From Hoeflea marina (lineage in GTDB: Bacteria; Pseudomonadota; Alphaproteobacteria; Rhizobiales; Rhizobiaceae), in the NCBI RefSeq assembly GCF_003182275.1, contig NZ_QGTR01000002.1, positions 724,237 through 788,236 of the forward strand: 64,000 bases of DNA, written 5' to 3'. Of this stretch, positions 1 to 64,000 are shown one piece after another (the stretch's first letter is position 1; each line of letters begins with the position of its first letter). A program made the translations under genes and the position numbers. The notes beneath the pieces were generated by a model, which worked only from the letters and a program-made list of their open reading frames with translations, made no database searches and was not told the DNA's origin.

Positions 1-117
1 CAGAGCCACCGAGCCCTGCTGGGCCGGGACCTGATAGGCGTCGAGCGCGGAGGAATCGGCGAAGGCGGCGGTGGAGGCTGCCAGGCTGATGCCGAGAGCG
101 ATGATGATCTTCTTCAT
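1..117 (-). CDS. Small secreted protein, C-terminus beyond the left edge
   Basis: Only the first 39 codons are inside the window. The reading begins MKKIIIALGISLAASTAAFA, a classic signal peptide (two lysines, a hydrophobic core, then an Ala-x-Ala cleavage site), followed by DSSALDAYQVPAQQG. The mature protein would be periplasmic or secreted. Small proteins of this build are common in rhizobia as uncharacterised families, but too little is visible to name one. The ATG at 117 is preceded on the minus strand by an AAGGAC-like ribosome site at a normal distance. Function unknown. Confidence 0.6.
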   Translation of the reverse strand, partial: MKKIIIALGISLAASTAAFADSSALDAYQVPAQQGSVAL

Positions 118-509
118 TGTCGTGTCCTTGGTGCGGACATTGGATCCGCGATTGAATTTGAAAACCGCTGCTGACGTCACCCTTGGGCGTCCTGGAGCGG
201 TATCGGATGGGCTTGCCCAGTTGGGTTGTGCGCCGTTCGATGAGCTGTAGATGTGCCGATCGAAGTCCGATTGCAAACCACAAAAATGTAACCGGTGTTC
301 ACACAAATATGGTCTTGTAATTGTCATATCACTGACTATACCCCAATAAAATGCAGCAATATCAGATATATAAAATTATAAGCGTGCTTATGAAATTTCC
401 CATCGCGCGCGATTAATCACGAAGAAAACGACTTCGCTCTCGCTTCCGTGACCGACGGTGTCAGCAGTGTGATCGGTCGGCGAGTGCATTGCAGCAAGCC
501 GACAGCGAT
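118..509. other. Intergenic region, AT-rich, no gene seen
   Basis: This 392-base gap lies between the divergent small secreted protein (minus, starting at 117) and the 3' end of the DUF2254 gene. Bases about 290-420 are much more AT-rich than the rest of the window. It presumably carries the promoter of the leftmost gene and the transcription end of the DUF2254 gene. I saw no convincing ORF, no U-tract terminator and no EcfG-type promoter in it. Confidence 0.5.
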
Positions 510-1760
510 TCAGGGGCGGATATCGGCGGAGAGAAACTCGGCCACACTCTCGATATCGGCTTCGTTGTGGCCGGCTCCGGTGATTTCCTGCATCAGCAGG
601 CTCGCGTGGTTCCTCACCACGTCCCTGGCCGCCTTGTCTCCGGAGGCATGGATGCGCGAAAACGTGCGGGCCAGTGCCTGCGCCATCAGGATGTTGTTGC
701 GCGAGGCGCGCCGCAACGGATGAAACGATTGGCCGAAGAACTGCTTGAAGACCTGTTTTGGAATGATGAGCCGCACGACGCCTTCCGCATCGGTGAGCAC
801 TGTCGGTCCGGGATTGTGATGCTCGCGCCGGGAGAGCGCGTCCGACAAGCCGTCAGCGGCGGCAATCGCCGTGAACGTGTCATTGACGCCGGGGGAGAGC
901 GCCCTGAGCGCGATCTCGACCAGCAGGTTGATCGAGAACTGCATTGAACCGTCCTCGTGGCGCGAGGAGCGTACGGGCAGGCATTCGAGAATGGCATCGA
1001 CGGTTTCCTCATCCATCTCGCCGGTGGCTCGCGCGATGACTTCGCCGAACAGCACGAAATCCCCCGGCGCCTTGCTCAGTTGCAGCACCATGTCGGCTCG
1101 CGAAACGATATCCAGCAGCCGCTCCCTCCGTGCCGCGCCGATATAGCCGGCCTTCCGGCAACAGATGTCGACCGTGAATTCGTCGGAATCAGGCACCTTC
1201 TCGTGGGATTCCCCTGCTTCGCCGGTTGCCGTCAGCTTCTGGGAAAGCCGGGAGGAGATCTCGGCGATCTCGTCGTCCACCGAAACGCTCTGTGAGACAT
1301 GGCGGACGAAATAGATCAGTTGAACGACGGAAATGACCGCCAGGGCGCCGGCGCCAAGAATGATGATCAGCGGCAGCCGGTCGACCCGCAGGACCAGCAG
1401 GGCGCCGAGCGCATAAAGGAACGTGCCGCCCAGAATGCCCGCGGTGACCTGGTTGACGAGTTCCGACGTAAAGCGCTTGAGCAGGCGAGGGCCGATATTG
1501 CCCGCCGCCAGCGTGAACACCACCAGCACCAGCGAGTAGGTCAGGCTGAGCGCCGTCATCGCTCCCCCGGCGACGACGGTGAGGAAGGCGCGCGCGCTCT
1601 CCACGTCGAAATCCAGATTCAGGAATGACATGATCGCCAGATCGGCATCGAATGTGAGGAAATGCAGCAGGTAGGGCAGCACACCGATGGTTGTGGCGAT
1701 GCCGGCCGGCAGGGTGAGCAGCACGACGATGGGGCGCTGGAGAAAGTAGAATCTGTTCAT
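510..1760 (-). CDS. DUF2254 family integral membrane protein
   Basis: A 416-residue protein matching the DUF2254 family in length and layout. Hydrophobic segments near residues 10-35, 57-85 and 103-150 (two hairpins) are followed by a soluble C-terminal part rich in charged residues, including the family-type stretch ALSPGVNDTFTA. The family has no established biochemical role. The gene stands divergent from a general-stress-protein gene, and a GGAAC-N16-CATT site (1877-1901) points at it, so I infer membership of the general stress regulon. The start ATG lies inside an unusual cluster of GGCGCC palindromes (1761-1813). Antisense ORFs overlapping it are composition artefacts. Confidence 0.85.
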   Translation of the reverse strand: MNRFYFLQRPIVVLLTLPAGIATTIGVLPYLLHFLTFDADLAIMSFLNLDFDVESARAFLTVVAGGAMTALSLTYSLVLVVFTLAAGNIGPRLLKRFTSELVNQVTAGILGGTFLYALGALLVLRVDRLPLIIILGAGALAVISVVQLIYFVRHVSQSVSVDDEIAEISSRLSQKLTATGEAGESHEKVPDSDEFTVDICCRKAGYIGAARRERLLDIVSRADMVLQLSKAPGDFVLFGEVIARATGEMDEETVDAILECLPVRSSRHEDGSMQFSINLLVEIALRALSPGVNDTFTAIAAADGLSDALSRREHHNPGPTVLTDAEGVVRLIIPKQVFKQFFGQSFHPLRRASRNNILMAQALARTFSRIHASGDKAARDVVRNHASLLMQEITGAGHNEADIESVAEFLSADIRP

Positions 1761-1876
1761 GGCGCCATGGCGCCGCGAATGGTCGATGGGGCGCCTGCTA
1801 TCGATATGGCGCCGTGGAACGGCAAATTCATAAGCAAACTCCTTTGATGCGGCTCACCGGTGTCGCGACCATCTGG

Positions 1877-1901
1877 AATGCGCGGAAGACTGTGCGGTTC
1901 C
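1877..1901 (-). promoter_or_regulatory. Candidate EcfG promoter for the DUF2254 gene
   Basis: On the minus strand GGAAC (1901-1897) is separated by exactly 16 bases from CATT (1880-1877). This matches the -35/-10 pattern of the alphaproteobacterial general stress sigma factor (GGAAC-N16-CGTT, with the second position of the -10 box variable). It would give a leader of roughly 110 bases. Confidence 0.5.
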
Positions 1902-1969
1902 CAACTTCTTGCGTGGTTGGCCTGAAGCGTTCTTCCGAGCGCCAGGCGGGCGACGGCCCCTTCGGTGAT

Positions 1970-1994
1970 GGAACAATTTCCGGGGCCGGCCATT
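1970..1994 (+). promoter_or_regulatory. Candidate EcfG promoter for the stress-protein pair
   Basis: GGAAC at 1970-1974, 16 bases, CATT at 1991-1994. The predicted transcript start near 2001-2004 lies downstream of the ATG at 1965, which argues that translation instead begins at the TTG at 2031. Confidence 0.6.
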
Positions 1995-2030
1995 GGTGCT
2001 AAAATCAGATTCAACAATCCGGAGTCCCCC

Positions 2031-2582
2031 TTGACCGACCTTGAAGCTACCCGCAAAAATCCCGAGGCACAATTCTTTGATATCCTCTCCGGCACCCGGG
2101 CGGTGATGCTTGGCCTCAGCGAGGCAGGCAACCAGATGCAGCCCAATCATCTCCAGCCGATGGCGCCGCAGACGGGCCCCGATGAGAGGGTTGTCTGGTT
2201 CTTCACCAAGACCGGTTCCGATCTGGCGCGAGCCGTCATGCAGAAAAGCCGGAGCAGGGCGCAGATGTGCGTGGTCAGTGACGACCATGACTATCACGCC
2301 TCCGTCAACGGCCACCTGTTCCTGGAGCGTGATCGCGAGGTGGTCGAGCGCTTCTGGTCGCCAGTCGTGTCAGCCTGGTTCGAGAACGGCCGCGACGATC
2401 CCGAACTGGCCGTGCTGCGTTTCGAGCCGGCGGAGGCACAGATCTGGGCGTCGACCGGCAGCGGCATCCGTTTTGCTTGGGAAATCGCCAAGGCCAATCT
2501 CACCGGTTCGGAGCCCGACATGGGCGAGGTGGCGCGGATCACCTTCAGTTCGGCCGGCATTGTCGGGGAAGCCGCTGAATGA
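2031..2582 (+). CDS. Pyridoxamine 5'-phosphate oxidase-like general stress protein
   Basis: About 183 residues with the split-barrel flavin-binding layout of the 'general stress protein 26' group. It contains VVWFFTKTGSDLAR near the start, then a strand pattern ending in VNGHLFLERDREVVERFWSP, and a later LRFEPAEAQIW strand. These proteins bind FMN or a related flavin; the physiological substrate is not known. I chose the TTG at 2031 because GGAG lies six bases upstream and because the EcfG-type promoter at 1970-1994 would start transcription after the longer ORF's ATG at 1965. It overlaps the next gene by four bases (ATGA), so the two are translationally coupled. Confidence 0.8.
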   Translation: MTDLEATRKNPEAQFFDILSGTRAVMLGLSEAGNQMQPNHLQPMAPQTGPDERVVWFFTKTGSDLARAVMQKSRSRAQMCVVSDDHDYHASVNGHLFLERDREVVERFWSPVVSAWFENGRDDPELAVLRFEPAEAQIWASTGSGIRFAWEIAKANLTGSEPDMGEVARITFSSAGIVGEAAE

Positions 2583-2986
2583 CCGCGGTCACCTTCCTCA
2601 AGGCCTGGGGCGTCGCTGCTTTCGTACTGCTCCTGGCCGACGGTATCTGGCTGGGGCTCGTTGCCGGCAATTTCTACCGGTCGAACCTCGGCGACCTGAT
2701 GCGCAGCGACATCCGGTTCGGGGTGGCGGCCATATTCTACATCATGTTCGCTGCCGCGGTGGTCATTCTCGCCGGCATGCCCGGCGCCAGGGCCGCCCAT
2801 TGGAGCGCAGCGCTGTTCTACGGCGCGGTGCTGGGATTTGCAGCCTACGGCACCTACGACTTCACCAATCTGGCGACGTTGAAGTCCTGGCCTGTCATTG
2901 TCACGATTGTCGACCTGTGCTGGGGAACAGCGCTCACCGCTGTTGCCGCGCTGGCGGCGAGTCTCGTGCTGCGCGTCTCCCACTGA
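2579..2986 (+). CDS. DUF2177 family membrane protein
   Basis: A 135-residue, almost wholly hydrophobic protein with about four membrane spans. The sequence ADGIWLGLVAGNFYRSNLG and the later YGTYDFTNLATLKSW are characteristic of DUF2177 (inner membrane, function unknown). Its start codon overlaps the stop of the preceding flavoprotein, so both are probably made from the stress promoter at 1970-1994. No catalytic residues are recognisable. Confidence 0.88.
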   Translation: MTAVTFLKAWGVAAFVLLLADGIWLGLVAGNFYRSNLGDLMRSDIRFGVAAIFYIMFAAAVVILAGMPGARAAHWSAALFYGAVLGFAAYGTYDFTNLATLKSWPVIVTIVDLCWGTALTAVAALAASLVLRVSH

Positions 2987-3007
2987 TCGGGACACCCCAT
3001 ATTGTCT

Positions 3008-3032
3008 GGAACAATCTTCCTGAAGCCGCGTT
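3008..3032 (+). promoter_or_regulatory. Candidate EcfG promoter for the lipid-kinase-like gene
   Basis: GGAAC at 3008-3012, 16 bases, then CGTT at 3029-3032, a full consensus match. The coding start is 34 bases downstream at 3066. Confidence 0.7.
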
Positions 3033-3065
3033 GGTGTCGGCTTGACATGAAGAGAGGCTAATATT

Positions 3066-3968
3066 ATGCGCCTGGCGCTGCTGCTGAATGAGGGAAGCGG
3101 GACTTTCCGGACGCTCGATATGGACGACTTCGTCCGCAAGGCCGAGCGCGTTCTTGTCGATCACGGCCACGAGGTGAGTGTCGAGCGGGTGAGCGGCGAC
3201 GCTCTCGTGCCGGCCATCAAGCGCATCGCCTCCGGCGAGGGCCTCGACGCCCTGCTTGTGGGTGGCGGCGACGGCACGATTTCGGCGGCCGCGGCCCAGG
3301 GATTCAGGATTGGCATCCCCATCGGCGTTGTCCCCGCCGGGACGATGAATCTCTATGCCCGTTCGCTGAAGTTGCCGATGGATCCGCTGGAGGCCATCGG
3401 CGTGCTTGCCGCCGGCGGGATCCGAAATGTCGACATCGCCACCGCGGACGATCGTCCGTTCGTGCACCAGTTTTCCGTGGGTCTGCACGCACGTCTGGTG
3501 CGGCTGCGCAACGCCCGGCACTTCAGCTCGCGCCGTGGCAAGATCGCCGCGACGCTGAGTGCGCTGTTCGACGTCATTCGCAACCCGCCATCCTTCACCG
3601 TCACGACCGATGCGGGCGACGGGCCGCGGACCCGCAAGGTGTCGGCTGTCTCGGTCTCGAACAACCGCTTCAATGATCAGCCGGTGCCCTATGCTGAGTT
3701 GCTCGACGAAGGCGTGCTCGGATTGTACCATGCCCGCGCCATGACGCCGGGCGAAATGCTCTCGCTTACCCTGGACGCGACGATGCGCCGGATGCAGGAC
3801 AATGAGAGCATCGACGTGGCGACCGCGCGCGAGGTTCAGCTTGTGTTTCCGAGGCTGCGACGCGACTCCCGGGCCGTCATAGACGGCGAACTCGTGAAAC
3901 TCGCTCCCGAGGTCGCCTTGAAATGCCATCCCGGCGCGCTCTCCTTGCTTGCCCCCCAACCTGCCTGA
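3066..3968 (+). CDS. Diacylglycerol kinase family protein (YegS/BmrU-like)
   Basis: A 300-residue cytoplasmic protein with the DAGK catalytic-domain signature. VGGGDGTISAAA (residues about 63-74) is the nucleotide-binding GGDGT motif, and GVVPAGTMNLYARSL (about 90-104) is the second substrate motif. The C-terminal half has the family's beta-sandwich, including VSNNRF and VIDGELV. Relatives phosphorylate diacylglycerol, sphingosine or phosphatidylglycerol-type lipids; the exact substrate cannot be told from sequence. The gene follows a perfect EcfG-type promoter (3008-3032), which suggests lipid remodelling under general stress. Confidence 0.88.
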   Translation: MRLALLLNEGSGTFRTLDMDDFVRKAERVLVDHGHEVSVERVSGDALVPAIKRIASGEGLDALLVGGGDGTISAAAAQGFRIGIPIGVVPAGTMNLYARSLKLPMDPLEAIGVLAAGGIRNVDIATADDRPFVHQFSVGLHARLVRLRNARHFSSRRGKIAATLSALFDVIRNPPSFTVTTDAGDGPRTRKVSAVSVSNNRFNDQPVPYAELLDEGVLGLYHARAMTPGEMLSLTLDATMRRMQDNESIDVATAREVQLVFPRLRRDSRAVIDGELVKLAPEVALKCHPGALSLLAPQPA

Positions 3969-3998
3969 GCTTGCCCGTCCGTTGCCGTCCTCTTCCTC

Positions 3999-4023
3999 GG
4001 AACCCTTTTCCTCCCCGCCCGTT
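3999..4023 (+). promoter_or_regulatory. Candidate EcfG promoter for a small unknown gene
   Basis: GGAAC at 3999-4003, 16 bases, CGTT at 4020-4023. The next start codon is at 4047 behind a GAAGGAG ribosome site. Confidence 0.65.
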
Positions 4024-4046
4024 GGCTCCGTGAAGGAGTCGAACCC

Positions 4047-4358
4047 ATGCAATCTCTCGCTGCCGTCATGCTCGTTGTGTCCTGCACCCAGGTGCCCGAA
4101 AAATGCACGGAGATTCCGGTCCCGGTGCCTGCCTACGAGACCATGGCAGCCTGTATGGACGACCTGCGACCGATGATGGGCCAGGCGGATGTCCGCAAGG
4201 GACAGATCATCGGTGCATGTGCCTCCTTCGATTCCGCGCTGTTCGAGCGCGACGCCGCCATCGTCTGGGACGTGAGCGCGGCCGGCCGTCTGAGCGTCGA
4301 ACTGGAAGCGGATTCGATGGCTGTGGCGAGCGCCGAAACGACGGTTCTTCAGCGCTGA
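4047..4358 (+). CDS. Small hypothetical exported protein
   Basis: A 103-residue product that I do not recognise. It opens with a short hydrophobic stretch (LAAVMLVVSC) that could be a signal or lipoprotein-type sequence, and has four cysteines in the first two thirds (about residues 13, 20, 32 and 58). The GAAGGAG ribosome site and the full EcfG promoter match just upstream (3999-4023) argue that it is a real, stress-induced gene. It lies between the lipid kinase and csbD genes, both of which also have such promoters. No function can be assigned. Confidence 0.6.
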   Translation: MQSLAAVMLVVSCTQVPEKCTEIPVPVPAYETMAACMDDLRPMMGQADVRKGQIIGACASFDSALFERDAAIVWDVSAAGRLSVELEADSMAVASAETTVLQR

Positions 4359-4360
4359 AC

Positions 4361-4385
4361 GGAACCAATTCCCTGAAAGACCGTT
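4361..4385 (+). promoter_or_regulatory. Candidate EcfG promoter for the csbD-like gene
   Basis: GGAAC at 4361-4365, 16 bases, CGTT at 4382-4385, a full consensus match starting three bases after the previous stop codon. The CsbD start is 48 bases further on. Confidence 0.7.
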
Positions 4386-4432
4386 TCAACCCAGAAGGCC
4401 CCAAGGCCCTCTGAACAATGAAGGAGACGACC

Positions 4433-4630
4433 ATGAACTGGGATACGATCGAAGGCAAATGGAAGGAATATCGCGGCAAGGCTCAGGCCCAGTGGGGCAA
4501 GTTGACCGACGATGACCTTGACGTGATCGAAGGCCGCCGCGACGAGCTGGCCGGCAAGATCCAGGCGCGTTACGGCATTGCCCGCGACGAAGCCGAAAAG
4601 CAGATTGATGACTGGTCCAGCAGGCACTGA
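4433..4630 (+). CDS. CsbD family stress protein
   Basis: A 65-residue hydrophilic protein beginning MNWDTIEGKWKEYRGKAQAQ, the signature of the CsbD family (a small helical protein strongly induced by general stress in many bacteria; molecular role unknown). I used the ATG at 4433 rather than the upstream in-frame ATG at 4418 because AAGGAGA sits at the right distance before 4433. The gene has its own EcfG-type promoter and is followed by a UUCG-capped hairpin (4639-4664) before the crp-like gene, which may set the relative level of the two products. Confidence 0.9.
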   Translation: MNWDTIEGKWKEYRGKAQAQWGKLTDDDLDVIEGRRDELAGKIQARYGIARDEAEKQIDDWSSRH

Positions 4631-4638
4631 GCCAGTCA

Positions 4639-4664
4639 GGCCTGCCCGGTTCGCCGGGCAGGCC
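4639..4664 (+). terminator. Strong UUCG hairpin between csbD and crp-like genes
   Basis: An 11-base perfect stem (4639-4649 with 4654-4664) closes a TTCG tetraloop. There is no run of T after it, so it is more likely an mRNA stability or partial termination element than a full intrinsic terminator. Confidence 0.5.
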
Positions 4665-4683
4665 GTTCCGCAGGGGATAAGCC

Positions 4684-5478
4684 ATGACCAAGCATACGCC
4701 GCAGCCGGCAGTCGATTCAGCGAACCCGCTCGTCGCGCGTCTGGGTGCATCGGTGTTGCTGACCGAGGACGAAATCGATTACCTGGCAGCCATGCAGGCC
4801 AGCACGATTGACCTTGCCAAGGGCGACGAGTTCGTACGCGACGGCGAGGACATGCGGGTGACCTTCCTGGTCCATGACGGATGGATCATCCGCTACAAGA
4901 TGACTGCCGCCGGTCGGCGCCAGATCATCGGGGTGTCGCTTCCAGGCGATTTCATCGGATTGCATATCAACTTCTCCCGAAGTTCCACTTTCAATGCCAT
5001 GGCTCTGACCAAGGCGCGTCTGGCTCTTGTCGAGCCTGAGCGAATCCTCGAAATCCACCGTCGGTACCCCATTCTCGCCTCGGGGCTGGACTGGATGACA
5101 GTACGCAGCGCCAATATTCTCAGCGAGCACAATGTCTCGCTCGGCGCCCGTCCCGCCCCCCAGCGCATCCTGCATTTCATGCTGGAGCTGTGGACGCGGC
5201 TCGTCACCGTCGGCCATGCCTCGTCCGACGGCTTTCACCTCAGGCTCAGCCAGGAGCAGATCGCCGATTGCATGGGCCTCTCCAGTGTGCATGCCAATCG
5301 CAGCCTGCGACGGCTGGTCCGTGAAAACCTGATTGCGGTAGACTCCGGCAATGTGAGTTTCCCACGTTGGAAGGCCGCGGTGGACTACGCGGACTTCGAC
5401 GACCGGTACCTGCAGCCGTTCCTCCTGCCGGGCAATGCCAGGCTGCGGAGACGGACGAAGGCCGGCGCCGCCGCGTGA
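4684..5478 (+). CDS. Crp/Fnr family transcriptional regulator
   Basis: A 264-residue protein with an N-terminal cyclic-nucleotide-binding-type beta-roll (about residues 35-150, with DEFVRDGEDM and RRQIIGVSLPGDFIG) and a C-terminal winged helix (about 180-235, with LSQEQIADCMGLSSVHANRSLRRL). It lacks the N-terminal cysteine set of FNR, so it is not an oxygen sensor of that kind. The effector is unknown. The recognition helix reads SSVHANRSLRR, unlike FNR's ETVSR. It lies 54 bases after csbD in a stress-gene cluster and may be cotranscribed with it. Confidence 0.88.
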   Translation: MTKHTPQPAVDSANPLVARLGASVLLTEDEIDYLAAMQASTIDLAKGDEFVRDGEDMRVTFLVHDGWIIRYKMTAAGRRQIIGVSLPGDFIGLHINFSRSSTFNAMALTKARLALVEPERILEIHRRYPILASGLDWMTVRSANILSEHNVSLGARPAPQRILHFMLELWTRLVTVGHASSDGFHLRLSQEQIADCMGLSSVHANRSLRRLVRENLIAVDSGNVSFPRWKAAVDYADFDDRYLQPFLLPGNARLRRRTKAGAAA

Positions 5479-5735
5479 GCCGCTCATGAGTGCGCGGCGG
5501 TGCGATGACCACCGACGACCGGATGGACAGGTTTAGGACGCTCTTCGTCAGCCATGCCTGATATTCTTTTGCACTGTTAACATATGTTGTGGCCGCCTCG
5601 GCGCAGGCGCGGCAAGAAGCCCCTGCGGTCTGTCGGGATTCGACATTTTTGAGTGCGAACTGCTTTCACTCTCGGCCAGGCTTCGGGGGACATCCCATTA
5701 GACGGTTAACGCTGATTCGAAGTGTCATTGCGCAA

Positions 5736-7430
5736 ATGCGACGGAATGCTAGAACGCATCGTCATTTCAATTCGGCTTTTCTCATCATGAGACGCATTCT
5801 TCCCGGTGTTATCTTCGCCAGTGTCGCTTCTGTTGGTCTTCTGATGGCCGCTGCATCCTGGTTTGCGGTTGATCAGGCCAACCGCATCAATTTCAGCGCC
5901 GTTGCCGATGAAGCCGTCCGGAGGATTTCGGATCGGGTGGAGAGCCACATCCTGCTCATCCGCAGCACCGGAGCCTTCTTTGCAGCCTCCGGCCGCGTTG
6001 TCAGCCGAACCGAACTTGCCCGCTACGTGGAGGAACTGAGGCTGAGCGACGCCTACGCAGGCGTGCAGGGCATCGGGTTTGCCCGCCTGGTGCCGGCGCA
6101 ACCCGACGGCGACAGCGCAGTGTCCGCCGAAATTGGTGGCAATTACGGCGTCGATGTCACGCCGTGGCCGCCGACGGATCAGCCGGATCGGGCTGTCGTC
6201 ACCATGCTGGAGCCGGCTACCGACCGCAATCTCATCGCCATGGGCTATGACATGTACGCCAATTCGGCCCGCCGCAGCGCCATGGATCTCGCTGTGAAAA
6301 CCGGGTCTGTGCAGGCGTCCGGGCGGGTGGAGCTGGTCCAGAACCAGAGTCAGCCCAAGCAGGCCGGCTTCCTCATCTACTCGCCGTTCTATGGCCCGCA
6401 GGGCGGCAAGCCCGGCGCGCGCCCCATCGGCTTTGTCTATTCGCCATTCCGGGCCAATGACCTGTTCTCGGTTGCGCTCAACCGCAGCCCCGACCTGCCC
6501 ATACGGATTACCATCTACGACACCACCGCGAGCGAGCAGAACCTGCTCTTCCGCTCGGAGGGAATGACTGCGGTTGATGCGGAGCAGTACAAGGTTTCGA
6601 CGACGCTGCCGGTGGCAGGACGTCGCTGGATCATCGAAGCGCGGCCGTCCCCTGACTATGTCCCGCCCGCGGACCAGTCGCGGTCCTATATCCTGGCCAT
6701 TGTCTCGATCCTGCTTGCCGCCGCGCTGGCGCTGTCGTCGCGGGCCCAGCAGCAGGCAGTCATGGTCGGCGAGGATCTGCAGAAGCAGACGCAGAAGAAT
6801 CTCAACGACCGCGAACTTCTGCTGCAGGAAATGAAGCACCGCATCAAGAACATGATCGCGCGGGTGATGGCCATGGCCCGCCAGACCGCCCGCAACTCGG
6901 CGGACATCGACCAGTTCACAACCTCGTTCATAGCCAGGCTCGACGCCATGGCCACCTCCCAGGATCTGCTTGCAAGGTCGAAGTGGCAGCGCGCCGATCT
7001 GCGGACGCTGCTGGTGCAGGAGCTTCGCCAGGTGTTCGGGGAAGGCCTGGACGAAACGCGGTTGTCGGGCCCTGCCGTCCAGCTCAACGAGGCGGCGACC
7101 CAGGCCTTCGGGCTCACATTTCATGAACTGGCCACCAACGGTCTCAAATATGGCTTTGCCCGCAACGCCGACGGCGAACTCAGCGTGCGTTGGGTGTTCG
7201 AAACGGCCGGCAATGACAGCAATCTTGTCCTCAACTGGACCGAGCGTTGCGAGAACGAGATTCCGGAAACGCAAGCGGTCGTCGGCGGACGGGCGGGCGG
7301 ATTCGGCACCCGGTTGATTGATGCGACCATGCGCATCGAACTGGGCGGCACCATCGAGCGTAATCTGGGCCCAAGAGGTCTCACCGTTGCCATCACGGTC
7401 CCGGTGAAGAAGATTCAACCCGGGACCTGA
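5736..7430 (+). CDS. CHASE-domain HWE-family sensor histidine kinase
   Basis: A membrane-bound sensor kinase. Numbered from the GTG at 5589, residues about 67-90 form the first membrane span, 100-330 a periplasmic CHASE-type sensor domain, about 365-385 a second span, and the rest an HWE kinase core. The core shows EMKHRIKNMIARV (phospho-accepting His), HELATNGLKYG (N box) and GGFGTRLID (G box). No RBS is clear. I placed the start at the ATG at 5736; the ATG at 5787, just before the first span, is equally possible. HWE kinases commonly phosphorylate PhyR-type regulators in this class, and phyR lies 5.5 kb away, so a role as general-stress sensor is a fair inference. Confidence 0.82.
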   Translation: MRRNARTHRHFNSAFLIMRRILPGVIFASVASVGLLMAAASWFAVDQANRINFSAVADEAVRRISDRVESHILLIRSTGAFFAASGRVVSRTELARYVEELRLSDAYAGVQGIGFARLVPAQPDGDSAVSAEIGGNYGVDVTPWPPTDQPDRAVVTMLEPATDRNLIAMGYDMYANSARRSAMDLAVKTGSVQASGRVELVQNQSQPKQAGFLIYSPFYGPQGGKPGARPIGFVYSPFRANDLFSVALNRSPDLPIRITIYDTTASEQNLLFRSEGMTAVDAEQYKVSTTLPVAGRRWIIEARPSPDYVPPADQSRSYILAIVSILLAAALALSSRAQQQAVMVGEDLQKQTQKNLNDRELLLQEMKHRIKNMIARVMAMARQTARNSADIDQFTTSFIARLDAMATSQDLLARSKWQRADLRTLLVQELRQVFGEGLDETRLSGPAVQLNEAATQAFGLTFHELATNGLKYGFARNADGELSVRWVFETAGNDSNLVLNWTERCENEIPETQAVVGGRAGGFGTRLIDATMRIELGGTIERNLGPRGLTVAITVPVKKIQPGT

Positions 7431-7706
7431 GCCGTCGGCGGATGCACTCGACGACGGACGGGGTTGAACCGTGACGCCGGAGATCAGCATCAGCGCGGTG
7501 AGGGCCACGAATACCGGCGCCCGGGCAAGTCCCGTGCGGATGCCGCCGACTCCGCGGAATCCGGGCAGGCAGGCGATGGCGAAATGCCGCGGAGAATGAT
7601 GCTCCACACGAGCATGGGCTGCCCCGTTTCCGCGCCGGGGCCGACCATTTGCAACGACCCGTTCGATTTATTGTTCCATCCCGGTGGCCGACAGTTGCAG
7701 CGGACC
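7431..7706. other. Intergenic region without a convincing gene
   Basis: The ORFs here lack ribosome sites and family resemblance and run into the AI-2E permease gene in another frame. The only functional signal found is the EcfG-type promoter that follows at 7707. Confidence 0.4.
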
Positions 7707-7731
7707 GGAACTTCCACCGCTACGGCGCGTT
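7707..7731 (+). promoter_or_regulatory. Candidate EcfG promoter for the AI-2E family permease
   Basis: GGAAC at 7707-7711, 16 bases, CGTT at 7728-7731, a full match. The transcript would start near 7738, so the permease must start at 7754 rather than at the earlier in-frame ATG at 7649. Confidence 0.7.
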
Positions 7732-7753
7732 TGAGCGCCAACAGAGGGTCATC

Positions 7754-8875
7754 ATGCGCCAGAACCGCCAGCCGCCGCCCACCATCCGCCTGCAGCCCAA
7801 GACAGGCCTGGCGCTGGGACTTTCCACCGGGAGCCAGGTCTCCGTCATCCTGCTGGGCATCTTCGCCACCTTCATGGCGCTCGATGCGGCGCAGGTGATC
7901 ATGGCGCCAGTGTCGCTGGCCATCGTCACCGGCTTGATGTTCTCGCCCATCGCCCTGGCGATGGAACGGCGGGGCCTGCCGGTATGGGCGTCCGCGACCG
8001 TTATCGTGCTGCTCTTCCTGCTCATAATCGGCATCACGACGCTGCTGTTTGCCTTTCCGCTATCCCTGTGGCTCGATCGGCTTCCGGCTATCTGGGCACA
8101 GCTGCAGGCGCAATTGACCAACTGGCGCCATATCTTTGAATCCCTTTCGGGGCTGCAGGAGCAGATCCGCGCCGTCACCGGTTCGGGCTCCACCATGACT
8201 GTCGATGTGGCGGATGCCTCGACGGTCACGGAGATCGCCGTCATCGCGCCGACGATCGCGGCACAGATCATCCTGTTTCTTGCAAGCCTCTATTTCTTCG
8301 TCGCCACCAGGCACATGATCCGATTGAGCGTTCTGTCGTTGTGCTTCAACCGGCGCGCGCGGCTGCGGGCGGCCCACATGTTCCGCGACGCGGAATGGTT
8401 CGTTTCACGCTATCTGCTGTCGATATCGATCGTCAATCTGGGCCTCGGCCTCGCGGTAGGCCTTGCCCTGTGGCTGGCCGGCGTGCCGTCTCCCTTCCTG
8501 TGGGGCATGCTCGCCTTTGTGCTCAACTATGTCATCTATATCGGCCCGGCGCTGGTGGCGGTCATCCTGCTGGGAGTGGGCCTGGCGACCTATGACTCGA
8601 TGTCGCTGGTCTTCATGCCACCGGCTATCTACCTGATGCTGAATCTCATTGAGGCGCAGGTGGTCACTCCGCAGGTGATCGGCCGCACGCTGACGCTCAA
8701 CCCCTTCTTCGTGCTGCTCTCCCTGTCATTCTGGATCTGGCTGTGGGGGCCGGCCGGCGGCTTTATTGCAGTGCCGTCAATGCTGCTGCTGATGGCGGTG
8801 CTTCGCAACATCCTGCCAGAGCGCAATGCTGCGGCCGTCGCCGGGTCGCCGTCGAGCACCCCTTCCGCAAATTGA
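7754..8875 (+). CDS. AI-2E family transporter (PerM/YdiK-like)
   Basis: A 373-residue inner-membrane protein with about eight spans. There is an N-terminal pair of hydrophobic helices, a soluble stretch around the SGLQEQIRAVTGSG region, and a C-terminal bundle with NLGLGLAVGLALWLAGVPSPFLWG and EAQVVTPQVIGRTLTLNP, both typical of the family. Members export or exchange small solutes; some are Na+/H+ antiporters and only a few handle the signal AI-2. The start at 7754 is supported by a GAGG ribosome site and by the EcfG promoter just upstream. Its place in the stress cluster suggests a role in envelope or ion homeostasis. Confidence 0.87.
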   Translation: MRQNRQPPPTIRLQPKTGLALGLSTGSQVSVILLGIFATFMALDAAQVIMAPVSLAIVTGLMFSPIALAMERRGLPVWASATVIVLLFLLIIGITTLLFAFPLSLWLDRLPAIWAQLQAQLTNWRHIFESLSGLQEQIRAVTGSGSTMTVDVADASTVTEIAVIAPTIAAQIILFLASLYFFVATRHMIRLSVLSLCFNRRARLRAAHMFRDAEWFVSRYLLSISIVNLGLGLAVGLALWLAGVPSPFLWGMLAFVLNYVIYIGPALVAVILLGVGLATYDSMSLVFMPPAIYLMLNLIEAQVVTPQVIGRTLTLNPFFVLLSLSFWIWLWGPAGGFIAVPSMLLLMAVLRNILPERNAAAVAGSPSSTPSAN

Positions 8876-8886
8876 GAATTATCGCG

Positions 8887-8911
8887 GGAACCAAATGGAT
8901 GACGCACCGTT
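8887..8911 (+). promoter_or_regulatory. Candidate EcfG promoter for the PRC-barrel gene
   Basis: GGAAC at 8887-8891, 16 bases, CGTT at 8908-8911, a full match about 90 bases before the start codon at 9002. Confidence 0.7.
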
Positions 8912-9001
8912 TAGTCCGTGTCACCTCCCGCCGAGGCTGCAGATGTGAGAGCCTGAGGCCCCGGCGGGCGTACATAAATCTTATGCACAAGGAACACTAC
9001 C

Positions 9002-10045
9002 ATGATCCGCACTCTTCTCGCCAGTACCGCAATTGCCGCAGTCATGTCGACTGCCGCTTTTGCCCAGGACACCACCACCACCGCGCCGGCAGCAACGCCG
9101 GAAGCGACCATGTCCACCACGACGAACACAAACGCCTCGGCTGAGACCGCCGTGATGGCCGATGGCATGCTTGCATCGGATGTCATCGGTGCAGCCGTCT
9201 ACAATTCGTCTGCTGATGACGCCGAGAACATCGGCGACGTCAACGATATCGTGCTTGCCGACGATGGTTCGGTCGAATCCGTGGTCATCGGCGTCGGCGG
9301 CTTTCTCGGTCTGGGCGAAAAGCGCGTGGCCGTGCCGTTCGATCAGTTGTCCTGGGTGAACAAGAACAACGATCGCTGGCTCGTGGTTGAAGCGACCCGC
9401 GAGCAGCTCGAAGCCCAGCCTGCGTTCGACGTTTCGGCTTACCGCCCGCAGCCTGCCGCCAATGACACCGCCGCGATGGACCCTGCCGCAAACCCGGCAA
9501 ATCCTGACGCGAACACCATGACGGCGGCTCCGGCCGACACGGCGGCCAGCACGACGACAGCCCCTGCCGACACGGCAACTGCTCCGGCCGACACGGCCGC
9601 CAGCACGGCAACGGCTCCCGCTGACACAGCTGCCACCGATACGGCGGCCAATGACACCGCCGCCACCACGCAGGACACCATGTCGACGTCCTCGATCGAC
9701 CGTTCGGCCCTGGTGGTTGTCACCAATGACAAGCTCAGCGCTGACAATCTGATCGGTCGCACTGTCTATGGCGCCAACGACGAGAACATCGGCGAGATCA
9801 GCGACGTGCTGCTCGCCGACGGGAAGGTCGACGGCTTCGTCATCGATGTGGGCGGGTTCCTCGGCATGGGCGAAAAGCCCGTCGCTGTCTCGTCCGACAA
9901 TCTCGACGTCATGGCCGACGCCAATGGCGACGTGACGGTGTTCACGCCGTTCACCGAAGAGCAGCTGAAGAACCAGCCGGAATATTCGGAAGAAGCCTAC
10001 AAGTCCAATCCGGACTCGGTGATTCTGATCGCTCCCGCTGGCTGA
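9002..10045 (+). CDS. Exported protein with two PRC-barrel domains and an Ala/Thr/Pro linker
   Basis: A 347-residue protein with a signal peptide (about residues 1-22, ending AAFAQD). The first PRC-barrel (about 55-155) has IGAAVYN..ENIGDVNDIVLADDG and GGFLGLGEKRVAVPF. A low-complexity linker (about 155-235) is built from repeated PADTAA and TATAPADTAAS units. The second PRC-barrel (about 240-345) has IGRTVYG..ENIGEISDVLLADGK and GGFLGMGEKPVAV. The two barrels are clearly internal duplicates. PRC-barrels bind RNA-processing or photosynthetic partners elsewhere, but exported ones in rhizobia have no proven role. A full EcfG promoter precedes it and a strong terminator follows it. Confidence 0.88.
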   Translation: MIRTLLASTAIAAVMSTAAFAQDTTTTAPAATPEATMSTTTNTNASAETAVMADGMLASDVIGAAVYNSSADDAENIGDVNDIVLADDGSVESVVIGVGGFLGLGEKRVAVPFDQLSWVNKNNDRWLVVEATREQLEAQPAFDVSAYRPQPAANDTAAMDPAANPANPDANTMTAAPADTAASTTTAPADTATAPADTAASTATAPADTAATDTAANDTAATTQDTMSTSSIDRSALVVVTNDKLSADNLIGRTVYGANDENIGEISDVLLADGKVDGFVIDVGGFLGMGEKPVAVSSDNLDVMADANGDVTVFTPFTEEQLKNQPEYSEEAYKSNPDSVILIAPAG

Positions 10046-10080
10046 TCCAGAAAACTAGCCTTATCAATGGCTTCAATGGG

Positions 10081-10107
10081 CCGCCGGTGTTTACCGGCGG
10101 CTTTTTG
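10081..10107 (+). terminator. Intrinsic terminator after the PRC-barrel gene
   Basis: A perfect 8-base stem (CCGCCGGT with ACCGGCGG) and a GTTT loop, followed by CTTTTTG. It separates the PRC-barrel transcript from the next stress promoter at 10116. Confidence 0.85.
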
Positions 10108-10115
10108 CACTGCGG

Positions 10116-10140
10116 GGAACTTTCCCGCCGCCAGTGCATT
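10116..10140 (+). promoter_or_regulatory. Candidate EcfG promoter for the DUF883-dps group
   Basis: GGAAC at 10116-10120, 16 bases, CATT at 10137-10140, directly after the preceding terminator and 33 bases before the start codon at 10173. Confidence 0.6.
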
Positions 10141-10172
10141 GTACGGATATCACTCATATAAGGAGACTATTC

Positions 10173-10511
10173 ATGGCCACCGCTTCCCGCGCCCGCAAAT
10201 CCTTCACCGCCAAAGCTTCGCAGACGGAGGCCGGTCTTATGGCCCGCGCGGAGCAGCTGCGCGCCGACCTCGCTCGGCTGGCTGATTCGATCGGCGCCGC
10301 CGGTTCGGACAAGGCCGACAGCATCGGTGCCGAGACGGCCAAGCGCATTGAAAGTCTCCGCAGCGCCAGCGACGACATGATTTCTGAACTGAGCGACCAG
10401 CTTTCCGGTCTCGAGCGTCAGGTCTCCGGCACCATCCGGGAGCGCCCGCTGCAGTCGCTCGGCGTCGCAGTCGCGGCCGGCTTCCTCGTCGCCCTCATGC
10501 TGCGCCGGTAA
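10173..10511 (+). CDS. DUF883 family (ElaB/YqjD-like) membrane-anchored protein
   Basis: A 112-residue protein. Residues about 10-85 form a long amphipathic helix rich in Ala, Glu, Asp and Ser, and the last 25 residues (RERPLQSLGVAVAAGFLVALMLRR) form the DUF883 signature and a C-terminal membrane anchor. E. coli relatives YqjD and ElaB are stationary-phase proteins that tether to the inner membrane and bind ribosomes. The ATG at 10173 has an AAGGAG site before it; the longer reading from 10134 starts inside the promoter. It leads a probable stress operon ending with dps. Confidence 0.87.
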   Translation: MATASRARKSFTAKASQTEAGLMARAEQLRADLARLADSIGAAGSDKADSIGAETAKRIESLRSASDDMISELSDQLSGLERQVSGTIRERPLQSLGVAVAAGFLVALMLRR

Positions 10512-10516
10512 CCGGC

Positions 10517-10939
10517 ATGTTCGGCGCACTCCGCATTGCGGCGCGGCTTGCGGGCGACACCTGGAACCGCCAGAAGCGACGCTTCGTCGTTTCGGCGGCC
10601 ACCTGGGTGGCGATCGGGGTTTGCCTGTTCATGACGGTCGCCGCGTTGTTCGCGGCGTTTGCCGTGGAAATGGGTCAGCGCTATGGAGCCGTGCAGGGCT
10701 GTCTGGCTGCCGCCGGACTCGGCATCGGTCTGGCAGCGCTCGTGGCGATCGCCAGTGCCATCGCCGGAGCCGTCAATCGCCGCCGCGCTCGCCGCCGCAC
10801 CAAGAACACCGAACTGCAGTCGCTGCTGCTGCTGGCATTGCCGGCAATGATCTCGCGTCACAGCCTGCCGGTCATGGTGGGCGCCGCCGCGCTGGGCTTC
10901 CTCGCCGCATCCGCGATTGGCCGCGACAGCGACGACTGA
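10517..10939 (+). CDS. Small membrane protein, holin-like/YqjE-like
   Basis: A 140-residue protein with two central hydrophobic helices (about residues 28-52 and 60-86), a basic patch (NRRRARRRTK) and a third weak span near 115-132. The layout next to a DUF883 gene resembles the yqjD-yqjE pair of enterobacteria and the 'phage holin family' annotations often given to such proteins. I have no motif that proves the family. It starts six bases after the DUF883 stop codon and is surely cotranscribed. It probably acts in the inner membrane under stress. Confidence 0.6.
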   Translation: MFGALRIAARLAGDTWNRQKRRFVVSAATWVAIGVCLFMTVAALFAAFAVEMGQRYGAVQGCLAAAGLGIGLAALVAIASAIAGAVNRRRARRRTKNTELQSLLLLALPAMISRHSLPVMVGAAALGFLAASAIGRDSDD

Positions 10940-10965
10940 AGCCTGGAATCGAAAGGAATTGACAA

Positions 10966-11187
10966 ATGGCAGAAGAACTCAAGCCGGATGAGGCCCGCCA
11001 GGGTCGCGAAGGCCGTCCCGTCCTCAACGTGCTCAGTGTCTCGATGATCCTGGCCGTGCTGGTCGGCGTCGGCATCTTCACCTGGTTCATGCTGTCGGGA
11101 GACAGCAGCAATTTCATGACCGACAATTCCGTGACTCAGACCGACGGAACAGCAACCGAGCCGGCGCCGGCAGCGCCCCCCTCATGA
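10966..11187 (+). CDS. Small single-span membrane protein
   Basis: A 73-residue product. A charged N-terminus (MAEELKPDEARQGREGRP) is followed by one membrane span (about residues 23-44, ILAVLVGVGIFTWFML) and a Ser/Thr/Pro/Ala tail probably outside the cytoplasm. A GAAAGGAA ribosome site precedes the ATG. It sits between the holin-like gene and dps in the same orientation with short gaps. The family is not recognised and the function is unknown. Confidence 0.6.
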   Translation: MAEELKPDEARQGREGRPVLNVLSVSMILAVLVGVGIFTWFMLSGDSSNFMTDNSVTQTDGTATEPAPAAPPS

Positions 11188-11234
11188 CGCGTGCCGTTCC
11201 GCCATCTGACCAGACCAAACCGAAAGGAAGTTCC

Positions 11235-11753
11235 ATGTCCACCAAGCACCAATCCGAGAGCCTTGCCTCCGTCGTGGCGATCGACAAGATGAACATCGGG
11301 CTGCAGGCCGCCTATCGGGCCGACATCTCGAAGGACCTGTCATCGATCCTGGCCGCGACTTACCGGCTGACCATCAAGAGCCATATCTATCACTGGAATG
11401 TTGTCGGTCCGGTTTTCAAGTCGCTTCATGAACTGCTCGAGGAGCACTACAATGCGCTTTTCGGCGCAGTCGATGTGATCGCCGAAAGGATCCGCGCGCT
11501 TGGACACCTCGCCCCGGTCAAGCTCGACAAGACCGAATCCTTTGCTCCGTCGCATGATTCCGTCGATCACAAGACCGCCCAGGACATGGTCGCCGATCTG
11601 ATCGCCGACCATGAGGAGGCCGTCCGCGCAATGCGCAAGGCCGCCACCAAGGCCGGAGACAATGACGACGTTGTCACCGAGGACATGCTGACGGCACGCC
11701 TGACTTTCCATGAGAAGGCACTGTGGATGCTGCGGGCAGTCATCGCCGGTTGA
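11235..11753 (+). CDS. dps: Dps family DNA-starvation/ferritin-like protein
   Basis: A 172-residue protein with the Dps ferroxidase signature. HIYHWNVVGPVFKSLHELLEEHY (conserved His, Trp, Asp/Glu ligands) is followed by FGAVDVIAERIRALG. Dps forms a dodecamer that oxidises and stores iron using hydrogen peroxide and protects DNA in stationary phase. I took the ATG at 11235 because GAAAGGAAG lies just upstream; the in-frame start at 11184 overlaps the preceding gene and lacks a site. It is the last gene of a probable stress operon starting at 10173 and is followed by a strong terminator at 11801. Confidence 0.93.
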   Translation: MSTKHQSESLASVVAIDKMNIGLQAAYRADISKDLSSILAATYRLTIKSHIYHWNVVGPVFKSLHELLEEHYNALFGAVDVIAERIRALGHLAPVKLDKTESFAPSHDSVDHKTAQDMVADLIADHEEAVRAMRKAATKAGDNDDVVTEDMLTARLTFHEKALWMLRAVIAG

Positions 11754-11800
11754 CGAGACCGCCGGCCTTTGATGGCCGGACATCTGCGTGCGCCCTTCCA

Positions 11801-11842
11801 GCCCGCGGCCGGTTCCCTCAGGAACCGGCCGCGGGCTTTCCT
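11801..11842 (+). terminator. Intrinsic terminator after dps
   Basis: A perfect 16-base GC-rich stem (11801-11816 with 11821-11836) with a CTCA loop, followed by TTTCCTG. It ends the DUF883-dps transcript. Confidence 0.85.
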
Positions 11843-11931
11843 GTCACTGGCGCCGCGTCGCTTCTCATCCGACTCCGTCCCGATCTGACAACAAGCGATT
11901 GCGGGCACATGGCTCAATGCGGCCGGGGGAC

Positions 11932-11961
11932 AAAAAAATGCCTGCCGGTGAGGGCAGGCAT
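11932..11961 (-). terminator. Intrinsic terminator for the nepR-ecfG transcript
   Basis: Read on the minus strand, ATGCCTGCC pairs with GGCAGGCAT around a six-base loop and is followed by seven T. It lies 31 bases after the ecfG stop codon. Confidence 0.9.
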
Positions 11962-11991
11962 CTGAAGTGTGCCGAAGACATGGATCGATGA

Positions 11992-12582
11992 TCAGCGGAC
12001 GAAGGACCGACTGACCAGGGGGGCGGACGTGGCGTCCGGCCCGTAATCTGACTCGCCGTTGATCGACAAGAGCTCCTGCATGCGGACGCGGGCACGATTG
12101 ACGCGGCTTTTCACTGTGCCGATGGCGCAGTCCGAAATCTCCGCGGCTTCCTCGTACGAGAAACCGGACGCACCGATCAGCAGAAGTGCCTCACGCTGGT
12201 CGTCGGGCAGCTCGGCCAGGGCCCTGCGGAAATCCTGCATGTCCATCCGGCCGTACTGCTCGGGATGGCTTGCCAGAGAGCCCGCCATCAATCCGTCCAC
12301 GTCCTGGACCTCACGGCCCTTCTTGCGCATCTGGCTGAAGAACTCGTTGCGCAGGATCGTGAACAGCCACGCACGCATGTTGGTGCCGGGCTCGAACATG
12401 TGCTGCTTGGCCCATGCCTTCATGATCGTGTCCTGGACAAGGTCATCGGCGCGGTCGTGGCGTCCTGAGAGCGAAAGCGCAAATGCGCGCAGGGGCTTGA
12501 GAGTACCGAGCATTTCGCGCTTGAACTCTGCGGTCGGCAACTTTTGCTCGGACTGCGGGAGATCATTTGTCTCGGTTTGCAT
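11992..12582 (-). CDS. ecfG: General stress response ECF sigma factor EcfG
   Basis: A 196-residue ECF-type sigma factor. Region 2 (about residues 25-95) has RHDRADDLVQDTIMKAW and MRAWLFTILRNEFFSQMRKK. Region 4 (about 125-180) has LPDDQREALLLIGASGFSYEEAAEI and GTVKSRVNRARVRMQEL. It belongs to the EcfG/RpoE2 group and directs RNA polymerase to GGAAC-N16-CGTT promoters. It is held by the anti-sigma factor NepR until PhyR is phosphorylated. The ATG at 12582 has GGAGAG upstream; the longer start at 12603 has a weaker site. The gene overlaps nepR, so the two are coupled. Confidence 0.93.
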   Translation of the reverse strand: MQTETNDLPQSEQKLPTAEFKREMLGTLKPLRAFALSLSGRHDRADDLVQDTIMKAWAKQHMFEPGTNMRAWLFTILRNEFFSQMRKKGREVQDVDGLMAGSLASHPEQYGRMDMQDFRRALAELPDDQREALLLIGASGFSYEEAAEISDCAIGTVKSRVNRARVRMQELLSINGESDYGPDATSAPLVSRSFVR

Positions 12583-12784
12583 TTTGGGCTCTCTCCGCTT
12601 CATCCAGCTTTTCCAGAAGGTTCATCAGATGATCCGGAACTGGCTCGTCCTCAACGGATTGATAGAAACTCTTGAGTTTTCCGGCGATATCGACGGCCGG
12701 TTGGTGGGAAACGGTCCCCCGTCCGGAATCACGGTCATCGCCGTTGTCAAACATGATCATGCTGTTGCCTGCTTTGCTTGTCAT
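12563..12784 (-). CDS. nepR: Anti-sigma factor NepR
   Basis: A 73-residue acidic protein carrying the NepR core LKSFYQSVEDEPVPDHLMNLLEKLDEAE (split here as LKSFYQSVEDEPVP and DHLMNLLEKLDEAE). NepR binds EcfG under resting conditions and switches to phosphorylated PhyR under stress, releasing the sigma factor. The longer ORF start at 12826 lies upstream of the predicted promoter (12800-12824) and cannot be used from it. The ATG at 12784 would give a leader of only about ten bases; the ATGs at 12718 or 12712 are alternatives. The gene is divergent from phyR and overlaps ecfG. Confidence 0.9.
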   Translation of the reverse strand: MTSKAGNSMIMFDNGDDRDSGRGTVSHQPAVDIAGKLKSFYQSVEDEPVPDHLMNLLEKLDEAERAQNANRDK

Positions 12785-12799
12785 TCTTAGTGGCTCTAG

Positions 12800-12824
12800 A
12801 ATGCACGGCTCGCAAAAAAGTTCC
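12800..12824 (-). promoter_or_regulatory. Candidate EcfG promoter for nepR-ecfG (autoregulation)
   Basis: On the minus strand GGAAC (12824-12820), 16 bases, CATT (12803-12800). It shares a mirrored centre with the phyR promoter at 12833. Confidence 0.6.
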
Positions 12825-12832
12825 AACTGTCT

Positions 12833-12857
12833 GGAACTTTTTTATTTACAGTGCGTT
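12833..12857 (+). promoter_or_regulatory. Candidate EcfG promoter for phyR
   Basis: GGAAC at 12833-12837, 16 bases, CGTT at 12854-12857, a full match 46 bases before the phyR ATG. Together with the minus-strand site it forms the inverted repeat AAAAAAGTTCC-N8-GGAACTTTTTT. Confidence 0.75.
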
Positions 12858-12903
12858 TTCGAGCCATCAGCCGCGTTCTTTGCGGCCCGAAAAGGGGATA
12901 TCC

Positions 12904-13701
12904 ATGACGACGCTTTCGATGCGTATTGCACCACATCTTCCATATCTTCGTCGATTCTCGCGCGCGGTCACCGGCTCGCAGACCTCCGGTGACGCCTTTG
13001 TCGCCGCCACACTGGAAGCCCTGATTGCCGATCTGTCCATTTTCCCAAAAACGTCAAACGATCGCGTCGGCCTCTATCGCCTGTTTACGGAACTGCTCGG
13101 CAAGCTGTCTGTTTCCATTCCGGAAGTCAGCTCCAGCTTTCCCTGGGAGAAGCGCGCGGCTGCCAATCTCGAGGCCATGACGCCGGCGGCTCGGCAGGCG
13201 TTCCTGCTGGTGGCGGTCGAGGGCTTCGACGCGGGGGAGGCGGCTGAAGTGCTTGCGGTCAGTCAAACCGAATTTTCGGATCTGATCAATACCGCATCGA
13301 CGGAGATCTCGCGCCAGGTCGCCACCGACATCATGATCATCGAGGACGAACCCCTCATCGCCATGGACATCGAGGAAATGGTGGAATCGCTCGGTCATCG
13401 CGTCACCGGCATCGCCCGCACCCATGCCGAAGCGGTCGAGATGTTCAAGTCGGGCAAGCCCCGGATGGTCCTGGCCGATATTCAGCTGGCCGATGGCAGC
13501 TCCGGTATTGACGCAGTCAACGAAATCCTTAAAGAGACGGCAATTCCGGTGATCTTCATCACGGCCTTCCCGGAGCGCCTGCTCACCGGGGAAAAGCCGG
13601 AGCCTGCGTTTCTGGTGACCAAGCCGTTCAATCCTGACATGGTCAAGGCGTTGATCAGTCAGGCGCTGTATTTCGAGGCCGCTCAGAGCGTGAGCGCCTA
13701 G
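12904..13701 (+). CDS. phyR: General stress response anti-anti-sigma regulator PhyR
   Basis: A 265-residue two-part protein. Residues 1-130 form an ECF-sigma-like domain that mimics EcfG but lacks DNA-binding function. Residues about 140-258 form a receiver domain with acidic pocket E147/D148, phospho-acceptor D192 (VLADIQLADG), T220 (FITAFPE) and K240 (TKPF). On phosphorylation PhyR binds NepR through its sigma-like domain, freeing EcfG. The ATG at 12904 follows AAAGGGGATAT; the longer reading from 12778 runs through the promoter. It stands divergent from nepR-ecfG, the standard arrangement, with a shared bidirectional promoter region. Confidence 0.95.
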   Translation: MTTLSMRIAPHLPYLRRFSRAVTGSQTSGDAFVAATLEALIADLSIFPKTSNDRVGLYRLFTELLGKLSVSIPEVSSSFPWEKRAAANLEAMTPAARQAFLLVAVEGFDAGEAAEVLAVSQTEFSDLINTASTEISRQVATDIMIIEDEPLIAMDIEEMVESLGHRVTGIARTHAEAVEMFKSGKPRMVLADIQLADGSSGIDAVNEILKETAIPVIFITAFPERLLTGEKPEPAFLVTKPFNPDMVKALISQALYFEAAQSVSA

Positions 13702-13714
13702 ACCCGCCCGCGCG

Positions 13715-13739
13715 GGAACCATCTTGGGTGCGGGGCGTT
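13715..13739 (+). promoter_or_regulatory. Candidate EcfG promoter for the DUF1328 gene
   Basis: GGAAC at 13715-13719, 16 bases, CGTT at 13736-13739, a full match 33 bases before the ATG at 13772. Confidence 0.7.
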
Positions 13740-13771
13740 GACATCGCACCCAAGATGAATTGGAGAATCTG

Positions 13772-13936
13772 ATGCTGTACTATGCTCTAGTGTTCCTGGT
13801 CGTGGCCATCGTGGCTGGCGTGCTGGGATTCGGCGGCGTGGCTGGCGCATCGGCGGGAGTAGCCCAGGTGCTTTTCTTCCTGTTCCTCGCCTTCCTGCTG
13901 ATTTCCATCATGTTCAATTTCACCCGAAAGGTGTGA
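13772..13936 (+). CDS. DUF1328 family small membrane protein
   Basis: A 54-residue protein of two hydrophobic helices: [20 protein letters not shown], then a glycine/alanine turn ([12 protein letters not shown]), then [18 protein letters not shown] and a basic end (TRKV). This is the exact layout and length of DUF1328 (YtjA-like) proteins, which are stress-induced inner-membrane proteins of unknown role. A TGGAGA ribosome site and a full EcfG promoter precede it, directly downstream of phyR. It is easy to miss because of its size. Confidence 0.9.
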
Positions 13937-14063
13937 CCGCCAGAGCGGTCGTTCGTGGATTGAAGATGCGGTTCCGAGCGCAGGATGGCAGGCGACCCAT
14001 GGTTGGCTGCCATTGATTTTAACTGAATTGAGGCCGGTTCGCAGCCTTGTTTGAGGATACCGA

Positions 14064-15065
14064 GTGAAGACGTCTGACGCCATCCAAGCGGATCGGTTGC
14101 GCATCCTTCTAGCGGGAATCCGTCGGACAGGAATAACCGTGCTCTATCAGGATGCGAAGCTCAGGTGCCACCTCGTCGCGAATTCGCCTCAGCATTGGCC
14201 GGCTTTCGAGGACATGCGGGAACTGTCGGACGATGTGCTGTTCGACGAGGATACCGCGGTTCGCGTCCTTAAGCTCAAACGGCGGGTGCTGGAAACCGGC
14301 GAGCCTGCCAAGATCGAGGCTTCGGTTGATGACGGAGGCAACCGTCATTGGTACGCATTCAGCATCGAGCCCGACATCGACGCCAATGGCGAGGTGAGCG
14401 GGCTTTTCACCACGGCCACCGACATTGACGATGTGAAATACCGCGAGCAGGTGCTCAAGACCCTGCTGCGCGAACTCAGCCATCGCTCCAAGAACCTGCT
14501 TGCCATAATCCAGGCGATTGCATCCCAAACGGCGCGCTCCTCGACGAGTCTCGACGGATTTCTGGTGGCGTTCCGCGGGCGGTTGCAGTCGCTGTCACGG
14601 TCGCAGGATCTGGTCACCGATTCCGACTGGCGCGGAGCGGGTTTCCGCGAACTTGTCGAGGGCCAGTTGGGCCTGTACACCGACAACTCGCAAAAGCAGA
14701 TCGCGATATCCGGGGTTGACGCGCATCTGCTGCCCAATGCGGCGCTTCATCTCGGTCTGGCGCTGCACGAGCTCGCCGTCAACGCCGCCAGTCGCAGCGC
14801 CCTCTCATCACCCGACGGGCGGATTTCCATCGTTGCCCAGGTGCGCAAGGGCGAGAACGGCGAGGGGATGTTGCATGTGGACTGGAATGAGTCGTTTCCT
14901 CAATCCGATACCACCCCGCCGCTGCCCGACATCAATGGCTTCGGCAGCGTGGTGCTTGAGCGCATTGTCCCGCAGGCGCTGTCCGCCAAGGCGAAATACC
15001 AGATCGACGATGGTCGTGTGAGCTATTCCCTGGTGATCCCGTCCAGCCAGTTCGAGGACGGTTAG
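14064..15065 (+). CDS. HWE-family histidine kinase with PAS-like sensor, soluble
   Basis: A 333-residue cytoplasmic kinase with no membrane span. Residues about 20-130 resemble a PAS fold (ending in GLFTTATDIDDVKYREQ). The kinase core follows with LRELSHRSKNLLAIIQAIASQ (phospho-accepting His in the HWE/HisKA_2 dimerisation helix), HLGLALHELAVNAAS (N box) and NGFGSVVLERI (G-box-like). The GTG start at 14064 has GAGG eight bases upstream. The position just after phyR and DUF1328 makes it a good candidate for the cognate PhyR kinase (PhyK-like role), which is inference. It ends 28 bases from the convergent urtE. Confidence 0.85.
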   Translation: MKTSDAIQADRLRILLAGIRRTGITVLYQDAKLRCHLVANSPQHWPAFEDMRELSDDVLFDEDTAVRVLKLKRRVLETGEPAKIEASVDDGGNRHWYAFSIEPDIDANGEVSGLFTTATDIDDVKYREQVLKTLLRELSHRSKNLLAIIQAIASQTARSSTSLDGFLVAFRGRLQSLSRSQDLVTDSDWRGAGFRELVEGQLGLYTDNSQKQIAISGVDAHLLPNAALHLGLALHELAVNAASRSALSSPDGRISIVAQVRKGENGEGMLHVDWNESFPQSDTTPPLPDINGFGSVVLERIVPQALSAKAKYQIDDGRVSYSLVIPSSQFEDG

Positions 15066-15093
15066 TCCGGACGCAATCGCGTTGAGTGCCGGT

Positions 15094-15795
15094 TCAGACC
15101 GAAACGGCGGCCCGCAGTTCGTCCTTGGAGAGCGTGGTCTTGTCGCCGGATTTGACCACCGCGCCGCGCTTGAGCACGACGAAGCGGTCGGCGAGCGCGT
15201 GGGCGAACTCGAAATACTGTTCCACCAGCACAATCGCCATAGTTCCTTCCGACCGGAGATGGCTGATCACCCTGCCGATCTGCTGGATGATGTTGGGCTG
15301 TATGCCCTCGGTCGGTTCGTCGAGCAGCAGCAGCTTCGGCCGCGTCACCAATGCCCGCGCGATCGACAATTGCTGCTGCTGGCCGCCCGACAGGTCGCCG
15401 CCGCGGCGGTGGCTCATGTCCTTGAGCACAGGAAACAAGTCGTAGATCTCGCCCGGCACCCGCCGCTCGCCCCGCGGCAGGCAGGCGAATCCGGTCTCGA
15501 GATTCTCGGCCACCGTCAGCAGTGGAAAGATGTCGCGCCCCTGCGGCACGTAGCCCACGCCCTTGGCGGCGAGAGCATAGGCAGGCGGCCTGGCGATCGG
15601 CTCGCCATCCAGCAGGTAATGGCCGCCGCTCCTCGGGTGCACGCCGGAAATTGCCTTGAGCAGGCTTGTCTTGCCCACCCCGTTGGTGCCCATCACGCAG
15701 GTGACCTGGCCGACATGCGCCTCCAGCGAAACGCCGTTGAGGATCTGCGACTGGCCGTAATGCAGTGTCAGGTCGGAAATTTGCAGCATGCTCAT
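15094..15795 (-). CDS. urtE: Urea ABC transporter ATP-binding subunit UrtE
   Basis: A 233-residue ABC ATPase of the LivF/UrtE group. Walker A is GTNGVGKTSLLKA (about residues 36-48), the signature is LSGGQQQQLSIARAL and Walker B is LLLLDEPTEGIQPN. The downstream EGIQP wording is typical of UrtE. It pairs with UrtD to power high-affinity urea uptake across the inner membrane. It is the last gene of urtABCDE, starting one base after the urtD stop codon. No terminator is visible before the convergent histidine kinase gene. Confidence 0.93.
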   Translation of the reverse strand: MSMLQISDLTLHYGQSQILNGVSLEAHVGQVTCVMGTNGVGKTSLLKAISGVHPRSGGHYLLDGEPIARPPAYALAAKGVGYVPQGRDIFPLLTVAENLETGFACLPRGERRVPGEIYDLFPVLKDMSHRRGGDLSGGQQQQLSIARALVTRPKLLLLDEPTEGIQPNIIQQIGRVISHLRSEGTMAIVLVEQYFEFAHALADRFVVLKRGAVVKSGDKTTLSKDELRAAVSV

Positions 15796-15796
15796 C

Positions 15797-16567
15797 CTAG
15801 CGGCCCAGATAGACGTCGATGACGTCGGGATTGGCGGTAACGTGGTCGAGCGAGCCCTCGGCCAACACCGAGCCCTCGTGCAGCACCGTCACCTGGCAGT
15901 CGAGCCGGCGGACGAATTCCATGTCGTGCTCGACCACGATGACGGCGCGGGTCCGGGCAGCAGCCTTGAGCAGGTCGGTGGTATGCTCGCGCTCGCCCAG
16001 CGTCATGCCGGCGGCCGGTTCGTCAACCAGCAGCAGCTTCGGGTCCTGGGCCAGCAGCATCCCGATCTCCAGCCATTGCTTCTGGCCGTGTGACAGTTCT
16101 CCGGAGCGCCGGTGCAGTTGCTCGGCCAGCCCCACCTCGGCCGCGATCTCCTCGATGCGCGTCCTGTCCTCCGCGCCGGTCCTGTGGCGGAGCACGGCAA
16201 ACGGCGACCGGTCCTTCTTCAGCGCCATCAGCAGATTGTCGAACACGCTCTGCGCCTCGAACACGGTGGGGCGCTGGAATTTGCGGCCGATGCCGGCCCG
16301 CGCGATGTCGCTTTCCCTCAGCTTGAGCAGGTCGAGGGACTGCTCGCCAAAGCGCACCCGGCCGCTGTCGGGACGTGTCTTGCCGGTGACGATGTCCATG
16401 AAGGTGGTCTTGCCGGCGCCGTTCGGGCCGATAATGGCGCGCAGTTCGTGCCCGCCGATCTGGAACGAGAGGTTGTTGATGGCCCGGAAGCCGTCGAAGG
16501 ACACGGAAACCGAGGTGACCTCCAGCAGCGCATTCATCGAACTGGCGTCGTGGATCATGCCGGTCAT
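15797..16567 (-). CDS. urtD: Urea ABC transporter ATP-binding subunit UrtD
   Basis: A 256-residue ABC ATPase of the LivG/UrtD group. Walker A is IGPNGAGKTTFMDIVTG, the signature is ELSHGQKQWLEIGMLL (the SHGQKQWLEIGM wording is UrtD-specific) and Walker B is KLLLVDEPAAGMT. The ATG at 16567 overlaps the urtC stop codon (ATGA). The much longer open frame continuing to 18253 is a non-coding extension through urtC and urtB. It works with UrtE on the cytoplasmic face of the UrtBC permease. Confidence 0.93.
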   Translation of the reverse strand: MTGMIHDASSMNALLEVTSVSVSFDGFRAINNLSFQIGGHELRAIIGPNGAGKTTFMDIVTGKTRPDSGRVRFGEQSLDLLKLRESDIARAGIGRKFQRPTVFEAQSVFDNLLMALKKDRSPFAVLRHRTGAEDRTRIEEIAAEVGLAEQLHRRSGELSHGQKQWLEIGMLLAQDPKLLLVDEPAAGMTLGEREHTTDLLKAAARTRAVIVVEHDMEFVRRLDCQVTVLHEGSVLAEGSLDHVTANPDVIDVYLGR

Positions 16568-17733
16568 GAGACGTCCTTTCTGAACAGCCGGTCGAACATG
16601 CCGCCGATGCCGCGCGGCGCATAAAGCGTCACCAGCACGAAACCGAGGCCGAGCAGCACCTGCCACCAGTCCACCCATCTGACCGTGTAGAAGCCGAGCG
16701 GGATGTCGGGCGCCTGTCCGCCGGTGAACCAGGACGACAGCAGCGACACCAGCGCCGCGCCGATGACCGCGCCGTAGATGCGGCCGCGGCCGCCGATGGC
16801 GACCCAGACGGCGAGATAGATCGAGGCGATCGGCGCCACTTCGGCCGGGTTGATGATGCCTGCCTGCGGATAGTAGAGCGCGCCGGCGACGGCCGCGATG
16901 AGCGCGGAGAGCACGAACACGACCAGCTTGTAGGCTTCCACGGAATAGCCAAGGAAGCGGATCCGCGCCTCGTCGTCGCGGATGGCGCGGATGACATGGC
17001 CGAACTTGCCCGACACCACCCATGCGGTGCCGAGATAGCCGAGCGCCAGCGCCAGCGCCGAGGCCCAGAGGAACCAGATCGAGATCACCGACTGCGACAG
17101 GTCGGTGAGGCCGGGAATGTTTTGCAGCCCAGACAGGCCGTTGTTGCCCCTGAGGCCGGAGTCGTTCTGGAACAGGTAGAGCGACAGCGCCAGCGTCATC
17201 GCCTGGGTCAGGATCGACAGGTAGACGCCGGTCACCCGGCTGCGGAAGGCGAGCCAACCGAACACCAATGCCAGCAGCCCCGGCACCAGCAGCACCAGGA
17301 TGAGCTGGATGGCGAGGCTGTCGGCGAAAGCCCAGATCGCAGGGATCCTGGAGCCGCCGACGACGCCGAAGATCTGCGTGCCGATCGCCTCGCGGATCTC
17401 GCCCGCCGTCGCCGGCAGTTCGGCGGTTGCCATCGAGGCGATGACGATGTCCTTGGTCCGCGCCCACATCAGCCACATGCCGATCATGTAGCCGCCGAGA
17501 CCGAAGAAGGCGAAATGACCGAGCGAGAGAATGCCGCAATAGCCCCAGACCAGGTCCATGGCGATGGCGACCAGGCACAGGCACAGCGTCTTGCCGAGGA
17601 TCTTGACGAAGCTGGTCGACATCAGTCCGAGGCCGTAGCCGTCCGACAGCACCGTTGCGCCGATGGTGAACAGCGCCAGCAGGCCGAGGAAGACCAGCAC
17701 CGACGGCTGGCGGATGAGGAAGCTGCGCTCCAT
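16564..17733 (-). CDS. urtC: Urea ABC transporter permease UrtC
   Basis: A 389-residue integral membrane protein of the LivM/UrtC family with about ten spans. Family sequence is visible in DLVWGYCGILSLGHFAFFGLGG and in VSGKFGHVIRAIRDDEARIRFLGY (the coupling-helix region that contacts the ATPases). It forms the urea channel with UrtB. The gene overlaps urtD by four bases and starts three bases after urtB ends, so the operon is tightly coupled. Confidence 0.93.
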   Translation of the reverse strand: MERSFLIRQPSVLVFLGLLALFTIGATVLSDGYGLGLMSTSFVKILGKTLCLCLVAIAMDLVWGYCGILSLGHFAFFGLGGYMIGMWLMWARTKDIVIASMATAELPATAGEIREAIGTQIFGVVGGSRIPAIWAFADSLAIQLILVLLVPGLLALVFGWLAFRSRVTGVYLSILTQAMTLALSLYLFQNDSGLRGNNGLSGLQNIPGLTDLSQSVISIWFLWASALALALGYLGTAWVVSGKFGHVIRAIRDDEARIRFLGYSVEAYKLVVFVLSALIAAVAGALYYPQAGIINPAEVAPIASIYLAVWVAIGGRGRIYGAVIGAALVSLLSSWFTGGQAPDIPLGFYTVRWVDWWQVLLGLGFVLVTLYAPRGIGGMFDRLFRKDVS

Positions 17734-17736
17734 GGC

Positions 17737-19698
17737 TCAGTCCCCCGCCGCGCGGCCCTTGAGGGCGATGATGCCCTTTGGCCTGAACTGGATGAAGACG
17801 ATGATGAAGATGATCATGTAGGTCTGGGCCGCCAGCGTGTTGGACGGGTTGAAGAACTCGATGGCCTTCTGCAGCGAGCCGATCATCGAGGCACCGGCCA
17901 GCGTGCCCCAGATGTTGCCGACGCCGCCGACCACCACGGTCATGAAGCTCTGGACGATGTAGCCGGAGCCGAGCTCCGAGGTGACCTTGGCAAACAGCCC
18001 GATGGCGACGCCGGCGATGCCGGCAATCCCGGATCCGAGGCCGAAGGTGAGCATGTTGATGCGGTCGGGATTGATGCCCATCGACGAGGCCATGCGCGGG
18101 TTCTGCGTTACCGCCCGCACCTCGAGGCCGAGGCGCGTCCGGTTGAGGATGAACAGCAGCAGCACCAGGAACACCAGGGCGAGCACGAAGATGGCGATGC
18201 GGATGTAGCTGATCGACACCACGTCGTTGAGCACCCAGGCGCCGTCGAGCCATGCCGGCGATGTGAGAGGCCGCGCCTGGGTGCCGAAGATGTTCTTGGC
18301 GATCTGCTGCAGCGCGATGGAGATGCCGAAGGTGGCAAGCAGCGTCTCCAGCGGCCGGTGCGCCAGGTGGCGGATGACCAGCCGCTCCAGGGCGACGCCG
18401 GCCAGGAAGGCGACGGCGAAGGCGAGCGGCAGCGCCAGCAGGATCGATGCGGTGTAGTTGGGGATGAACTGCTGCACCACGTAGCCCGTATAGGCGCCGA
18501 TCATGATGAACTCGCCATGGGCCATGTTGATGACCCCCATCACCCCGAAGGTGATGGCGAGCCCGATGGCGGCGAGAAAGTAGATGGATGCCAGCGAGAG
18601 GCCGTCGAGCACCAGGTCGAGGAAGCGGTTGAAGCCCACCTGCAGGCTGATCGAGGACAGCGTGTCCTCCGCCGCCTCGGTCAGCGTCGGGTCGGTCTCG
18701 GCATAGGCCTCGTAGAAGCGGTACCGTGCGACTTCCGCCTGCTTCATCTCGAGGGTGATCAGCGGCGGCACCCTGCCGTCTGCCACCAGCGCCATGTAGG
18801 CGCGGTCGCGCGCCTCCTGGGTGTCGAGGCTTGCCACCGGAATGCCGCCGACCTGGCCATCGGCCATGTGGGCGATCAATGCCTGCTTTCTCGCCTCGGT
18901 GGAGACCACCCGCGGCGCCTTGTCGGCATCCACCAGCATGCCGTAGGCGGTGTCGAGATCGATGCTCTTGCCGGGCGTGAGCATGCGGGCGACATTGACG
19001 CCGGCGGGGAGGTCCTCGGCGAATCCGGGAGTGGTTGCCACCAGCGGATTGAGCGCGCCGCGGGCGTCGACGCCGAGATCGCCGGCAAACGAGCGGATGG
19101 CCTCGGCCCGCCGCGCCGCGTCGGAGCCGAAGCGGATGGTGATGAGGCGTTCGAGCCTGATCTTGCGGGCCTTGAGTGCCGGATCGGTTTCGCTTTCGAT
19201 GGCGCCGCGCAACGGTTCGAGATGGCTCTCGTTGGCGTCGCGCTCAAGCGCCGTCAGGGCCTCCGTGCGGCGCAGCGGATCGGGGTCGGACAGCTGGAAC
19301 TCGACCAGTGTCGAGGCGATGACGGCGCGCACGCCGCTGTTGGGCTTGAGCTGGTCGATCGCCGACTTGTCGGCGAGACCGGCTTCGGCGCCGGTGGCAA
19401 TGTCGATGAGCATATACTGACCGCCGTCAGCGGGCCGGGCGAAGAAGAACCGGCCGTCGTCCTTGCGCTGCCAGACTTCCTTTTCGCGCCATTTCTCAAG
19501 AAAACTCGAGACCGAAGGCAGCTTGCTGGCCACCAGCGCATCGAGCACCGGCTCGATCGTGCTGCGCGAGGCCTTCTCGATGGCGGCGCGGTTGGCCTGC
19601 AGCAGCATCTGAAGGTCGGAATCCTGCGCCTTGACAGGCGACAGCAGAACCAAGGTTGCGATCAGGACGAGGCAATGGCGAAGCATCAGGGGAACCAT
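17737..19698 (-). CDS. urtB: Urea ABC transporter permease UrtB with large N-terminal extension
   Basis: A 653-residue protein. The C-terminal 290 residues are a LivH-type permease (LDGLSLASIYFLAAIGLAITFG, then MGVINMAHGEFIMIGAYTG, and later LTFGLGSGIAGIAGVAIGL). Before it comes a signal peptide (about residues 1-24) and some 320 residues with repeated helical pairs and many Ala, Leu, Arg and Asp, presumably a periplasmic domain. Such extensions are known in proteobacterial UrtB but their job is not established. An alternative ATG lies at 19686. A hairpin at 19728-19750 separates it from urtA. Confidence 0.9.
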   Translation of the reverse strand: MVPLMLRHCLVLIATLVLLSPVKAQDSDLQMLLQANRAAIEKASRSTIEPVLDALVASKLPSVSSFLEKWREKEVWQRKDDGRFFFARPADGGQYMLIDIATGAEAGLADKSAIDQLKPNSGVRAVIASTLVEFQLSDPDPLRRTEALTALERDANESHLEPLRGAIESETDPALKARKIRLERLITIRFGSDAARRAEAIRSFAGDLGVDARGALNPLVATTPGFAEDLPAGVNVARMLTPGKSIDLDTAYGMLVDADKAPRVVSTEARKQALIAHMADGQVGGIPVASLDTQEARDRAYMALVADGRVPPLITLEMKQAEVARYRFYEAYAETDPTLTEAAEDTLSSISLQVGFNRFLDLVLDGLSLASIYFLAAIGLAITFGVMGVINMAHGEFIMIGAYTGYVVQQFIPNYTASILLALPLAFAVAFLAGVALERLVIRHLAHRPLETLLATFGISIALQQIAKNIFGTQARPLTSPAWLDGAWVLNDVVSISYIRIAIFVLALVFLVLLLFILNRTRLGLEVRAVTQNPRMASSMGINPDRINMLTFGLGSGIAGIAGVAIGLFAKVTSELGSGYIVQSFMTVVVGGVGNIWGTLAGASMIGSLQKAIEFFNPSNTLAAQTYMIIFIIVFIQFRPKGIIALKGRAAGD

Positions 19699-19727
19699 TC
19701 GTCGGGTAAGGGCCGCGGGCCGGGTGA

Positions 19728-19750
19728 GGGGAAGCCGTGAAGGCTTCCCC
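19728..19750 (-). other. Stem-loop between urtA and urtB
   Basis: A perfect nine-base stem (19728-19736 with 19742-19750) and a five-base loop, 30 bases after the urtA stop codon on the transcript. It lacks a T run. Such hairpins after binding-protein genes usually protect the upstream message and raise its level over the permease genes. Confidence 0.5.
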
Positions 19751-19779
19751 CGCCGTTGCGTCAGTGCGGTGTCGAAGTC

Positions 19780-21072
19780 TTAATAGTTCGACTTCATCTG
19801 CACGCAGGTCTTGGTGTCGGTGTTGTACATGCCGCAGTTGAGATCCTTCCAGTCGGCTTCCAGGACCTTGGATTCCGGCAGGAAGTCGGTCCATGCATCG
19901 CCGGGGACCGGCTCGGTCTGGCTGACGATGTCGAACTGTCCGTCAGCCTGGATCTCACCGATGAGCACCGGCTTGGACAGGTGATGGTTGGGTAGCATTT
20001 CGGCGGTGCCGCCGGTCAGGTTCGGAAAGGTCTCGCCGATGATCGCGGCGGAGACGGCGTCGACGTCGGTGGTGCCGGCCTTCTCGACCGCCTTCACCCA
20101 CATGTTGAAGCCGATATAGGTGGCTTCCATCGGGTCGTTGGTCACGCGCTTCTCGCCTGCAAACGCCTTCCATTCCTTGATGAATTCGGCATTGGCGGGG
20201 GCGTCGGCGGACTGGAAGTAGTTCCAGGCTGCCAGATGGCCGACCAGGTTGGAGGTGTCGAGGCCGGAGAGTTCTTCCTCGCCCACGGAGAAGGCCACGA
20301 CCGGGATGTCGTCGGCGGAGATGCCGGCTGCGGCCAGTTCCTTGTAGAAGCCGATATTGGCGTCGCCGTTGATGGTCGAGATCACGCCGACCTTCTTGCC
20401 GTCGGCGCCGAGTGCGACCACGTCAGCGACGATCTTCGACCAGTCGGAATGACCGAAGGGCGTGTAGTTGATGAAGATGTCGCTTTCCGGAATGCCCTTC
20501 GACTTGAGATAGGCTTCGAGGATCTTGTTGGTCGTGCGCGGATAGACATAATCGGTGCCGAGCAGGGCGAATTTCTGCACGCCGAGCTCTTCCAGGAAGT
20601 AGTCGGTGGCGGGAATCGCCTGCTGGTTCGGGGCGGCGCCGGTGTAGAAGACGTTCTTCGAGGATTCCTCGCCTTCGTACTGGACCGGATAGAACAGCAG
20701 GCCGTTGAGTTCCTCGATGACCGGCAGGACCGACTTGCGGCTCACCGAGGTCCAGCAGCCGAACATCACGTCGACCTTGTCGACGGTGAGCAGCTCGCGG
20801 GCCTTTTCGGCGAACAGCGGCCAGTCGGACGCCGGGTCGACGACGACGGCCTCGAGCTTCTTGCCGAGAATGCCGCCCTTGGCATTCTGCTGCTCGATCA
20901 GCATCAGCATGGTGTCCTTGAGCGTTGTCTCCGAGATCGCCATCGTTCCCGACAGCGAGTGAAGGACGCCGATCTTGATGGTCTCGCCTTCGGCGAGCGC
21001 CGCATTGCTCAGAAGGGTCGATGTCAGCAGTGCGGCAACACCCGCCATGCGAAGTTTGGTCGTGAAATTCAT
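19780..21072 (-). CDS. urtA: Urea ABC transporter substrate-binding protein UrtA
   Basis: A 430-residue periplasmic binding protein. It has a signal peptide (MNFTTKLRMAGVAALLTSTL to NAALAEG) and then the Peripla_BP_5 fold typical of UrtA: IKIGVLHSLSGTMAISET, FGCWTSVSRKSVLPVIEE and LLFYPVQYEGEESSKNVFYTGAAPNQQ. It binds urea and delivers it to UrtBC. The ATG at 21072 has a GGAGGCTTCC site; the open frame extending to 21276 has none and would cross the promoter. It is the first gene of the operon, behind a sigma-54-like promoter. Confidence 0.95.
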   Translation of the reverse strand: MNFTTKLRMAGVAALLTSTLLSNAALAEGETIKIGVLHSLSGTMAISETTLKDTMLMLIEQQNAKGGILGKKLEAVVVDPASDWPLFAEKARELLTVDKVDVMFGCWTSVSRKSVLPVIEELNGLLFYPVQYEGEESSKNVFYTGAAPNQQAIPATDYFLEELGVQKFALLGTDYVYPRTTNKILEAYLKSKGIPESDIFINYTPFGHSDWSKIVADVVALGADGKKVGVISTINGDANIGFYKELAAAGISADDIPVVAFSVGEEELSGLDTSNLVGHLAAWNYFQSADAPANAEFIKEWKAFAGEKRVTNDPMEATYIGFNMWVKAVEKAGTTDVDAVSAAIIGETFPNLTGGTAEMLPNHHLSKPVLIGEIQADGQFDIVSQTEPVPGDAWTDFLPESKVLEADWKDLNCGMYNTDTKTCVQMKSNY

Positions 21073-21109
21073 GGAAGCCTCCGTGTAATTATGTCCACGA
21101 GACCTTCCT

Positions 21110-21125
21110 TGCAATTCCTTTGCCA
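21110..21125 (-). promoter_or_regulatory. Candidate sigma-54 promoter for the urt operon
   Basis: On the minus strand TGGCAAAGGAATTGCA has the -24 GG and -12 GC dinucleotides exactly ten bases apart, as RpoN requires (consensus TGGCAC-N5-TTGCA). Transcription would start about 27 bases before urtA. Nitrogen (NtrC) control of urea uptake is well known; I did not find a clear NtrC site. Confidence 0.5.
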
Positions 21126-21436
21126 GTTCCTTCCAGGTGCGTCCAAAAACAGCAAAAGCTAACAAATACAGCGGATTGCGCCCCCGCGGCGACGCTCTCG
21201 CTCCTCCGCGCTCCAGCGAATTGCCTAAATATAATGCGATGCGCAATGAATGAGCAGAAATTTGAGGCGATGCCATATCTGCGGTAGCCCGATGTTATAG
21301 GGTGTGTCGGCCCCGGGAGGTCGCTGTGACAGTTTGACCGCGCCGTGGACGGCCGGCGAGGGCGCCGCGGTCTTGCGTCGGACACGCCGGTTATGTATCG
21401 GTGATCGCGGAAGTCTTCGCGGAATTGGCGGAATTC
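21126..21436. other. Intergenic region upstream of urtA, no gene seen
   Basis: This stretch separates the divergent urtA and DUF2946-like genes. Bases about 21210-21300 are relatively AT-rich and may hold activator sites for urtA. The open frames crossing it are extensions or shadows of neighbours without ribosome sites. Confidence 0.4.
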
Positions 21437-21826
21437 ATGGTCGGACAACGACGCCATCACGGGATTGCAGGCTGGGCGCGGTTCTTCTGCGTGCTGTCGC
21501 TGGTTCTGGTCGGCTTTGCGCATCGTCCGGTCGCTGTTGCTTCGCCCGCGGCCGCGGAACTCTCCGCCTACGCGCTGCCCGACGGATCGCTGCCGTCGTT
21601 CTGCCTGCCGGGCGACGGATCCGACGGCAAGTCCGGCGCAAGGTCGGGCCATTGCGAATTCTGCCGCATTGCCGCCGGCGCCATGCTGCCGTCGCCGCTG
21701 GCCGTTGCCGACACGATGTTCGTGCTCGTCGGTCAGGCGCACCCCCCGGCGGCCGATGACCGGCCGGCCTCCCGTGTCTTTGCTCCCGGCACCCCGCCGC
21801 GCGGGCCACCCTTGCTCAACGCTTGA
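21437..21826 (+). CDS. DUF2946-like small secreted protein
   Basis: A 129-residue protein. An N-terminal signal or anchor (GWARFFCVLSLVLVGFAHRP) is followed by a loop with SFCLPGDGSDGK and a HCEFC motif (Cys-x2-Cys with a preceding His), then a second hydrophobic segment. DUF2946 members have this arrangement of a signal, a CxxC centre and a C-terminal hydrophobic stretch, and often lie beside copper genes. Here the next gene is a PCuAC chaperone. A longer GTG start at 21401 is possible. The assignment rests on layout and neighbours, not on a strong motif. Confidence 0.55.
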   Translation: MVGQRRHHGIAGWARFFCVLSLVLVGFAHRPVAVASPAAAELSAYALPDGSLPSFCLPGDGSDGKSGARSGHCEFCRIAAGAMLPSPLAVADTMFVLVGQAHPPAADDRPASRVFAPGTPPRGPPLLNA

Positions 21827-21929
21827 CCGTCTGAAAGGCCTATTCTGCGCCGTCTCCGGCGCGGGTGAGGGCCACAAGTCATCGTTCGGCGTCGGCCTTT
21901 CCGGCGCGCCAAAGCCAAGGATCAGATCC

Positions 21930-22436
21930 ATGAAAACGCTTTCCCTGTTCGCAGCCGCCCTGTTTGCCGCCATCGCCACTCTGGCGGTTCCCACCGTCGC
22001 CGCGGCCCACGAGTTCAAGCTCGGCGATCTCGTCATCCACCATCCGCACATGAAGGGCACCCCGCCCAACGCCCCGGTGTCGGGCGGCTACCTGACCATC
22101 GAGAACACCGGCTCCGAAGCTGATCGTCTTGTCTCGGCCGACACCGGATTCGCCGGCCAGACCCAGATTCACGAGATGAGCATGGAAGGCGACGTCATGA
22201 AGATGCGCGAACTCCCGGATGGCCTGGAAATCCCGGCCGGCGGCTCGGTGGAGCTCAAGCCGGGCGGCTACCACGTCATGTTCATGCAGCTCAAGGAACA
22301 GATGAAGCCCGGCGAAATGCGCAAGGCGATCCTGACCTTCGAGAAGGCGGGCCAGATCGAGGTGGAGTTCAAGGTCGATGACATGAGTGGTGCCGGCACC
22401 GACCATTCGACCATGAAGATGGGCAACGGCGGCTGA
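21930..22436 (+). CDS. Periplasmic copper chaperone, PCu(A)C family
   Basis: A 168-residue protein with a signal peptide (MKTLSLFAAALFAAI to VAAAHEF) and the PCu(A)C fold. The copper-binding pattern H-x-M...M...H-x-M is visible as QIHEMSMEGDVMKM followed by GGYHVMFMQLKE. The C-terminal tail adds His and Met residues (DHSTMKMGNGG). Such proteins deliver Cu(I) to the CuA centre of cytochrome oxidase or buffer periplasmic copper. The longer open frame beginning at 21465 is non-coding before 21930. It lies between the DUF2946-like gene and a PepSY membrane gene, forming a copper-handling group. Confidence 0.92.
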   Translation: MKTLSLFAAALFAAIATLAVPTVAAAHEFKLGDLVIHHPHMKGTPPNAPVSGGYLTIENTGSEADRLVSADTGFAGQTQIHEMSMEGDVMKMRELPDGLEIPAGGSVELKPGGYHVMFMQLKEQMKPGEMRKAILTFEKAGQIEVEFKVDDMSGAGTDHSTMKMGNGG

Positions 22437-22647
22437 TACCCCGACGATCCTGAGGCTGCCGCCGGCAACTGCGGCAGCCCGACCGGACGAAACGGGCCCT
22501 CGGCCCGCGCAACCCTGCTCGCAGCGTCATCCGGCGCTGCGGTAGGTCCGGTCGCGCCCTTAAGTGCCATGCAATTTCTCTGTTTGTCTCAATCTGGTGC
22601 TGCGCGGCTTTTGCGGCCTGCGGCAGCCATTCACGAAAGCTCCCTCG

Positions 22648-24069
22648 ATGACCGACATTTCCACCGAATTCCCCGGGCGGGAGGCTTCGCGGCGCGACAA
22701 GCCGCTGGCCAGCCGTTTCTATCTCGCAGCCTGGCGCTGGCATTTCTATGCCGGGCTCTATGTCGCTCCGTTCCTGCTGATGCTCGCCGTCACCGGGCTG
22801 ATCATGCTCTATACGATGGTGTTTGACGGCCGGGACGGGGAGAAGATCACCGTCGAGCCGGGTCAGGCGGTGGCCGCGCTGTCGCTGCAGGCCGATGCCG
22901 CCCTGGCCGCCGTGCCGGGCTCCGAACTGGTCGAGTGGATCGGCCCGATGGACGCCCGTGGCGTCTCCGTCTTCCGTGTCTCGCAGGGCGACGCGCAGAC
23001 GATGGTGGCAGTCGATCCCTATCGCACGGAGGTGGTCGAGACCTGGAACCGTCAGGCCGGCTGGTACGATTTTGCCAACGACATCCACGGATCACTGCTG
23101 ATCGGCGATCTCGGCGATCGGCTCATCGAGATTGCCGCCGGCTTCGGCATCGTGCTCGTCATCACCGGGCTCTACATGTGGCTGCCGCGGCGCGGCCAGG
23201 ACTGGCGCAGCGTGCTGGTGCCTGCCGTCTTCGCCAGGGGCCGGGAGCGCTGGAAATCGCTCCACCGCTCCGTCGGCTTCTACGTCGCGATCCTGCTGGT
23301 GGCCTTTCTCATCTCCGGCATGTCGTGGACCGGCATCTGGGGCGACCGTTTCGTGCAGGCCTGGAGCACGTTCCCGGCCGCCAAGTGGGACAATGTCCCC
23401 CTCTCCGACAAGACCCATGCCGCCATGAACCACGGCGCCACCAAGGATGTGCCCTGGGCGCTGGAGAAGACACCGATGCCGGAATCCGGTTCCGAGGTCG
23501 CGATCGAGGCCCGTTCGGCGGGCATGAACCCGGATGTCGGCGCCATTGCCGCACTGGGGCGCGATCTCGGCCTGGAAGGACGCTTCCGCATCAACTATCC
23601 CGCCGGAGACGCCGGCGTCTGGACGCTGTCGCAGGATTCCATGAGCTTTGATTCCACCGATCCGATGGTCGACCGCACCGTGCATGTCGACCGTTTCACC
23701 GGCAACATCCTCGCCGATGTCGGGTTTGCCGATTATTCGCTGCCGGGCAAGGCCATGGCCGTCGGCGTCGCGCTCCACGAAGGCACCGCGGGTTGGTGGA
23801 ACGTCGCGCTCAACACCGTCTTCTGCCTGTCGGTGATATTCCTGTCGGTCTCAGGGATCGTCATGTGGTGGATGCGCCGGCCCTCGCAGGCGGTGCGCCT
23901 GGCGGCGCCGCCGCGCGGTGCCGAGATGCCGCTGTGGAAAGGTGCCGCCATCGTCATGGTGCTGGTGTCGCTGATGTTTCCGCTGGTCGGGCTGACGCTG
24001 ATCGTGGTTCTGGCGCTCGATGCGCTCGTTATCCAGCGCATCGGCCCGTTGCGCCGCCTGGTCTCCTGA
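22648..24069 (+). CDS. PepSY-associated TM domain membrane protein
   Basis: A 473-residue inner-membrane protein of the PepSY_TM family. The first span is near residues 30-55 (WRWHFYAGLYVAPFLLMLAV), then come a periplasmic PepSY-like domain, a second span with GLYMWLPRRG, a third near LVAFLISGMSWTGIWGDRF, a second periplasmic domain, and two or three C-terminal spans with SVSGIVMWWMRRPS. Relatives are linked to iron or copper reduction and uptake. The ATG at 22648 matches the family start; the extension from 22564 has no signature. It follows the PCu(A)C gene by 211 bases and probably belongs to the same metal-handling group. Confidence 0.85.
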   Translation: MTDISTEFPGREASRRDKPLASRFYLAAWRWHFYAGLYVAPFLLMLAVTGLIMLYTMVFDGRDGEKITVEPGQAVAALSLQADAALAAVPGSELVEWIGPMDARGVSVFRVSQGDAQTMVAVDPYRTEVVETWNRQAGWYDFANDIHGSLLIGDLGDRLIEIAAGFGIVLVITGLYMWLPRRGQDWRSVLVPAVFARGRERWKSLHRSVGFYVAILLVAFLISGMSWTGIWGDRFVQAWSTFPAAKWDNVPLSDKTHAAMNHGATKDVPWALEKTPMPESGSEVAIEARSAGMNPDVGAIAALGRDLGLEGRFRINYPAGDAGVWTLSQDSMSFDSTDPMVDRTVHVDRFTGNILADVGFADYSLPGKAMAVGVALHEGTAGWWNVALNTVFCLSVIFLSVSGIVMWWMRRPSQAVRLAAPPRGAEMPLWKGAAIVMVLVSLMFPLVGLTLIVVLALDALVIQRIGPLRRLVS

Positions 24070-24167
24070 CCCGGCCCCGGCGGGCGGCCGGGCCGCCCGC
24101 CGGGTTGAAAATGACCAGCCGATGCCGTCGGCGGGATTGCGCAAGGCGGCCGCCTTGCCTATTCATG

Positions 24168-24366
24168 GATGCGATGGTTCCGCCGAGCCCAAGGCAAGGC
24201 GGATGAAAAAGGGAACACGGTGAGGTCGACCCGATGAGGGACCGAAACCGTGGCTGCCCCCGCAACTGTGAGCAATGAGCGACATCCGGACGACCACTGG
24301 CCGAGGCCGGGAAGGTGGATGAAGCGACGATCTGCAAGCCAGGAGACCTGCCATCGAACGCCGGCG
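24168..24366 (+). promoter_or_regulatory. Cobalamin (B12) riboswitch
   Basis: The classical landmarks occur in order: GGTTCC near 24174 pairing with GGGAAC near 24210, the ACGGTG turn, CCCCCGCAACTGTGAGC (24255-24272), CCACTGGCCGAGGCCGGGAAGG (split across 24294-24315), and the B12 box AGCCAGGAGACCTGCC at 24337-24352. When adenosylcobalamin binds, expression of the downstream transporter is normally shut off. A hairpin CCACAC/GTGTGG just before the ribosome site could be the expression platform. Confidence 0.95.
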
Positions 24367-24424
24367 CGTCACGCGCCACAACCCGTCACGAAACCACACG
24401 GTGGGTGTGGAAAGGAAGAAAATC

Positions 24425-25108
24425 ATGCATATCGAACCCGGCGTCGTTGATGGCGCCAAGATCGTCCTGAGTTACGCGACCGCCGCCGCCTCGCTGGGCC
24501 TGGTCGGCAAGATGGCCGTCGACACCGTGCGCGAGCATGGCAGCATTGCCGCCGCCGCGCTTCGCTCGGTCGCCACGACCGCACTCGTCTTCACCTTTTT
24601 CGAAGTCTTCCCGCATGAAGCGGTGGGCGTCTCCGAGGTGCACCTGATTCTCGGCTCGACGCTGTTCCTGGTTTTCGGAGCGGGTCCGGCCGCCATCGGC
24701 CTCGTGCTCGGCCTGCTGCTGCAGGGCGTGTTCTTCGCGCCGTTCGACCTGCCGCAATACGGCATGAACATCACCACGCTGATCGTGCCGCTGTTTGCCA
24801 TGGCGGCGCTGGCCAAGCGGATCATCCCGGCCCGCACAGCCTACAAGGATGTGAGCTACATGCAGGCGCTGACCCTTTCGGTGACCTTCCAGGGCGGCAT
24901 TGTCGCCTGGGTGGCGTTCTGGGTTGTCTATGGCCACGGCTTCGGCGCGGAGAACCTCGCTTCGGTCGCCACATTCGCCGCCGCCTACATGACGGTTGTC
25001 GTCGTCGAGCCGCTGATCGATCTCGGCGTGCTGGCAATCGCCAAGAATCTGCACGGCCTGGGCGGCGCCACGCTGTTCCAGAACCGTCTCTATCACGCCA
25101 ACGCCTGA
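24425..25108 (+). CDS. CbiM-like ECF transporter permease under B12 riboswitch
   Basis: A 227-residue membrane protein with about seven spans. It starts MHIEPGVV, the Met-His N-terminus that CbiM/NikM proteins use for metal binding, and contains GVSEVHLILGSTLFLVFGAG and FAPFDLPQYGMNITTL, which fit the CbiM family. CbiM recognises Co2+ (or Ni2+) for uptake. No cbiN, cbiQ or cbiO follows; the next element is a terminator. It is therefore a stand-alone S-component-like protein in this window. Control by the cobalamin riboswitch 60 bases upstream supports a cobalt role. Confidence 0.85.
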   Translation: MHIEPGVVDGAKIVLSYATAAASLGLVGKMAVDTVREHGSIAAAALRSVATTALVFTFFEVFPHEAVGVSEVHLILGSTLFLVFGAGPAAIGLVLGLLLQGVFFAPFDLPQYGMNITTLIVPLFAMAALAKRIIPARTAYKDVSYMQALTLSVTFQGGIVAWVAFWVVYGHGFGAENLASVATFAAAYMTVVVVEPLIDLGVLAIAKNLHGLGGATLFQNRLYHANA

Positions 25109-25158
25109 ACCGGATGCCTGGTCCTTGTGAAAGTTTGGGCAGGCAGAATAAAATACAG

Positions 25159-25189
25159 ATACGGCGGCCTCGGGTCGCCGTATTTTTTT
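25159..25189 (+). terminator. Intrinsic terminator after the cbiM-like gene
   Basis: ATACGGCG pairs with CGCCGTAT around a GC-rich loop, followed by seven T in 25183-25189. It ends the riboswitch-controlled transcript after a single gene. Confidence 0.88.
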
Positions 25190-25321
25190 GTCCGGCAACG
25201 ATTTCTGGTTATAATCTACTGAATCTGTTATGTGTCGTCGCAGATTTGATATGCTCATGTCGTAATATATTCAATCTGATGATTTGGTAGATGCAATCGC
25301 GACAACGGATCGGGGTGCCTC

Positions 25322-26047
25322 ATGGATTTCGTGCGCAAGGATGTCCACAACTCTGAACTTCCGGTTCTGTGCCGATCGTGCGAATCGCGCCACCGCGGCA
25401 TCTGCGGCGTGCTCTCGCCAGAGCAACTCGTCCGGCTCAGCCGCCACTCGTCCCGCCACGGCGCCGGGGCCGGGCAGGAACTCAGCGGCGAAAGCCTGGA
25501 GACCAAATCCTACTCCAACATCATTTCCGGCGTGGTCAAGCTGTCCAAGATGATGGCCGATGGCCGCCAGCAGATTGTCGGGCTGCAGTTCGCGCCGGAC
25601 TTTCTCGGCCGTCCGCTGCGCCAGGAGAACGGCGTCACCGCGGAAGCCGCCACCGATGTGGAATTGTGCAGCTTCCCGAAGGCGGCGATGGACCGCATGA
25701 TCCGGGAAATGCCCGAACTGGAACACAAGCTGCATGAGCAGACCCTCAACGAGCTCGACGAGGCCCGCGACTGGATGCTCACCCTGGGACGCAAGACGGC
25801 GTCGGAAAAGGTGGCGAGCTTCCTGCTGCTGATTGCAACCCACGCCGACCCGGAGCTGGAAACGGACTGCTCCGACTTCGACCTGCCGATGAGCCGCGGT
25901 GACATCGGCGATTTCCTTGGCCTGACCATCGAGACCGTGTCCCGGCAGATGACCAAGCTGCGCAAGGAGGGGATCATCATCATCGACCACAACCGTCATG
26001 TGGTGGTGCCCGATCTCTCCCGGCTGGCCGACCGCGCCGCCATCTGA
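25322..26047 (+). CDS. FNR-type oxygen-sensing transcriptional regulator
   Basis: A 241-residue Crp/Fnr protein of the FnrN/FnrL group. N-terminal cysteines C17, C20 and C28 plus internal C116 match the ligand set for an oxygen-labile [4Fe-4S] cluster in FNR. A cyclic-nucleotide-type beta-roll spans about residues 45-150, and a winged helix about 185-235 has the FNR recognition sequence LTIETVSRQMTKLRKEG (Glu and Ser-Arg contacts for TTGAT half sites). It would activate low-oxygen respiration genes when oxygen falls. No clear FNR box was found in the neighbouring intergenic regions. Confidence 0.9.
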   Translation: MDFVRKDVHNSELPVLCRSCESRHRGICGVLSPEQLVRLSRHSSRHGAGAGQELSGESLETKSYSNIISGVVKLSKMMADGRQQIVGLQFAPDFLGRPLRQENGVTAEAATDVELCSFPKAAMDRMIREMPELEHKLHEQTLNELDEARDWMLTLGRKTASEKVASFLLLIATHADPELETDCSDFDLPMSRGDIGDFLGLTIETVSRQMTKLRKEGIIIIDHNRHVVVPDLSRLADRAAI

Positions 26048-26308
26048 GCGGCGCCGTCGCCTCGGCGGGTCCACGGACCGCGCGCTTGTCTGCCGAACCG
26101 GCCTTCCCCGGGTTCCAACAGCCGAGCGCCGTGCAGAGCTCCGAGGCTTGGGCCTGCTCCCGCCCACGTGGCATGCGGTCATGAAAATCACGATTGCCAG
26201 AAACAACCCGTTGGTGCGCTGGCCGCCATGCGGTAGCGTCGACCGGTCGGCAGCGGCGGGGAGGCCGCACCGGCGGCAATGGGGGCGTCGTGTCGGAGGG
26301 GCGGCGGG

Positions 26309-27913
26309 ATGGAATTCGATTATGTGGTCGTTGGCGGCGGCTCGGCCGGGTCGGTGCTGGCCGCACGGCTGTCGGAAGATCCCGGCGTGACGGTCTGCCT
26401 GCTGGAGGCGGGCGGCGACGGCCGGGGAATTCTGGTTCGCGCGCCGCTCGGCGTTGTGGCCATGCTGCCGGGAAGACCGAAAATCAACAATTGGGCTTAC
26501 GCCACCGAACCGCAGGCGGGGCTCGACGGCCGCCGCGGGTTCCAGCCGCGCGGCCGGATGCTCGGCGGCTCGAGCGGCCTCAACGCCATGCTCTATGTCC
26601 GCGGCCATCCGTCCGACTATGACGACTGGGCCGCCTCCGGCTGCGAGGGCTGGGGCTGGGATGACATGCTGCCCTGGTTTGTCCGCTCCGAGCGCAACCA
26701 GCGCGGCGCGGACGGGTTACACGGCGGCTCCGGCCTGCTGCAGGTCTGCGACCAGCAGACGCCGCGCGCCATATCGCGCGCCTTTGTCGAGGCTGCGGCG
26801 CAGATGCAGATCCGCCGGAACGACGATTTCAATGGGCCGGAGCAGGAAGGCGCCGGGCTCTATCAGGTCACCCAGCATTTTGACCGGGGCAGGCGGGGCG
26901 AGCGCTGCTCGGTGGCGTCGGCCTATCTGCATCCGGTGATGTCCAGGCCCAATCTGCAGGTGATCACCGGCGCCCATGCGACCAAGGTGGACCTGGATGG
27001 CAGGCGCGCCGTCGGCGTGGCCTACCGTCGGCGCGGCCGCGACCGCAGCGTTCGCGCGCGCCGCGAAGTCATCCTCTGCGGCGGGGCATTCAACTCGCCG
27101 CAACTGCTGATGCTGTCGGGGATCGGGCCGGGGGCCGAGCTTCAGCGCCACGGCATCGGCGTCATCCAGGACCTGCCGGGTGTCGGCGCCAACCTGCAGG
27201 ACCACATCAACTTCACGCTGCTCTACCGGACGGCCGATACCGAAGTGTTCGGGCTCGGCCTGGTCGGGGCGGCCAGGCTGGTGGGCGAGATCCTGCGCTG
27301 GCGCCGCGACGGCTCGGGACTAGTGGCCTCGCCGGGCGCCGAGGCCGGCGCCTTCGTCCGATCGGATCCGGCGCTGCCGCGGCCGGATCTGCAACTGCAT
27401 TTCGTCGGCGGGATCGTCGACGACCACACACGCAAGCTGCATCTCGGTTTCGGCTACTCCGCCGATGTCTGCGTGCTCCGCCCCTGGTCGCGCGGCGAAG
27501 TGGGACTTTCCGGCCCGAACCCGCTGGCGGCCCCGCGCATCGACCCGAACTATCTCGGCGACGGGCGGGATGCGGATCTGCTGCTCAAGGGCGCCCGGCT
27601 GATCCGCTCGATCATGGAGGCGCCGGCGCTCGCCCGCTACAAGACCGGCGAGCTCTACACCGAGGGGGTGGAGAGCGATGCCGACTGGATGGCGCAGATC
27701 CGCGCCCGCGCCGACACGATCTATCATCCCGTCGGCACCTGCCGCATGGGCCGCGATCCGCTGGCGGTTACCGACCCGCAATTGCGCGTCCGCGGCATCG
27801 ACCGCCTGCGGGTCGTCGATGCCTCGATCATGCCGACGCTGATCGGCGGCAACACCAACGCGCCGACAGTGGCGATTGCCGAAAAGGCGGCGTCAATGAT
27901 CCGGTCTGGCTGA
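26309..27913 (+). CDS. GMC family FAD-dependent oxidoreductase
   Basis: A 534-residue flavoprotein of the glucose-methanol-choline family. It begins MEFDYVVVGGGSAGSVLAAR (FAD-binding Rossmann motif), followed by GRMLGGSSGLNAMLYVRG (GMC signature 1), GAFNSPQLLMLSGIGP (signature 2) and a C-terminal YHPVGTCRMG with the catalytic His and later NTNAPT. Substrates are alcohols such as choline or polyols; the exact one cannot be read from sequence. The start at 26309 follows GGAGGGG. It is convergent with the polyol operon, so a link to alcohol or polyol oxidation is plausible but unproven. Confidence 0.9.
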   Translation: MEFDYVVVGGGSAGSVLAARLSEDPGVTVCLLEAGGDGRGILVRAPLGVVAMLPGRPKINNWAYATEPQAGLDGRRGFQPRGRMLGGSSGLNAMLYVRGHPSDYDDWAASGCEGWGWDDMLPWFVRSERNQRGADGLHGGSGLLQVCDQQTPRAISRAFVEAAAQMQIRRNDDFNGPEQEGAGLYQVTQHFDRGRRGERCSVASAYLHPVMSRPNLQVITGAHATKVDLDGRRAVGVAYRRRGRDRSVRARREVILCGGAFNSPQLLMLSGIGPGAELQRHGIGVIQDLPGVGANLQDHINFTLLYRTADTEVFGLGLVGAARLVGEILRWRRDGSGLVASPGAEAGAFVRSDPALPRPDLQLHFVGGIVDDHTRKLHLGFGYSADVCVLRPWSRGEVGLSGPNPLAAPRIDPNYLGDGRDADLLLKGARLIRSIMEAPALARYKTGELYTEGVESDADWMAQIRARADTIYHPVGTCRMGRDPLAVTDPQLRVRGIDRLRVVDASIMPTLIGGNTNAPTVAIAEKAASMIRSG

Positions 27914-27932
27914 GGAGCGCGAAGACGCGAAC

Positions 27933-27970
27933 TGCCCGGCCATCCGGGGAGGATGCCGGAAGGCCGGGCA
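27933..27970. terminator. Long hairpin between convergent genes
   Basis: TGCCCGGCC (27933-27941) pairs with GGCCGGGCA (27962-27970), with an inner TCCGG/CCGGA stem. It lies between the GMC gene and the end of mtlK and could end transcription from both sides, although no T run follows. Confidence 0.45.
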
Positions 27971-28043
27971 GGGGCCGGAGCGGGCCGCTGAATCCCGCGC
28001 CGGCTGGGCGGGAAGCGGAAGGCGAAGGGTGGCCCTGCGCCGT

Positions 28044-29513
28044 TCAGCCCTTCACATAGGCTTCGAGGGTCGCCCGGGCGCCGTTCTTCCAGAGCGCTGC
28101 CACCGCCTTGGCGAAGGCGGCGCGGAAGATCTCGTTGTCCGACAGCGAGCCGAAGATGTCGCGCATGTCGAGAAACTTCAGTGGCTCGCTGCGGGCGGCG
28201 TGACCGTGGACGCGCAGCCGTTCGGCCGACGGGTCATCGATCGTGTAGCTGCTGCCGTCCTCGCGCTCTCCGGCGCAATAGCGGCACCACAGCGCCACTT
28301 CCAGCGCCAGTCCGTCAATCGATTGTCCCGCCTCGAGCCGCGCCGCGATCGTCGGCAGGATGAATTTCGGCTGCCGGTTGGAGCCGTCGAGACAGAGCCG
28401 CGCGATCGTGTCGCCGAGTGCCGCATTGCCGAAGCGCTCCGCCACCTTGTGGTAGTAGTCGGTGAGGCTGACGCCCGGAATCTCCGGCACGGTGGGGATC
28501 ATCTCGGCGAATTCGAGTTTCTCCAGGAACCCGGCGATCAGCGGATCGGCCATGGCGTCATGGGCGAATTCGTGGCCGAGCAGCGCCGATGAGTAGGCGA
28601 TCACCGCATGGCCGCCATTGAGAATCCGGAGCTTCATCAGTTCGTAGGGGGCGACGTCCTTGACGAATTCGACTCCCACCGTTTCCAGCGCCGGTCGGCC
28701 CTGCGGGAAATTGTCCTCCAGCACCCACTGCCGGAACGGCTCGCAGACCACGGGCGCCGCATCATCGATGCCGAAGCGATCCCTGACCAGGTCGATCTCG
28801 CGTGGCCCTGTGGCCGGCGTGATGCAGTCGACCATGCCGCAGGGAAAGGCGACATGGGCGGCGATGTGGGCGGCGATGTCGCCGGGCATCTGCCGCGCCA
28901 GGCCAAGCACGGCGGCGCGGGCGACATGGCCGTTCTCCGGCAGGTTGTCGCAGGACATCACCGTGAACGGAGCGAGGCCCGCCTGACGGCGGCGGTCTAG
29001 GGCTGCAACGATGATCCCGAACACCGTTTTCGGCGCAGCGGGCGTGCGGCTGTCGGCGACGATGTCGGGATGGGAGGCGTCGAAGCTGCCGGTCTTGGCG
29101 TCGATGTAGTATCCGCCCTCGGTAACAGTCAGCGAGACGATGCGGATGGCCGGATCGGCCATGGCGGCAATGGTGGCCTCGGCGTCGATTTCGGCGAAAC
29201 CGATCATCGAGCCGGTGATCATGCCCGAGAAGCCCTTGGGGTCGAGCTCGACCACCGTTGTCAGCCAGTCCTGCGCCTTAAGCTTGCCGCGCATGGCGGC
29301 ATCGAAGCTCTTGATGCCGGCGCCGATGATGGCCCAGTCGTGGTCGCGGCCGCTGTCGAACAGCCGGTGCAGGTAGTGCGCCTGGTGGGCGCGGTGAAAA
29401 TTGCCCACCCCGACATGCACGATGCCGGCGCTGAGATCAGCGCGGCTGTAGCTCGGAACCGAGACGCGTTGGCCGAGGTCGGCGAGCGTCGAGAGCGCGG
29501 GTTTCAGAGTCAT
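28044..29513 (-). CDS. mtlK: Mannitol/polyol 2-dehydrogenase
   Basis: A 489-residue member of the mannitol dehydrogenase family (long-chain, NAD-dependent, no metal). The N-terminal Rossmann part has VHVGVGNFHRAHQAHYLH, and the C-terminal part has MKLRILNGGHAVIAYSSALLGHEF, the active-site region with the conserved Lys and Asn-x-x-His. It converts mannitol to fructose (or arabinitol to xylulose). The ATG at 29513 has AAGGAC upstream. It is the last gene of smoEFGKS-mtlK, the order known from Rhodobacter and Sinorhizobium polyol clusters. Confidence 0.9.
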   Translation of the reverse strand: MTLKPALSTLADLGQRVSVPSYSRADLSAGIVHVGVGNFHRAHQAHYLHRLFDSGRDHDWAIIGAGIKSFDAAMRGKLKAQDWLTTVVELDPKGFSGMITGSMIGFAEIDAEATIAAMADPAIRIVSLTVTEGGYYIDAKTGSFDASHPDIVADSRTPAAPKTVFGIIVAALDRRRQAGLAPFTVMSCDNLPENGHVARAAVLGLARQMPGDIAAHIAAHVAFPCGMVDCITPATGPREIDLVRDRFGIDDAAPVVCEPFRQWVLEDNFPQGRPALETVGVEFVKDVAPYELMKLRILNGGHAVIAYSSALLGHEFAHDAMADPLIAGFLEKLEFAEMIPTVPEIPGVSLTDYYHKVAERFGNAALGDTIARLCLDGSNRQPKFILPTIAARLEAGQSIDGLALEVALWCRYCAGEREDGSSYTIDDPSAERLRVHGHAARSEPLKFLDMRDIFGSLSDNEIFRAAFAKAVAALWKNGARATLEAYVKG

Positions 29514-29590
29514 GCTGGCGTCCTTGTTGAGACCCGCCGGCGGCATGGACCGCGGCAGGCAATGCTGTCTTTTCGAGCCGGCCGGATGGC

Positions 29591-30364
29591 TCAGCTCATC
29601 CAGTTGCCGCCGTCGACATTGTAGGTCTGGGCGACGATGTAGTCGGCCTCCCTGGAGGCAAGGAAGATGGCCATGCCGGTGAGGTCCTCTGCCGTGCCCA
29701 TGCGGCCGAACGGCACGGCGGCGCCGACCTGGCGGCGCTTCTCCCCCAGCGGCAGGTTCTCGTGCCTGGCAAACAGCGCGTCGACGCCGTCCCAGTGCTC
29801 GCCGTCGACGACGCCTGGGGCGATCGCGTTGACATTGATGCCGTGTGAAATCAGGTTCAGTCCCGCCGACTGGGTCAGGCTGATGACGGCCGCCTTCGTG
29901 GCGCAGTAGACACCGACAAGCGCCTCGCCGCGGCGACCGGCCTGGCTTGCCATGTTGATGATCTTGCCGCCGCGACCGTTGGCAATCATCACGCGTGCCA
30001 CCGCCTGCAGGGTGAACAGGGTGCCGGCCACATTGATCGAGAACAGGCGGTCATAGCTTGCCCGGGTGATCTCGGTGATCGGCGCCAGGTCGAACAGCGC
30101 CGCATTGTTGATCAGGATGTCGATGCCGCCGTGGCGGGCAGCCACGGTCGCCACGCATTCCTCGATCGAGATCTGGCTGGAGACGTCGAGATGCACGGCG
30201 AAGGCGCGATCACCTATCGCCTCTGCGGTTTCCGTGGCGCGGCCGAGGTCGATGTCGGCGATGGCAACGGTGGCGCCCTCGCGCACATAGGCCTCGGCGA
30301 AGGCGCGGCCGATGCCGCGCGCCGAGCCGGTGATCAGCGCGATCTTGCCCTCGAGCCGCTTCAT
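29591..30364 (-). CDS. smoS: Sorbitol dehydrogenase, short-chain type (SmoS)
   Basis: A 257-residue short-chain dehydrogenase. It has [22 protein letters not shown] (NAD-binding GxxxGxG), NNAALFD, the catalytic YCATKAA motif (Tyr-x3-Lys) and a preceding Ser. The sequence and length match SmoS, which oxidises D-sorbitol to D-fructose and galactitol to tagatose. Its ATG overlaps the smoK stop codon by four bases, so it is translated as part of the polyol operon. The product fructose would need phosphorylation by enzymes outside the window. Confidence 0.93.
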
Positions 30365-31356
30365 GCCAGGGTCTTTCCCTGGGCGTCGAAGCGGTGGATG
30401 CAGGCAGGGTCGGGCGTCAGATGCACCGGCGCGCCGTACTTGAGCGCCGTATCGCCCTCGGTGCGAACCGTCATCGTGTCCATGCCGTCCATGTGGACGT
30501 GCAGGAAGGTGTCGGATCCGAGCCGCTCGGTGACGCCGATCTTGCCGGCCCAGCCGCTGTCGGACAGCTTGAGGTGCTCGGGTCGGATGCCGATCGTGTC
30601 GGCGCCATGCTTGGCAGCCTCCGGACCGGTGACGAAGTTCATCTTCGGCGAGCCGATGAATCCGGCGACGAACTTGTTGGCCGGGTGGCGATACAGATCC
30701 AGCGGCGAGCCGACCTGCTCGATGCGGCCCGCCGACAGCACGACGATCTTGTCGGCCATGGTCATGGCTTCGACCTGGTCGTGGGTGACGTAGATCATCG
30801 TCGTCTTCAGCGACTGGTGCAGCTCGGAAATCTCAAGCCGCATGTTGACCCTGAGTGCCGCGTCCAGGTTCGACAGCGGCTCGTCGAACAGGAAGGCCTT
30901 CGGCTCGCGCACGATGGCCCGTCCGATGGCCACGCGCTGGCGTTGGCCGCCGGAGAGCTGGCCTGGGCGCCGGTCGAGATAGTCGGTCAGGTTGAGCACC
31001 TTGGCAGCGCCATTGACCTTGGCGTCGATCGCCGCCTGGTCCATGCCCGCCATCTTCAGCGGGAAGGCGATGTTCTTGCGCACGCTCATGTGCGGATAGA
31101 GCGCGTAGGACTGGAACACCATGGCGAGCCCGCGCTTGGCGGGCGGCGTGTGCGAGGCGTCCTGGCCGTCGATCAGGATCTGGCCCGAGGAAATGTCCTC
31201 AAGCCCGGCGATCAGCCTGAGCAGGGTCGACTTGCCGCATCCAGACGGCCCGACAAAGACCACGAACTCGCCTTCGCCGATCTCGAGGTCGAGCGGCCGG
31301 ATGACATCGGTGTTGCCGAAGGATTTGGTGACCTGCTTGAGGGTAATCTGTCCCAT
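30361..31356 (-). CDS. smoK: Polyol ABC transporter ATP-binding protein SmoK
   Basis: A 331-residue MalK-type ATPase. Walker A is [19 protein letters not shown] (about residues 34-52), the Q loop is [12 protein letters not shown], the signature is [16 protein letters not shown] and Walker B is [14 protein letters not shown]-terminal TOBE regulatory domain includes IGIRPEHL. The ATG at 31356 follows a GGGGAGAC-type site; the open frame continuing to 33009 is a shadow through the permease genes. It energises SmoFG for sorbitol/mannitol uptake. Confidence 0.93.
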
Positions 31357-31367
31357 GTTCGTCTCCC

Positions 31368-32198
31368 CTATTTCACGGCGCCGAAGGTCAACCCGCGGAC
31401 CAATTGTTTCTGGCTGAACCAACCCATGATCAGGATCGGGGCGATGGCCATGGTCGAGGCGGCCGAAAGCTTGGCGTAAAACAGGCCTTCGGGGCTCGAA
31501 TAGCTGGCGATGAACGCGGTCAGCGGCGCGGCGTTGGCCGCCGTCAGGTTGAGCGTCCAGAAGGCTTCGTTCCAGGCCAGGATGATGTTGAGCAGCAGTG
31601 TCGAGGCGATGCCCGGCACGGCCATCGGCGTGAGCACATGGATGATCTCGGACCAGAGCGTGGCGCCGTCCATGCGGGCCGCCTCGAGGATTTCGCCGGG
31701 GATTTCCTTGAAATAGGTGTAGAGCATCCAGACGATGATCGGCAGGTTGATCAGCGTCAGCACCACCACCAGGCCGGGGACGCTGTCGAGCAGGCCGGTG
31801 TCCCGGAAGATCAGGTAGATCGGGATCAGCACGCCCACCGGTGGCAGCATCTTGGTCGAGAGCATCCACATCAGGATGTCCTTGGTGCGCCGGGTGGGCA
31901 CGAAGGCCATCGACCAGGCGGCCGGGATGGCGATGAGCAGGCCGAGGAGGGTCGAACCGACCGATATGACCACCGAGTTGTAGAAATGGCGCGCATAGTT
32001 GGAGCGCGACTGCACCTCGGTGTAGTTTTCCAGCGTCCAGCTGAAGTTGAGGAACGAGGGAGGGGAGGCGACGGCTTCGGCCTCGGTCTTGAAGCTGGTC
32101 AGCACGGTCCAAAGGATCGGAAAGAAGATCAGGAAGCCGATCGACCAGGCCAGGATCGTCACGATCGTCTTGTGGCGGGTGGATACTGCGCGGGCCAT
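31368..32198 (-). CDS. smoG: Polyol ABC transporter permease SmoG
   Basis: A 276-residue inner-membrane permease of the MalG type with six spans. The EAA loop is visible as [21 protein letters not shown], which docks on SmoK. It ends with GLTFGAVK. It follows smoF by three bases and precedes smoK by eleven, so all are one transcript. Confidence 0.92.
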
Positions 32199-32201
32199 GG
32201 T

Positions 32202-33074
32202 CTACGCCTCCAGGTTCTTGCCGATCATCCGCATCAGGAAGATCGCAACGATATTGGCGAGGATGACGGCGACGATGCCGCCGGCGGAGCCGCCACCCAC
32301 GTCGAACTGCAAGAGCGACTGGGCGTAGACGAGATAGGTGATGTTGGTCGATGCATTGCCCGGGCCGCCATTGGTGGTCACCAGGATCTCGGCGAACACC
32401 GAGAGCAGGAAGATGGTCTGGATCAGGATCACCACCGTGACCGCCCGCGTGAGGTGCGGCACGACGATGTAGATGAAGCGGCTGAAGGTGCCGGCGCCGT
32501 CCATTTCGGCGGCTTCCATCTGCTCGCGGTCGAGCGACTGCATGGCGGTAAGCAGGATCAGCGCTGCGAACGGCAGCCATTGCCAGGCGACGATGAGAAT
32601 GATCGAGGCCAGCGGCGCCTGGCTGAGAAAATCGAACGGCTGCAGCCCGACCGCCTTGGCCATGTAGGCGAACAGCCCGTTGACGGGATTCATGAACATG
32701 TTCTTCCACACCAGCGCGGACACGGTGGGCATGACGAAGAAGGGGGCGATGACCATGATGCGGACGAAGCCCTGGCCGTACATCGCCTGGTCGAGCAGCA
32801 GGGCCAGCAGCGTGCCGCCGATGACGGTGATCAGCAGCACGCCGCCGACGAGCAGCAGCGTGTTCTTCAGTGCGGTGAAGAAGGCCGGGTCGGTGAGGAA
32901 GTAGGAATAGTTGTCGAAGCCTGCCCACTGCTCCATGCCGGGCATCAGCAGATTGTAGCGCAGGAACGAGAAATAGATCGTCATCGCCAGCGGCACGATC
33001 ATCCAGCACAGCAGCATGAGAACTGCGGGTGCTAACATGAAGCGGGCGGCAATTCGAGAATGAGCGGTGGCCAT
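32202..33074 (-). CDS. smoF: Polyol ABC transporter permease SmoF
   Basis: A 290-residue permease of the MalF type with six spans. The EAA-type loop is [20 protein letters not shown], and [15 protein letters not shown] is typical of sugar permeases. It forms the translocation pore with SmoG. A UUCG-capped hairpin lies upstream, between smoE and smoF, and probably lowers expression of the permeases relative to the binding protein. Confidence 0.92.
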
Positions 33075-33150
33075 GAGAGTCGTCCCCGTTGTTCAGCCGT
33101 CCCGTGCGGAAGTCGGCGGAAGGCGCATGAGCGGAATCGGGTAGTGTCTT

Positions 33151-33184
33151 GAAAAGCAGGGCCGGATCCCGAAGGATCCGGCCC
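33151..33184 (-). terminator. UUCG hairpin between smoE and smoF
   Basis: On the transcript an 11-base perfect stem (33184-33174 with 33169-33159) closes a TTCG tetraloop and is followed a few bases later by TTTTC. It looks like a partial terminator or 3' stabiliser for the smoE message. Confidence 0.65.
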
Positions 33185-33200
33185 TCTCCGGGAGGAGCGG

Positions 33201-34511
<1,311 letters not shown>

Positions 34512-34535
34512 AATTTCCTCCCAAACTCCGATGGG

Positions 34536-34560
34536 CAATTGCCATCAATACGGGCAATTG
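34536..34560. promoter_or_regulatory. Candidate SmoC operator at the smoE promoter
   Basis: CAATTGCC, nine bases, GGCAATTG forms a perfect dyad starting 25 bases before the smoE ATG. An identical dyad with the same spacing lies at 36395. A palindrome of this size suits a SorC/DeoR-type regulator such as SmoC. Confidence 0.75.
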
Positions 34561-34675
34561 TTCACATTGGGGCGAGCGAATGTCAACGAGATTCGTTTCC
34601 GCGCTGCAGCATGAAAACAGAAAAACTCAGGTTTTTCATTGAGAATTCAAAAGATTGGGAGAAGGATTTTTTTGC

Positions 34676-35632
34676 TCACAGTTTGAGCAAATGTTCTGCC
34701 GTCATCTCGTTGGTGATCAGCCCGGTGATCAGCTCGCCGACCAGGGCGCCGTGAATCGCCCGGACCTTGGCCTCGCCCGCGGCGACGCCGATGACGGGAT
34801 TGAGCGGACCCGAGACCAGCGGCGCACTGGCCACACGATCGTTTGCGAGCCCGTCGATCAACTGGCCGTTGCGATTGTAGACCCAGCTGGTGATCTCGCC
34901 GGCCGCGCCCGCCTGGCCCAGTGCGCGGATGTCGTCGCGCGACAGGAAACCGTCCAGGTGCAGCGGCGCCGTCATGTCGATGTTGCCGACACCGACAAAG
35001 GTGACGTCGGCCTGGCGGCAGAGTTCGAGGATGTTGTGCACCGGTTCCTGGTTGTGCAGGATCCGTTTTTCCTCCGGCGAGCGGGCAAACACCGGCAGCG
35101 GCATCGGGTAATGGCGCGCATTGACCCGCTCGGCCATGCGGATGACGACGTTGTAGGCCGTGGCGGAGCCGTCCGACATCATGTTGCCGAGCAGCGAGAC
35201 GATGCGGTGCTGCGGGCAGTCCATCGGCGAGAGCTGTTCCACCGAGGCGCGCAGGGCCCTTCCGGTGCCGATGGCGATGATCTTGGGATGGTTGGACTTG
35301 AGGTGGCGTTCCATCTCGGCCGCGCAGGCCTGCGCGATGCCGGTCGTCGAGGCCGGCGCGTCGGGATCGCTCGGGACAATGCTGCAGACCTTGAGGTCGA
35401 AGCGCTCGGTCAGCCGGTGGCTCAGTTCCATGCAGTTGGCAATCGGATGGTCGAGTCGCACCTTGACGAGTTTCTCGCTGACGGCCAGCGACACCAGGCG
35501 TTGCGCCGACTGGCGCGAGACGCCGAGATTGCGGGCGATCTCGTCCTGGGTCTTGCCGGCGACATAGTACAGCCAGCCGGCGCGGGCGGCATCATCGAGC
35601 CTGCTGGTTTCCGTCTCGATCTTGCTAGCCAT
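34676..35632 (-). CDS. smoC: Polyol operon regulator SmoC (SorC family)
   Basis: A 318-residue SorC-type sugar-binding regulator. The N-terminal helix-turn-helix is [20 protein letters not shown] (about residues 22-41), and a C-terminal phosphosugar-binding domain includes [17 protein letters not shown] and [15 protein letters not shown]. It would control the smo operon in response to a polyol or its phosphate. The ATG at 35632 overlaps the end of the HAD gene. The open frame up to 35968 is non-coding. It is transcribed with the HAD gene from the operator-bearing promoter near 36395, implying autoregulation. Confidence 0.9.
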
Positions 35633-36329
35633 GCGCCTTTGCCCCTGCCGCTGGTCCGCGCAGATACGGTTCCAGTTCGAAGAACTCGGCCCACCGCGAA
35701 AAATGTCGAATGCCATCGGCGTCATCGGGCCCGGCAATGTCAAGTCCGCGCATGTGCGAGGCGCCGATAAAACGCCAGACAGGCATCCCCGCGGCCCTTG
35801 CAGCCTCGACCCCGGGGCGAGAATCCTCGATGACGAGACAGGCCTCCGGCGCCACTCCCATGGATTGCGCCGCGTATAGAAAAAGATCCGGCGCGGGCTT
35901 GCCGTTGGCCACCTGGGAGGCGGTGAAGACATGCTCGCCGAAGCTTGCGGCCAGTCCGGCGAGTTCAAGCGAGCGGCGCGCGCGCTTCGGGCTGGAGCTG
36001 GTGGCGACGCAGGACTTCACGCCGAGCCCGGCGATCACCGCTTCCACGCCGTCGACGGGGCGCAGTTCGGTCTCGAAGGCCGCAAGCAGGTCGCTGCGGT
36101 AGCGCTCCTCGAATTCGGTCCCGAGCGTGAGGCCATACTGGATGCGGATTTCCGCTGCGACCTTGGGCCAGCTGCGGCCGAGGAAATGCCTTTGCACATG
36201 GGCATGATCGACATGCACGCCGACATCGCCCAGCAGTCGGATGAGCACCCTCGAGCTGATGATCTCGCTGTCGATGAGCACACCGTCGCAATCGAAGATC
36301 ACGAGTTCCGTGCAAGGCGTCCTGTTCAC
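35625..36329 (-). CDS. HAD-IA family sugar-phosphate phosphatase
   Basis: A 234-residue HAD hydrolase. Motif I is [13 protein letters not shown] with the two catalytic Asp residues, motif II is [15 protein letters not shown], the Lys motif lies near [13 protein letters not shown] and motif III is [19 protein letters not shown]. It has a helical cap between motifs I and II, as in beta-phosphoglucomutase/2-deoxyglucose-6-phosphatase relatives. It probably removes phosphate from a sugar or polyol phosphate. I used the GTG at 36329 (GGGAGAG upstream); an ATG at 36416 would sit inside the operator. It overlaps smoC by eight bases. Confidence 0.85.
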
Positions 36330-36394
36330 TGCGGCATCTCTCCCTGTCGGCGCGCGGGCCGGATATGCATAGGGGCGAAACGTGCCCGCATTGT

Positions 36395-36419
36395 CAATTG
36401 CCAACCATCTTGGCAATTG
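36395..36419. promoter_or_regulatory. Candidate SmoC operator at the HAD-smoC promoter
   Basis: CAATTGCC, nine bases, GGCAATTG. The dyad is in fact perfect for ten bases each side (CAATTGCCAA and TTGGCAATTG). It is the same architecture as at 34536 and lies between the HAD start and the end of the RND pump gene. Confidence 0.75.
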
Positions 36420-36423
36420 CCCG

Positions 36424-39400
36424 TCAGGTCCTGAGCACCCGGTAGATGGCCGGAATGACCAGCACCGTGAGCAACGTCGACGAGGCCAGCCCGAACAGCA
36501 GCGAGATCGCCAGGCCCTGGAAGATCGGGTCGGTCAGAATCACCGATGCGCCGATCATCGCCGCCAGCGCGGTGAGCAGGATCGGCTTGAAGCGGATGGC
36601 GCCGGCCTCGATCAGGATCTCGGTCAGCGGCCGCCCCGCCATGTCGGAATGGCGGATGAAGTCGACCAGCAGGATGGAGTTGCGCACAATGATGCCGGCC
36701 AGCGCGATGAAACCGATCATCGAGGTGGCCGAGAACGGCGCCCCGAACAGCCAGTGGCCGCCAAGAATGCCGATGAAGGTAAGCGGGATCGGCGTGAGGA
36801 TCACCAGCGGCACCTTGAACGAGCCGAACTGCGCGACGACGAGAATGTAGATGCCGAGCAGCGCCACGCCGAAGGCTGCGCCCATGTCCCGGAACGTCAC
36901 CCAGGTGACCTCCCATTCCCCGTCCCACAGCAGCGTCGGATGGCTCTCGTCGGCCGGCTGGCCGTGCAGCGCGACGACCGGCTTTTCGAGCCCGGTCCAG
37001 TCCTGCGCGTCGATGGCCTTCTGAACCGCCAGCATGCCATAGAGCGGCGCCTCGAAATCGCCGGCGAGCTCCGCCATGACCATTTCCGCCGCCCGCCCGT
37101 TGTGGCGGTAGACGGGGAAGGAGGCGCGCTCGTCGGTCACCCGGATGACGTCGCCCAGTTCGACGACGCCGCGCGCGCCGGGCAGCACATTGGCCGGGAT
37201 CGGCGTGGTGAGGAAGCGCTCGTCCATCGTCCGCTCGCCGCGCGGTCGTTCCAGCCGGATGGCGATGGGCTGGCGTCCGCCGCCGCGGTGGGAATAGCCC
37301 ACCGTCTGGCCGCGGTTGAGGATGCCGATCGTGTCGAAGACGTCGCTTTCGTCGACCTTGAAGAATTCCAGGTCGTCGGTCGAGATCGTCGCCCGCAGCC
37401 GTCGGGCCGGTTGGCCCCAGGAGTTGTCGACATCGACGATGAACGGCACGGATCGGAACGCCGCCTCGACCTTCGTTCCGACCTTACGCCGCGTCTCGGC
37501 GTCGGGACCGTAGATTTCGGCCAGCAGCGTCGCCAGCACTGGCGGGCCGGGCGGCGGTTCGACAACCTTCAGGCTGCCGCCCTCGGGCAGCGAAAGGCCC
37601 GCGATGCGGGCGCGGATGTCGAGCGCGATGGCGTGGCTGGAGCGCTCGCGCCCGGCCTTGGGCGTGAGGTTGATGGCCACGTCGCCCTGCCAGGTCTCGG
37701 CGCGCAGGAAGCTGTGGCGCACCAGGCCGTTGAAGTTGAAGGGCGCGGCGGTGCCGGCATGGGTCTGCGCCGAGTGCACTTCCTCGAGTTCAAGCACCTT
37801 GCGCGCCACCGCCTGCGCCACCGCATCGGTGGTCTCCACCGAGGTGCCTTCGGGCAGGTCGATGGTCACGGCCAGCTCCGACTTGTTGTCGAACGGCAGC
37901 AGCTTGACGGTGACATGCTGGGTGTAGAACAGCGACAGCGAAGCCATCGTGAGCAGGCCAACCACCAGCAGGAACAGCCAGGAGCGGGCCTTGCTGGCGA
38001 GAATCGGAGCCGCCGCGGCGCGATAGGCGCGGCCCAGCCTGCCGCCGGATCCCGCGCCTTCGCCATGGGCGTGCACCGGCGCGTGACCGGCGATTTTCAG
38101 CATCAGCCATGGCGTGACCATGACGGCGACGAAGAAGGAGAAGATCATTGCCGCCGATGCATTGGCCGGGATCGGGCTCATATAGGGACCCATCATGCCC
38201 GAAACGAACAGCATCGGCAGCAGCGCCGCCACGACGGTCAACGTGGCGACTATGGTGGGGTTGCCGACTTCGGCCACGGCCTCGATCGCCGCCTGCCTGC
38301 GGTCGCGATCGTCGCCCATGCCCCAGTGGCGGGCGATGTTCTCGATGACGACGATGGCGTCGTCGACGAGAATACCGATCGAGAAGATCAGCGCGAACAG
38401 CGACACGCGGTTGAGCGTGTAGCCCATGACGCGGGAGGCAAACAGGGTGAGCAGGATGGTCACGGGAATGACCACCGCCACCACCATCGCCTCGCGGCGG
38501 CCGATGGCAAGCCACACCAGCGCAATGATCGACAGAGTGGCCAGACCGAGATGATAGAGCAGCTCGTTGGCTTTTTCGTTGGCGGTGTCGCCGTAGTCCC
38601 GGGTGACCTCGACCGTCATCGATCGGGGCACCAGCGATCCCTGCAGCTGATCAACGCGGCTGAGGATCGAGTGGGCCACCAGCACCGCGTTCGACCCGGC
38701 GCGCTTGGCCAGCGCAATCGTCACCGCCGGCGTCCGGGTGACGCCGTCGCCATCGCGGCTGACGGTGGCGACGATGCGCTCGTCACCGGCGGAATCGAAT
38801 CCGATCGTCGCCAGATCGCGGACATAGACCGGGCGGTCGTCCCGGCTTGTCACCAACAGGCTGCCGATCTCGTCGGGCGAGAACAGCGTTTCGCCCGCCA
38901 TCAACTGGATCTGCTCGCCCCCGTCACGCAATGTGCCCGCCGGGAAGGCCCTGTTGGCGCCCGTCACCTTGGCCTGCAGTTGCTGCAGCGTGACACCGTA
39001 AAGCGCCAGCTTTTCGGTATCCGGGGCGATGCGGATGATGTCGTCGCCGGCTCCGACCAGATAGGTCAGCCCGACATTGTCGATCTTGGTCAGTTCGGTG
39101 CGCAGTTCCTGCGCCACCCGGGTGAGGTCGCCGACGGTGACGGCCGGGTCGGCGCCAGCACGGGGGCTCAGTGTCAGCGAGACGATGGCGACATCGTCGA
39201 TGCCGCGTCCGACAATCAGCGGTTCGGGGATGCCGACCGGGATGGCGTTCATGTTGGCGCGGACCTTGTCGTGCACGCGCAGCACTGCGGCGTCGGAATT
39301 GGTGCCGACGAGAAACCTTGCGGTGACCAGCACCTGGTTGTCGCCAGTCTGGGAATAGACATGTTCGACGCCGTCGATTCCCTTGACGATGGTTTCAAGC

Positions 39401-39627
39401 GGCTCGGTGACGAGCTTGACCGCGTCCTCGGCCTTGAGCCCGTCGGCGCGGACGCTGATGTCGACCATCGGCACAGAGATCTGCGGTTCCTCCTCGCGCG
39501 GCAGGGTAACCAGGGCGACGATGCCGAAGGTGATGGCCGCCAGCAGGAACAGCGGCGTCAGCGGCGAGACGATGAAGACGCGCGTCAACTGGCCGGCGAT
39601 GCCGAGCCGGGATGTCTTCGCGCTCAT
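36424..39627 (-). CDS. RND efflux transporter permease (AcrB-like)
   Basis: A 1067-residue inner-membrane pump with the RND plan: span 1 near residues 22-40, a large periplasmic loop, spans 2-6 near 330-530 ([23 protein letters not shown] and [20 protein letters not shown], which carries the proton-relay Asp pair), a second large loop, and spans 8-12 at the C-terminus with [20 protein letters not shown]. It is proton driven and expels drugs or metabolites with the adaptor encoded just upstream; no outer-membrane channel gene is present. The ATG at 39627 overlaps the adaptor's stop codon. The long antisense frame here is an artefact. Confidence 0.93.
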
Positions 39628-40592
39628 GGCAGCACCACCGTGTCGCCGGCCGAAAGTCCGCTCATGATCTCGACATTGGGCTTGCCGTCGATGTCGATGG
39701 TCTCGCCGCGAACGACAACCCGTTCCTCCACCTGGCCGGCATGGTCGACCGTGACGAAATCGAGTCCGTGCCGGGTCTGCAGCGCCGCCTCCGGCACCGC
39801 GAGGGCCTGTCTGCTGCCCACTGGCACCTGCACCAGGATGCGGGCATTGACGAATTCGGTGTCGAGCCCGTCCACCTCGACATCGGCGATCACCCGCCCG
39901 TTGTCGATCTGCGGATAGATCCGCACCAGCACGCCCCTGGCCTCGCCCTTGGCGGTGGCGATGCGGATGGGTGCGTCCTGCCGGAGTTCGGCGGCGAAGC
40001 GCTCGGGAATGGCGAGCCTGAGATAGAAGCCGCCCGATCCGATGTTGACGACCGCCTCGCCGGCGAGGATGACGGCGCCGCGGCTGCTGGGAATGGTCAG
40101 CACCCGTCCATCGGCGGGGGCCACCAGCGCGCCTTCGCTCTGCTGCTGGGTGATGACGTCGCGTTGCGCTTCCGCCGCGGCGAGCGCGTTGCGCGCCACC
40201 TCGGCGTCGGTTGAGAGTTGCCCCAGCCGCTGCCTCGTGATGACGCCCTGCGCCACCAGCGTCTCGCCGCGCTTGAGCTCCGCCTCGGCGGTGGAGAGCT
40301 GGGCCTGCAGTGCCGCGAGCTGGGCATCGAGCGCGGCAATCTGGAAGGCGATCTTGTCGTCCTTGATGAGGCCGATCTGCTCCCCGGCCTTGACCGGATC
40401 GCCCTCGTTGACGGTGAGCTCGACGATGACGCCGCCGATGCGCGCCCGGGCGGGCACCACGTCGCGTGATTCGACCTGGCCGTAGACGGTCTTCCACTCG
40501 GTCACCATGCTCGGCTCGAGCGTCAGAGTTGCGGCCTGGGTGCCCGTCAGGCCGGCGCCCGTGAGCAGGGAGAATAGGAGGATCTTGAGCAT
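39624..40592 (-). CDS. RND efflux periplasmic adaptor subunit
   Basis: A 322-residue HlyD/AcrA-type membrane fusion protein. It has a signal peptide (MLKILLFSLLTGAGLTGTQA), a lipoyl half with VNEGDPVKAGEQIGLI, a coiled-coil hairpin (about residues 75-135, rich in Ala, Gln, Glu), the second lipoyl half with GALVAPADGRVL, and beta-barrel and membrane-proximal domains. It bridges the RND pump to an outer-membrane channel. The start at 40592 is chosen for the signal peptide; the open frame to 40718 is less likely. It is divergent from the arsR-like gene. Confidence 0.88.
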   Translation of the reverse strand: MLKILLFSLLTGAGLTGTQAATLTLEPSMVTEWKTVYGQVESRDVVPARARIGGVIVELTVNEGDPVKAGEQIGLIKDDKIAFQIAALDAQLAALQAQLSTAEAELKRGETLVAQGVITRQRLGQLSTDAEVARNALAAAEAQRDVITQQQSEGALVAPADGRVLTIPSSRGAVILAGEAVVNIGSGGFYLRLAIPERFAAELRQDAPIRIATAKGEARGVLVRIYPQIDNGRVIADVEVDGLDTEFVNARILVQVPVGSRQALAVPEAALQTRHGLDFVTVDHAGQVEERVVVRGETIDIDGKPNVEIMSGLSAGDTVVLP

Positions 40593-40835
40593 CTGGTTCG
40601 TTCCCGTGAGCTTTCCGCCGCGCTGCCCGGTGCGGGCGTGCTTGACGATGAAGGCGGAGGCAGAATGCGCCAGCCGGTCCGCGACCGCATTGCGCTGGAG
40701 CAATATATCCAACTTCATTTATATGCACAGATATAGATGTTTTTCGGGATTGCAAGGGCTGGCGGGACGGCAACGGCCTCAGCCGGCCGGGCGGGCAGGA
40801 ACGCGGTCGCGTCCGCGGGGCTGTCGGCTTTGCTC

Positions 40836-40892
40836 TTGACTGATCCATATCCCGATGGTTATGGATAATCGCATAGCCAGCGAGTTATGGAT
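40836..40892 (+). promoter_or_regulatory. Promoter and dyad operator before the arsR-like gene
   Basis: TTGACT at 40836-40841 and a -10-like GATAAT at 40864-40869 make a plausible housekeeping promoter. A dyad ATCCATA (40843-40849), ten bases, TATGGAT (40860-40866) lies between or over the boxes, and a third TATGGAT is at 40886-40892. This suggests repression by the ArsR-type protein itself. Confidence 0.5.
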
Positions 40893-40896
40893 TGTC

Positions 40897-41220
40897 ATGC
40901 AACAGACTCAGGACCTGATCTTCAAGGCGCTTTCCGATCCCAGCCGACGGGCCATTTTCGAGCGGCTGTGCCGCGATGGGGACCAGACGGTCAGGGTGCT
41001 GACGGCCGGGTCCGGCATCTCCCAACCCGCGGTCTCCAAGCATCTCGGCATCCTCAAGCGGGCCGGGCTGGTCCGCGACCGGCCGGAGGGACGGCAGACG
41101 CACTACAGCGTCGCGCTCGACGCGCTGGCCCCGCTCGACGACTGGACGGTGCGGATGAAGCGCTTCTGGCAGGGCCGCTTCGACGACCTTGATGACCTGC
41201 TCAGGAGGATGGACCAATGA
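40897..41220 (+). CDS. ArsR family winged-helix regulator
   Basis: A 107-residue regulator. LIFKALSDPSRRAIFERLCR and SQPAVSKHLGILKRAGLVRDR are the hallmark of the ArsR subgroup that pairs with SRPBCC/AHSA1 proteins. No metal-binding cysteines are present. The ATG at 40897 was preferred to 40855, which lies inside the promoter dyad. It overlaps the SRPBCC gene by four bases and is divergent from the RND pump, so it may regulate both. Confidence 0.88.
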   Translation: MQQTQDLIFKALSDPSRRAIFERLCRDGDQTVRVLTAGSGISQPAVSKHLGILKRAGLVRDRPEGRQTHYSVALDALAPLDDWTVRMKRFWQGRFDDLDDLLRRMDQ

Positions 41221-41648
41221 CCGGGACACTGCCCGAAACCCGCACGGTGGTGGTCGAGCGCGACTTCGCGCATCCGCCCGAAAAGCTCTGGCGGGCGCTC
41301 TCTGAACCGCACCTGATCGCCGAATGGCTGATGGGCAACGATTTCCGGCCCGAGATCGGCCATCGCTTCAATCTGCAGGGAGACTGGGGGGGCGCGATCG
41401 ACTGCGAAGTGATCGCCGTCGAGCCCGGCCGGACACTGTCCTACAGCTGGAATCACGTGCACGACGACCCCGACTACGACCTGACGAGCGTCGTCGCCTT
41501 CACCCTGACACCGACGCCGGCGGGCACGCGGCTGCGCATGGAGCAGTCGGGTTTCCGTCCCGGCCAGAAGCGGGCCTATGGCGGTGCCCGCGCCGGCTGG
41601 CCGCGGTTCCTGGACAGGCTCGACCAGTTGCTCGTGCGCACCGGGTGA
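41217..41648 (+). CDS. SRPBCC (AHSA1-like) ligand-binding protein
   Basis: A 143-residue protein of the START/AHSA1 fold. VERDFAHPPEKLWRALSEPHL, AEWLMGNDFRPEIGHRFNLQ and LSYSWNHV form the typical beta sheet with a C-terminal helix (GGARAGWPRFLDRLDQLL). Members bind hydrophobic ligands in a deep pocket. Pairing with an overlapping ArsR-type gene is common; the ligand and pathway are unknown. Confidence 0.88.
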   Translation: MTGTLPETRTVVVERDFAHPPEKLWRALSEPHLIAEWLMGNDFRPEIGHRFNLQGDWGGAIDCEVIAVEPGRTLSYSWNHVHDDPDYDLTSVVAFTLTPTPAGTRLRMEQSGFRPGQKRAYGGARAGWPRFLDRLDQLLVRTG

Positions 41649-41702
41649 CGCGGTCATCGCCGCGAGCACAGACACCTTTTCCAACCCGTCAAGGAGAGAC
41701 CC

Positions 41703-41918
41703 ATGAGCAGATGGACACGGCAGATTCACCGCTGGCTGTCGATCGCCTTCACGCTGGCCGTGATTGCCAATTTCGCCACCATGGCGTTCATCGAGCCGCC
41801 GGCATGGGTGGTCTACGCACCGCTGCCGCCGCTGTTCCTGATGCTGGTATCGGGTCTGTATCTGTTCTTCCTGCCCTATGCGGGCAGGGCGCGACGGCGG
41901 ACGGCGGGCGCCGAATAG
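41703..41918 (+). CDS. Small two-span membrane protein
   Basis: A 71-residue protein with two hydrophobic helices (about residues 12-29 and 38-57) and a basic tail (GRARRRTAGAE). An AAGGAGAGACCC ribosome site lies just before the ATG. It follows the SRPBCC gene by 54 bases and is probably cotranscribed with arsR. Family not recognised; function unknown. Confidence 0.65.
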   Translation: MSRWTRQIHRWLSIAFTLAVIANFATMAFIEPPAWVVYAPLPPLFLMLVSGLYLFFLPYAGRARRRTAGAE

Positions 41919-41978
41919 CGGCGCCCGCAACTGCAACGGCATCACCATGAGGCAACGGAATTCGAGGTTGGACAAGCC

Positions 41979-42392
41979 ATGACACCATCCGAACGCATCG
42001 ACCGCTACATCGCCGAGACCGCCGGTTGGCGCGGCGAAACGCTCGCCCACCTCCGCCGGGCCATCCTGGCCGCCGACCCTGAGATCGTCGAGGAATGGAA
42101 GTGGATGGGAAGCCCGACCTGGTCGCGCGACGGCCTGATCGCGGTCGGCAACGCCCACAAGGCCAAGGTGAAGCTGACATTCGCCCACGGTGCGCGCCTG
42201 CCCGATCCTGCCGGACTGTTCAATGGAAATGACACCGGGGCCACGCGCCGCTCCATCGACCTGTTCGAGGGCGACGGCATCGACGAGGCCGCTTTGAGCG
42301 CGCTCGTGCTCGCCGCCATCGACCACAATCGTGCGCATCTGAAGAAGAACGCCGCCCTCCGGGCGAAAGCGGCCAGCGCCAAGTCGCCCTGA
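41979..42392 (+). CDS. DUF1801 domain-containing protein
   Basis: A 137-residue cytoplasmic protein of the DUF1801 (YdhG-like) fold. It has LAHLRRAILAADPEIVEEWKWMGSPTWSRDGL and KVKLTFAHGARLPDP, both typical of the family (split here for length). The fold resembles frataxin-like or iron-chaperone-like proteins but the role is not settled. It lies in the same orientation behind the ArsR-SRPBCC genes and is followed by an 11-base inverted repeat. Confidence 0.88.
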   Translation: MTPSERIDRYIAETAGWRGETLAHLRRAILAADPEIVEEWKWMGSPTWSRDGLIAVGNAHKAKVKLTFAHGARLPDPAGLFNGNDTGATRRSIDLFEGDGIDEAALSALVLAAIDHNRAHLKKNAALRAKAASAKSP

Positions 42393-42439
42393 CGCGGTTC
42401 CGTATCCCGGACATGCAGTGCCGGACCCGGAAATGCGTC

Positions 42440-42481
42440 GAGCCCGTCACGCGAATCCGGATGGATGCGGGTGACGGGCTC
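42440..42481. terminator. Inverted repeat between DUF1801 and BCCT genes
   Basis: GAGCCCGTCAC (42440-42450) pairs with GTGACGGGCTC (42471-42481) around a 20-base loop. It lies between convergent genes and may end both transcripts, though no T run follows. Confidence 0.5.
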
Positions 42482-42537
42482 AAGCGTTCAGGTCCGTCTG
42501 CCGCGCAGAACGGCTGCGCGACACGTGTTGGCCGGGT

Positions 42538-44193
42538 TTACCTTGGTTCGGACATCAGCCCCTTGACCAGGGAAAAGGCGCCGCCGAGCAGCACGACGGC
42601 GAACGGAAAGCCGGTGGAAACCGCCATGGCCTGCAGGGCAACCAGGCCGCCGCCGAGCAGCAGGGCGATGGCCACCAGGCCTTCGAAGGTTGCCCAGAAC
42701 ACCCGCTGCGGCGTCGGCGCGTTGACCTTGCCACCCGCCGAGATCGTGTCGATCACCAGTGAACCGGAGTCCGACGATGTGACGAAGAACACGATCACCA
42801 GCACGATGCCGATGAACGATGTGATGCCGGTGAGCGGCAGTGGCGCCAGCATTTCGAACAGCTGCAGCTCCAGTGATGCGTCCTTGACGGTGGTCAGCCC
42901 GTCATTGACGAACTGGCTGATGGCGGTGCCGCCCAGCGCCGTCATCCACAGCACGGATACCAGCGACGGGATGAGCAGCACGGCGATGAGGAATTCGCGC
43001 ACCGTGCGGCCACGGCTGACCCGGGCGATGAACATGCCGACAAAGGGTGACCAGGAAATCCACCAGGCCCAATAGAACGCGGTCCAGCCCTGCGAGAAAT
43101 TCGCGTCGGCGCGACCGAAGGGATTGGAGAGCTGCGGCAGATACTCGACATAGGCGGCGAGGTTGAGGAAGAAGCCCGAAAAGATCTGCATCGTCGGGCC
43201 GACCGCGATGATGAACACCAGGAGCAGGGCGGCAAGCGCCATGTTGATCTCGGAGAGGATCCTGACCCCCTTGTCCATGCCGGCCACCACGGAGGCCGTG
43301 GCGATCGCCGTGATGCCGAGCACCAGCAGGATCATGGTCGTGTTGCCGGCGGGCACGCCGAAGAGGAAGTTGAGACCCGCACTTGCCTGTTGCGCGCCGA
43401 TGCCGAGCGATGTCGACAGGCCGAAGATGGTCGCGAACACCGCCAGAATGTCGATGACGTGTCCCGGCCAGCCCCAGACCCGTTCGCCGAGGATCGGGTA
43501 GAAGATCGACCGCAGCGTCAGCGGCAGGCCCTTGTTGTAGGAGAACAGCCCGAGCGCCAGCGCGACCACGGCGTAGATCGCCCAGGGATGCAGGCCCCAG
43601 TGGAAGATCGTGGCCGCCATCGCCAGGCGGCGCGAGCCTTCCGCGTCGCCCATGGCACCGCCCAGCGGCGCCCAGTCGGTCCGCACGCCGTTCTCGACCA
43701 CCGGCCCGGCCATCGAGGCGCTGAAGTGGCTCATCGGTTCGGAGACGCCGTAGAACATCAGCCCGATGCCCATGCCGGCGGCAAACAGCATCGAGAACCA
43801 GGAGATGTTGCGGTAGTCAGGCGTGGCGTCGGGTCCGCCCAGTCGGATCTTTCCCAGCGGCGAAAGGATCAGGCCGATGCAGAGCACGACGAAGACGTTG
43901 CCGGTGAGCAGGAAAAACCAGTCGAGATTGCTGGTCAGAAGATTGCGCAGCCCGGTGAAGGCCGGCTCCAGCGTGGTCTGGAAGGCGAGGGTGAAGAAGG
44001 TGAATGCCACCACGCCCAGCGCCGAAACCGTGAAGACCACATTGTGGATATCAAACTCGAGCTTGAAGCCGCGGCAGTAGCTGACATTGTCCTGCCCGAT
44101 TTCATAGGAGGTTTCAATGACCTCCGTGTTGCCTTGCGGCGCTCGAATCGCTTCGAATTCGGGATCGGCATCGTCGATCACTTTGTCGGTCAA
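42538..44193 (-). CDS. BCCT family betaine/carnitine/choline transporter
   Basis: A 551-residue secondary transporter with twelve spans. Family sequences include MLFAAGMGIGLMFYGVSEPM (glycine-rich TM3 region) and FYWAWWISWSPFVGMFIARVSRGRT (the tryptophan box of TM8, split here in use). It takes up glycine betaine or a related compound with Na+ or H+, either for osmoprotection or as a carbon source. I used the TTG at 44193 because AAGGA precedes it; the ATG at 44370 leaves a 59-residue leader with no family match. A DSD1-type enzyme gene follows 208 bases upstream on the same strand. Confidence 0.9.
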   Translation of the reverse strand: MTDKVIDDADPEFEAIRAPQGNTEVIETSYEIGQDNVSYCRGFKLEFDIHNVVFTVSALGVVAFTFFTLAFQTTLEPAFTGLRNLLTSNLDWFFLLTGNVFVVLCIGLILSPLGKIRLGGPDATPDYRNISWFSMLFAAGMGIGLMFYGVSEPMSHFSASMAGPVVENGVRTDWAPLGGAMGDAEGSRRLAMAATIFHWGLHPWAIYAVVALALGLFSYNKGLPLTLRSIFYPILGERVWGWPGHVIDILAVFATIFGLSTSLGIGAQQASAGLNFLFGVPAGNTTMILLVLGITAIATASVVAGMDKGVRILSEINMALAALLLVFIIAVGPTMQIFSGFFLNLAAYVEYLPQLSNPFGRADANFSQGWTAFYWAWWISWSPFVGMFIARVSRGRTVREFLIAVLLIPSLVSVLWMTALGGTAISQFVNDGLTTVKDASLELQLFEMLAPLPLTGITSFIGIVLVIVFFVTSSDSGSLVIDTISAGGKVNAPTPQRVFWATFEGLVAIALLLGGGLVALQAMAVSTGFPFAVVLLGGAFSLVKGLMSEPR

Positions 44194-44401
44194 ATGGATT
44201 TCCTTTGAAGAATGCGCCCGTGCGCCGGACGCATGAATGTTTGCAGTTTGCTGGACACACCGTCGCCACCGCGCCACCATCGACGATGGCGCATGCGAAG
44301 CCGACGGATCAGTGCTGCGAACAGGGGTAACTAGGGCGGAAATCGGGCAGGTCAACCACGGTTTTGCCACAAAGTGCCAGTGGCGTCGTTTGGTGGCTGT
44401 C

Positions 44402-45568
44402 CTACCAGCTCTTGCCGCGGGCGCTCACCGGCCACAGGCACTCGACGAGGCCGTTGCGCACACCGACATACCAGTCGTGGAGATTGCAGGTCGGGTCGCA
44501 ATGGCCGGGCACAAGCTTGAGCCGGTCGTTGAGCCTCAGCACGCTGTCCGGATCTGCAATCACGCCATGCTCGTCGGAGCAGCCGAGATATCTGACATCG
44601 TCGCGGCCGAAGACCACCGGCAGGCCGGAATCCACAGACTGCACCTTCAGCCCCGCGTCGCAGATGGCGCGGCCGGGCTTCACATGGCTCATGATCGAGG
44701 TGAGCAGGAACAGCGCATGGGCGAATTCCGGCATCGTCGCGCCGGACTCATCGAGCACCGTGCGGTAATCGGCGTCCATGAAGGCATAGGAGCCGCACTG
44801 CAGCTCGGTATAGACGCCTGAACCGGCCTCGAAGGGATAGCTGCCGGTGCCGCCGCCGGTGACGGTCGGGCAGGGGATTCCCTCAGCCCGGAGCACTGCA
44901 AGCGCCTGCCGGGTGATCGCCAGCGACGCCTCGAAGGCCGCCTTGCGGGCTTCGAAATCCGCGATGTGCTGCATGGCGCCCTGGTAGGCCTGGATGCCGC
45001 CGAAGCTGAGCCCCGGGGCGGCGATGATCGCATGCGCCAGGGCCGCGAGATCCGGGCCCGGAGCCACGCCGCAGCGGTTTGCCCCCGAATCGATTTCCAC
45101 CAGGCAGCGCAGTTCGGTGCCGTGCCGGGTCGCCGCTGCTGAAAGCTCGGCGACCGTGGCAAGGTCATCCACGCAAACGCCGATTCTGGTGCCCGAGGCG
45201 CCGAGCTTCGGCAGCCGCGCCAGCCGGTCGATCTTGTTCGGGTCGGTCACTTCGTTGGAGACAAGAATGTCCGCGATGCCGCCGCGGGCAAAGGCTTCCG
45301 CCTCGCTCACCTTCTGGCAGCAGATGCCGCTGGCCCCGCCGATCTCGTGCTGCAGCTTCGCCACATCGACCGATTTGTGCATTTTGCCATGCACCCGCAG
45401 CCCAACGCCGGCCGATCGGGCATAGTCTCCCATGGCCCGCAGATTGCACTCGAGTGCGGCAAGATCGAGCACCAGGCATGGCGTCTGGATCTCCGCTTCG
45501 CGCATGCCCGGAAGAGCCGGCACATCGTAACCGGGCTCAAGATCGCTCAATCTGCGCGCAACATCCAT
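44402..45568 (-). CDS. DSD1 family PLP-dependent aldolase/dehydratase
   Basis: A 388-residue fold-III PLP enzyme. An alanine-racemase-type barrel begins near IQTPCLVLDLAALECNLRAM, with the PLP region GLRVHGKMHKSVDVAKLQ, and a C-terminal metal site appears in LVPGHCDPTCNLHDWYV. The closest characterised groups are D-threonine aldolase, D-serine dehydratase (DSD1) and 3-hydroxy-D-aspartate aldolase (BhcC). The last would make glycine and glyoxylate, but the partner genes bhcA, bhcB and bhcD are not in this window. It lies upstream of the BCCT transporter on the same strand. Confidence 0.83.
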   Translation of the reverse strand: MDVARRLSDLEPGYDVPALPGMREAEIQTPCLVLDLAALECNLRAMGDYARSAGVGLRVHGKMHKSVDVAKLQHEIGGASGICCQKVSEAEAFARGGIADILVSNEVTDPNKIDRLARLPKLGASGTRIGVCVDDLATVAELSAAATRHGTELRCLVEIDSGANRCGVAPGPDLAALAHAIIAAPGLSFGGIQAYQGAMQHIADFEARKAAFEASLAITRQALAVLRAEGIPCPTVTGGGTGSYPFEAGSGVYTELQCGSYAFMDADYRTVLDESGATMPEFAHALFLLTSIMSHVKPGRAICDAGLKVQSVDSGLPVVFGRDDVRYLGCSDEHGVIADPDSVLRLNDRLKLVPGHCDPTCNLHDWYVGVRNGLVECLWPVSARGKSW

Positions 45569-45659
45569 TCTGGTTCTCCGTGCCGTCGGTCTCGTTCCTC
45601 GAAACTATGGCATCGACCGCGAGCGAGCGATAGCACCCGCATCGGAGGTTGGCGGCAGG

Positions 45660-47627
45660 CTACCAGGTGTAGCGGATCCGGGCGCTGGCCTCGTAGGCCT
45701 GGGAGCTCGTCGACAGGGCGGTATCGACCTTGCCCAGAATCGAAACGCCGTTGCCGAAAGCCATTTCGGCGCCTGCGGAGAGCAGCAGCGAGTTCGAGGC
45801 GCCATCCGCTCCCTGGACAATGAAGGCGGAGTCGGGGATTGCCTGGAAGCTCGCCTGCGAGAAGGTGTCGGTGCTGGTGTCATGGGCCCAGGCTATCTTG
45901 CCGCGAAGCGTCAGCACTGAACCGTTTTCGAGCGCGATGGTGTCGTCGAAGCGTGCGCCCAGTTCGGTGTGCAGCGAATTGCTTGTGCGTGCGGCATAAT
46001 CGAGCGCAAAGTCGGTCGACCCGGAGATGGTGGTTTCGCTGTAGGACGGCGTGCGGAAGGATTGCACCTGCAGCCCCGCATAGGGAGTGATTCCGATCGA
46101 TCCGCCGGCGGAACCGGCATCGGTGAGAGCGAAGCGGTAGCCGGTTTCGACCCGCGCAGCGAAGTCATGGGCGTTGAAGTTGGCCCCGTAATGTCCCGTG
46201 CCGCCGATGGTCACGAACCGGTCGGTGGAAACATCGTTGAACGAATAGGCGAGTGCGCCTGCGACATAGGCGGGACCAAAATCCTGGCGGCCATAGACCG
46301 AGGCCTGCAGGATGTCGCTGTCGCCTCCGCCATGACCACCCGAGAGGTCGAATTCATTGTGCGCAATGCCGAGCGCGATGCCGACCATGGTCTCGGGGCT
46401 GACATCGAAATCGACGCCGGCGGCGAGACCGTGGGTGTTGATGGTCCGGTCATAGCTGCCGACCGCACTGTTGCCGTCGCTCTCGCTCCAGCCGCCATAG
46501 GCTGTCGCCCAGACGCTCCACAGCGGCGTCCTGATGGCAGCCGGCCTGCCGCCGAACGATGCCACCGCGTCTCCGGCGCGCGTCACCGGCGCCAGCGGGC
46601 CGTAGCCGAGCACGCGTACGGTGGCAGGGCCGGTGTCGGGCTGCTCGACCGGCGTCTGCTCAGGGGGAGTGGGGGCACGGGTGTCGTCAATCCGGTCGAA
46701 TACCCGCGACAGGAAGGAATCCATCGCCTGGCGCCCCGCCGGGGCGACCGCAGTTGCGCCCTGGCCTGACAATTGCGCCAGCGCCGCCTGCAATTCGGTT
46801 GGCGACAGGAAGGCGATCAGCGCCGCGAAATCCACCGGCAGGCCGCCGGCACCGCTTGCCTGATCAAGAACGTCGGCCACGGCTGCGGTGTTGGTGTCAC
46901 TTCCGGCGGTGACATCGCCGATTGCCGCGGCCTGGGCGATGCAGACCGAGATGGTGTTGGTATCGAGCGTCACCGCGCCGTTGCGCGCCAGGGCCGAGCC
47001 GCAGATGATGGTCGCCGTGGTGTCGAGCGTGATCGAGGTGAGTGCCATGATATTGCCGGCAAAAGCAGTGTCGGTTCCCAGTGTGGCAGAGGCCCCGACG
47101 ACGAAATAGACATTTGCGCCCTGGGCGCCATTGACGAGCGAAACCACCGAGTTGCTTGCGGTGGTCAGGCTGCTGTCAACGGTAATGATGAAGACGGCGT
47201 TCGGGTTTCCCTGCGCGTCAAGGGTAAGCGTGCCCGTCAGCTCTGCCTCGTCGGCGAAGGAATAGACGCCGGCGGACAGCGTCAGCCCGCCAAGATCCTG
47301 GCCGGTCAGGTCCCTGGTCGCCGGCCGGTTCATGAACGTGGTATAAGCGGTGGTCAGGTCGCTCTGTGCCTGAATCGCGACGCCGTCATTGAGGTAGATG
47401 GCGTAGGGGGCGGTGACCACTCCAGGTCCGCCCGGATCATCAAAACCGGTAATGGCATTGTTGGGGCTGACGCCGACATTTCCGTTGATCACGGTAGCGC
47501 CGGTATTGGTCACCGTAGTGCCGGCGAGAACGCCGAAGCTCGAAAGTTCCTGGGCACCGGCTATATTGGCCAAGGCCAGCGGCGCGAGTGTGGCGATCAC
47601 CACCGAAGTCGTATACAGACGGCTCAT
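45660..47627 (-). CDS. DUF3494 ice-binding-type domain fused to autotransporter beta-barrel
   Basis: A 655-residue exported protein. It has a signal peptide (residues about 1-25, ending NIAGAQE). Residues about 26-230 form a DUF3494 beta-solenoid (LSSFGVLAGTTVTNTGATVI, NGNVGVSPNNAITGF, then DLGGLTLSAGVYSFADEAEL and later AFAGNIMALTSITLDTTATI). A linker (about 230-345) ends in a Pro/Thr/Glu-rich run. An autotransporter beta-domain (about 365-655) finishes in ARIRYTW, the aromatic C-terminus needed for outer-membrane insertion. DUF3494 proteins bind ice or act as adhesins. The ATG at 47627 has GGAGCGAAAAG before it. The barrel implies surface display. Confidence 0.88.
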   Translation of the reverse strand: MSRLYTTSVVIATLAPLALANIAGAQELSSFGVLAGTTVTNTGATVINGNVGVSPNNAITGFDDPGGPGVVTAPYAIYLNDGVAIQAQSDLTTAYTTFMNRPATRDLTGQDLGGLTLSAGVYSFADEAELTGTLTLDAQGNPNAVFIITVDSSLTTASNSVVSLVNGAQGANVYFVVGASATLGTDTAFAGNIMALTSITLDTTATIICGSALARNGAVTLDTNTISVCIAQAAAIGDVTAGSDTNTAAVADVLDQASGAGGLPVDFAALIAFLSPTELQAALAQLSGQGATAVAPAGRQAMDSFLSRVFDRIDDTRAPTPPEQTPVEQPDTGPATVRVLGYGPLAPVTRAGDAVASFGGRPAAIRTPLWSVWATAYGGWSESDGNSAVGSYDRTINTHGLAAGVDFDVSPETMVGIALGIAHNEFDLSGGHGGGDSDILQASVYGRQDFGPAYVAGALAYSFNDVSTDRFVTIGGTGHYGANFNAHDFAARVETGYRFALTDAGSAGGSIGITPYAGLQVQSFRTPSYSETTISGSTDFALDYAARTSNSLHTELGARFDDTIALENGSVLTLRGKIAWAHDTSTDTFSQASFQAIPDSAFIVQGADGASNSLLLSAGAEMAFGNGVSILGKVDTALSTSSQAYEASARIRYTW

Positions 47628-47931
47628 CTTTTCGCTCCGCAAATCTGTCTGCCGGCCAATGCCGGTTGTCTGGAGATAAGCGGTTCAGGACATTAATGGA
47701 CGGTTAATTTTTATTTTTATTACTCTGGAACCAAGTTAAGATTGAAATACTTCATCTATTGAATCGATCGGTCGAAAGGACTTTTCCCGGAAATTGTCGC
47801 ATTGCTTTTAGATGTTAACGGCCCTATTTTTTGCATTACGAATTTATTTAATATGAAATACATGGAAAATGTTGTGAAGGAACGGGCTGTATAGACTGCT
47901 ATGTCATACTGAAGGTGGCGGGCGCGAACGT
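47628..47931. other. AT-rich intergenic region upstream of the ice-binding gene
   Basis: 304 bases between the start of the ice-binding autotransporter and the 3' end of the L,D-transpeptidase gene. It is clearly richer in A and T than its surroundings, which suits a promoter for the minus-strand autotransporter. I found no EcfG-type site on the minus strand and no ORF. Confidence 0.4.
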
Positions 47932-48501
47932 CTATCGAAGCACTATGACGGGAGTGCCCACGGAAACCTTGTCGAAAAGCTCAGTGATATCCTCATTGTA
48001 CATGCGTATACATCCGTAGGAGACTCGCCCGCCGATGCTTTTCGGCTTGTTAGTGCCATGGATCGCATACTCACCTCCGGAAAGGGTCATGGCGGCCGCG
48101 CCCATGGGGTTGTGGCGGGACCCACCGGGAATCATGTCCGGCAGGTTCGGACTGTCCTTTTTCACTGCAGCAGGCGGCGCCCAGTTGGGGCGAATATATT
48201 TTCCGCTGATCTGTACATTTCCTGCCCATTGCCGCCCTGCACGGCCCACTCCGACCTTGTATCGGAGCGCCTGGTGGTTTCCGAGAATCAGATAGAGACG
48301 TCGTTCGCCGGTCCGTACCACGATGGTGCCGGTCTCGCCGGAAGGGTAACTTACCAATGTTCCGGCTGCTTGCGCGGTTCCGGGCAGCAGTGCCAGGCCA
48401 CCCAGCGAAGCCATCATTGCCAGCATCTGCAATGTTGCGAAAACGGCCCGACCACGTCTTGTGTGTTGGCCTGCTCGCCCGCTTGTGTCCTGATTTTTCA
48501 T
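47932..48501 (-). CDS. L,D-transpeptidase (YkuD family)
   Basis: A 189-residue exported enzyme with a signal peptide (to about residue 46, GTAQAAG) and the YkuD domain. The catalytic motif is HGTNKPKSIGGRVSYGCIRM, with the active His and Cys (SYGC-x-RM). It makes 3-3 peptidoglycan cross-links or attaches proteins to peptidoglycan in the periplasm. GAGG lies six bases before the ATG at 48501. It is divergent from the inositol regulator gene, with 267 bases between. Confidence 0.92.
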   Translation of the reverse strand: MKNQDTSGRAGQHTRRGRAVFATLQMLAMMASLGGLALLPGTAQAAGTLVSYPSGETGTIVVRTGERRLYLILGNHQALRYKVGVGRAGRQWAGNVQISGKYIRPNWAPPAAVKKDSPNLPDMIPGGSRHNPMGAAAMTLSGGEYAIHGTNKPKSIGGRVSYGCIRMYNEDITELFDKVSVGTPVIVLR

Positions 48502-48721
48502 CGGAAACCTCGCCGTGGACCGTGCGCCGACCTGCGAAGCGGGTGCGTGGCGGTGGATCCTGATTGCGAGCTAACGCCTTCCGGGCTCAACAAACGCCGT
48601 GTAAACTCTGTAAAATTGTAGCTATCACGATATCGAACCCGGCCTCGGTTCGAAGTGCCTTCCGGCAGCGGCCCCGTCAGTGCTGCCACTGAGCGCCCGG
48701 TTGCGGAGCGCCGGGCAATAT

Positions 48722-48735
48722 GGAATGGTTATTCC
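48722..48735 (+). promoter_or_regulatory. Candidate IolR binding site before iolR
   Basis: GGAA, six bases, TTCC matches the GGAA-N6-TTCC palindrome described for rhizobial IolR. It lies 34 bases before the iolR start and so suggests autoregulation. Confidence 0.6.
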
Positions 48736-48768
48736 ACTTGAGTTGCGATTGGATAAGGCTTGAAAACC

Positions 48769-49626
48769 ATGGATGATATCCCCGGTCTGGAGACCGGTAC
48801 CTTACCCGCGCCGCGCACATTCGATGCCTTGAAGGATCTGGTCGCCACCGGCCATGCGAGACTGCCCAAGCGGCTGTCGCAGGCGGCGCAATACGCACTC
48901 GCCCATCCCGACGACATCGCCCTCGGCACAGCCGCCTCCATTGCCGCGGCTGCGGGCGTTCAGCCCTCGACGCTGGTGCGGCTGGCGCATCATTTCGGCT
49001 ATGGCGGATTTTCGGATTTCCAGCTGGTGTTCCGCGACCGGCTCAAGAGCCGCGCCTCCACCTACGAGGAGCGGCTGCGCAAGATCGAGGACGGCACCCT
49101 TGGCGGATCGGATGAGGTCGCGCTGCTCGGCGGGTTCATTCAGGCCGCCCGTTCCTCGCTCGATGCACTTTCAGACAGCGTCAGCCCGGCGCAGTTCGCC
49201 CAGTGCGTCGATGTGCTCGCCGGGGCCGATACCATCTATCTGGTTGCCCGTCGCAGGGCCTACCCGCTGGCCGCCTACATGGCCTACGCCTTCGCCAAGC
49301 TCGGCATCCGCTCCGTGCTGCTCGATTCGGCGAATGGCATCGATGGCGAGATCGCCGATCTCGCCCGGCCCGGCGATGCCGCGATTGCCTGCAGCTTTTC
49401 CCCTTATGCGCCCGATTCCGTGGCCCAGGCAAAGGCGCTGTCCTCGGCCGGTGTTCCTCTGATCGCGCTGACGGACTCGGTGATGTCGCCGCTTGCGGCC
49501 TGCGCCACCCACTGGCTGGAGGTGTCGGAGAACGATTTCGGTGGCTTCCGCTCGCTGTCGGCCGGCATGACGCTGGCCATGGCGCTTCCGGTCGCCATAG
49601 CCGAACGCCGCCGCCACCAGGGCTGA
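48769..49626 (+). CDS. iolR: RpiR-family regulator of the inositol operon
   Basis: A 285-residue regulator. An N-terminal HTH_6 domain (about residues 20-95) has LGTAASIAAAAGVQPSTLVRLAHHFGYGGF (split in use), and a C-terminal SIS domain (about 125-260) has YLVARRRAYPLAAYMAYAFAKLG. RpiR/IolR proteins repress inositol genes until an inositol intermediate is bound. The ATG at 48769 is preferred; a TTG nine bases upstream is possible. It precedes iolC by 114 bases on the same strand and has a GGAA-N6-TTCC site before it. Confidence 0.85.
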   Translation: MDDIPGLETGTLPAPRTFDALKDLVATGHARLPKRLSQAAQYALAHPDDIALGTAASIAAAAGVQPSTLVRLAHHFGYGGFSDFQLVFRDRLKSRASTYEERLRKIEDGTLGGSDEVALLGGFIQAARSSLDALSDSVSPAQFAQCVDVLAGADTIYLVARRRAYPLAAYMAYAFAKLGIRSVLLDSANGIDGEIADLARPGDAAIACSFSPYAPDSVAQAKALSSAGVPLIALTDSVMSPLAACATHWLEVSENDFGGFRSLSAGMTLAMALPVAIAERRRHQG

Positions 49627-49682
49627 GCCTGAGCAATGTCGGCATTCGAAAAAGCGCGTTTATTTCGGATTGACATTGATTT

Positions 49683-49704
49683 GGAAATTTTGTTTCATTT
49701 TTCC
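49683..49704 (+). promoter_or_regulatory. Weak IolR-like site before iolC
   Basis: GGAA at 49683-49686 and, six bases later, TTTC (one mismatch to TTCC), with a true TTCC further on at 49701-49704. It lies 37-58 bases before iolC in an AT-rich gap. An imperfect but well-placed candidate. Confidence 0.35.
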
Positions 49705-49740
49705 ACGTCTCACGCCGAACGATGAGGCTGGAAGGACGCC

Positions 49741-51705
49741 ATGGCAACCCGGAAACGCCCCACCCTTGACGTGATCACCATCGGTCGATCGTCGGTCGAT
49801 CTGTACGGGGAGCAGATCGGCGGCCGGCTGGAGGACATGGGATCGTTTGCCAAATATATCGGCGGGTCGCCCACCAACATCGCCGCCGGCAGCGCGCGGC
49901 TCGGCCTCAAGTCGGGTCTGATCACCCGCGTCGGCCATGAGCACATGGGCCGCTTCATCCGCGAGCAGCTGGTGCGCGAGGGGGTCGATGTCCGCGGCGT
50001 CAAGACCGATCCCGACCGGCTCACTGCGCTGGTGCTGCTCGGCATTCGTGACCAGAACAGCTTTCCGCTGATCTTCTATCGCGAGAACTGCGCCGACATG
50101 GCGCTTTGCGAGGACGATATCGACCCGGCCTACATCGCCGACAGCCGCTGTGTCGCCGCCACCGGCACGCATCTGTCCAACCCGAACACCGAAGCCGCCG
50201 TGCTCAAGGCGCTCAGGCTGGCCCGCGCATTCGGCGCCCGGACCGCGCTCGACATCGACTATCGTCCCAACCTCTGGGGGCTGAGCGGCCATGGCGACGG
50301 CGAGGCCCGCTACATCGAAAGCGCCAAGGTGACGGCGAAGCTGAAGTCAACGCTGCATCTGTTCGATCTGATCGTCGGCACCGAGGAGGAGTTCCACATT
50401 GCCGGCGGCTCCCCCGACACGCTGTTGGCGCTCAGGGCGGTGCGCGCGGTGACACCTGCGACGCTCATCTGCAAGCGCGGCCCGATGGGCGCGGTCGCCT
50501 TCGTCGAGGCCATCCCGGCAAGCCTGGACGAGGGCATCAGCGGTCCCGGTTTTCCCATCGAGGTCTTCAACGTGCTTGGCGCCGGAGACGGCTTCATGTC
50601 CGGGCTGTTGCGCGGCTGGTTGATGGGCGCCGACTGGCCCACCGCGCTCACCTATGCCAATGCCTGTGGCGCCTTCGCCGTCTCCCGACATGGCTGCACG
50701 CCGGCCTATCCGTCCTGGGAGGAGCTGGAGTTCTTTCTCGGGCGCGGTGTGAAGATCCCGGCGCTGCGCAAGGATGCCGACCTCGAACAGATCCACTGGT
50801 CGACCAACCGCAGCGGTGACTGGTCGGCCATGCGGGTCTTCGCCTTCGACCACCGCATGCAGCTCGAGGCCATGGTCGAGGACACGGAGGTCGACCGCGC
50901 CCGCATCGGACGCTTCAAGCTGCTCTGCCTCGATGCCGTCCGCGAGGTCTCCGCCGGCCGGCCGGGCTACGGTTTCCTCTGCGATGGCCGCCTCGGGCGT
51001 CATGCGCTGCAGGCGGGCGCCGGATCAGGCCTGTGGATCGGCCGTCCGGTGGAATGGCCGGGCTCGCGGCCGCTCCGGCTCGAGCCCGAGCTGGGCGTCG
51101 ATCTCGGCGGCTTGCGCGAATGGCCGCGCGACCAGGTGGTCAAGGTGCTGTGCTTCTGTCATCCAGACGATCCGGGCGAAATCCGCGCCGGACAGGAGGC
51201 GACGATCCTGCGCCTGTTTGCCGCCGCCCGGCGCAACCGGCTGGAATTCCTGCTCGAGGTCGTTCCCTCCAGGGTCGGCGAGGTCGATGAGATGACCACC
51301 GCCAGGCTGATCGAGCGCTTCTACGACATCGGCGTCTATCCCGACTGGTGGAAGCTCGAGCCGATGACTTCGGACGCGGCGTGGCGCCACACCTGCGCGG
51401 CCGTCAGCGCCCGCGATCCCCACACCCGCGGCATCGTCGTCCTCGGCCTTGACGCGCCCATGGCCGAGCTGGAAGAGAGCTTTGCCGCAGCCTCCCGCCA
51501 CCCTCTGGTCAAGGGCTTTGCCGTCGGCCGTTCGATCTTCCGCGACGCCGCCCGCGCCTGGCTCGATGGCCAGGTGACGGACGCCGAGGCGGTCGCCATG
51601 ATGGCGGAGAAATACCGGAACCTGTGCGCGAGCTGGGACCGGGTTCGCCGCCTTGCCGAAAACGAGGCCGCGCCGAGCGTGGTCGCCGCGGGAGAGACAG
51701 CATGA
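49741..51705 (+). CDS. iolC: Bifunctional 5-dehydro-2-deoxygluconokinase IolC with DUF2090 domain
   Basis: A 654-residue fusion. Residues about 10-330 are a PfkB sugar kinase (DVITIGRSSVDLYGEQIGGR, GSFAKYIGGSPTNIAAGSAR and NVLGAGDGFMSGLLRGW with the catalytic Asp). Residues about 345-640 are a DUF2090 aldolase-like domain (FAFDHRMQLEAMVED, WWKLEPM). The kinase phosphorylates 5-dehydro-2-deoxy-D-gluconate in inositol breakdown. The C-terminal domain resembles a TIM-barrel aldolase and may act as the IolJ step, which is inference. The end overlaps iolD by four bases. Confidence 0.93.
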   Translation: MATRKRPTLDVITIGRSSVDLYGEQIGGRLEDMGSFAKYIGGSPTNIAAGSARLGLKSGLITRVGHEHMGRFIREQLVREGVDVRGVKTDPDRLTALVLLGIRDQNSFPLIFYRENCADMALCEDDIDPAYIADSRCVAATGTHLSNPNTEAAVLKALRLARAFGARTALDIDYRPNLWGLSGHGDGEARYIESAKVTAKLKSTLHLFDLIVGTEEEFHIAGGSPDTLLALRAVRAVTPATLICKRGPMGAVAFVEAIPASLDEGISGPGFPIEVFNVLGAGDGFMSGLLRGWLMGADWPTALTYANACGAFAVSRHGCTPAYPSWEELEFFLGRGVKIPALRKDADLEQIHWSTNRSGDWSAMRVFAFDHRMQLEAMVEDTEVDRARIGRFKLLCLDAVREVSAGRPGYGFLCDGRLGRHALQAGAGSGLWIGRPVEWPGSRPLRLEPELGVDLGGLREWPRDQVVKVLCFCHPDDPGEIRAGQEATILRLFAAARRNRLEFLLEVVPSRVGEVDEMTTARLIERFYDIGVYPDWWKLEPMTSDAAWRHTCAAVSARDPHTRGIVVLGLDAPMAELEESFAAASRHPLVKGFAVGRSIFRDAARAWLDGQVTDAEAVAMMAEKYRNLCASWDRVRRLAENEAAPSVVAAGETA

Positions 51706-53531
51706 CCAGCATCCGATTGACGGCCGCGCAGGCGATGATGAGGCATGTGTCGGCACAGATGAATGAGGACGGCGTGCCGTTTCTCGCCGGCTGCTGGGCG
51801 ATCTTCGGCCACGGCAATGTCGCCGGCATCGGCGAGGCGCTGCACGGCGTGCGCGACGAATTTGCCACCTGGCGCGGCCACAACGAGCAGACCATGGCGC
51901 ATGCGGCGATCGCCTATGCCAAGCAGTCGGGACGCCGGCGCGCCATGATGGTGACCTCGTCGATCGGCCCCGGCGCGCTCAACATGGTCACCGCCGCGGC
52001 CCTTGCCCATGTCAACCGGCTGCCGGTGCTCTTGGTGCCGGGCGATGTCTTCGCCGACCGCGCGCCCGATCCGGTCCTGCAGCAGCTCGAGGATTTCGGC
52101 GACGGCACCATGACCGTCAACGACTGCTTTCGCCCGGTGAGCCGCTATTTCGACCGCATCATGCGCCCCGAGCAGCTGTTGACCGCGCTGCCGCGCGCCT
52201 TCCGCACCATGCTCGACCCCGCCGATTGCGGCCCGGTGACCTTGTCCTTCTGCCAGGACGTTCAGGCGGAAGCCTGGGACTGGCCGGAGAGCTTCTTCGA
52301 GCCGAAGGTCTGGCGCCGGCGCCGGCCCGAGCCCGATGCGCATGAACTGGCTGCGGCCATTGTAGCGTTGCGCGAAGCGAAGAAACCGATCCTGATCGCC
52401 GGCGGCGGCGTGCATTATTCCGGCGCCAGCGACGAGCTCCGGCGCTTTGTCGGGGCGCACGGCATTCCGGTGGCCGAGACCCAGGCCGGCAAGTCGGCGC
52501 TGCCCTGGGACCACCCCCTCAATCTCGGCCCGATCGGGGTCACGGGGGCGGCCAGCGCCAACCGGGTCGCCGCGGACGCCGACCTGATCTTCGGCGTCGG
52601 CACCCGCTTTCAGGATTTCACCACCGGCTCCTGGAACCTGTTCAGGAACCCGGAGCGGCGCATCCTGGCGCTCAATGTCGCTCCGTTCGACAGCCACAAG
52701 CACGATGCGCTGCCGCTGGTGGCCGACGCCCGCATCGGGCTCGGGCGCCTGCACGCGGCGCTTGGATCGCACCGCTTCGCCGTCCCGCCGGCAGGCCTGA
52801 AGGCCGCGTGGTTCGCCGACGCCGATGCGGTCACCGCCGCGCCGGCGGGCGAGGGCAACGCGCTTGCCACCGACATGCAGGTGATCGGCGCCGTGCAGCG
52901 CTCCGCCGGCGAGGACACCGTGGTCATGTGCGCGGCAGGCACCATGCCGGGCGAGTTGCACAAATTGTGGAAGGCCGGGCGGCCGATGTCCTATCACATG
53001 GAGTACGGCTTCTCCTGCATGGGCTACGAGATCGCCGGCGGCATCGGCATCAAGATGGCGGAGCCCGAGCGCGACGTCGTCGTCATGCTCGGCGACGGCT
53101 CCTACATGATGGCCAATTCCGAACTCGCCACCGCCGTCACCATGGGCATCAGGCTCACCGTCGTCATCACCGACAACCGCGGCTTCGGCTGCATCAACCG
53201 GCTGCAGATGTCGACCGGCGGCGCCGAGTTCAACAACCTGCTCGACCATGCAAGCCATAAGGTGCCGTCCCGCATCGATTTCGCCGCCCATGCCGGCTCG
53301 ATGGGCGCGGAGACCCGCAAGGCGGCCTCGATCGCCGATCTCGAGGCGGCGCTGGCCGAGGCGAAGACGGCGAAGGGGCCTTTCGTCATCGTCATCGACA
53401 CCGACCCCTATCCGTCGACCGAGGCCGGCGGTACATGGTGGGACGTGGCGGTGCCGGAAGTCTCCGTCCGCCCGCAAGTCAACGCCGCCCGCAAGACCTA
53501 CGAAACCCGACGCAAGGCCCGCACCGAATGA
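51702..53531 (+). CDS. iolD: 3D-(3,5/4)-trihydroxycyclohexane-1,2-dione hydrolase IolD
   Basis: A 609-residue thiamine-diphosphate enzyme. The N-terminal domain has the catalytic Glu in [20 protein letters not shown], the middle domain has [13 protein letters not shown], and the C-terminal cofactor domain has [20 protein letters not shown] (GDG-x(n)-N motif binding Mg and ThDP). It opens the inosose-derived ring to 5-deoxy-D-glucuronate. The ATG at 51702 has GGAGAG and overlaps the iolC stop codon. It overlaps iolE likewise. Confidence 0.95.
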
Positions 53532-54427
53532 TCCGCTACGGAACCAATCCCATCGCCTGGTCCAACGACGACGACCAGACGCTCGGCGCCCATATCAGCC
53601 TCGAGCAGTGCCTGACCGACACGGCTTCCATCGGCTTCGACGGCATCGAGAAGGGCCACAAGATGCCGTCCGACGGCGAGGAGCTCAAGCGGGTGCTTGC
53701 CGCCCACGGATTGGCCTTCGTCTCCGGCTGGCATTCGCTCAATCTGCTTACCCGTTCGGTCGAGGACGAAAAGCGCGCCATCGCCCCGCATCTGGCGATG
53801 CTCAAGGCCAATGACTGCAAGGTCTGCATTGTCTGCGAGACCTCCAATGCCATCCACGGCAACGACGCCGTCGCCGTCAACGACCGGCCGCAGCTCGCCG
53901 ACGCCGACTGGCCGGACTTCGGCCGCAAGGTCGAGGCCATCGCCGCCCATTGCCTGGATCAGGGCATCCGGCTGGTCTATCATCACCACATGGGAACGAT
54001 CGTCGAGACCGAGGCCGAGATCGACCGGCTGATGGCCGAGACCGGACCGCATACCGGGCTGCTGCTCGACACCGGCCACTGCTATTTCGGCGGCGGCAAT
54101 CCGCTGGCGCTCGCCCGCCGCCACATCGACCGGGTCTTCCACATCCACGCCAAGAACATCCGCCTCGACGTCATGCGCGACGTCCGCTCCGAGGGCCTGT
54201 CCTTCCTCGAGGGCGTGCGCCGCGGCGTCTTCACCGTGCCGGGCGACCCCGACGGCATCATCGATTTCGAGCCGGTGCTGGCGGTGGCCGCCGACAACGG
54301 CTACGAGGGCTGGCTGGTGATCGAGGCCGAGCAGGATCCCGTGGCGCGCGACCCGGTGACCTACCAGAGCATGGGCCTGAAGGCACTCAGGCAGGCGGCG
54401 GTCGCCTCCGGGCTGGACGACGCATGA
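53528..54427 (+). CDS. iolE: Inosose dehydratase IolE
   Basis: A 299-residue TIM-barrel enzyme of the xylose-isomerase-like group. It has [19 protein letters not shown], the metal site [27 protein letters not shown] and [11 protein letters not shown]. It removes water from scyllo-inosose (2-keto-myo-inositol) using Co2+ or Mn2+. The start at 53528 overlaps the iolD stop codon; the open frame back to 53435 is within iolD. The small membrane ORF follows with another four-base overlap. Confidence 0.95.
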
Positions 54428-54684
54428 CGCGCAAGAGGAAGCCGCTCAAGATCATCGATTTCAGCCACCCCTTCTACCGGCCGAAATGGCGGCGGGTGGC
54501 CATCCTTGTCGTCACCGTCCTGTGGACGCTCATGGAATTTGCCACCGGCAACCCGGCCTGGGGCACCGGCGCCGCGCTGCTGTCGGCCTATCTGGTCTGG
54601 GGTTTCTTCCTGGTGCCGTTGCCCGAGCCGCCGGTGGAAGGCGCCGTCGCCGACCCGAACCGCGAACCGGAGGACCGTTCATGA
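54424..54684 (+). CDS. Small membrane protein inside the iol operon
   Basis: An 86-residue protein. A basic N-terminus with a conserved-looking [12 protein letters not shown] stretch is followed by two spans (about residues 27-45 and 50-67) and a Pro/Glu-rich tail. It overlaps iolE by four bases at its start and iolB by four bases at its end, so it is certainly translated with the inositol enzymes. I do not recognise a family and inositol enzymes need no such subunit. A membrane role, for example in uptake or anchoring, is only a guess. Confidence 0.75.
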
Positions 54685-55484
54685 GCCAATCGCATCTCCT
54701 GATCCGGCCGCAAGGCACGGCCGGCCTTGTCACCAGCGTCACGCCCGAAAGCGCCGGCTGGACCCATGTCGGTTTCGAGCTGCACCGGCTTTCGCCGGGC
54801 GGGACCGTCCGCGGCGGAGATTCGAGCCGCGAAACCTGCCTGGTGTGGATCTCGGGCAAGGGCAGGGCGCGCGCCGGGGCCATGGATTTCGGCCTGCTCG
54901 GCCGCCGCATTACGCCCTTCGACGGCCCGCCCGCGGCCCTCTACCTGCCCGCCGGCATGGACTGGGAGGTCAGCGCCGAGACCGCGCTGGAGCTTGCTGT
55001 CTGCACCGCGCCCGACAGGAGCGGCGACCTGCCGCCGCGCGTCATCGACCCCGCCGCCATGGAGCGGCTCAGCCGCGGCGTCGGCACCAATGTCCGCCAC
55101 GTCACCAACATCCTGCCCGAGGGCGAGCCGGCGCAGTCGCTGCTCGTCGTGGAGGTGATCACCCCCGGCGGCCACACCTCGTCCTACCCGCCGCACAAGC
55201 ACGACGAGGACAACCTGCCGCATGAATCACAGCTGGAGGAAACCTATTACCACCGCTTCAACCCGCCGCAGGGGTTCGGCTTCCAGCGCGTCTACACCGA
55301 CGACCGCTCGCTCGACGAGGCGATGGCGGTGGAGGACGGCGACGTCACCCTGGTGCCCAGGGGCTACCATCCGGTGGCCGCCTGCCACGGCTACGATCTC
55401 TATTACCTCAACGTCATGGCTGGGCCGAAGCGCACCTGGAAATTCCACAATGCCGCCGAGCACGAATGGCTGGTGAAAAAATAA
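54681..55484 (+). CDS. iolB: 5-deoxy-glucuronate isomerase IolB
   Basis: A 267-residue cupin enzyme of the KduI/IolB family. SSYPPHKHDEDNLPHESQLE holds the metal-binding His/Glu residues, LEETYYHRFNPPQGFGFQRV follows, and a second cupin half has VPRGYHPVAACHGYDLYYL. It converts 5-deoxy-D-glucuronate to 5-dehydro-2-deoxy-D-gluconate, the substrate of IolC. The ATG at 54681 overlaps the preceding small ORF. It is the last gene of the visible iol operon; iolG and iolA are not in this window. Confidence 0.95.
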   Translation: MSQSHLLIRPQGTAGLVTSVTPESAGWTHVGFELHRLSPGGTVRGGDSSRETCLVWISGKGRARAGAMDFGLLGRRITPFDGPPAALYLPAGMDWEVSAETALELAVCTAPDRSGDLPPRVIDPAAMERLSRGVGTNVRHVTNILPEGEPAQSLLVVEVITPGGHTSSYPPHKHDEDNLPHESQLEETYYHRFNPPQGFGFQRVYTDDRSLDEAMAVEDGDVTLVPRGYHPVAACHGYDLYYLNVMAGPKRTWKFHNAAEHEWLVKK

Positions 55485-55570
55485 TGCGGGGGAACGCCGA
55501 TTGGGTGTAAAATCCGCTGGGTGGGGGTTGCTGGCAACTGGCGTCCGGTCTATAGCAGCCCCGCTGGTCA

Positions 55571-55647
55571 CGGAGTGTAGCGCAGCCTGGTAGCGCACGT
55601 CGTTCGGGACGACGGGGTCGGAGGTTCGAATCCTCTCACTCCGACCA
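55571..55647 (+). tRNA. tRNA-Pro (anticodon CGG)
   Basis: A complete 77-base cloverleaf: acceptor CGGAGTG with CACTCCG, D-arm GCGCAGCCTGGTAGCGC, anticodon stem CGTCG/CGACG with loop TTCGGGA (anticodon CGG), T-arm GGAGG-TTCGAAT-CCTCT, and an encoded CCA end. It reads CCG codons. It lies just before a lower-GC islet and may have served as an integration site. Confidence 0.97.
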
Positions 55648-55906
55648 GTCTTTTCCCTGATGTTTTTGATGAAGTTTGCTTTTGCCGATGACGAGTGGAG
55701 AACCACCGTCGCTCCTGCCTGCCGTGGACGAGAGTTCGTGTCGGAACATCTTCAAATGATGTCCGAGGCCTTTGATTTTATTTGAAATGTTCTGGTTGCT
55801 ACACGAGTGTCAAAATCGGCCGGATAATCACTGGCGAAAGTGACGCGGCGCACCGCTTGCTCTTACTCCTTCCAAATAAATTCTATCGAGTTCAGAGATT
55901 TCGCCT

Positions 55907-58390
55907 GTGAACTCCGCCGACCTGGCTGCGCTTTCCATCGCAGGAGCGAAACAGTTCGACTTCTCTTCGGCATTCAGCCAAGCAGCGCCTACTGATAGCG
56001 AAGGGGCTGATTTGTACGTACCACCATGGACTATCCTGGCTGGCCTTGGCTCGCTGGATCGATGTGATCTCTGTAACCTGCTGGCAAGCGTGGAAGAAAC
56101 CACACTGCTTGGGATCTCTGCAGACAAGGCCACCGATCTCCTCGCGCACTTTAAGACCCGTCGTCCGGATACCGAAGCGACGGCTTTCGCCCTCCGCATG
56201 AAGAACGCCGCCGACAAAATGGTGTCCTCTGGCGTTCCAGATCGGACCCTGCGTATCCGCTTGTGGTTCCGGATCATGGCGGCGCTTGAACTCGATCCGG
56301 TGCTTCCACTCTCAAAGCGGACAGCCAACGCCCACTGCGCTGCCGTTGCTTATAAAGCAGCGGCGATCTCGGGGACCAAACCAGTTGACGAAACCAGCGA
56401 TGGCAACCCGCCGACGCGAATTCAGCACCTATGGAGCAACATCAAGTCGATCCGCGGTGGCCAGGCCGTTGAGTTCGCTTCCCTGGTTGTCGACCAGGCA
56501 GAACTGGTTTCGCGTGCCGTCGCCGAAGCAGCCGAAACCGATGTCCTGTCGGACGAAGAGAGAATAGCCCTTGGCGGAAGGGTTCTGCATTACATTGAAG
56601 AACGGACTCCCGAGTTGAGGGACGAGGCCATGCGCGCAGCGCTGAAGTCTGGCGACCGCGCCGCACTCGCTTTGCTGCTCACGGGCGGTACCGCATTGGG
56701 TATCGGCCTCGGAGTGAATCTCGCGGGCTTCAGCGCCTACATTCTCGCCGCCCAGGCTTCGGCCTTTATCCCGATGGCAGGCGGTCCCGCGGTCGTGGCG
56801 ACACTCTTCATGCTGGCAAATCCGTGGTTCAGCATTCCGATGCTTGCCGGCGGCGTCTATTTTGCGAACAGGCATGTCACAGGCGGCCAGGGCGCTCGTC
56901 TGGCGTCCCTCGTTGCGGTCCAACTTGCTCTTCGCGGCCTTTCTGCCGATCAAGGCGGGTTGCGTGTTGCCCTGAGCGATTTCAGGTCAGCGACACATGC
57001 CGACTTCTCGGCGCTCCCTGACGATTTTCGGGACGAAACACTTCGCAAGATCAGAGCCACAGGCAAGGAAACGGGTGGCACCCTTCCCGACGCTCCTGGA
57101 GCGTACCGCGCGGACCCAAGTCAAGGCGATCGCATGAGCCACCTCCTTGACGGAATTCTTTCAAGGAGAACAAAGGATGAGCTGGAAGTGGCGGCCGTCG
57201 CGGCCATCACGGCCGGCGACATGCTTTACACCGCGGTCTCAATCGATCCCGCCGTTCTGAATGCCGCGGATTTCTCGAGATCGGCGGACATCGGAGACAT
57301 CTTCCAGTTCGGTGCGTTCGCTGATGGAATTGGCGCGATGGGCTCGACCGCGGCTGCCGGGGCAGGAAACAATCTTCGAGGTTATGTGGCCGAGCAGATC
57401 GTGGCTGCGCGGCTTGTGGAGACCGGCCATGTCGTGACGTTTCCCGATACAGCCAACAATCCCGGTTTCGACCTTCTCGTCGATGGACACCCTTTCCAGG
57501 TCAAGTGCCTGCTCGATATCAACGGGCTCCGGGCACATTTCGGCGAATATCCCGACATGCCCGTTTACGCCAACAGCGAACTGGCTGAAAAAGTCATCGG
57601 CAGTGGTGAGATCTGGGCCGCCAAGGTCTTCTACATTGATGGCTATGATCGCGAAATTGCAGATTTTGTCATGACGACATCGCTGGAGGCGGGCGAAGCC
57701 CTTGGCGACTTCAATATCCCCTATATCGCCATGGCGGTTTCATCGGCCCGAAATTTGCATCGATGGTGGCGGGGCAGAATCCCGTTGTCCGACCTTCCTG
57801 CCGCCGTGGTGCTGGACGGCAGCATCAAGGGTGGCCTGGCGGCTGCGGGCGGACTGGCCGGGAAGCTCCTCGGGCTATTGGTCTTCGGTCCAGCGGGGGC
57901 TCTGGTGCTCGGTGGTGCGGGTGGGGTCGGTGCCCTTCTTGGCGCAGGCTGGACCCGCGATCAGGCGACCCGGCTTGTGTCGTCCGGGTGGCATGGTGAT
58001 CTTGAACTGGCAACCGACAGGTTTCGAGTGGCGCTGATTGAGGCGATTCGGAACAAAGTCGATCTGCTTGCTGATAAGCGGGCGCAGACCCTTGCAACGG
58101 AACGCCCGGACTGCCGATGGCTGGCGGAGCGATTTTCCGATGACATCGTATCGCTCTGCGAGACGATGCACGAGCTGCGCGTTGACGTCCTGACCCTCCG
58201 TCAGCCTTCGAAAGCGCGCGCCTGCCTGGAGATCATGACCAAAGCGAGCGTCCACCCGATGCCTGTCGAAGCCGAGCTCACAGGCCTTCTGGAGATGCTC
58301 AAGGCCGAACCGTCGGTGATCGGCGCGGCGGGCAGGAGGGCGAACAAGGCGTGGAGCGCTTTGCGGTCGAAAAGTCGGCCGCAGATATGA
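55907..58390 (+). CDS. Large membrane protein with embedded PD-(D/E)XK-like nuclease motif
   Basis: An 827-residue protein not matched to a known family. Residues 1-250 are soluble and mostly helical. About 252-320 is a long hydrophobic, Gly/Ala-rich block (two or three spans). About 330-470 is soluble. Residues 489-533 read like a restriction-endonuclease-fold core: E496 in RGYVAEQIVAARL, then D522 in NPGFDLLVDG, then Q531 and K533 in FQVKCL (E...D...QxK). Residues about 640-682 form a Gly-zipper hydrophobic block, and a helical tail follows. The start is a GTG with no strong ribosome site. It lies 259 bases after tRNA-Pro and convergent with a HEPN-like gene. A defence or toxin role is inference. 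Confidence 0.75.
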   Translation: MNSADLAALSIAGAKQFDFSSAFSQAAPTDSEGADLYVPPWTILAGLGSLDRCDLCNLLASVEETTLLGISADKATDLLAHFKTRRPDTEATAFALRMKNAADKMVSSGVPDRTLRIRLWFRIMAALELDPVLPLSKRTANAHCAAVAYKAAAISGTKPVDETSDGNPPTRIQHLWSNIKSIRGGQAVEFASLVVDQAELVSRAVAEAAETDVLSDEERIALGGRVLHYIEERTPELRDEAMRAALKSGDRAALALLLTGGTALGIGLGVNLAGFSAYILAAQASAFIPMAGGPAVVATLFMLANPWFSIPMLAGGVYFANRHVTGGQGARLASLVAVQLALRGLSADQGGLRVALSDFRSATHADFSALPDDFRDETLRKIRATGKETGGTLPDAPGAYRADPSQGDRMSHLLDGILSRRTKDELEVAAVAAITAGDMLYTAVSIDPAVLNAADFSRSADIGDIFQFGAFADGIGAMGSTAAAGAGNNLRGYVAEQIVAARLVETGHVVTFPDTANNPGFDLLVDGHPFQVKCLLDINGLRAHFGEYPDMPVYANSELAEKVIGSGEIWAAKVFYIDGYDREIADFVMTTSLEAGEALGDFNIPYIAMAVSSARNLHRWWRGRIPLSDLPAAVVLDGSIKGGLAAAGGLAGKLLGLLVFGPAGALVLGGAGGVGALLGAGWTRDQATRLVSSGWHGDLELATDRFRVALIEAIRNKVDLLADKRAQTLATERPDCRWLAERFSDDIVSLCETMHELRVDVLTLRQPSKARACLEIMTKASVHPMPVEAELTGLLEMLKAEPSVIGAAGRRANKAWSALRSKSRPQI

Positions 58391-58393
58391 CGT

Positions 58394-58897
58394 CTATCTT
58401 ATCGGCCTGCCTGCCGATTCCAGGTAGTCGGCGGGTTCGCCGGCCACCCAGGGCTGGCCAATTGGCATACCATGTTCATTGAAGTTGAGTGTCGTTCTGA
58501 CCGCTTCACGGATGTCGTTGGCGAACTCCAAGGTTTGTTGGATAGTCAATTCGTTAGCTTCCTCGGCAACCATGTAACGTACTCTGACGTAGTCGTTCCG
58601 ATCCTTAATCACGGCTGCTCTTTTGACGGCTCTTCCCGGCAGAACGAGACCAAAGAATTTTGTTTCATCTATCATAATGGTAAAATCGTGTTGCATTCTC
58701 CGCAAATCTACCACGGACATTCCGTTCGATCTAAGGTGCGTCTTCAAGAATAATTCGGCGGCGTGGTAGCACAGAAGACGGGTAGGGCCAGCAACGCCGA
58801 AAGGGGACACTTTAGCTGATGCGCGGGCGGCCTGCAGAAAATCATCGGCAAGCGAAAAAATTCCGAACGGGGTTGCTCCTGCGCTTTCTGGTGTCAT
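58394..58897 (-). CDS. HEPN-like helical protein
   Basis: A 167-residue helical protein. LLCYHAAELFLKTHLRSNG (about residues 41-59) resembles the first long helix of HEPN domains, and DRNDYVRVRYMVAEEANEL (about 99-117) resembles the second, where HEPN RNases carry R-N-x(4-6)-H. Here Arg100 and Asn101 are present but the histidine position holds Arg107, so RNase activity is doubtful. It ends three bases from the stop of the nuclease-like gene on the opposite strand. Could also be an AbiV- or DUF-type substrate-binding protein. Function not established. Confidence 0.6.
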   Translation of the reverse strand: MTPESAGATPFGIFSLADDFLQAARASAKVSPFGVAGPTRLLCYHAAELFLKTHLRSNGMSVVDLRRMQHDFTIMIDETKFFGLVLPGRAVKRAAVIKDRNDYVRVRYMVAEEANELTIQQTLEFANDIREAVRTTLNFNEHGMPIGQPWVAGEPADYLESAGRPIR

Positions 58898-59004
58898 TTC
58901 GGTGCGGCTCGCGGTTAGCTGTCACTGGAGTCTGCTTTAATTGCTTGCGGTTGTGGCAGCGCTCAATATGGTCCTTGGGATTAAAGAGATATCGGAGAAG
59001 TGCA

Positions 59005-60255
59005 TTGCGCCTGTTTTTGGCCTTTTTAGGCACGTTTGTCGGGCTTACTGCTTGGATTTCTTCCACTGAGGCGGCCGTGAGCATACACCAGATTTCTGTG
59101 GATGGTGGCGCAAACATCATCGTCATTAAAGGTGAATTCGAGTTCGACGATGACTCAGCTGTACTGGCACGCGAGGTCGCGGCATCCAACGCGCAGATTG
59201 TCACCTTCGACAGCAATGGTGGGAATATTTACGCTGCCATGGCGTTTGGCCGGGCCATACGATCTCTGGGTCTCAAGACCGTTCAGATTCGCTCCGCAGA
59301 GTGTGCCTCAGCCTGCGCACTTGCTTTCGTAGGTGGCGCGATGCGTACTGCGGAGCCCGGCTCCATTGGAGTTCATCGCTCCTCGTTTTCCGCCGCGTCA
59401 GATATTGACGGTCATTCAGCGGTAGCCGCCGTTCAAGCCGCCACGGCTGACATCATGCTTTACCTCATCGAAATGGGTATTGACCCGACGCTGCTGCAGC
59501 TAAGCCTATCGGTTGATAGTTCGGACATGCGGTATTTAACCGCCAGCGAAATGGCGGTGTTCCGGGTCACGTCCAGTTCACCAAGTGAGGAGACGGTGGA
59601 GGTGAGGGCCGACAAGTCCGTTCCCGTCGTGATCGAGCCGCCAATAAAGGCCGATGCTCTGTCAGCAGTTTCGGTCCAGGATCGTGCGCTCCAGTTTGTG
59701 GCTCGATACCACGAAGCTTGGTCTTGGCCGAACCGGAGGGCAATCGATTTCATGGAAAACGCCTATGCAGACACCGTCGTATTCTATGGGAAGGCGATCA
59801 GCATGGACAAGGTGATTCAGGAAAAAGTCACGTTTGCGGAGAGGTGGCCGGAACGGGCCTACAGTGTGAAGCATGGTACTGAGCGGGCGAACTGCGCTTC
59901 GATGTGCACAGTCAGTGCGACCGTCGAATGGTACGCACATAGCTCCAAGCGAGCCCGATATTCCTCGGGGGCCGCGGAATTTGCGCTCACTTGGAATCCG
60001 GTGACCGGCAAAATCGAATCCGAAAATGGAAAGGTCATCCAAACGGACAAGAAAGTGCATGCGCCGATCCGAATCTTCTCTCAGTGGCAAGAGCAGAACG
60101 GACAATGCCGCGGGGGCCCGGGAGATTCTGAAGATACGATGAAAGCATGTGAGAGGAGGGAAGCGATCGGAGCCAAACTTGAAGCAATCGGATGGTGCTA
60201 CGGTCGGCCGGGGGAGTACGGCTACCAGATAGACTGGCATGTCTGTGGCCAATGA
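59005..60255 (+). CDS. Exported ClpP/crotonase-like protein with NTF2-like and Cys-rich C-terminal parts
   Basis: A 416-residue protein starting at a TTG (GGAGAAG five bases upstream) with a signal peptide (LRLFLAFLGTFVGLTAWISS to EAA). Residues about 25-180 look ClpP/SppA-like: VTFDSNGGNIYAAMAFGRAI, then SAECASACALAFVGGA with a candidate nucleophile Ser102, and GSIGVHRS with candidate His124. About 225-345 looks like an NTF2-like fold (FVARYHEAWSWPNRRAIDFM). The last 60 residues hold Cys-rich GWCYGRPGEYGY and ACERRE, a pattern seen in secreted rhizobial proteins. Possibly a periplasmic peptidase. The long frame back to 58819 lacks a site. Confidence 0.7.
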   Translation: MRLFLAFLGTFVGLTAWISSTEAAVSIHQISVDGGANIIVIKGEFEFDDDSAVLAREVAASNAQIVTFDSNGGNIYAAMAFGRAIRSLGLKTVQIRSAECASACALAFVGGAMRTAEPGSIGVHRSSFSAASDIDGHSAVAAVQAATADIMLYLIEMGIDPTLLQLSLSVDSSDMRYLTASEMAVFRVTSSSPSEETVEVRADKSVPVVIEPPIKADALSAVSVQDRALQFVARYHEAWSWPNRRAIDFMENAYADTVVFYGKAISMDKVIQEKVTFAERWPERAYSVKHGTERANCASMCTVSATVEWYAHSSKRARYSSGAAEFALTWNPVTGKIESENGKVIQTDKKVHAPIRIFSQWQEQNGQCRGGPGDSEDTMKACERREAIGAKLEAIGWCYGRPGEYGYQIDWHVCGQ

Positions 60256-60888
60256 ATTCAACGCCAAACATCCGGTGAATGCCTCCGGTGCATCCGGTCC
60301 GCCGTGAGAGTCACCGCCGGGAAATTCCCCAGCCGGTTGGTCCAAAAAAAAGGGGTCCCACGTCAATCGATGGGACGAACTCAAATCAATTCTGGAGAAA
60401 ATTCGCGGCGGCAGGTCAGCTTATGAATTCGCCTGCTCGGAATGGGCGTCACAGCCCACGGGCTTGCCCGCCGGACGTTTTTCATGGGCCGGATTAGAGG
60501 AAGAATCCGCCCTGGCGGGAAAAACAAGGATGTATTCCACATATACGGCAGGTTGAGCACCGGCTAGCCTGATCCCTGCCGCATGAGGAGGTTCGTGCGG
60601 CTGGAGGACATCATGGCAAACATTCGGAACCGCGGCCGGCCTATGGCCGCCGGACGTCGCACGTCCGTGTCTTTTCGCGCAAGCGAAATCTCCGGGCGAT
60701 GGCCTCGGACCCACCGATGCCGCTTGCGAATGCGCCGGTGCGCCACGCGACCGTGGTCGTTGCCCGGACGCCGCTTCCGCGGGCACGTCGATCCCGGCTC
60801 CATCAGTCGTTTGTCATGCAGTGACAGCAACCTGGCGTGGCCTGATGGGCCGGGTCGGGGTATTTGCCAATCCTAAGGGAGAGAGAAC
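60256..60888. other. 633-base region with no convincing gene
   Basis: The short ORFs here (for example 60583-60876 plus and 60421-60786 minus) are Arg/Pro-rich shadows without ribosome sites. The notable item is a minus-strand terminator-like hairpin at 60344-60376. The tannase-family gene's promoter should lie near the right end, but I could not define it. Confidence 0.4.
60344..60376 (-). terminator. Minus-strand terminator-like hairpin without an obvious gene
   Basis: On the minus strand GTCCCA pairs with TGGGAC around ten bases and is followed by CCC and eight T (60351-60344). No minus-strand gene was recognised upstream of it, so it could end an unannotated RNA or transcripts running in from the right. 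Confidence 0.45.
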
Positions 60889-62592
60889 ATGTCGACATTC
60901 ATTCAACGAGTGGCCGCCGCGGCCGCGCTTCTGACGCTTGGCGCGGGCATTGCGCATGCCGCCGAGACGGCGCAGCCGTCCGGACCCGGAGCCGCTGGCG
61001 ACTGCACCGGGCTTCAGGGGCTTTCCATTCCCCGGCAACTCATCGGACTGCCGACATCCGGCGGCGAGGTTGCCAGCGCCGAGACTGTCGAGGCCAGCGG
61101 CGAGGGCGCTGCGGCGGTTCCCCGGCACTGCCTGGTCTCAGGGCTGATCCACCCGGTCGATCCGGATGCACCCGACATCCGGTTCGGCCTCGCGCTGCCG
61201 GCGGACTGGAACCGCAAGGCCCTGATGCTGGGCGGCGGCGGCTTCGACGGGTCGGTCCCCAAGCTGACCGGTAACGTGCCCGCTGGCCCGGCCGACAAGC
61301 CGCTGCCGCTGGCCCGCGGCTATGCAGTGTTCGGCAGCGACTCCGGGCACCAGGCCAACGAACTCGGCTCGCAGGATGGCTCCTTTGCTCTCAACCAGGA
61401 AGCGGCGCGCAATTTCGGCGGCGACGCGCTCAAGAAGACGCGCGATGCCGCAGTCTATCTCATCGAGCAGCACTACCGTGCCGACACGATCGACCAGGCC
61501 TATTTCGCCGGCGGATCGACCGGCGGGCGCGAGGCGCTGGCGGCCATCACCCGCTGGCCCGACGACTGGGACGGCGCCATCGCCTGGTACCCGGCGTGGA
61601 ACGATGTTGCAGCCCTGCTCGGCGGGCACCGGGCCAACCGGGCGCTGGCCCAGCCCGGCGCCTATCCCGATACGCCGCAGCGTAAGCTGATCTTCGATGC
61701 CGCCATGGCTGCCTGCGACGCGCTGGACGGCGTGGCCGACGGGCTCATCAGCAACCAGACCAGGTGCAATGCGACCTTCGATCCCCGGACGGCCCGGTTC
61801 GAGGGCAGGCCGGTGCTCTGCGCCGGCGATGAAGCGCCCGAGGCGGTCTGTCTGTCCGAGGCGCAGGTGACGGCGCTGGAAGTCATGAACACGCAGACCC
61901 GGTTCGATTTCCCGCTCGCCAGCGGCGAGACCCAGTATCCTGGCTACAATGTCTGGGGATCCGATCTCGGCATCACGTCGCGCGAGGCGGCAGTGCAGCC
62001 GATCGTCACCTTCCTCGCCCTCGGCACGACCCCGCCGGTTCTGCCGATGGCCCGCACCACGCCCTATATCAGCCTGCTGCTCGACCAGTGGATCAAGTAT
62101 TCGGTGACCGCCGATGCCGACTTCGATTCGCTGTCGCTCGATCCGGAAAGCCCCGGCGCCTGGGCGATGCGGATCAGCGAACTGAGCACCCTCCTCGACA
62201 CGGCAGTCGATCTCGACCGCTTCGCCGCCAACGGCGGCAAGCTCCTGCTCGCCCACGGCCTGTCGGACGTGCTCGTCAGCACAAGGGCCACGCAGCAATA
62301 TTATCTCAGGCTGCAGAGCCGCATGATGCCGGAGACCGTCGACGACTTCGCCCGATACTACGAGGTGCCTGGCTATGGCCACGCGGTCAGTTCCGACTTC
62401 AACGCCGCATGGGATTCGCTGACGGCGCTGGAGAAATGGGTCGAGGAGAAGGAGGCCCCCGAAGATCAGGTGGTCACCGACACCGTCGGTGTGCCCGGCC
62501 GCACGCGGCCGCTGTGCGACTATCCCGGTTGGCCGCGCTATGCGGGGACCGGCGACGTCGATGACGCAGCATCCTTCGAATGCGTCAACTGA
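60889..62592 (+). CDS. Tannase/feruloyl esterase family exported hydrolase
   Basis: A 567-residue protein with a signal peptide (to about residue 24, GIAHAAE) and the tannase-family alpha/beta-hydrolase fold. The nucleophile elbow is AYFAGGSTGGREALAA (catalytic Ser in GGSTGG, about residue 211). Acid and His positions are suggested by LLLAHGLSDVLVS (Asp) and VPGYGHAVSS (His), and several cysteines fit the family's disulfides. Members cleave ester bonds in gallate or ferulate compounds or small diesters. GGGAGAGAAC precedes the ATG. It stands alone, followed by the anti-SD RNA. Confidence 0.9.
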   Translation: MSTFIQRVAAAAALLTLGAGIAHAAETAQPSGPGAAGDCTGLQGLSIPRQLIGLPTSGGEVASAETVEASGEGAAAVPRHCLVSGLIHPVDPDAPDIRFGLALPADWNRKALMLGGGGFDGSVPKLTGNVPAGPADKPLPLARGYAVFGSDSGHQANELGSQDGSFALNQEAARNFGGDALKKTRDAAVYLIEQHYRADTIDQAYFAGGSTGGREALAAITRWPDDWDGAIAWYPAWNDVAALLGGHRANRALAQPGAYPDTPQRKLIFDAAMAACDALDGVADGLISNQTRCNATFDPRTARFEGRPVLCAGDEAPEAVCLSEAQVTALEVMNTQTRFDFPLASGETQYPGYNVWGSDLGITSREAAVQPIVTFLALGTTPPVLPMARTTPYISLLLDQWIKYSVTADADFDSLSLDPESPGAWAMRISELSTLLDTAVDLDRFAANGGKLLLAHGLSDVLVSTRATQQYYLRLQSRMMPETVDDFARYYEVPGYGHAVSSDFNAAWDSLTALEKWVEEKEAPEDQVVTDTVGVPGRTRPLCDYPGWPRYAGTGDVDDAASFECVN

Positions 62593-62828
62593 CAGGCGGG
62601 TCGGTGGCTTCCTTCCGGTCGACGGCGACCTGATCGCCGTCGCCCCTCCGGGGCCTGGGCCGGCGCCGTTGCGGACTATTTCCGGCGCAGCATGGCTTTC
62701 TGCATCGGAAGCGGGCGCATTGCCCGCGAATGCGGCGGCCATTGCCCGCAAATTGGGCTAGCTATGCGTTTTTGGAATAGCTGCACTGCAACATGAACTC
62801 TGTTCCAATTTCGCAGATGCAGTATGTT

Positions 62829-62995
62829 GTCCTTATCGAAGTGATGCACCTCCTCCCGCAAAGCTTCGATGATCAGACGGCCTTATCCTCCTCCCGAGGT
62901 TGTCTGTAGGAATGGCGGCACTCCTCCTCCCAGCCGCTGTTCGGTTCTTCCGGAAAAAGCCTGCCGCACCTCCTCCCGCGGCGGGCTTTTTCTTT
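62829..62995 (+). ncRNA. Cuckoo-type small RNA with four anti-Shine-Dalgarno hairpins
   Basis: Four consecutive hairpins each expose CCTCCTCCC in the loop. HP1 spans 62835-62870 (stem ATCGAAG/CTTCGAT). HP2 spans 62874-62906 (nine pairs including two G-U). HP3 spans 62911-62941 (nine pairs with G-U). HP4 spans 62954-62991 (14 pairs, one G-U) and ends in CTTTTTCTTT, doubling as an intrinsic terminator. The loop motif is complementary to ribosome-binding sites (GGAGG). This matches the alphaproteobacterial cuckoo/CcsR/alpha-r14 type of RNAs, which act on translation or mimic the anti-SD end of 16S rRNA. It could be one transcript or several tandem copies. ORFs through it are shadows. Confidence 0.85.
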
Positions 62996-63541
62996 GGAAC
63001 CGGGAGCGGGGCCATCAGGCCGGCCGCGGCGCCGCTCCGTCGCATCGCCCCTCCATCCCGCGCGATGTCTTCCTCCCCGCCACAGCAGCAATGCATGCCC
63101 AAACCGCGCAGCGTCTCGGGATCACGGATGCATGCTGGAAAGAAGAAAGCCCGGTGGGTGGATCTGATTTCACGCACCGTGCCGCAAGGCGCCGCGGCAC
63201 GGCCTCCAGACCCGTTTGGCCGTTCCTCGACCTTCCCCGCTGTGATCGGTGGTCGGGCGGCATGCCGAACTGTGGTGATTGCGTGTCCGGCAATCCCCAG
63301 ATCGGACGAGTTGATCCTGGCGTTCATTGCGGGGATTAGGAGCATCGGTGAAATCCCGCCGTCTGCCTTGCGAAGACAAGAGCAGACGTCCCAGACGGAT
63401 CGGAATGCAACGGTATGTGGTTTGGACGAGAAGCGCGTCACCATCCTGGCTTGACCAGAACATGGCTTGCACCGGCCGTGGTTGTAGCGGCCATCAGCAC
63501 TGCGATGTCCGAATGCTGACGACCGGCACGAGGAGCCCGAT
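62996..63541. other. Intergenic region with no convincing gene
   Basis: 546 bases between the small RNA and the polysaccharide pyruvyl transferase start. Overlapping ORFs in several frames (for example 62833-63582 minus and 62900-63454 plus) share no family features, are Arg/Pro-rich and lack ribosome sites. The right end should carry the promoter for the next gene. Confidence 0.4.
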
Positions 63542-64000
63542 GTGACGCTCAGGGCTGTCTTTCTCAATGACACCTCCGGCAATCACCATTTTGGATGCGC
63601 GCGGGTGATGCGCACCATCGAGGCAGCCCTCCAGGCGCGCGGGATCGAGGTGACGGCAAAGAGCCTGGTGCGCCAGGACTGGGAGCGTGACACAGCCTTT
63701 CTCAGGGCACTGGGTGCTGCCGACATCATCGTCATCAACGGGGAGGGCACCCTCCACCACGGATCACGCCATGCCGAGAAACTGCTCCGGGTCGTCCGTC
63801 ATCCGAACCGGAAAAGCATACCGGTCGTCGTCCTGAATGCGCTTTTCCAGGACAACCCGCCGGAGTGGGATCATCTTCTCGCCGGGATGTCGCTGATTTC
63901 GGTGCGCGACTCCAGGAGCTTCGCGGAGCTGAAAGGCCGCTATCCCGGTGAGCTTCACCAGACGCTGGATTTCTCCCTTTACGAACCTTTCGTGGCCGGC
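63542..64000 (+). CDS. Polysaccharide pyruvyl transferase family protein, 3' end outside window
   Basis: The first 153 codons are present and open to the right edge. The sequence TLRAVFLNDTSGNHHFGCAR matches the N-terminus of the polysaccharide pyruvyl transferase (PS_pyruv_trans) family, and IIVINGEGTLHHGSRHAEKL is the conserved NGEGT loop. Later ISVRDSRSFAEL is the family's 'RD-x-S' turn. Members add ketal pyruvate to exopolysaccharide or cell-wall sugars. The start is a GTG at 63542 with GAGGAG about eight bases upstream; the ATG two bases earlier reads straight into a stop. Probably the start of a polysaccharide gene set. Confidence 0.82.
   Translation, partial: MTLRAVFLNDTSGNHHFGCARVMRTIEAALQARGIEVTAKSLVRQDWERDTAFLRALGAADIIVINGEGTLHHGSRHAEKLLRVVRHPNRKSIPVVVLNALFQDNPPEWDHLLAGMSLISVRDSRSFAELKGRYPGELHQTLDFSLYEPFVAG

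Follow-up and report, generated by a model that had tools for sequence, protein, structure and literature searches.

The presence of several loops carrying one and the same sequence complementary to ribosome-binding sites raises the question of whether the underlying locus encodes an independent riboregulator, to which family such RNA should be assigned, and under which activator and on which targets it might operate. Here, we addressed this question for a locus at positions 62829-62995 of a 64,000-nucleotide stretch of Hoeflea marina DNA (the whole stretch is referred to below as the window). It is highly probable that this locus represents a free-standing, trans-acting small RNA (sRNA) of about 160 nt in the four-hairpin (SmelA099) form of the ar14/cuckoo RNAs, which would silence mRNAs at their ribosome sites under an activator of the VtlR/LsrB kind. 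The four-hairpin gene looks real but largely expected, since root-nodule bacteria and related groups are already known to have the small-RNA family of which it is a new copy.

Hairpin array and family assignment

Folding of 62829-62995 yields four hairpins, in each of which the whole motif CCTCCTCCC is left unpaired, just as the initial annotation had described them from the letters alone; successive motifs start 38, 36 and 46 nt apart (Table 1). The minimum free energy of this segment comes to -73.8 kcal/mol vs a shuffle mean of -46.8 (sd 3.7; z -7.3), and none of 200 shuffles turned out to be as stable. The T-run following hairpin 4 gives it the appearance of a terminator, as had also been supposed. 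The form of this hairpin is common to 16 of 17 aligned sequences, with three loop bases missing in the remaining one (L088). A simple consensus scanner found no terminator on the + strand at the sRNA locus because it admits loops of 3-8 bases and the loop of hairpin 4 has 10; on the - strand, it did list a terminator-like site coinciding with this hairpin.

Table 1. Features of the sRNA locus and its upstream region, in window coordinates
Feature	Position	Strand	Characteristics
Putative VtlR/LsrB-like box	62775..62787	+	GAAT-N3-TG-N3-T; one departure from consensus, 6/7 bases match
20-mer	62777..62796	+	recurs with 1 mismatch before a 57-aa ORF elsewhere in own genome
Putative -10 element GTATGT	62822..62827	+	TA at 62823-62824 invariant in 17 aligned upstream regions
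Hairpin 1	62833..62872	+	motif CCTCCTCCC at 62849-62857; fold
Predicted sRNA, four-hairpin ar14/cuckoo type (SmelA099-like)	62834..62994	+	~160 nt; Rfam ar14, fold
Hairpin 2	62874..62906	+	motif at 62887-62895; fold; arms covary
Hairpin 3	62910..62942	+	motif at 62923-62931; fold; arms covary
Hairpin 4, putative intrinsic terminator	62952..62993	+	loop motif at 62969-62977, then T-run

Since a shorter pattern of two 7-mer motifs was not above control (9 real vs 14 control matches) and single CCTCC is scarcer in the window than in its shuffles (128 vs a mean of 182), the evidence lies in the array and its pairing and not in the motif alone. A row of three 9-base motifs was matched three times in the own genome, by two overlapping hits in the window and one at the L002 locus, with none for the reversed control; it was encountered in 218 of 297 family genomes, control columns being zero in the rows listed.

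The Rfam model RF02344 (ar14) matches 62868-62993 at 100.8 bits (cut-off 58.8; model positions 1-123 of 123). Hairpins 2-4 cover the whole of it, and hairpin 1, which lies outside this three-hairpin model, is found in all 16 aligned loci. The window RNA displays the ar14 features of CCUCCUCCC in hairpin loops and a T-run after the last hairpin, as well as four modules whose stems vary but whose loops are identical, a trait of the RFM-SmelA099/cuckoo class. SmelA075 and SmelA099 were described as having three and four hairpins, respectively, with CCUCCUCCC loops and variable stems, and a single family with varying module number was suggested for them (Reinkensmeier et al. 2011, PMC3927594); in a deep-sequencing list of sRNAs, SmelA099 appears with a length of 160 nt (PMC2873474). 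Alignment of SmelA099, taken from the pSymA sequence, with the window RNA revealed 133 identical bases among 158 aligned, matching ends and four hairpins, and the borders given in Table 1 for the predicted sRNA follow from alignment to the listed 160-nt form. SmelA099 (smrA6) of Sinorhizobium meliloti resembles the window RNA in its four motifs, their similar spacing and the terminator hairpin coming last, while it sits on plasmid pSymA and the window copy on a contig of 1,026,206 bases.

Judged by sequence, the locus is a new copy of the known ar14/cuckoo family and not a new kind of RNA. This bears out the earlier assignment to the cuckoo/CcsR type, but not the notion that four loops together with a motif in the terminator are something special: a motif in the terminator loop already belongs to the Rfam ar14 consensus, and four-hairpin SmelA099 has been in print since 2011. 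The initial interpretation as a whole is thus partly supported. We know of no study of a four-seed anti-Shine-Dalgarno RNA in the source genus, for which a well-preserved representative is now at hand.

Among other relatives, NfeR1/ar14 shares the CCUCCUCCC motifs and has three hairpins in contrast to four in the window RNA, and CcsR1-4/CIN1 of Rhodobacter sphaeroides are likewise anti-Shine-Dalgarno-type (cuckoo-type) RNAs. AbcR1/AbcR2 (ar15) are reported to be alike in action, with anti-Shine-Dalgarno loops and transporter mRNAs as targets, but constitute a different family, and no ar15 Rfam match is present in the window. Two further arrays occur in the own genome. One of them (L002:1354-1629; G000:C1:965769-966044) is a second ar14 RNA with three hairpins, its first motif located 26 nt after a DUF1127 gene; the other (L035:1480-1680; G000:C2, near 337954) is a two-hairpin cuckoo-like RNA with no Rfam match over cut-off and with a similar TGCAATGCAGCATAA element upstream.

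Pairing among homologous loci

For comparison, 21 loci of 600 bases were taken for alignment, 19 of them with four motifs. Three (L089, L091 and L092) were omitted on account of a different type of first hairpin, and two (L090 and L101) as having three motifs by the pattern used; the resulting alignment comprises the window and 16 four-motif loci from relatives (17 sequences). RNAalifold kept 33 pairs in it, 16 with changes on both sides. Over the same alignment, 84.2% of cells pair in the window's own 50 pairs, and 27 of these 50 are changed on both sides; neither the degree of pairing nor the number of two-sided pairs was matched in any of 500 shuffles, a test in which related sequences can exceed shuffles by themselves. 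Slid structures brought only 34.5-45.3% of cells into pairing, the tested structure being favoured over them as derived from one of the aligned sequences. The stems are therefore kept paired in homologous loci, which is the check that had been named in advance.

Hairpin 2 was aligned poorly by MAFFT (67.6% of cells paired), and therefore an arm test independent of alignment was added. All 68 hairpins from the 17 loci fold with at least 8 pairs, 66 of them with the motif left entirely open. Out of 272 exchanges of right arms between loci for each hairpin, 266 weakened hairpin 2 and 244 weakened hairpin 3; the corresponding numbers for hairpins 1 and 4 (216 and 134 of 272) are lower because their arms vary little, and nearly invariant hairpin 4 says little on pairing. 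A protein-coding reading of 62869-63339 was rejected by inference, since conservation follows pairing and the frame is not kept, being broken by the motif spacings and by length changes in homologues.

It might also be assumed that the hairpins are part of the tannase gene lying upstream, as its 3′ UTR or terminator, and do not form an independent sRNA. The tannase ORF (PF07519) is on the same strand and ends at 62592; this is, however, about 240 nt away, the sRNA has its own conserved promoter-like region, and the homologues examined adjoin other genes, which makes such an origin extremely unlikely.

Upstream box and small proteins

The region preceding this presumably free-standing sRNA is aligned with few gaps among the 17 loci and contains the putative -10 element, while the consensus scanner detected no sigma-70 promoter at the sRNA locus. 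The VtlR box is described by the consensus GCAT-N3-TG-N3-T (PMC7486931). Of 77 named loci of the four-hairpin type (80 named loci minus three with too little upstream sequence), 72 are preceded by a VtlR/LsrB box, in 70 cases at 61-62 nt, and the same box appeared in 36 of 3850 single-base shuffles. That of the window lies 61 nt upstream of TCGAAG in the first stem; the box of SmelA099, 59 nt upstream, differs from it at one base. Within 62601-62840, there is no exact VtlR form and no exact NfeR1 upstream motif TGCA-N6-GCAT, the absence of the latter distinguishing the window RNA from NfeR1.

Regulators of this kind are associated with several relatives. VtlR reportedly activates AbcR RNA and small proteins in Brucella and Agrobacterium, in Brucella together with DUF1127, and activation by VtlR/LsrB is reported for AbcR1. 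A LysR-type regulator reportedly also controls many sRNAs in Agrobacterium. LsrB of S. meliloti is described as activating the ar14 RNA NfeR1 (PMC10746234), and the CcsR operon of Rhodobacter is reported to have an RpoHI/RpoHII promoter, unlike the window copy (PMC10253847). Within the literature searched, outside which most subscription papers fell, no paper places the four-hairpin class under VtlR/LsrB. The conserved LysR-type box appears to be the sole and modest addition to what is known of this class, tying it by a testable link to VtlR/LsrB signalling, small DUF1127-type proteins and broad mRNA silencing.

The 20-mer overlapping the box has a third genomic place with three mismatches, and the reversed control pattern was matched once. 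Within the genus, the promoter element gave 29 matches distributed over 18 of 18 genomes, with zero for the control; out of 10 element loci examined (one being that of the window), 7 precede a 57-aa-type protein. When compared with DUF1127, a genus relative of this protein scored 10.3 bits (E 0.61, below cut-off) and that of the own genome gave no match; there was no NCBIfam match for the 57-aa proteins and no plasmid match for the own genome's one. These proteins near the shared promoter element may be considered DUF1127-like at best.

The DUF1127-cuckoo RNA link was published for the CIN1 locus (PMC10253847). In the genus, all 17 three-hairpin loci examined have a DUF1127-type ORF whose end lies 21-26 nt ahead of the first motif. 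By a short sequence pattern, such an ORF is found upstream in 35 of 72 named loci of the four-hairpin type (80 minus 8 with too little sequence), and 0 times in a downstream control for which the number of stretches is not given; a DUF1127 gene is also just upstream in all five annotated plasmid records viewed. By the same kind of pattern, the window copy has no DUF1127-type ORF within 1500 nt upstream, in which it differs from CcsR1-4 of Rhodobacter sphaeroides, going with the DUF1127 gene ccaF1, which lies directly upstream and is co-transcribed with them.

Possible targets and spread of the locus

By analogy with relatives, stress or nutrient limitation would probably induce expression of the window RNA through a LysR-type activator of the VtlR/LsrB kind. 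Stable stems would keep four CCUCCUCCC copies open in the loops, and each of these could base-pair with purine-rich ribosome-binding sites in many mRNAs, most of them probably encoding nutrient-uptake and metabolic proteins; pairing would block translation, and the four copies would serve as interchangeable seeds. Silencing of mRNAs seems most likely because NfeR1, with three motifs acting redundantly, is reported to silence mRNAs (PMC10746234). The multivalent regulator proposed in the initial annotation stands as far as this redundancy goes and no further.

Repeated identical sites would also suit an RNA sponge, the four loops titrating another regulatory RNA or RNA-binding protein and not mRNAs, and maturation of the related CcsR RNAs is reportedly assisted by the DUF1127 protein CcaF1 (PMC10253847). 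Against this, NfeR1 as a relative is reported to act on mRNAs, and the motif is complementary to ribosome-binding sites; a sponge function, for which no support emerged, is very unlikely. Passages from a paper on a Caulobacter sponge (PMC12559287) contain nothing bearing on the CCTCCTCCC motif.

As for individual targets of the mRNA silencing that we favour, NfeR1 pairs with ntrB, its best-studied target, and such pairing is not evident for the window RNA: the likely ntrB start here (start codon inferred) has no purine-rich ribosome site, and the duplex reaches -4.9 kcal/mol. An NfeR1-like ntrB feedback in the own genome is thereby not supported by the predicted pairing. Exact GGGAGGAGG-N3-10-ATG sites are nine in the genome, with one in the control. 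Three of them precede ORFs with Pfam domains (CBS, class-V aminotransferase and solute-binding protein), which weakly suggests three plausible candidate targets; the remaining six comprise five at the start of ORFs of 9-73 aa and one at that of a 418-aa ORF lacking a Pfam match. With only nine exact sites, effects would have to rest on partial matches. This would agree with a general damper of translation, in which initiation would fall broadly, and not at selected targets, through competition between the RNA and the 16S rRNA tail for every strong ribosome site, as would a seed that we take to be hardly more than the 16S anti-Shine-Dalgarno tail. NfeR1, however, is reported to have defined targets and a phenotype, and such a damper is rather unlikely.

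RF02344 was detected in 45 of 61 genomes (own and relatives) at E 0.001 and in 36 of 61 over cut-off. When the locus was used as a DNA query, 7 of 18 genus genomes gave a match, though diverged copies could be missed; the RNA body was covered in the own genome and G017 only, the other five genomes matching in short upstream or terminator pieces. The first-hairpin pattern revealed 84 stretches in named genomes, and the 80 listed of them carry the names Rhizobium, Agrobacterium, Sinorhizobium/Ensifer, Shinella, Pararhizobium, Ciceribacter, Ferranicluibacter, Aquamicrobium and "Rhizobiales bacterium". Four motifs are present in 68 of these 80 loci, three in 3, two in 7, five in 1 and one in 1, a share of four-motif loci that is not unbiased because the loci were preselected by first-hairpin sequence. 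The 16-kb surroundings of the window copy share no neighbour proteins with those of the G017 or G026 copies at E 1e-8, nor at 1e-3, and self-comparison worked.

The locus might also be a silent relic, i.e. a displaced paralogue with weakened promoter retained by chance. Such a reading would agree with the RNA body being matched in 2 of 18 genus genomes, with the absence of common neighbours, with the one-base departure of the box and with no DUF1127-type ORF being found upstream; the window copy could be silent, since Northern blots in S. meliloti are reported to have reliably shown only one of six NfeR1-type copies (PMC7143759). Nevertheless, the four stems and motifs, the -10 region and the terminator are intact, chance retention seems improbable, and we consider a relic unlikely.

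Of 72,556 plasmid records, 484 have a match, and 270 of these are predicted to be conjugative. The match extends over 80% or more of the query in 76 records; shorter ones may correspond to three-hairpin relatives or to promoter pieces. One may tentatively, and with considerable doubt, imagine the sRNA as part of a mobile cassette, in which a four-hairpin cuckoo RNA with its own VtlR/LsrB-type promoter, often accompanied by a DUF1127 gene, would have spread largely on conjugative rhizobial plasmids. In the recipient, this RNA would join the chromosomal VtlR/LsrB circuit, and DUF1127-like small proteins controlled by promoters of the same type would act on it in trans. Phage origin was discarded, with no match among 50,697 phage records.

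Tandem three-hairpin units were noticed in two genomes, with seven matches, six of them near-identical, at G216:C1:878340-879319 and five at G195:C1:3405235-3406130, mostly about 150 and 162 nt apart. Elsewhere in the window, a cobalamin riboswitch (RF00174, 119.4 bits) occupies 24158-24369 just before the same-strand ORF 24401-25108, and the only tRNA gene found, tRNA-Pro (CGG), is located at 55571-55647.
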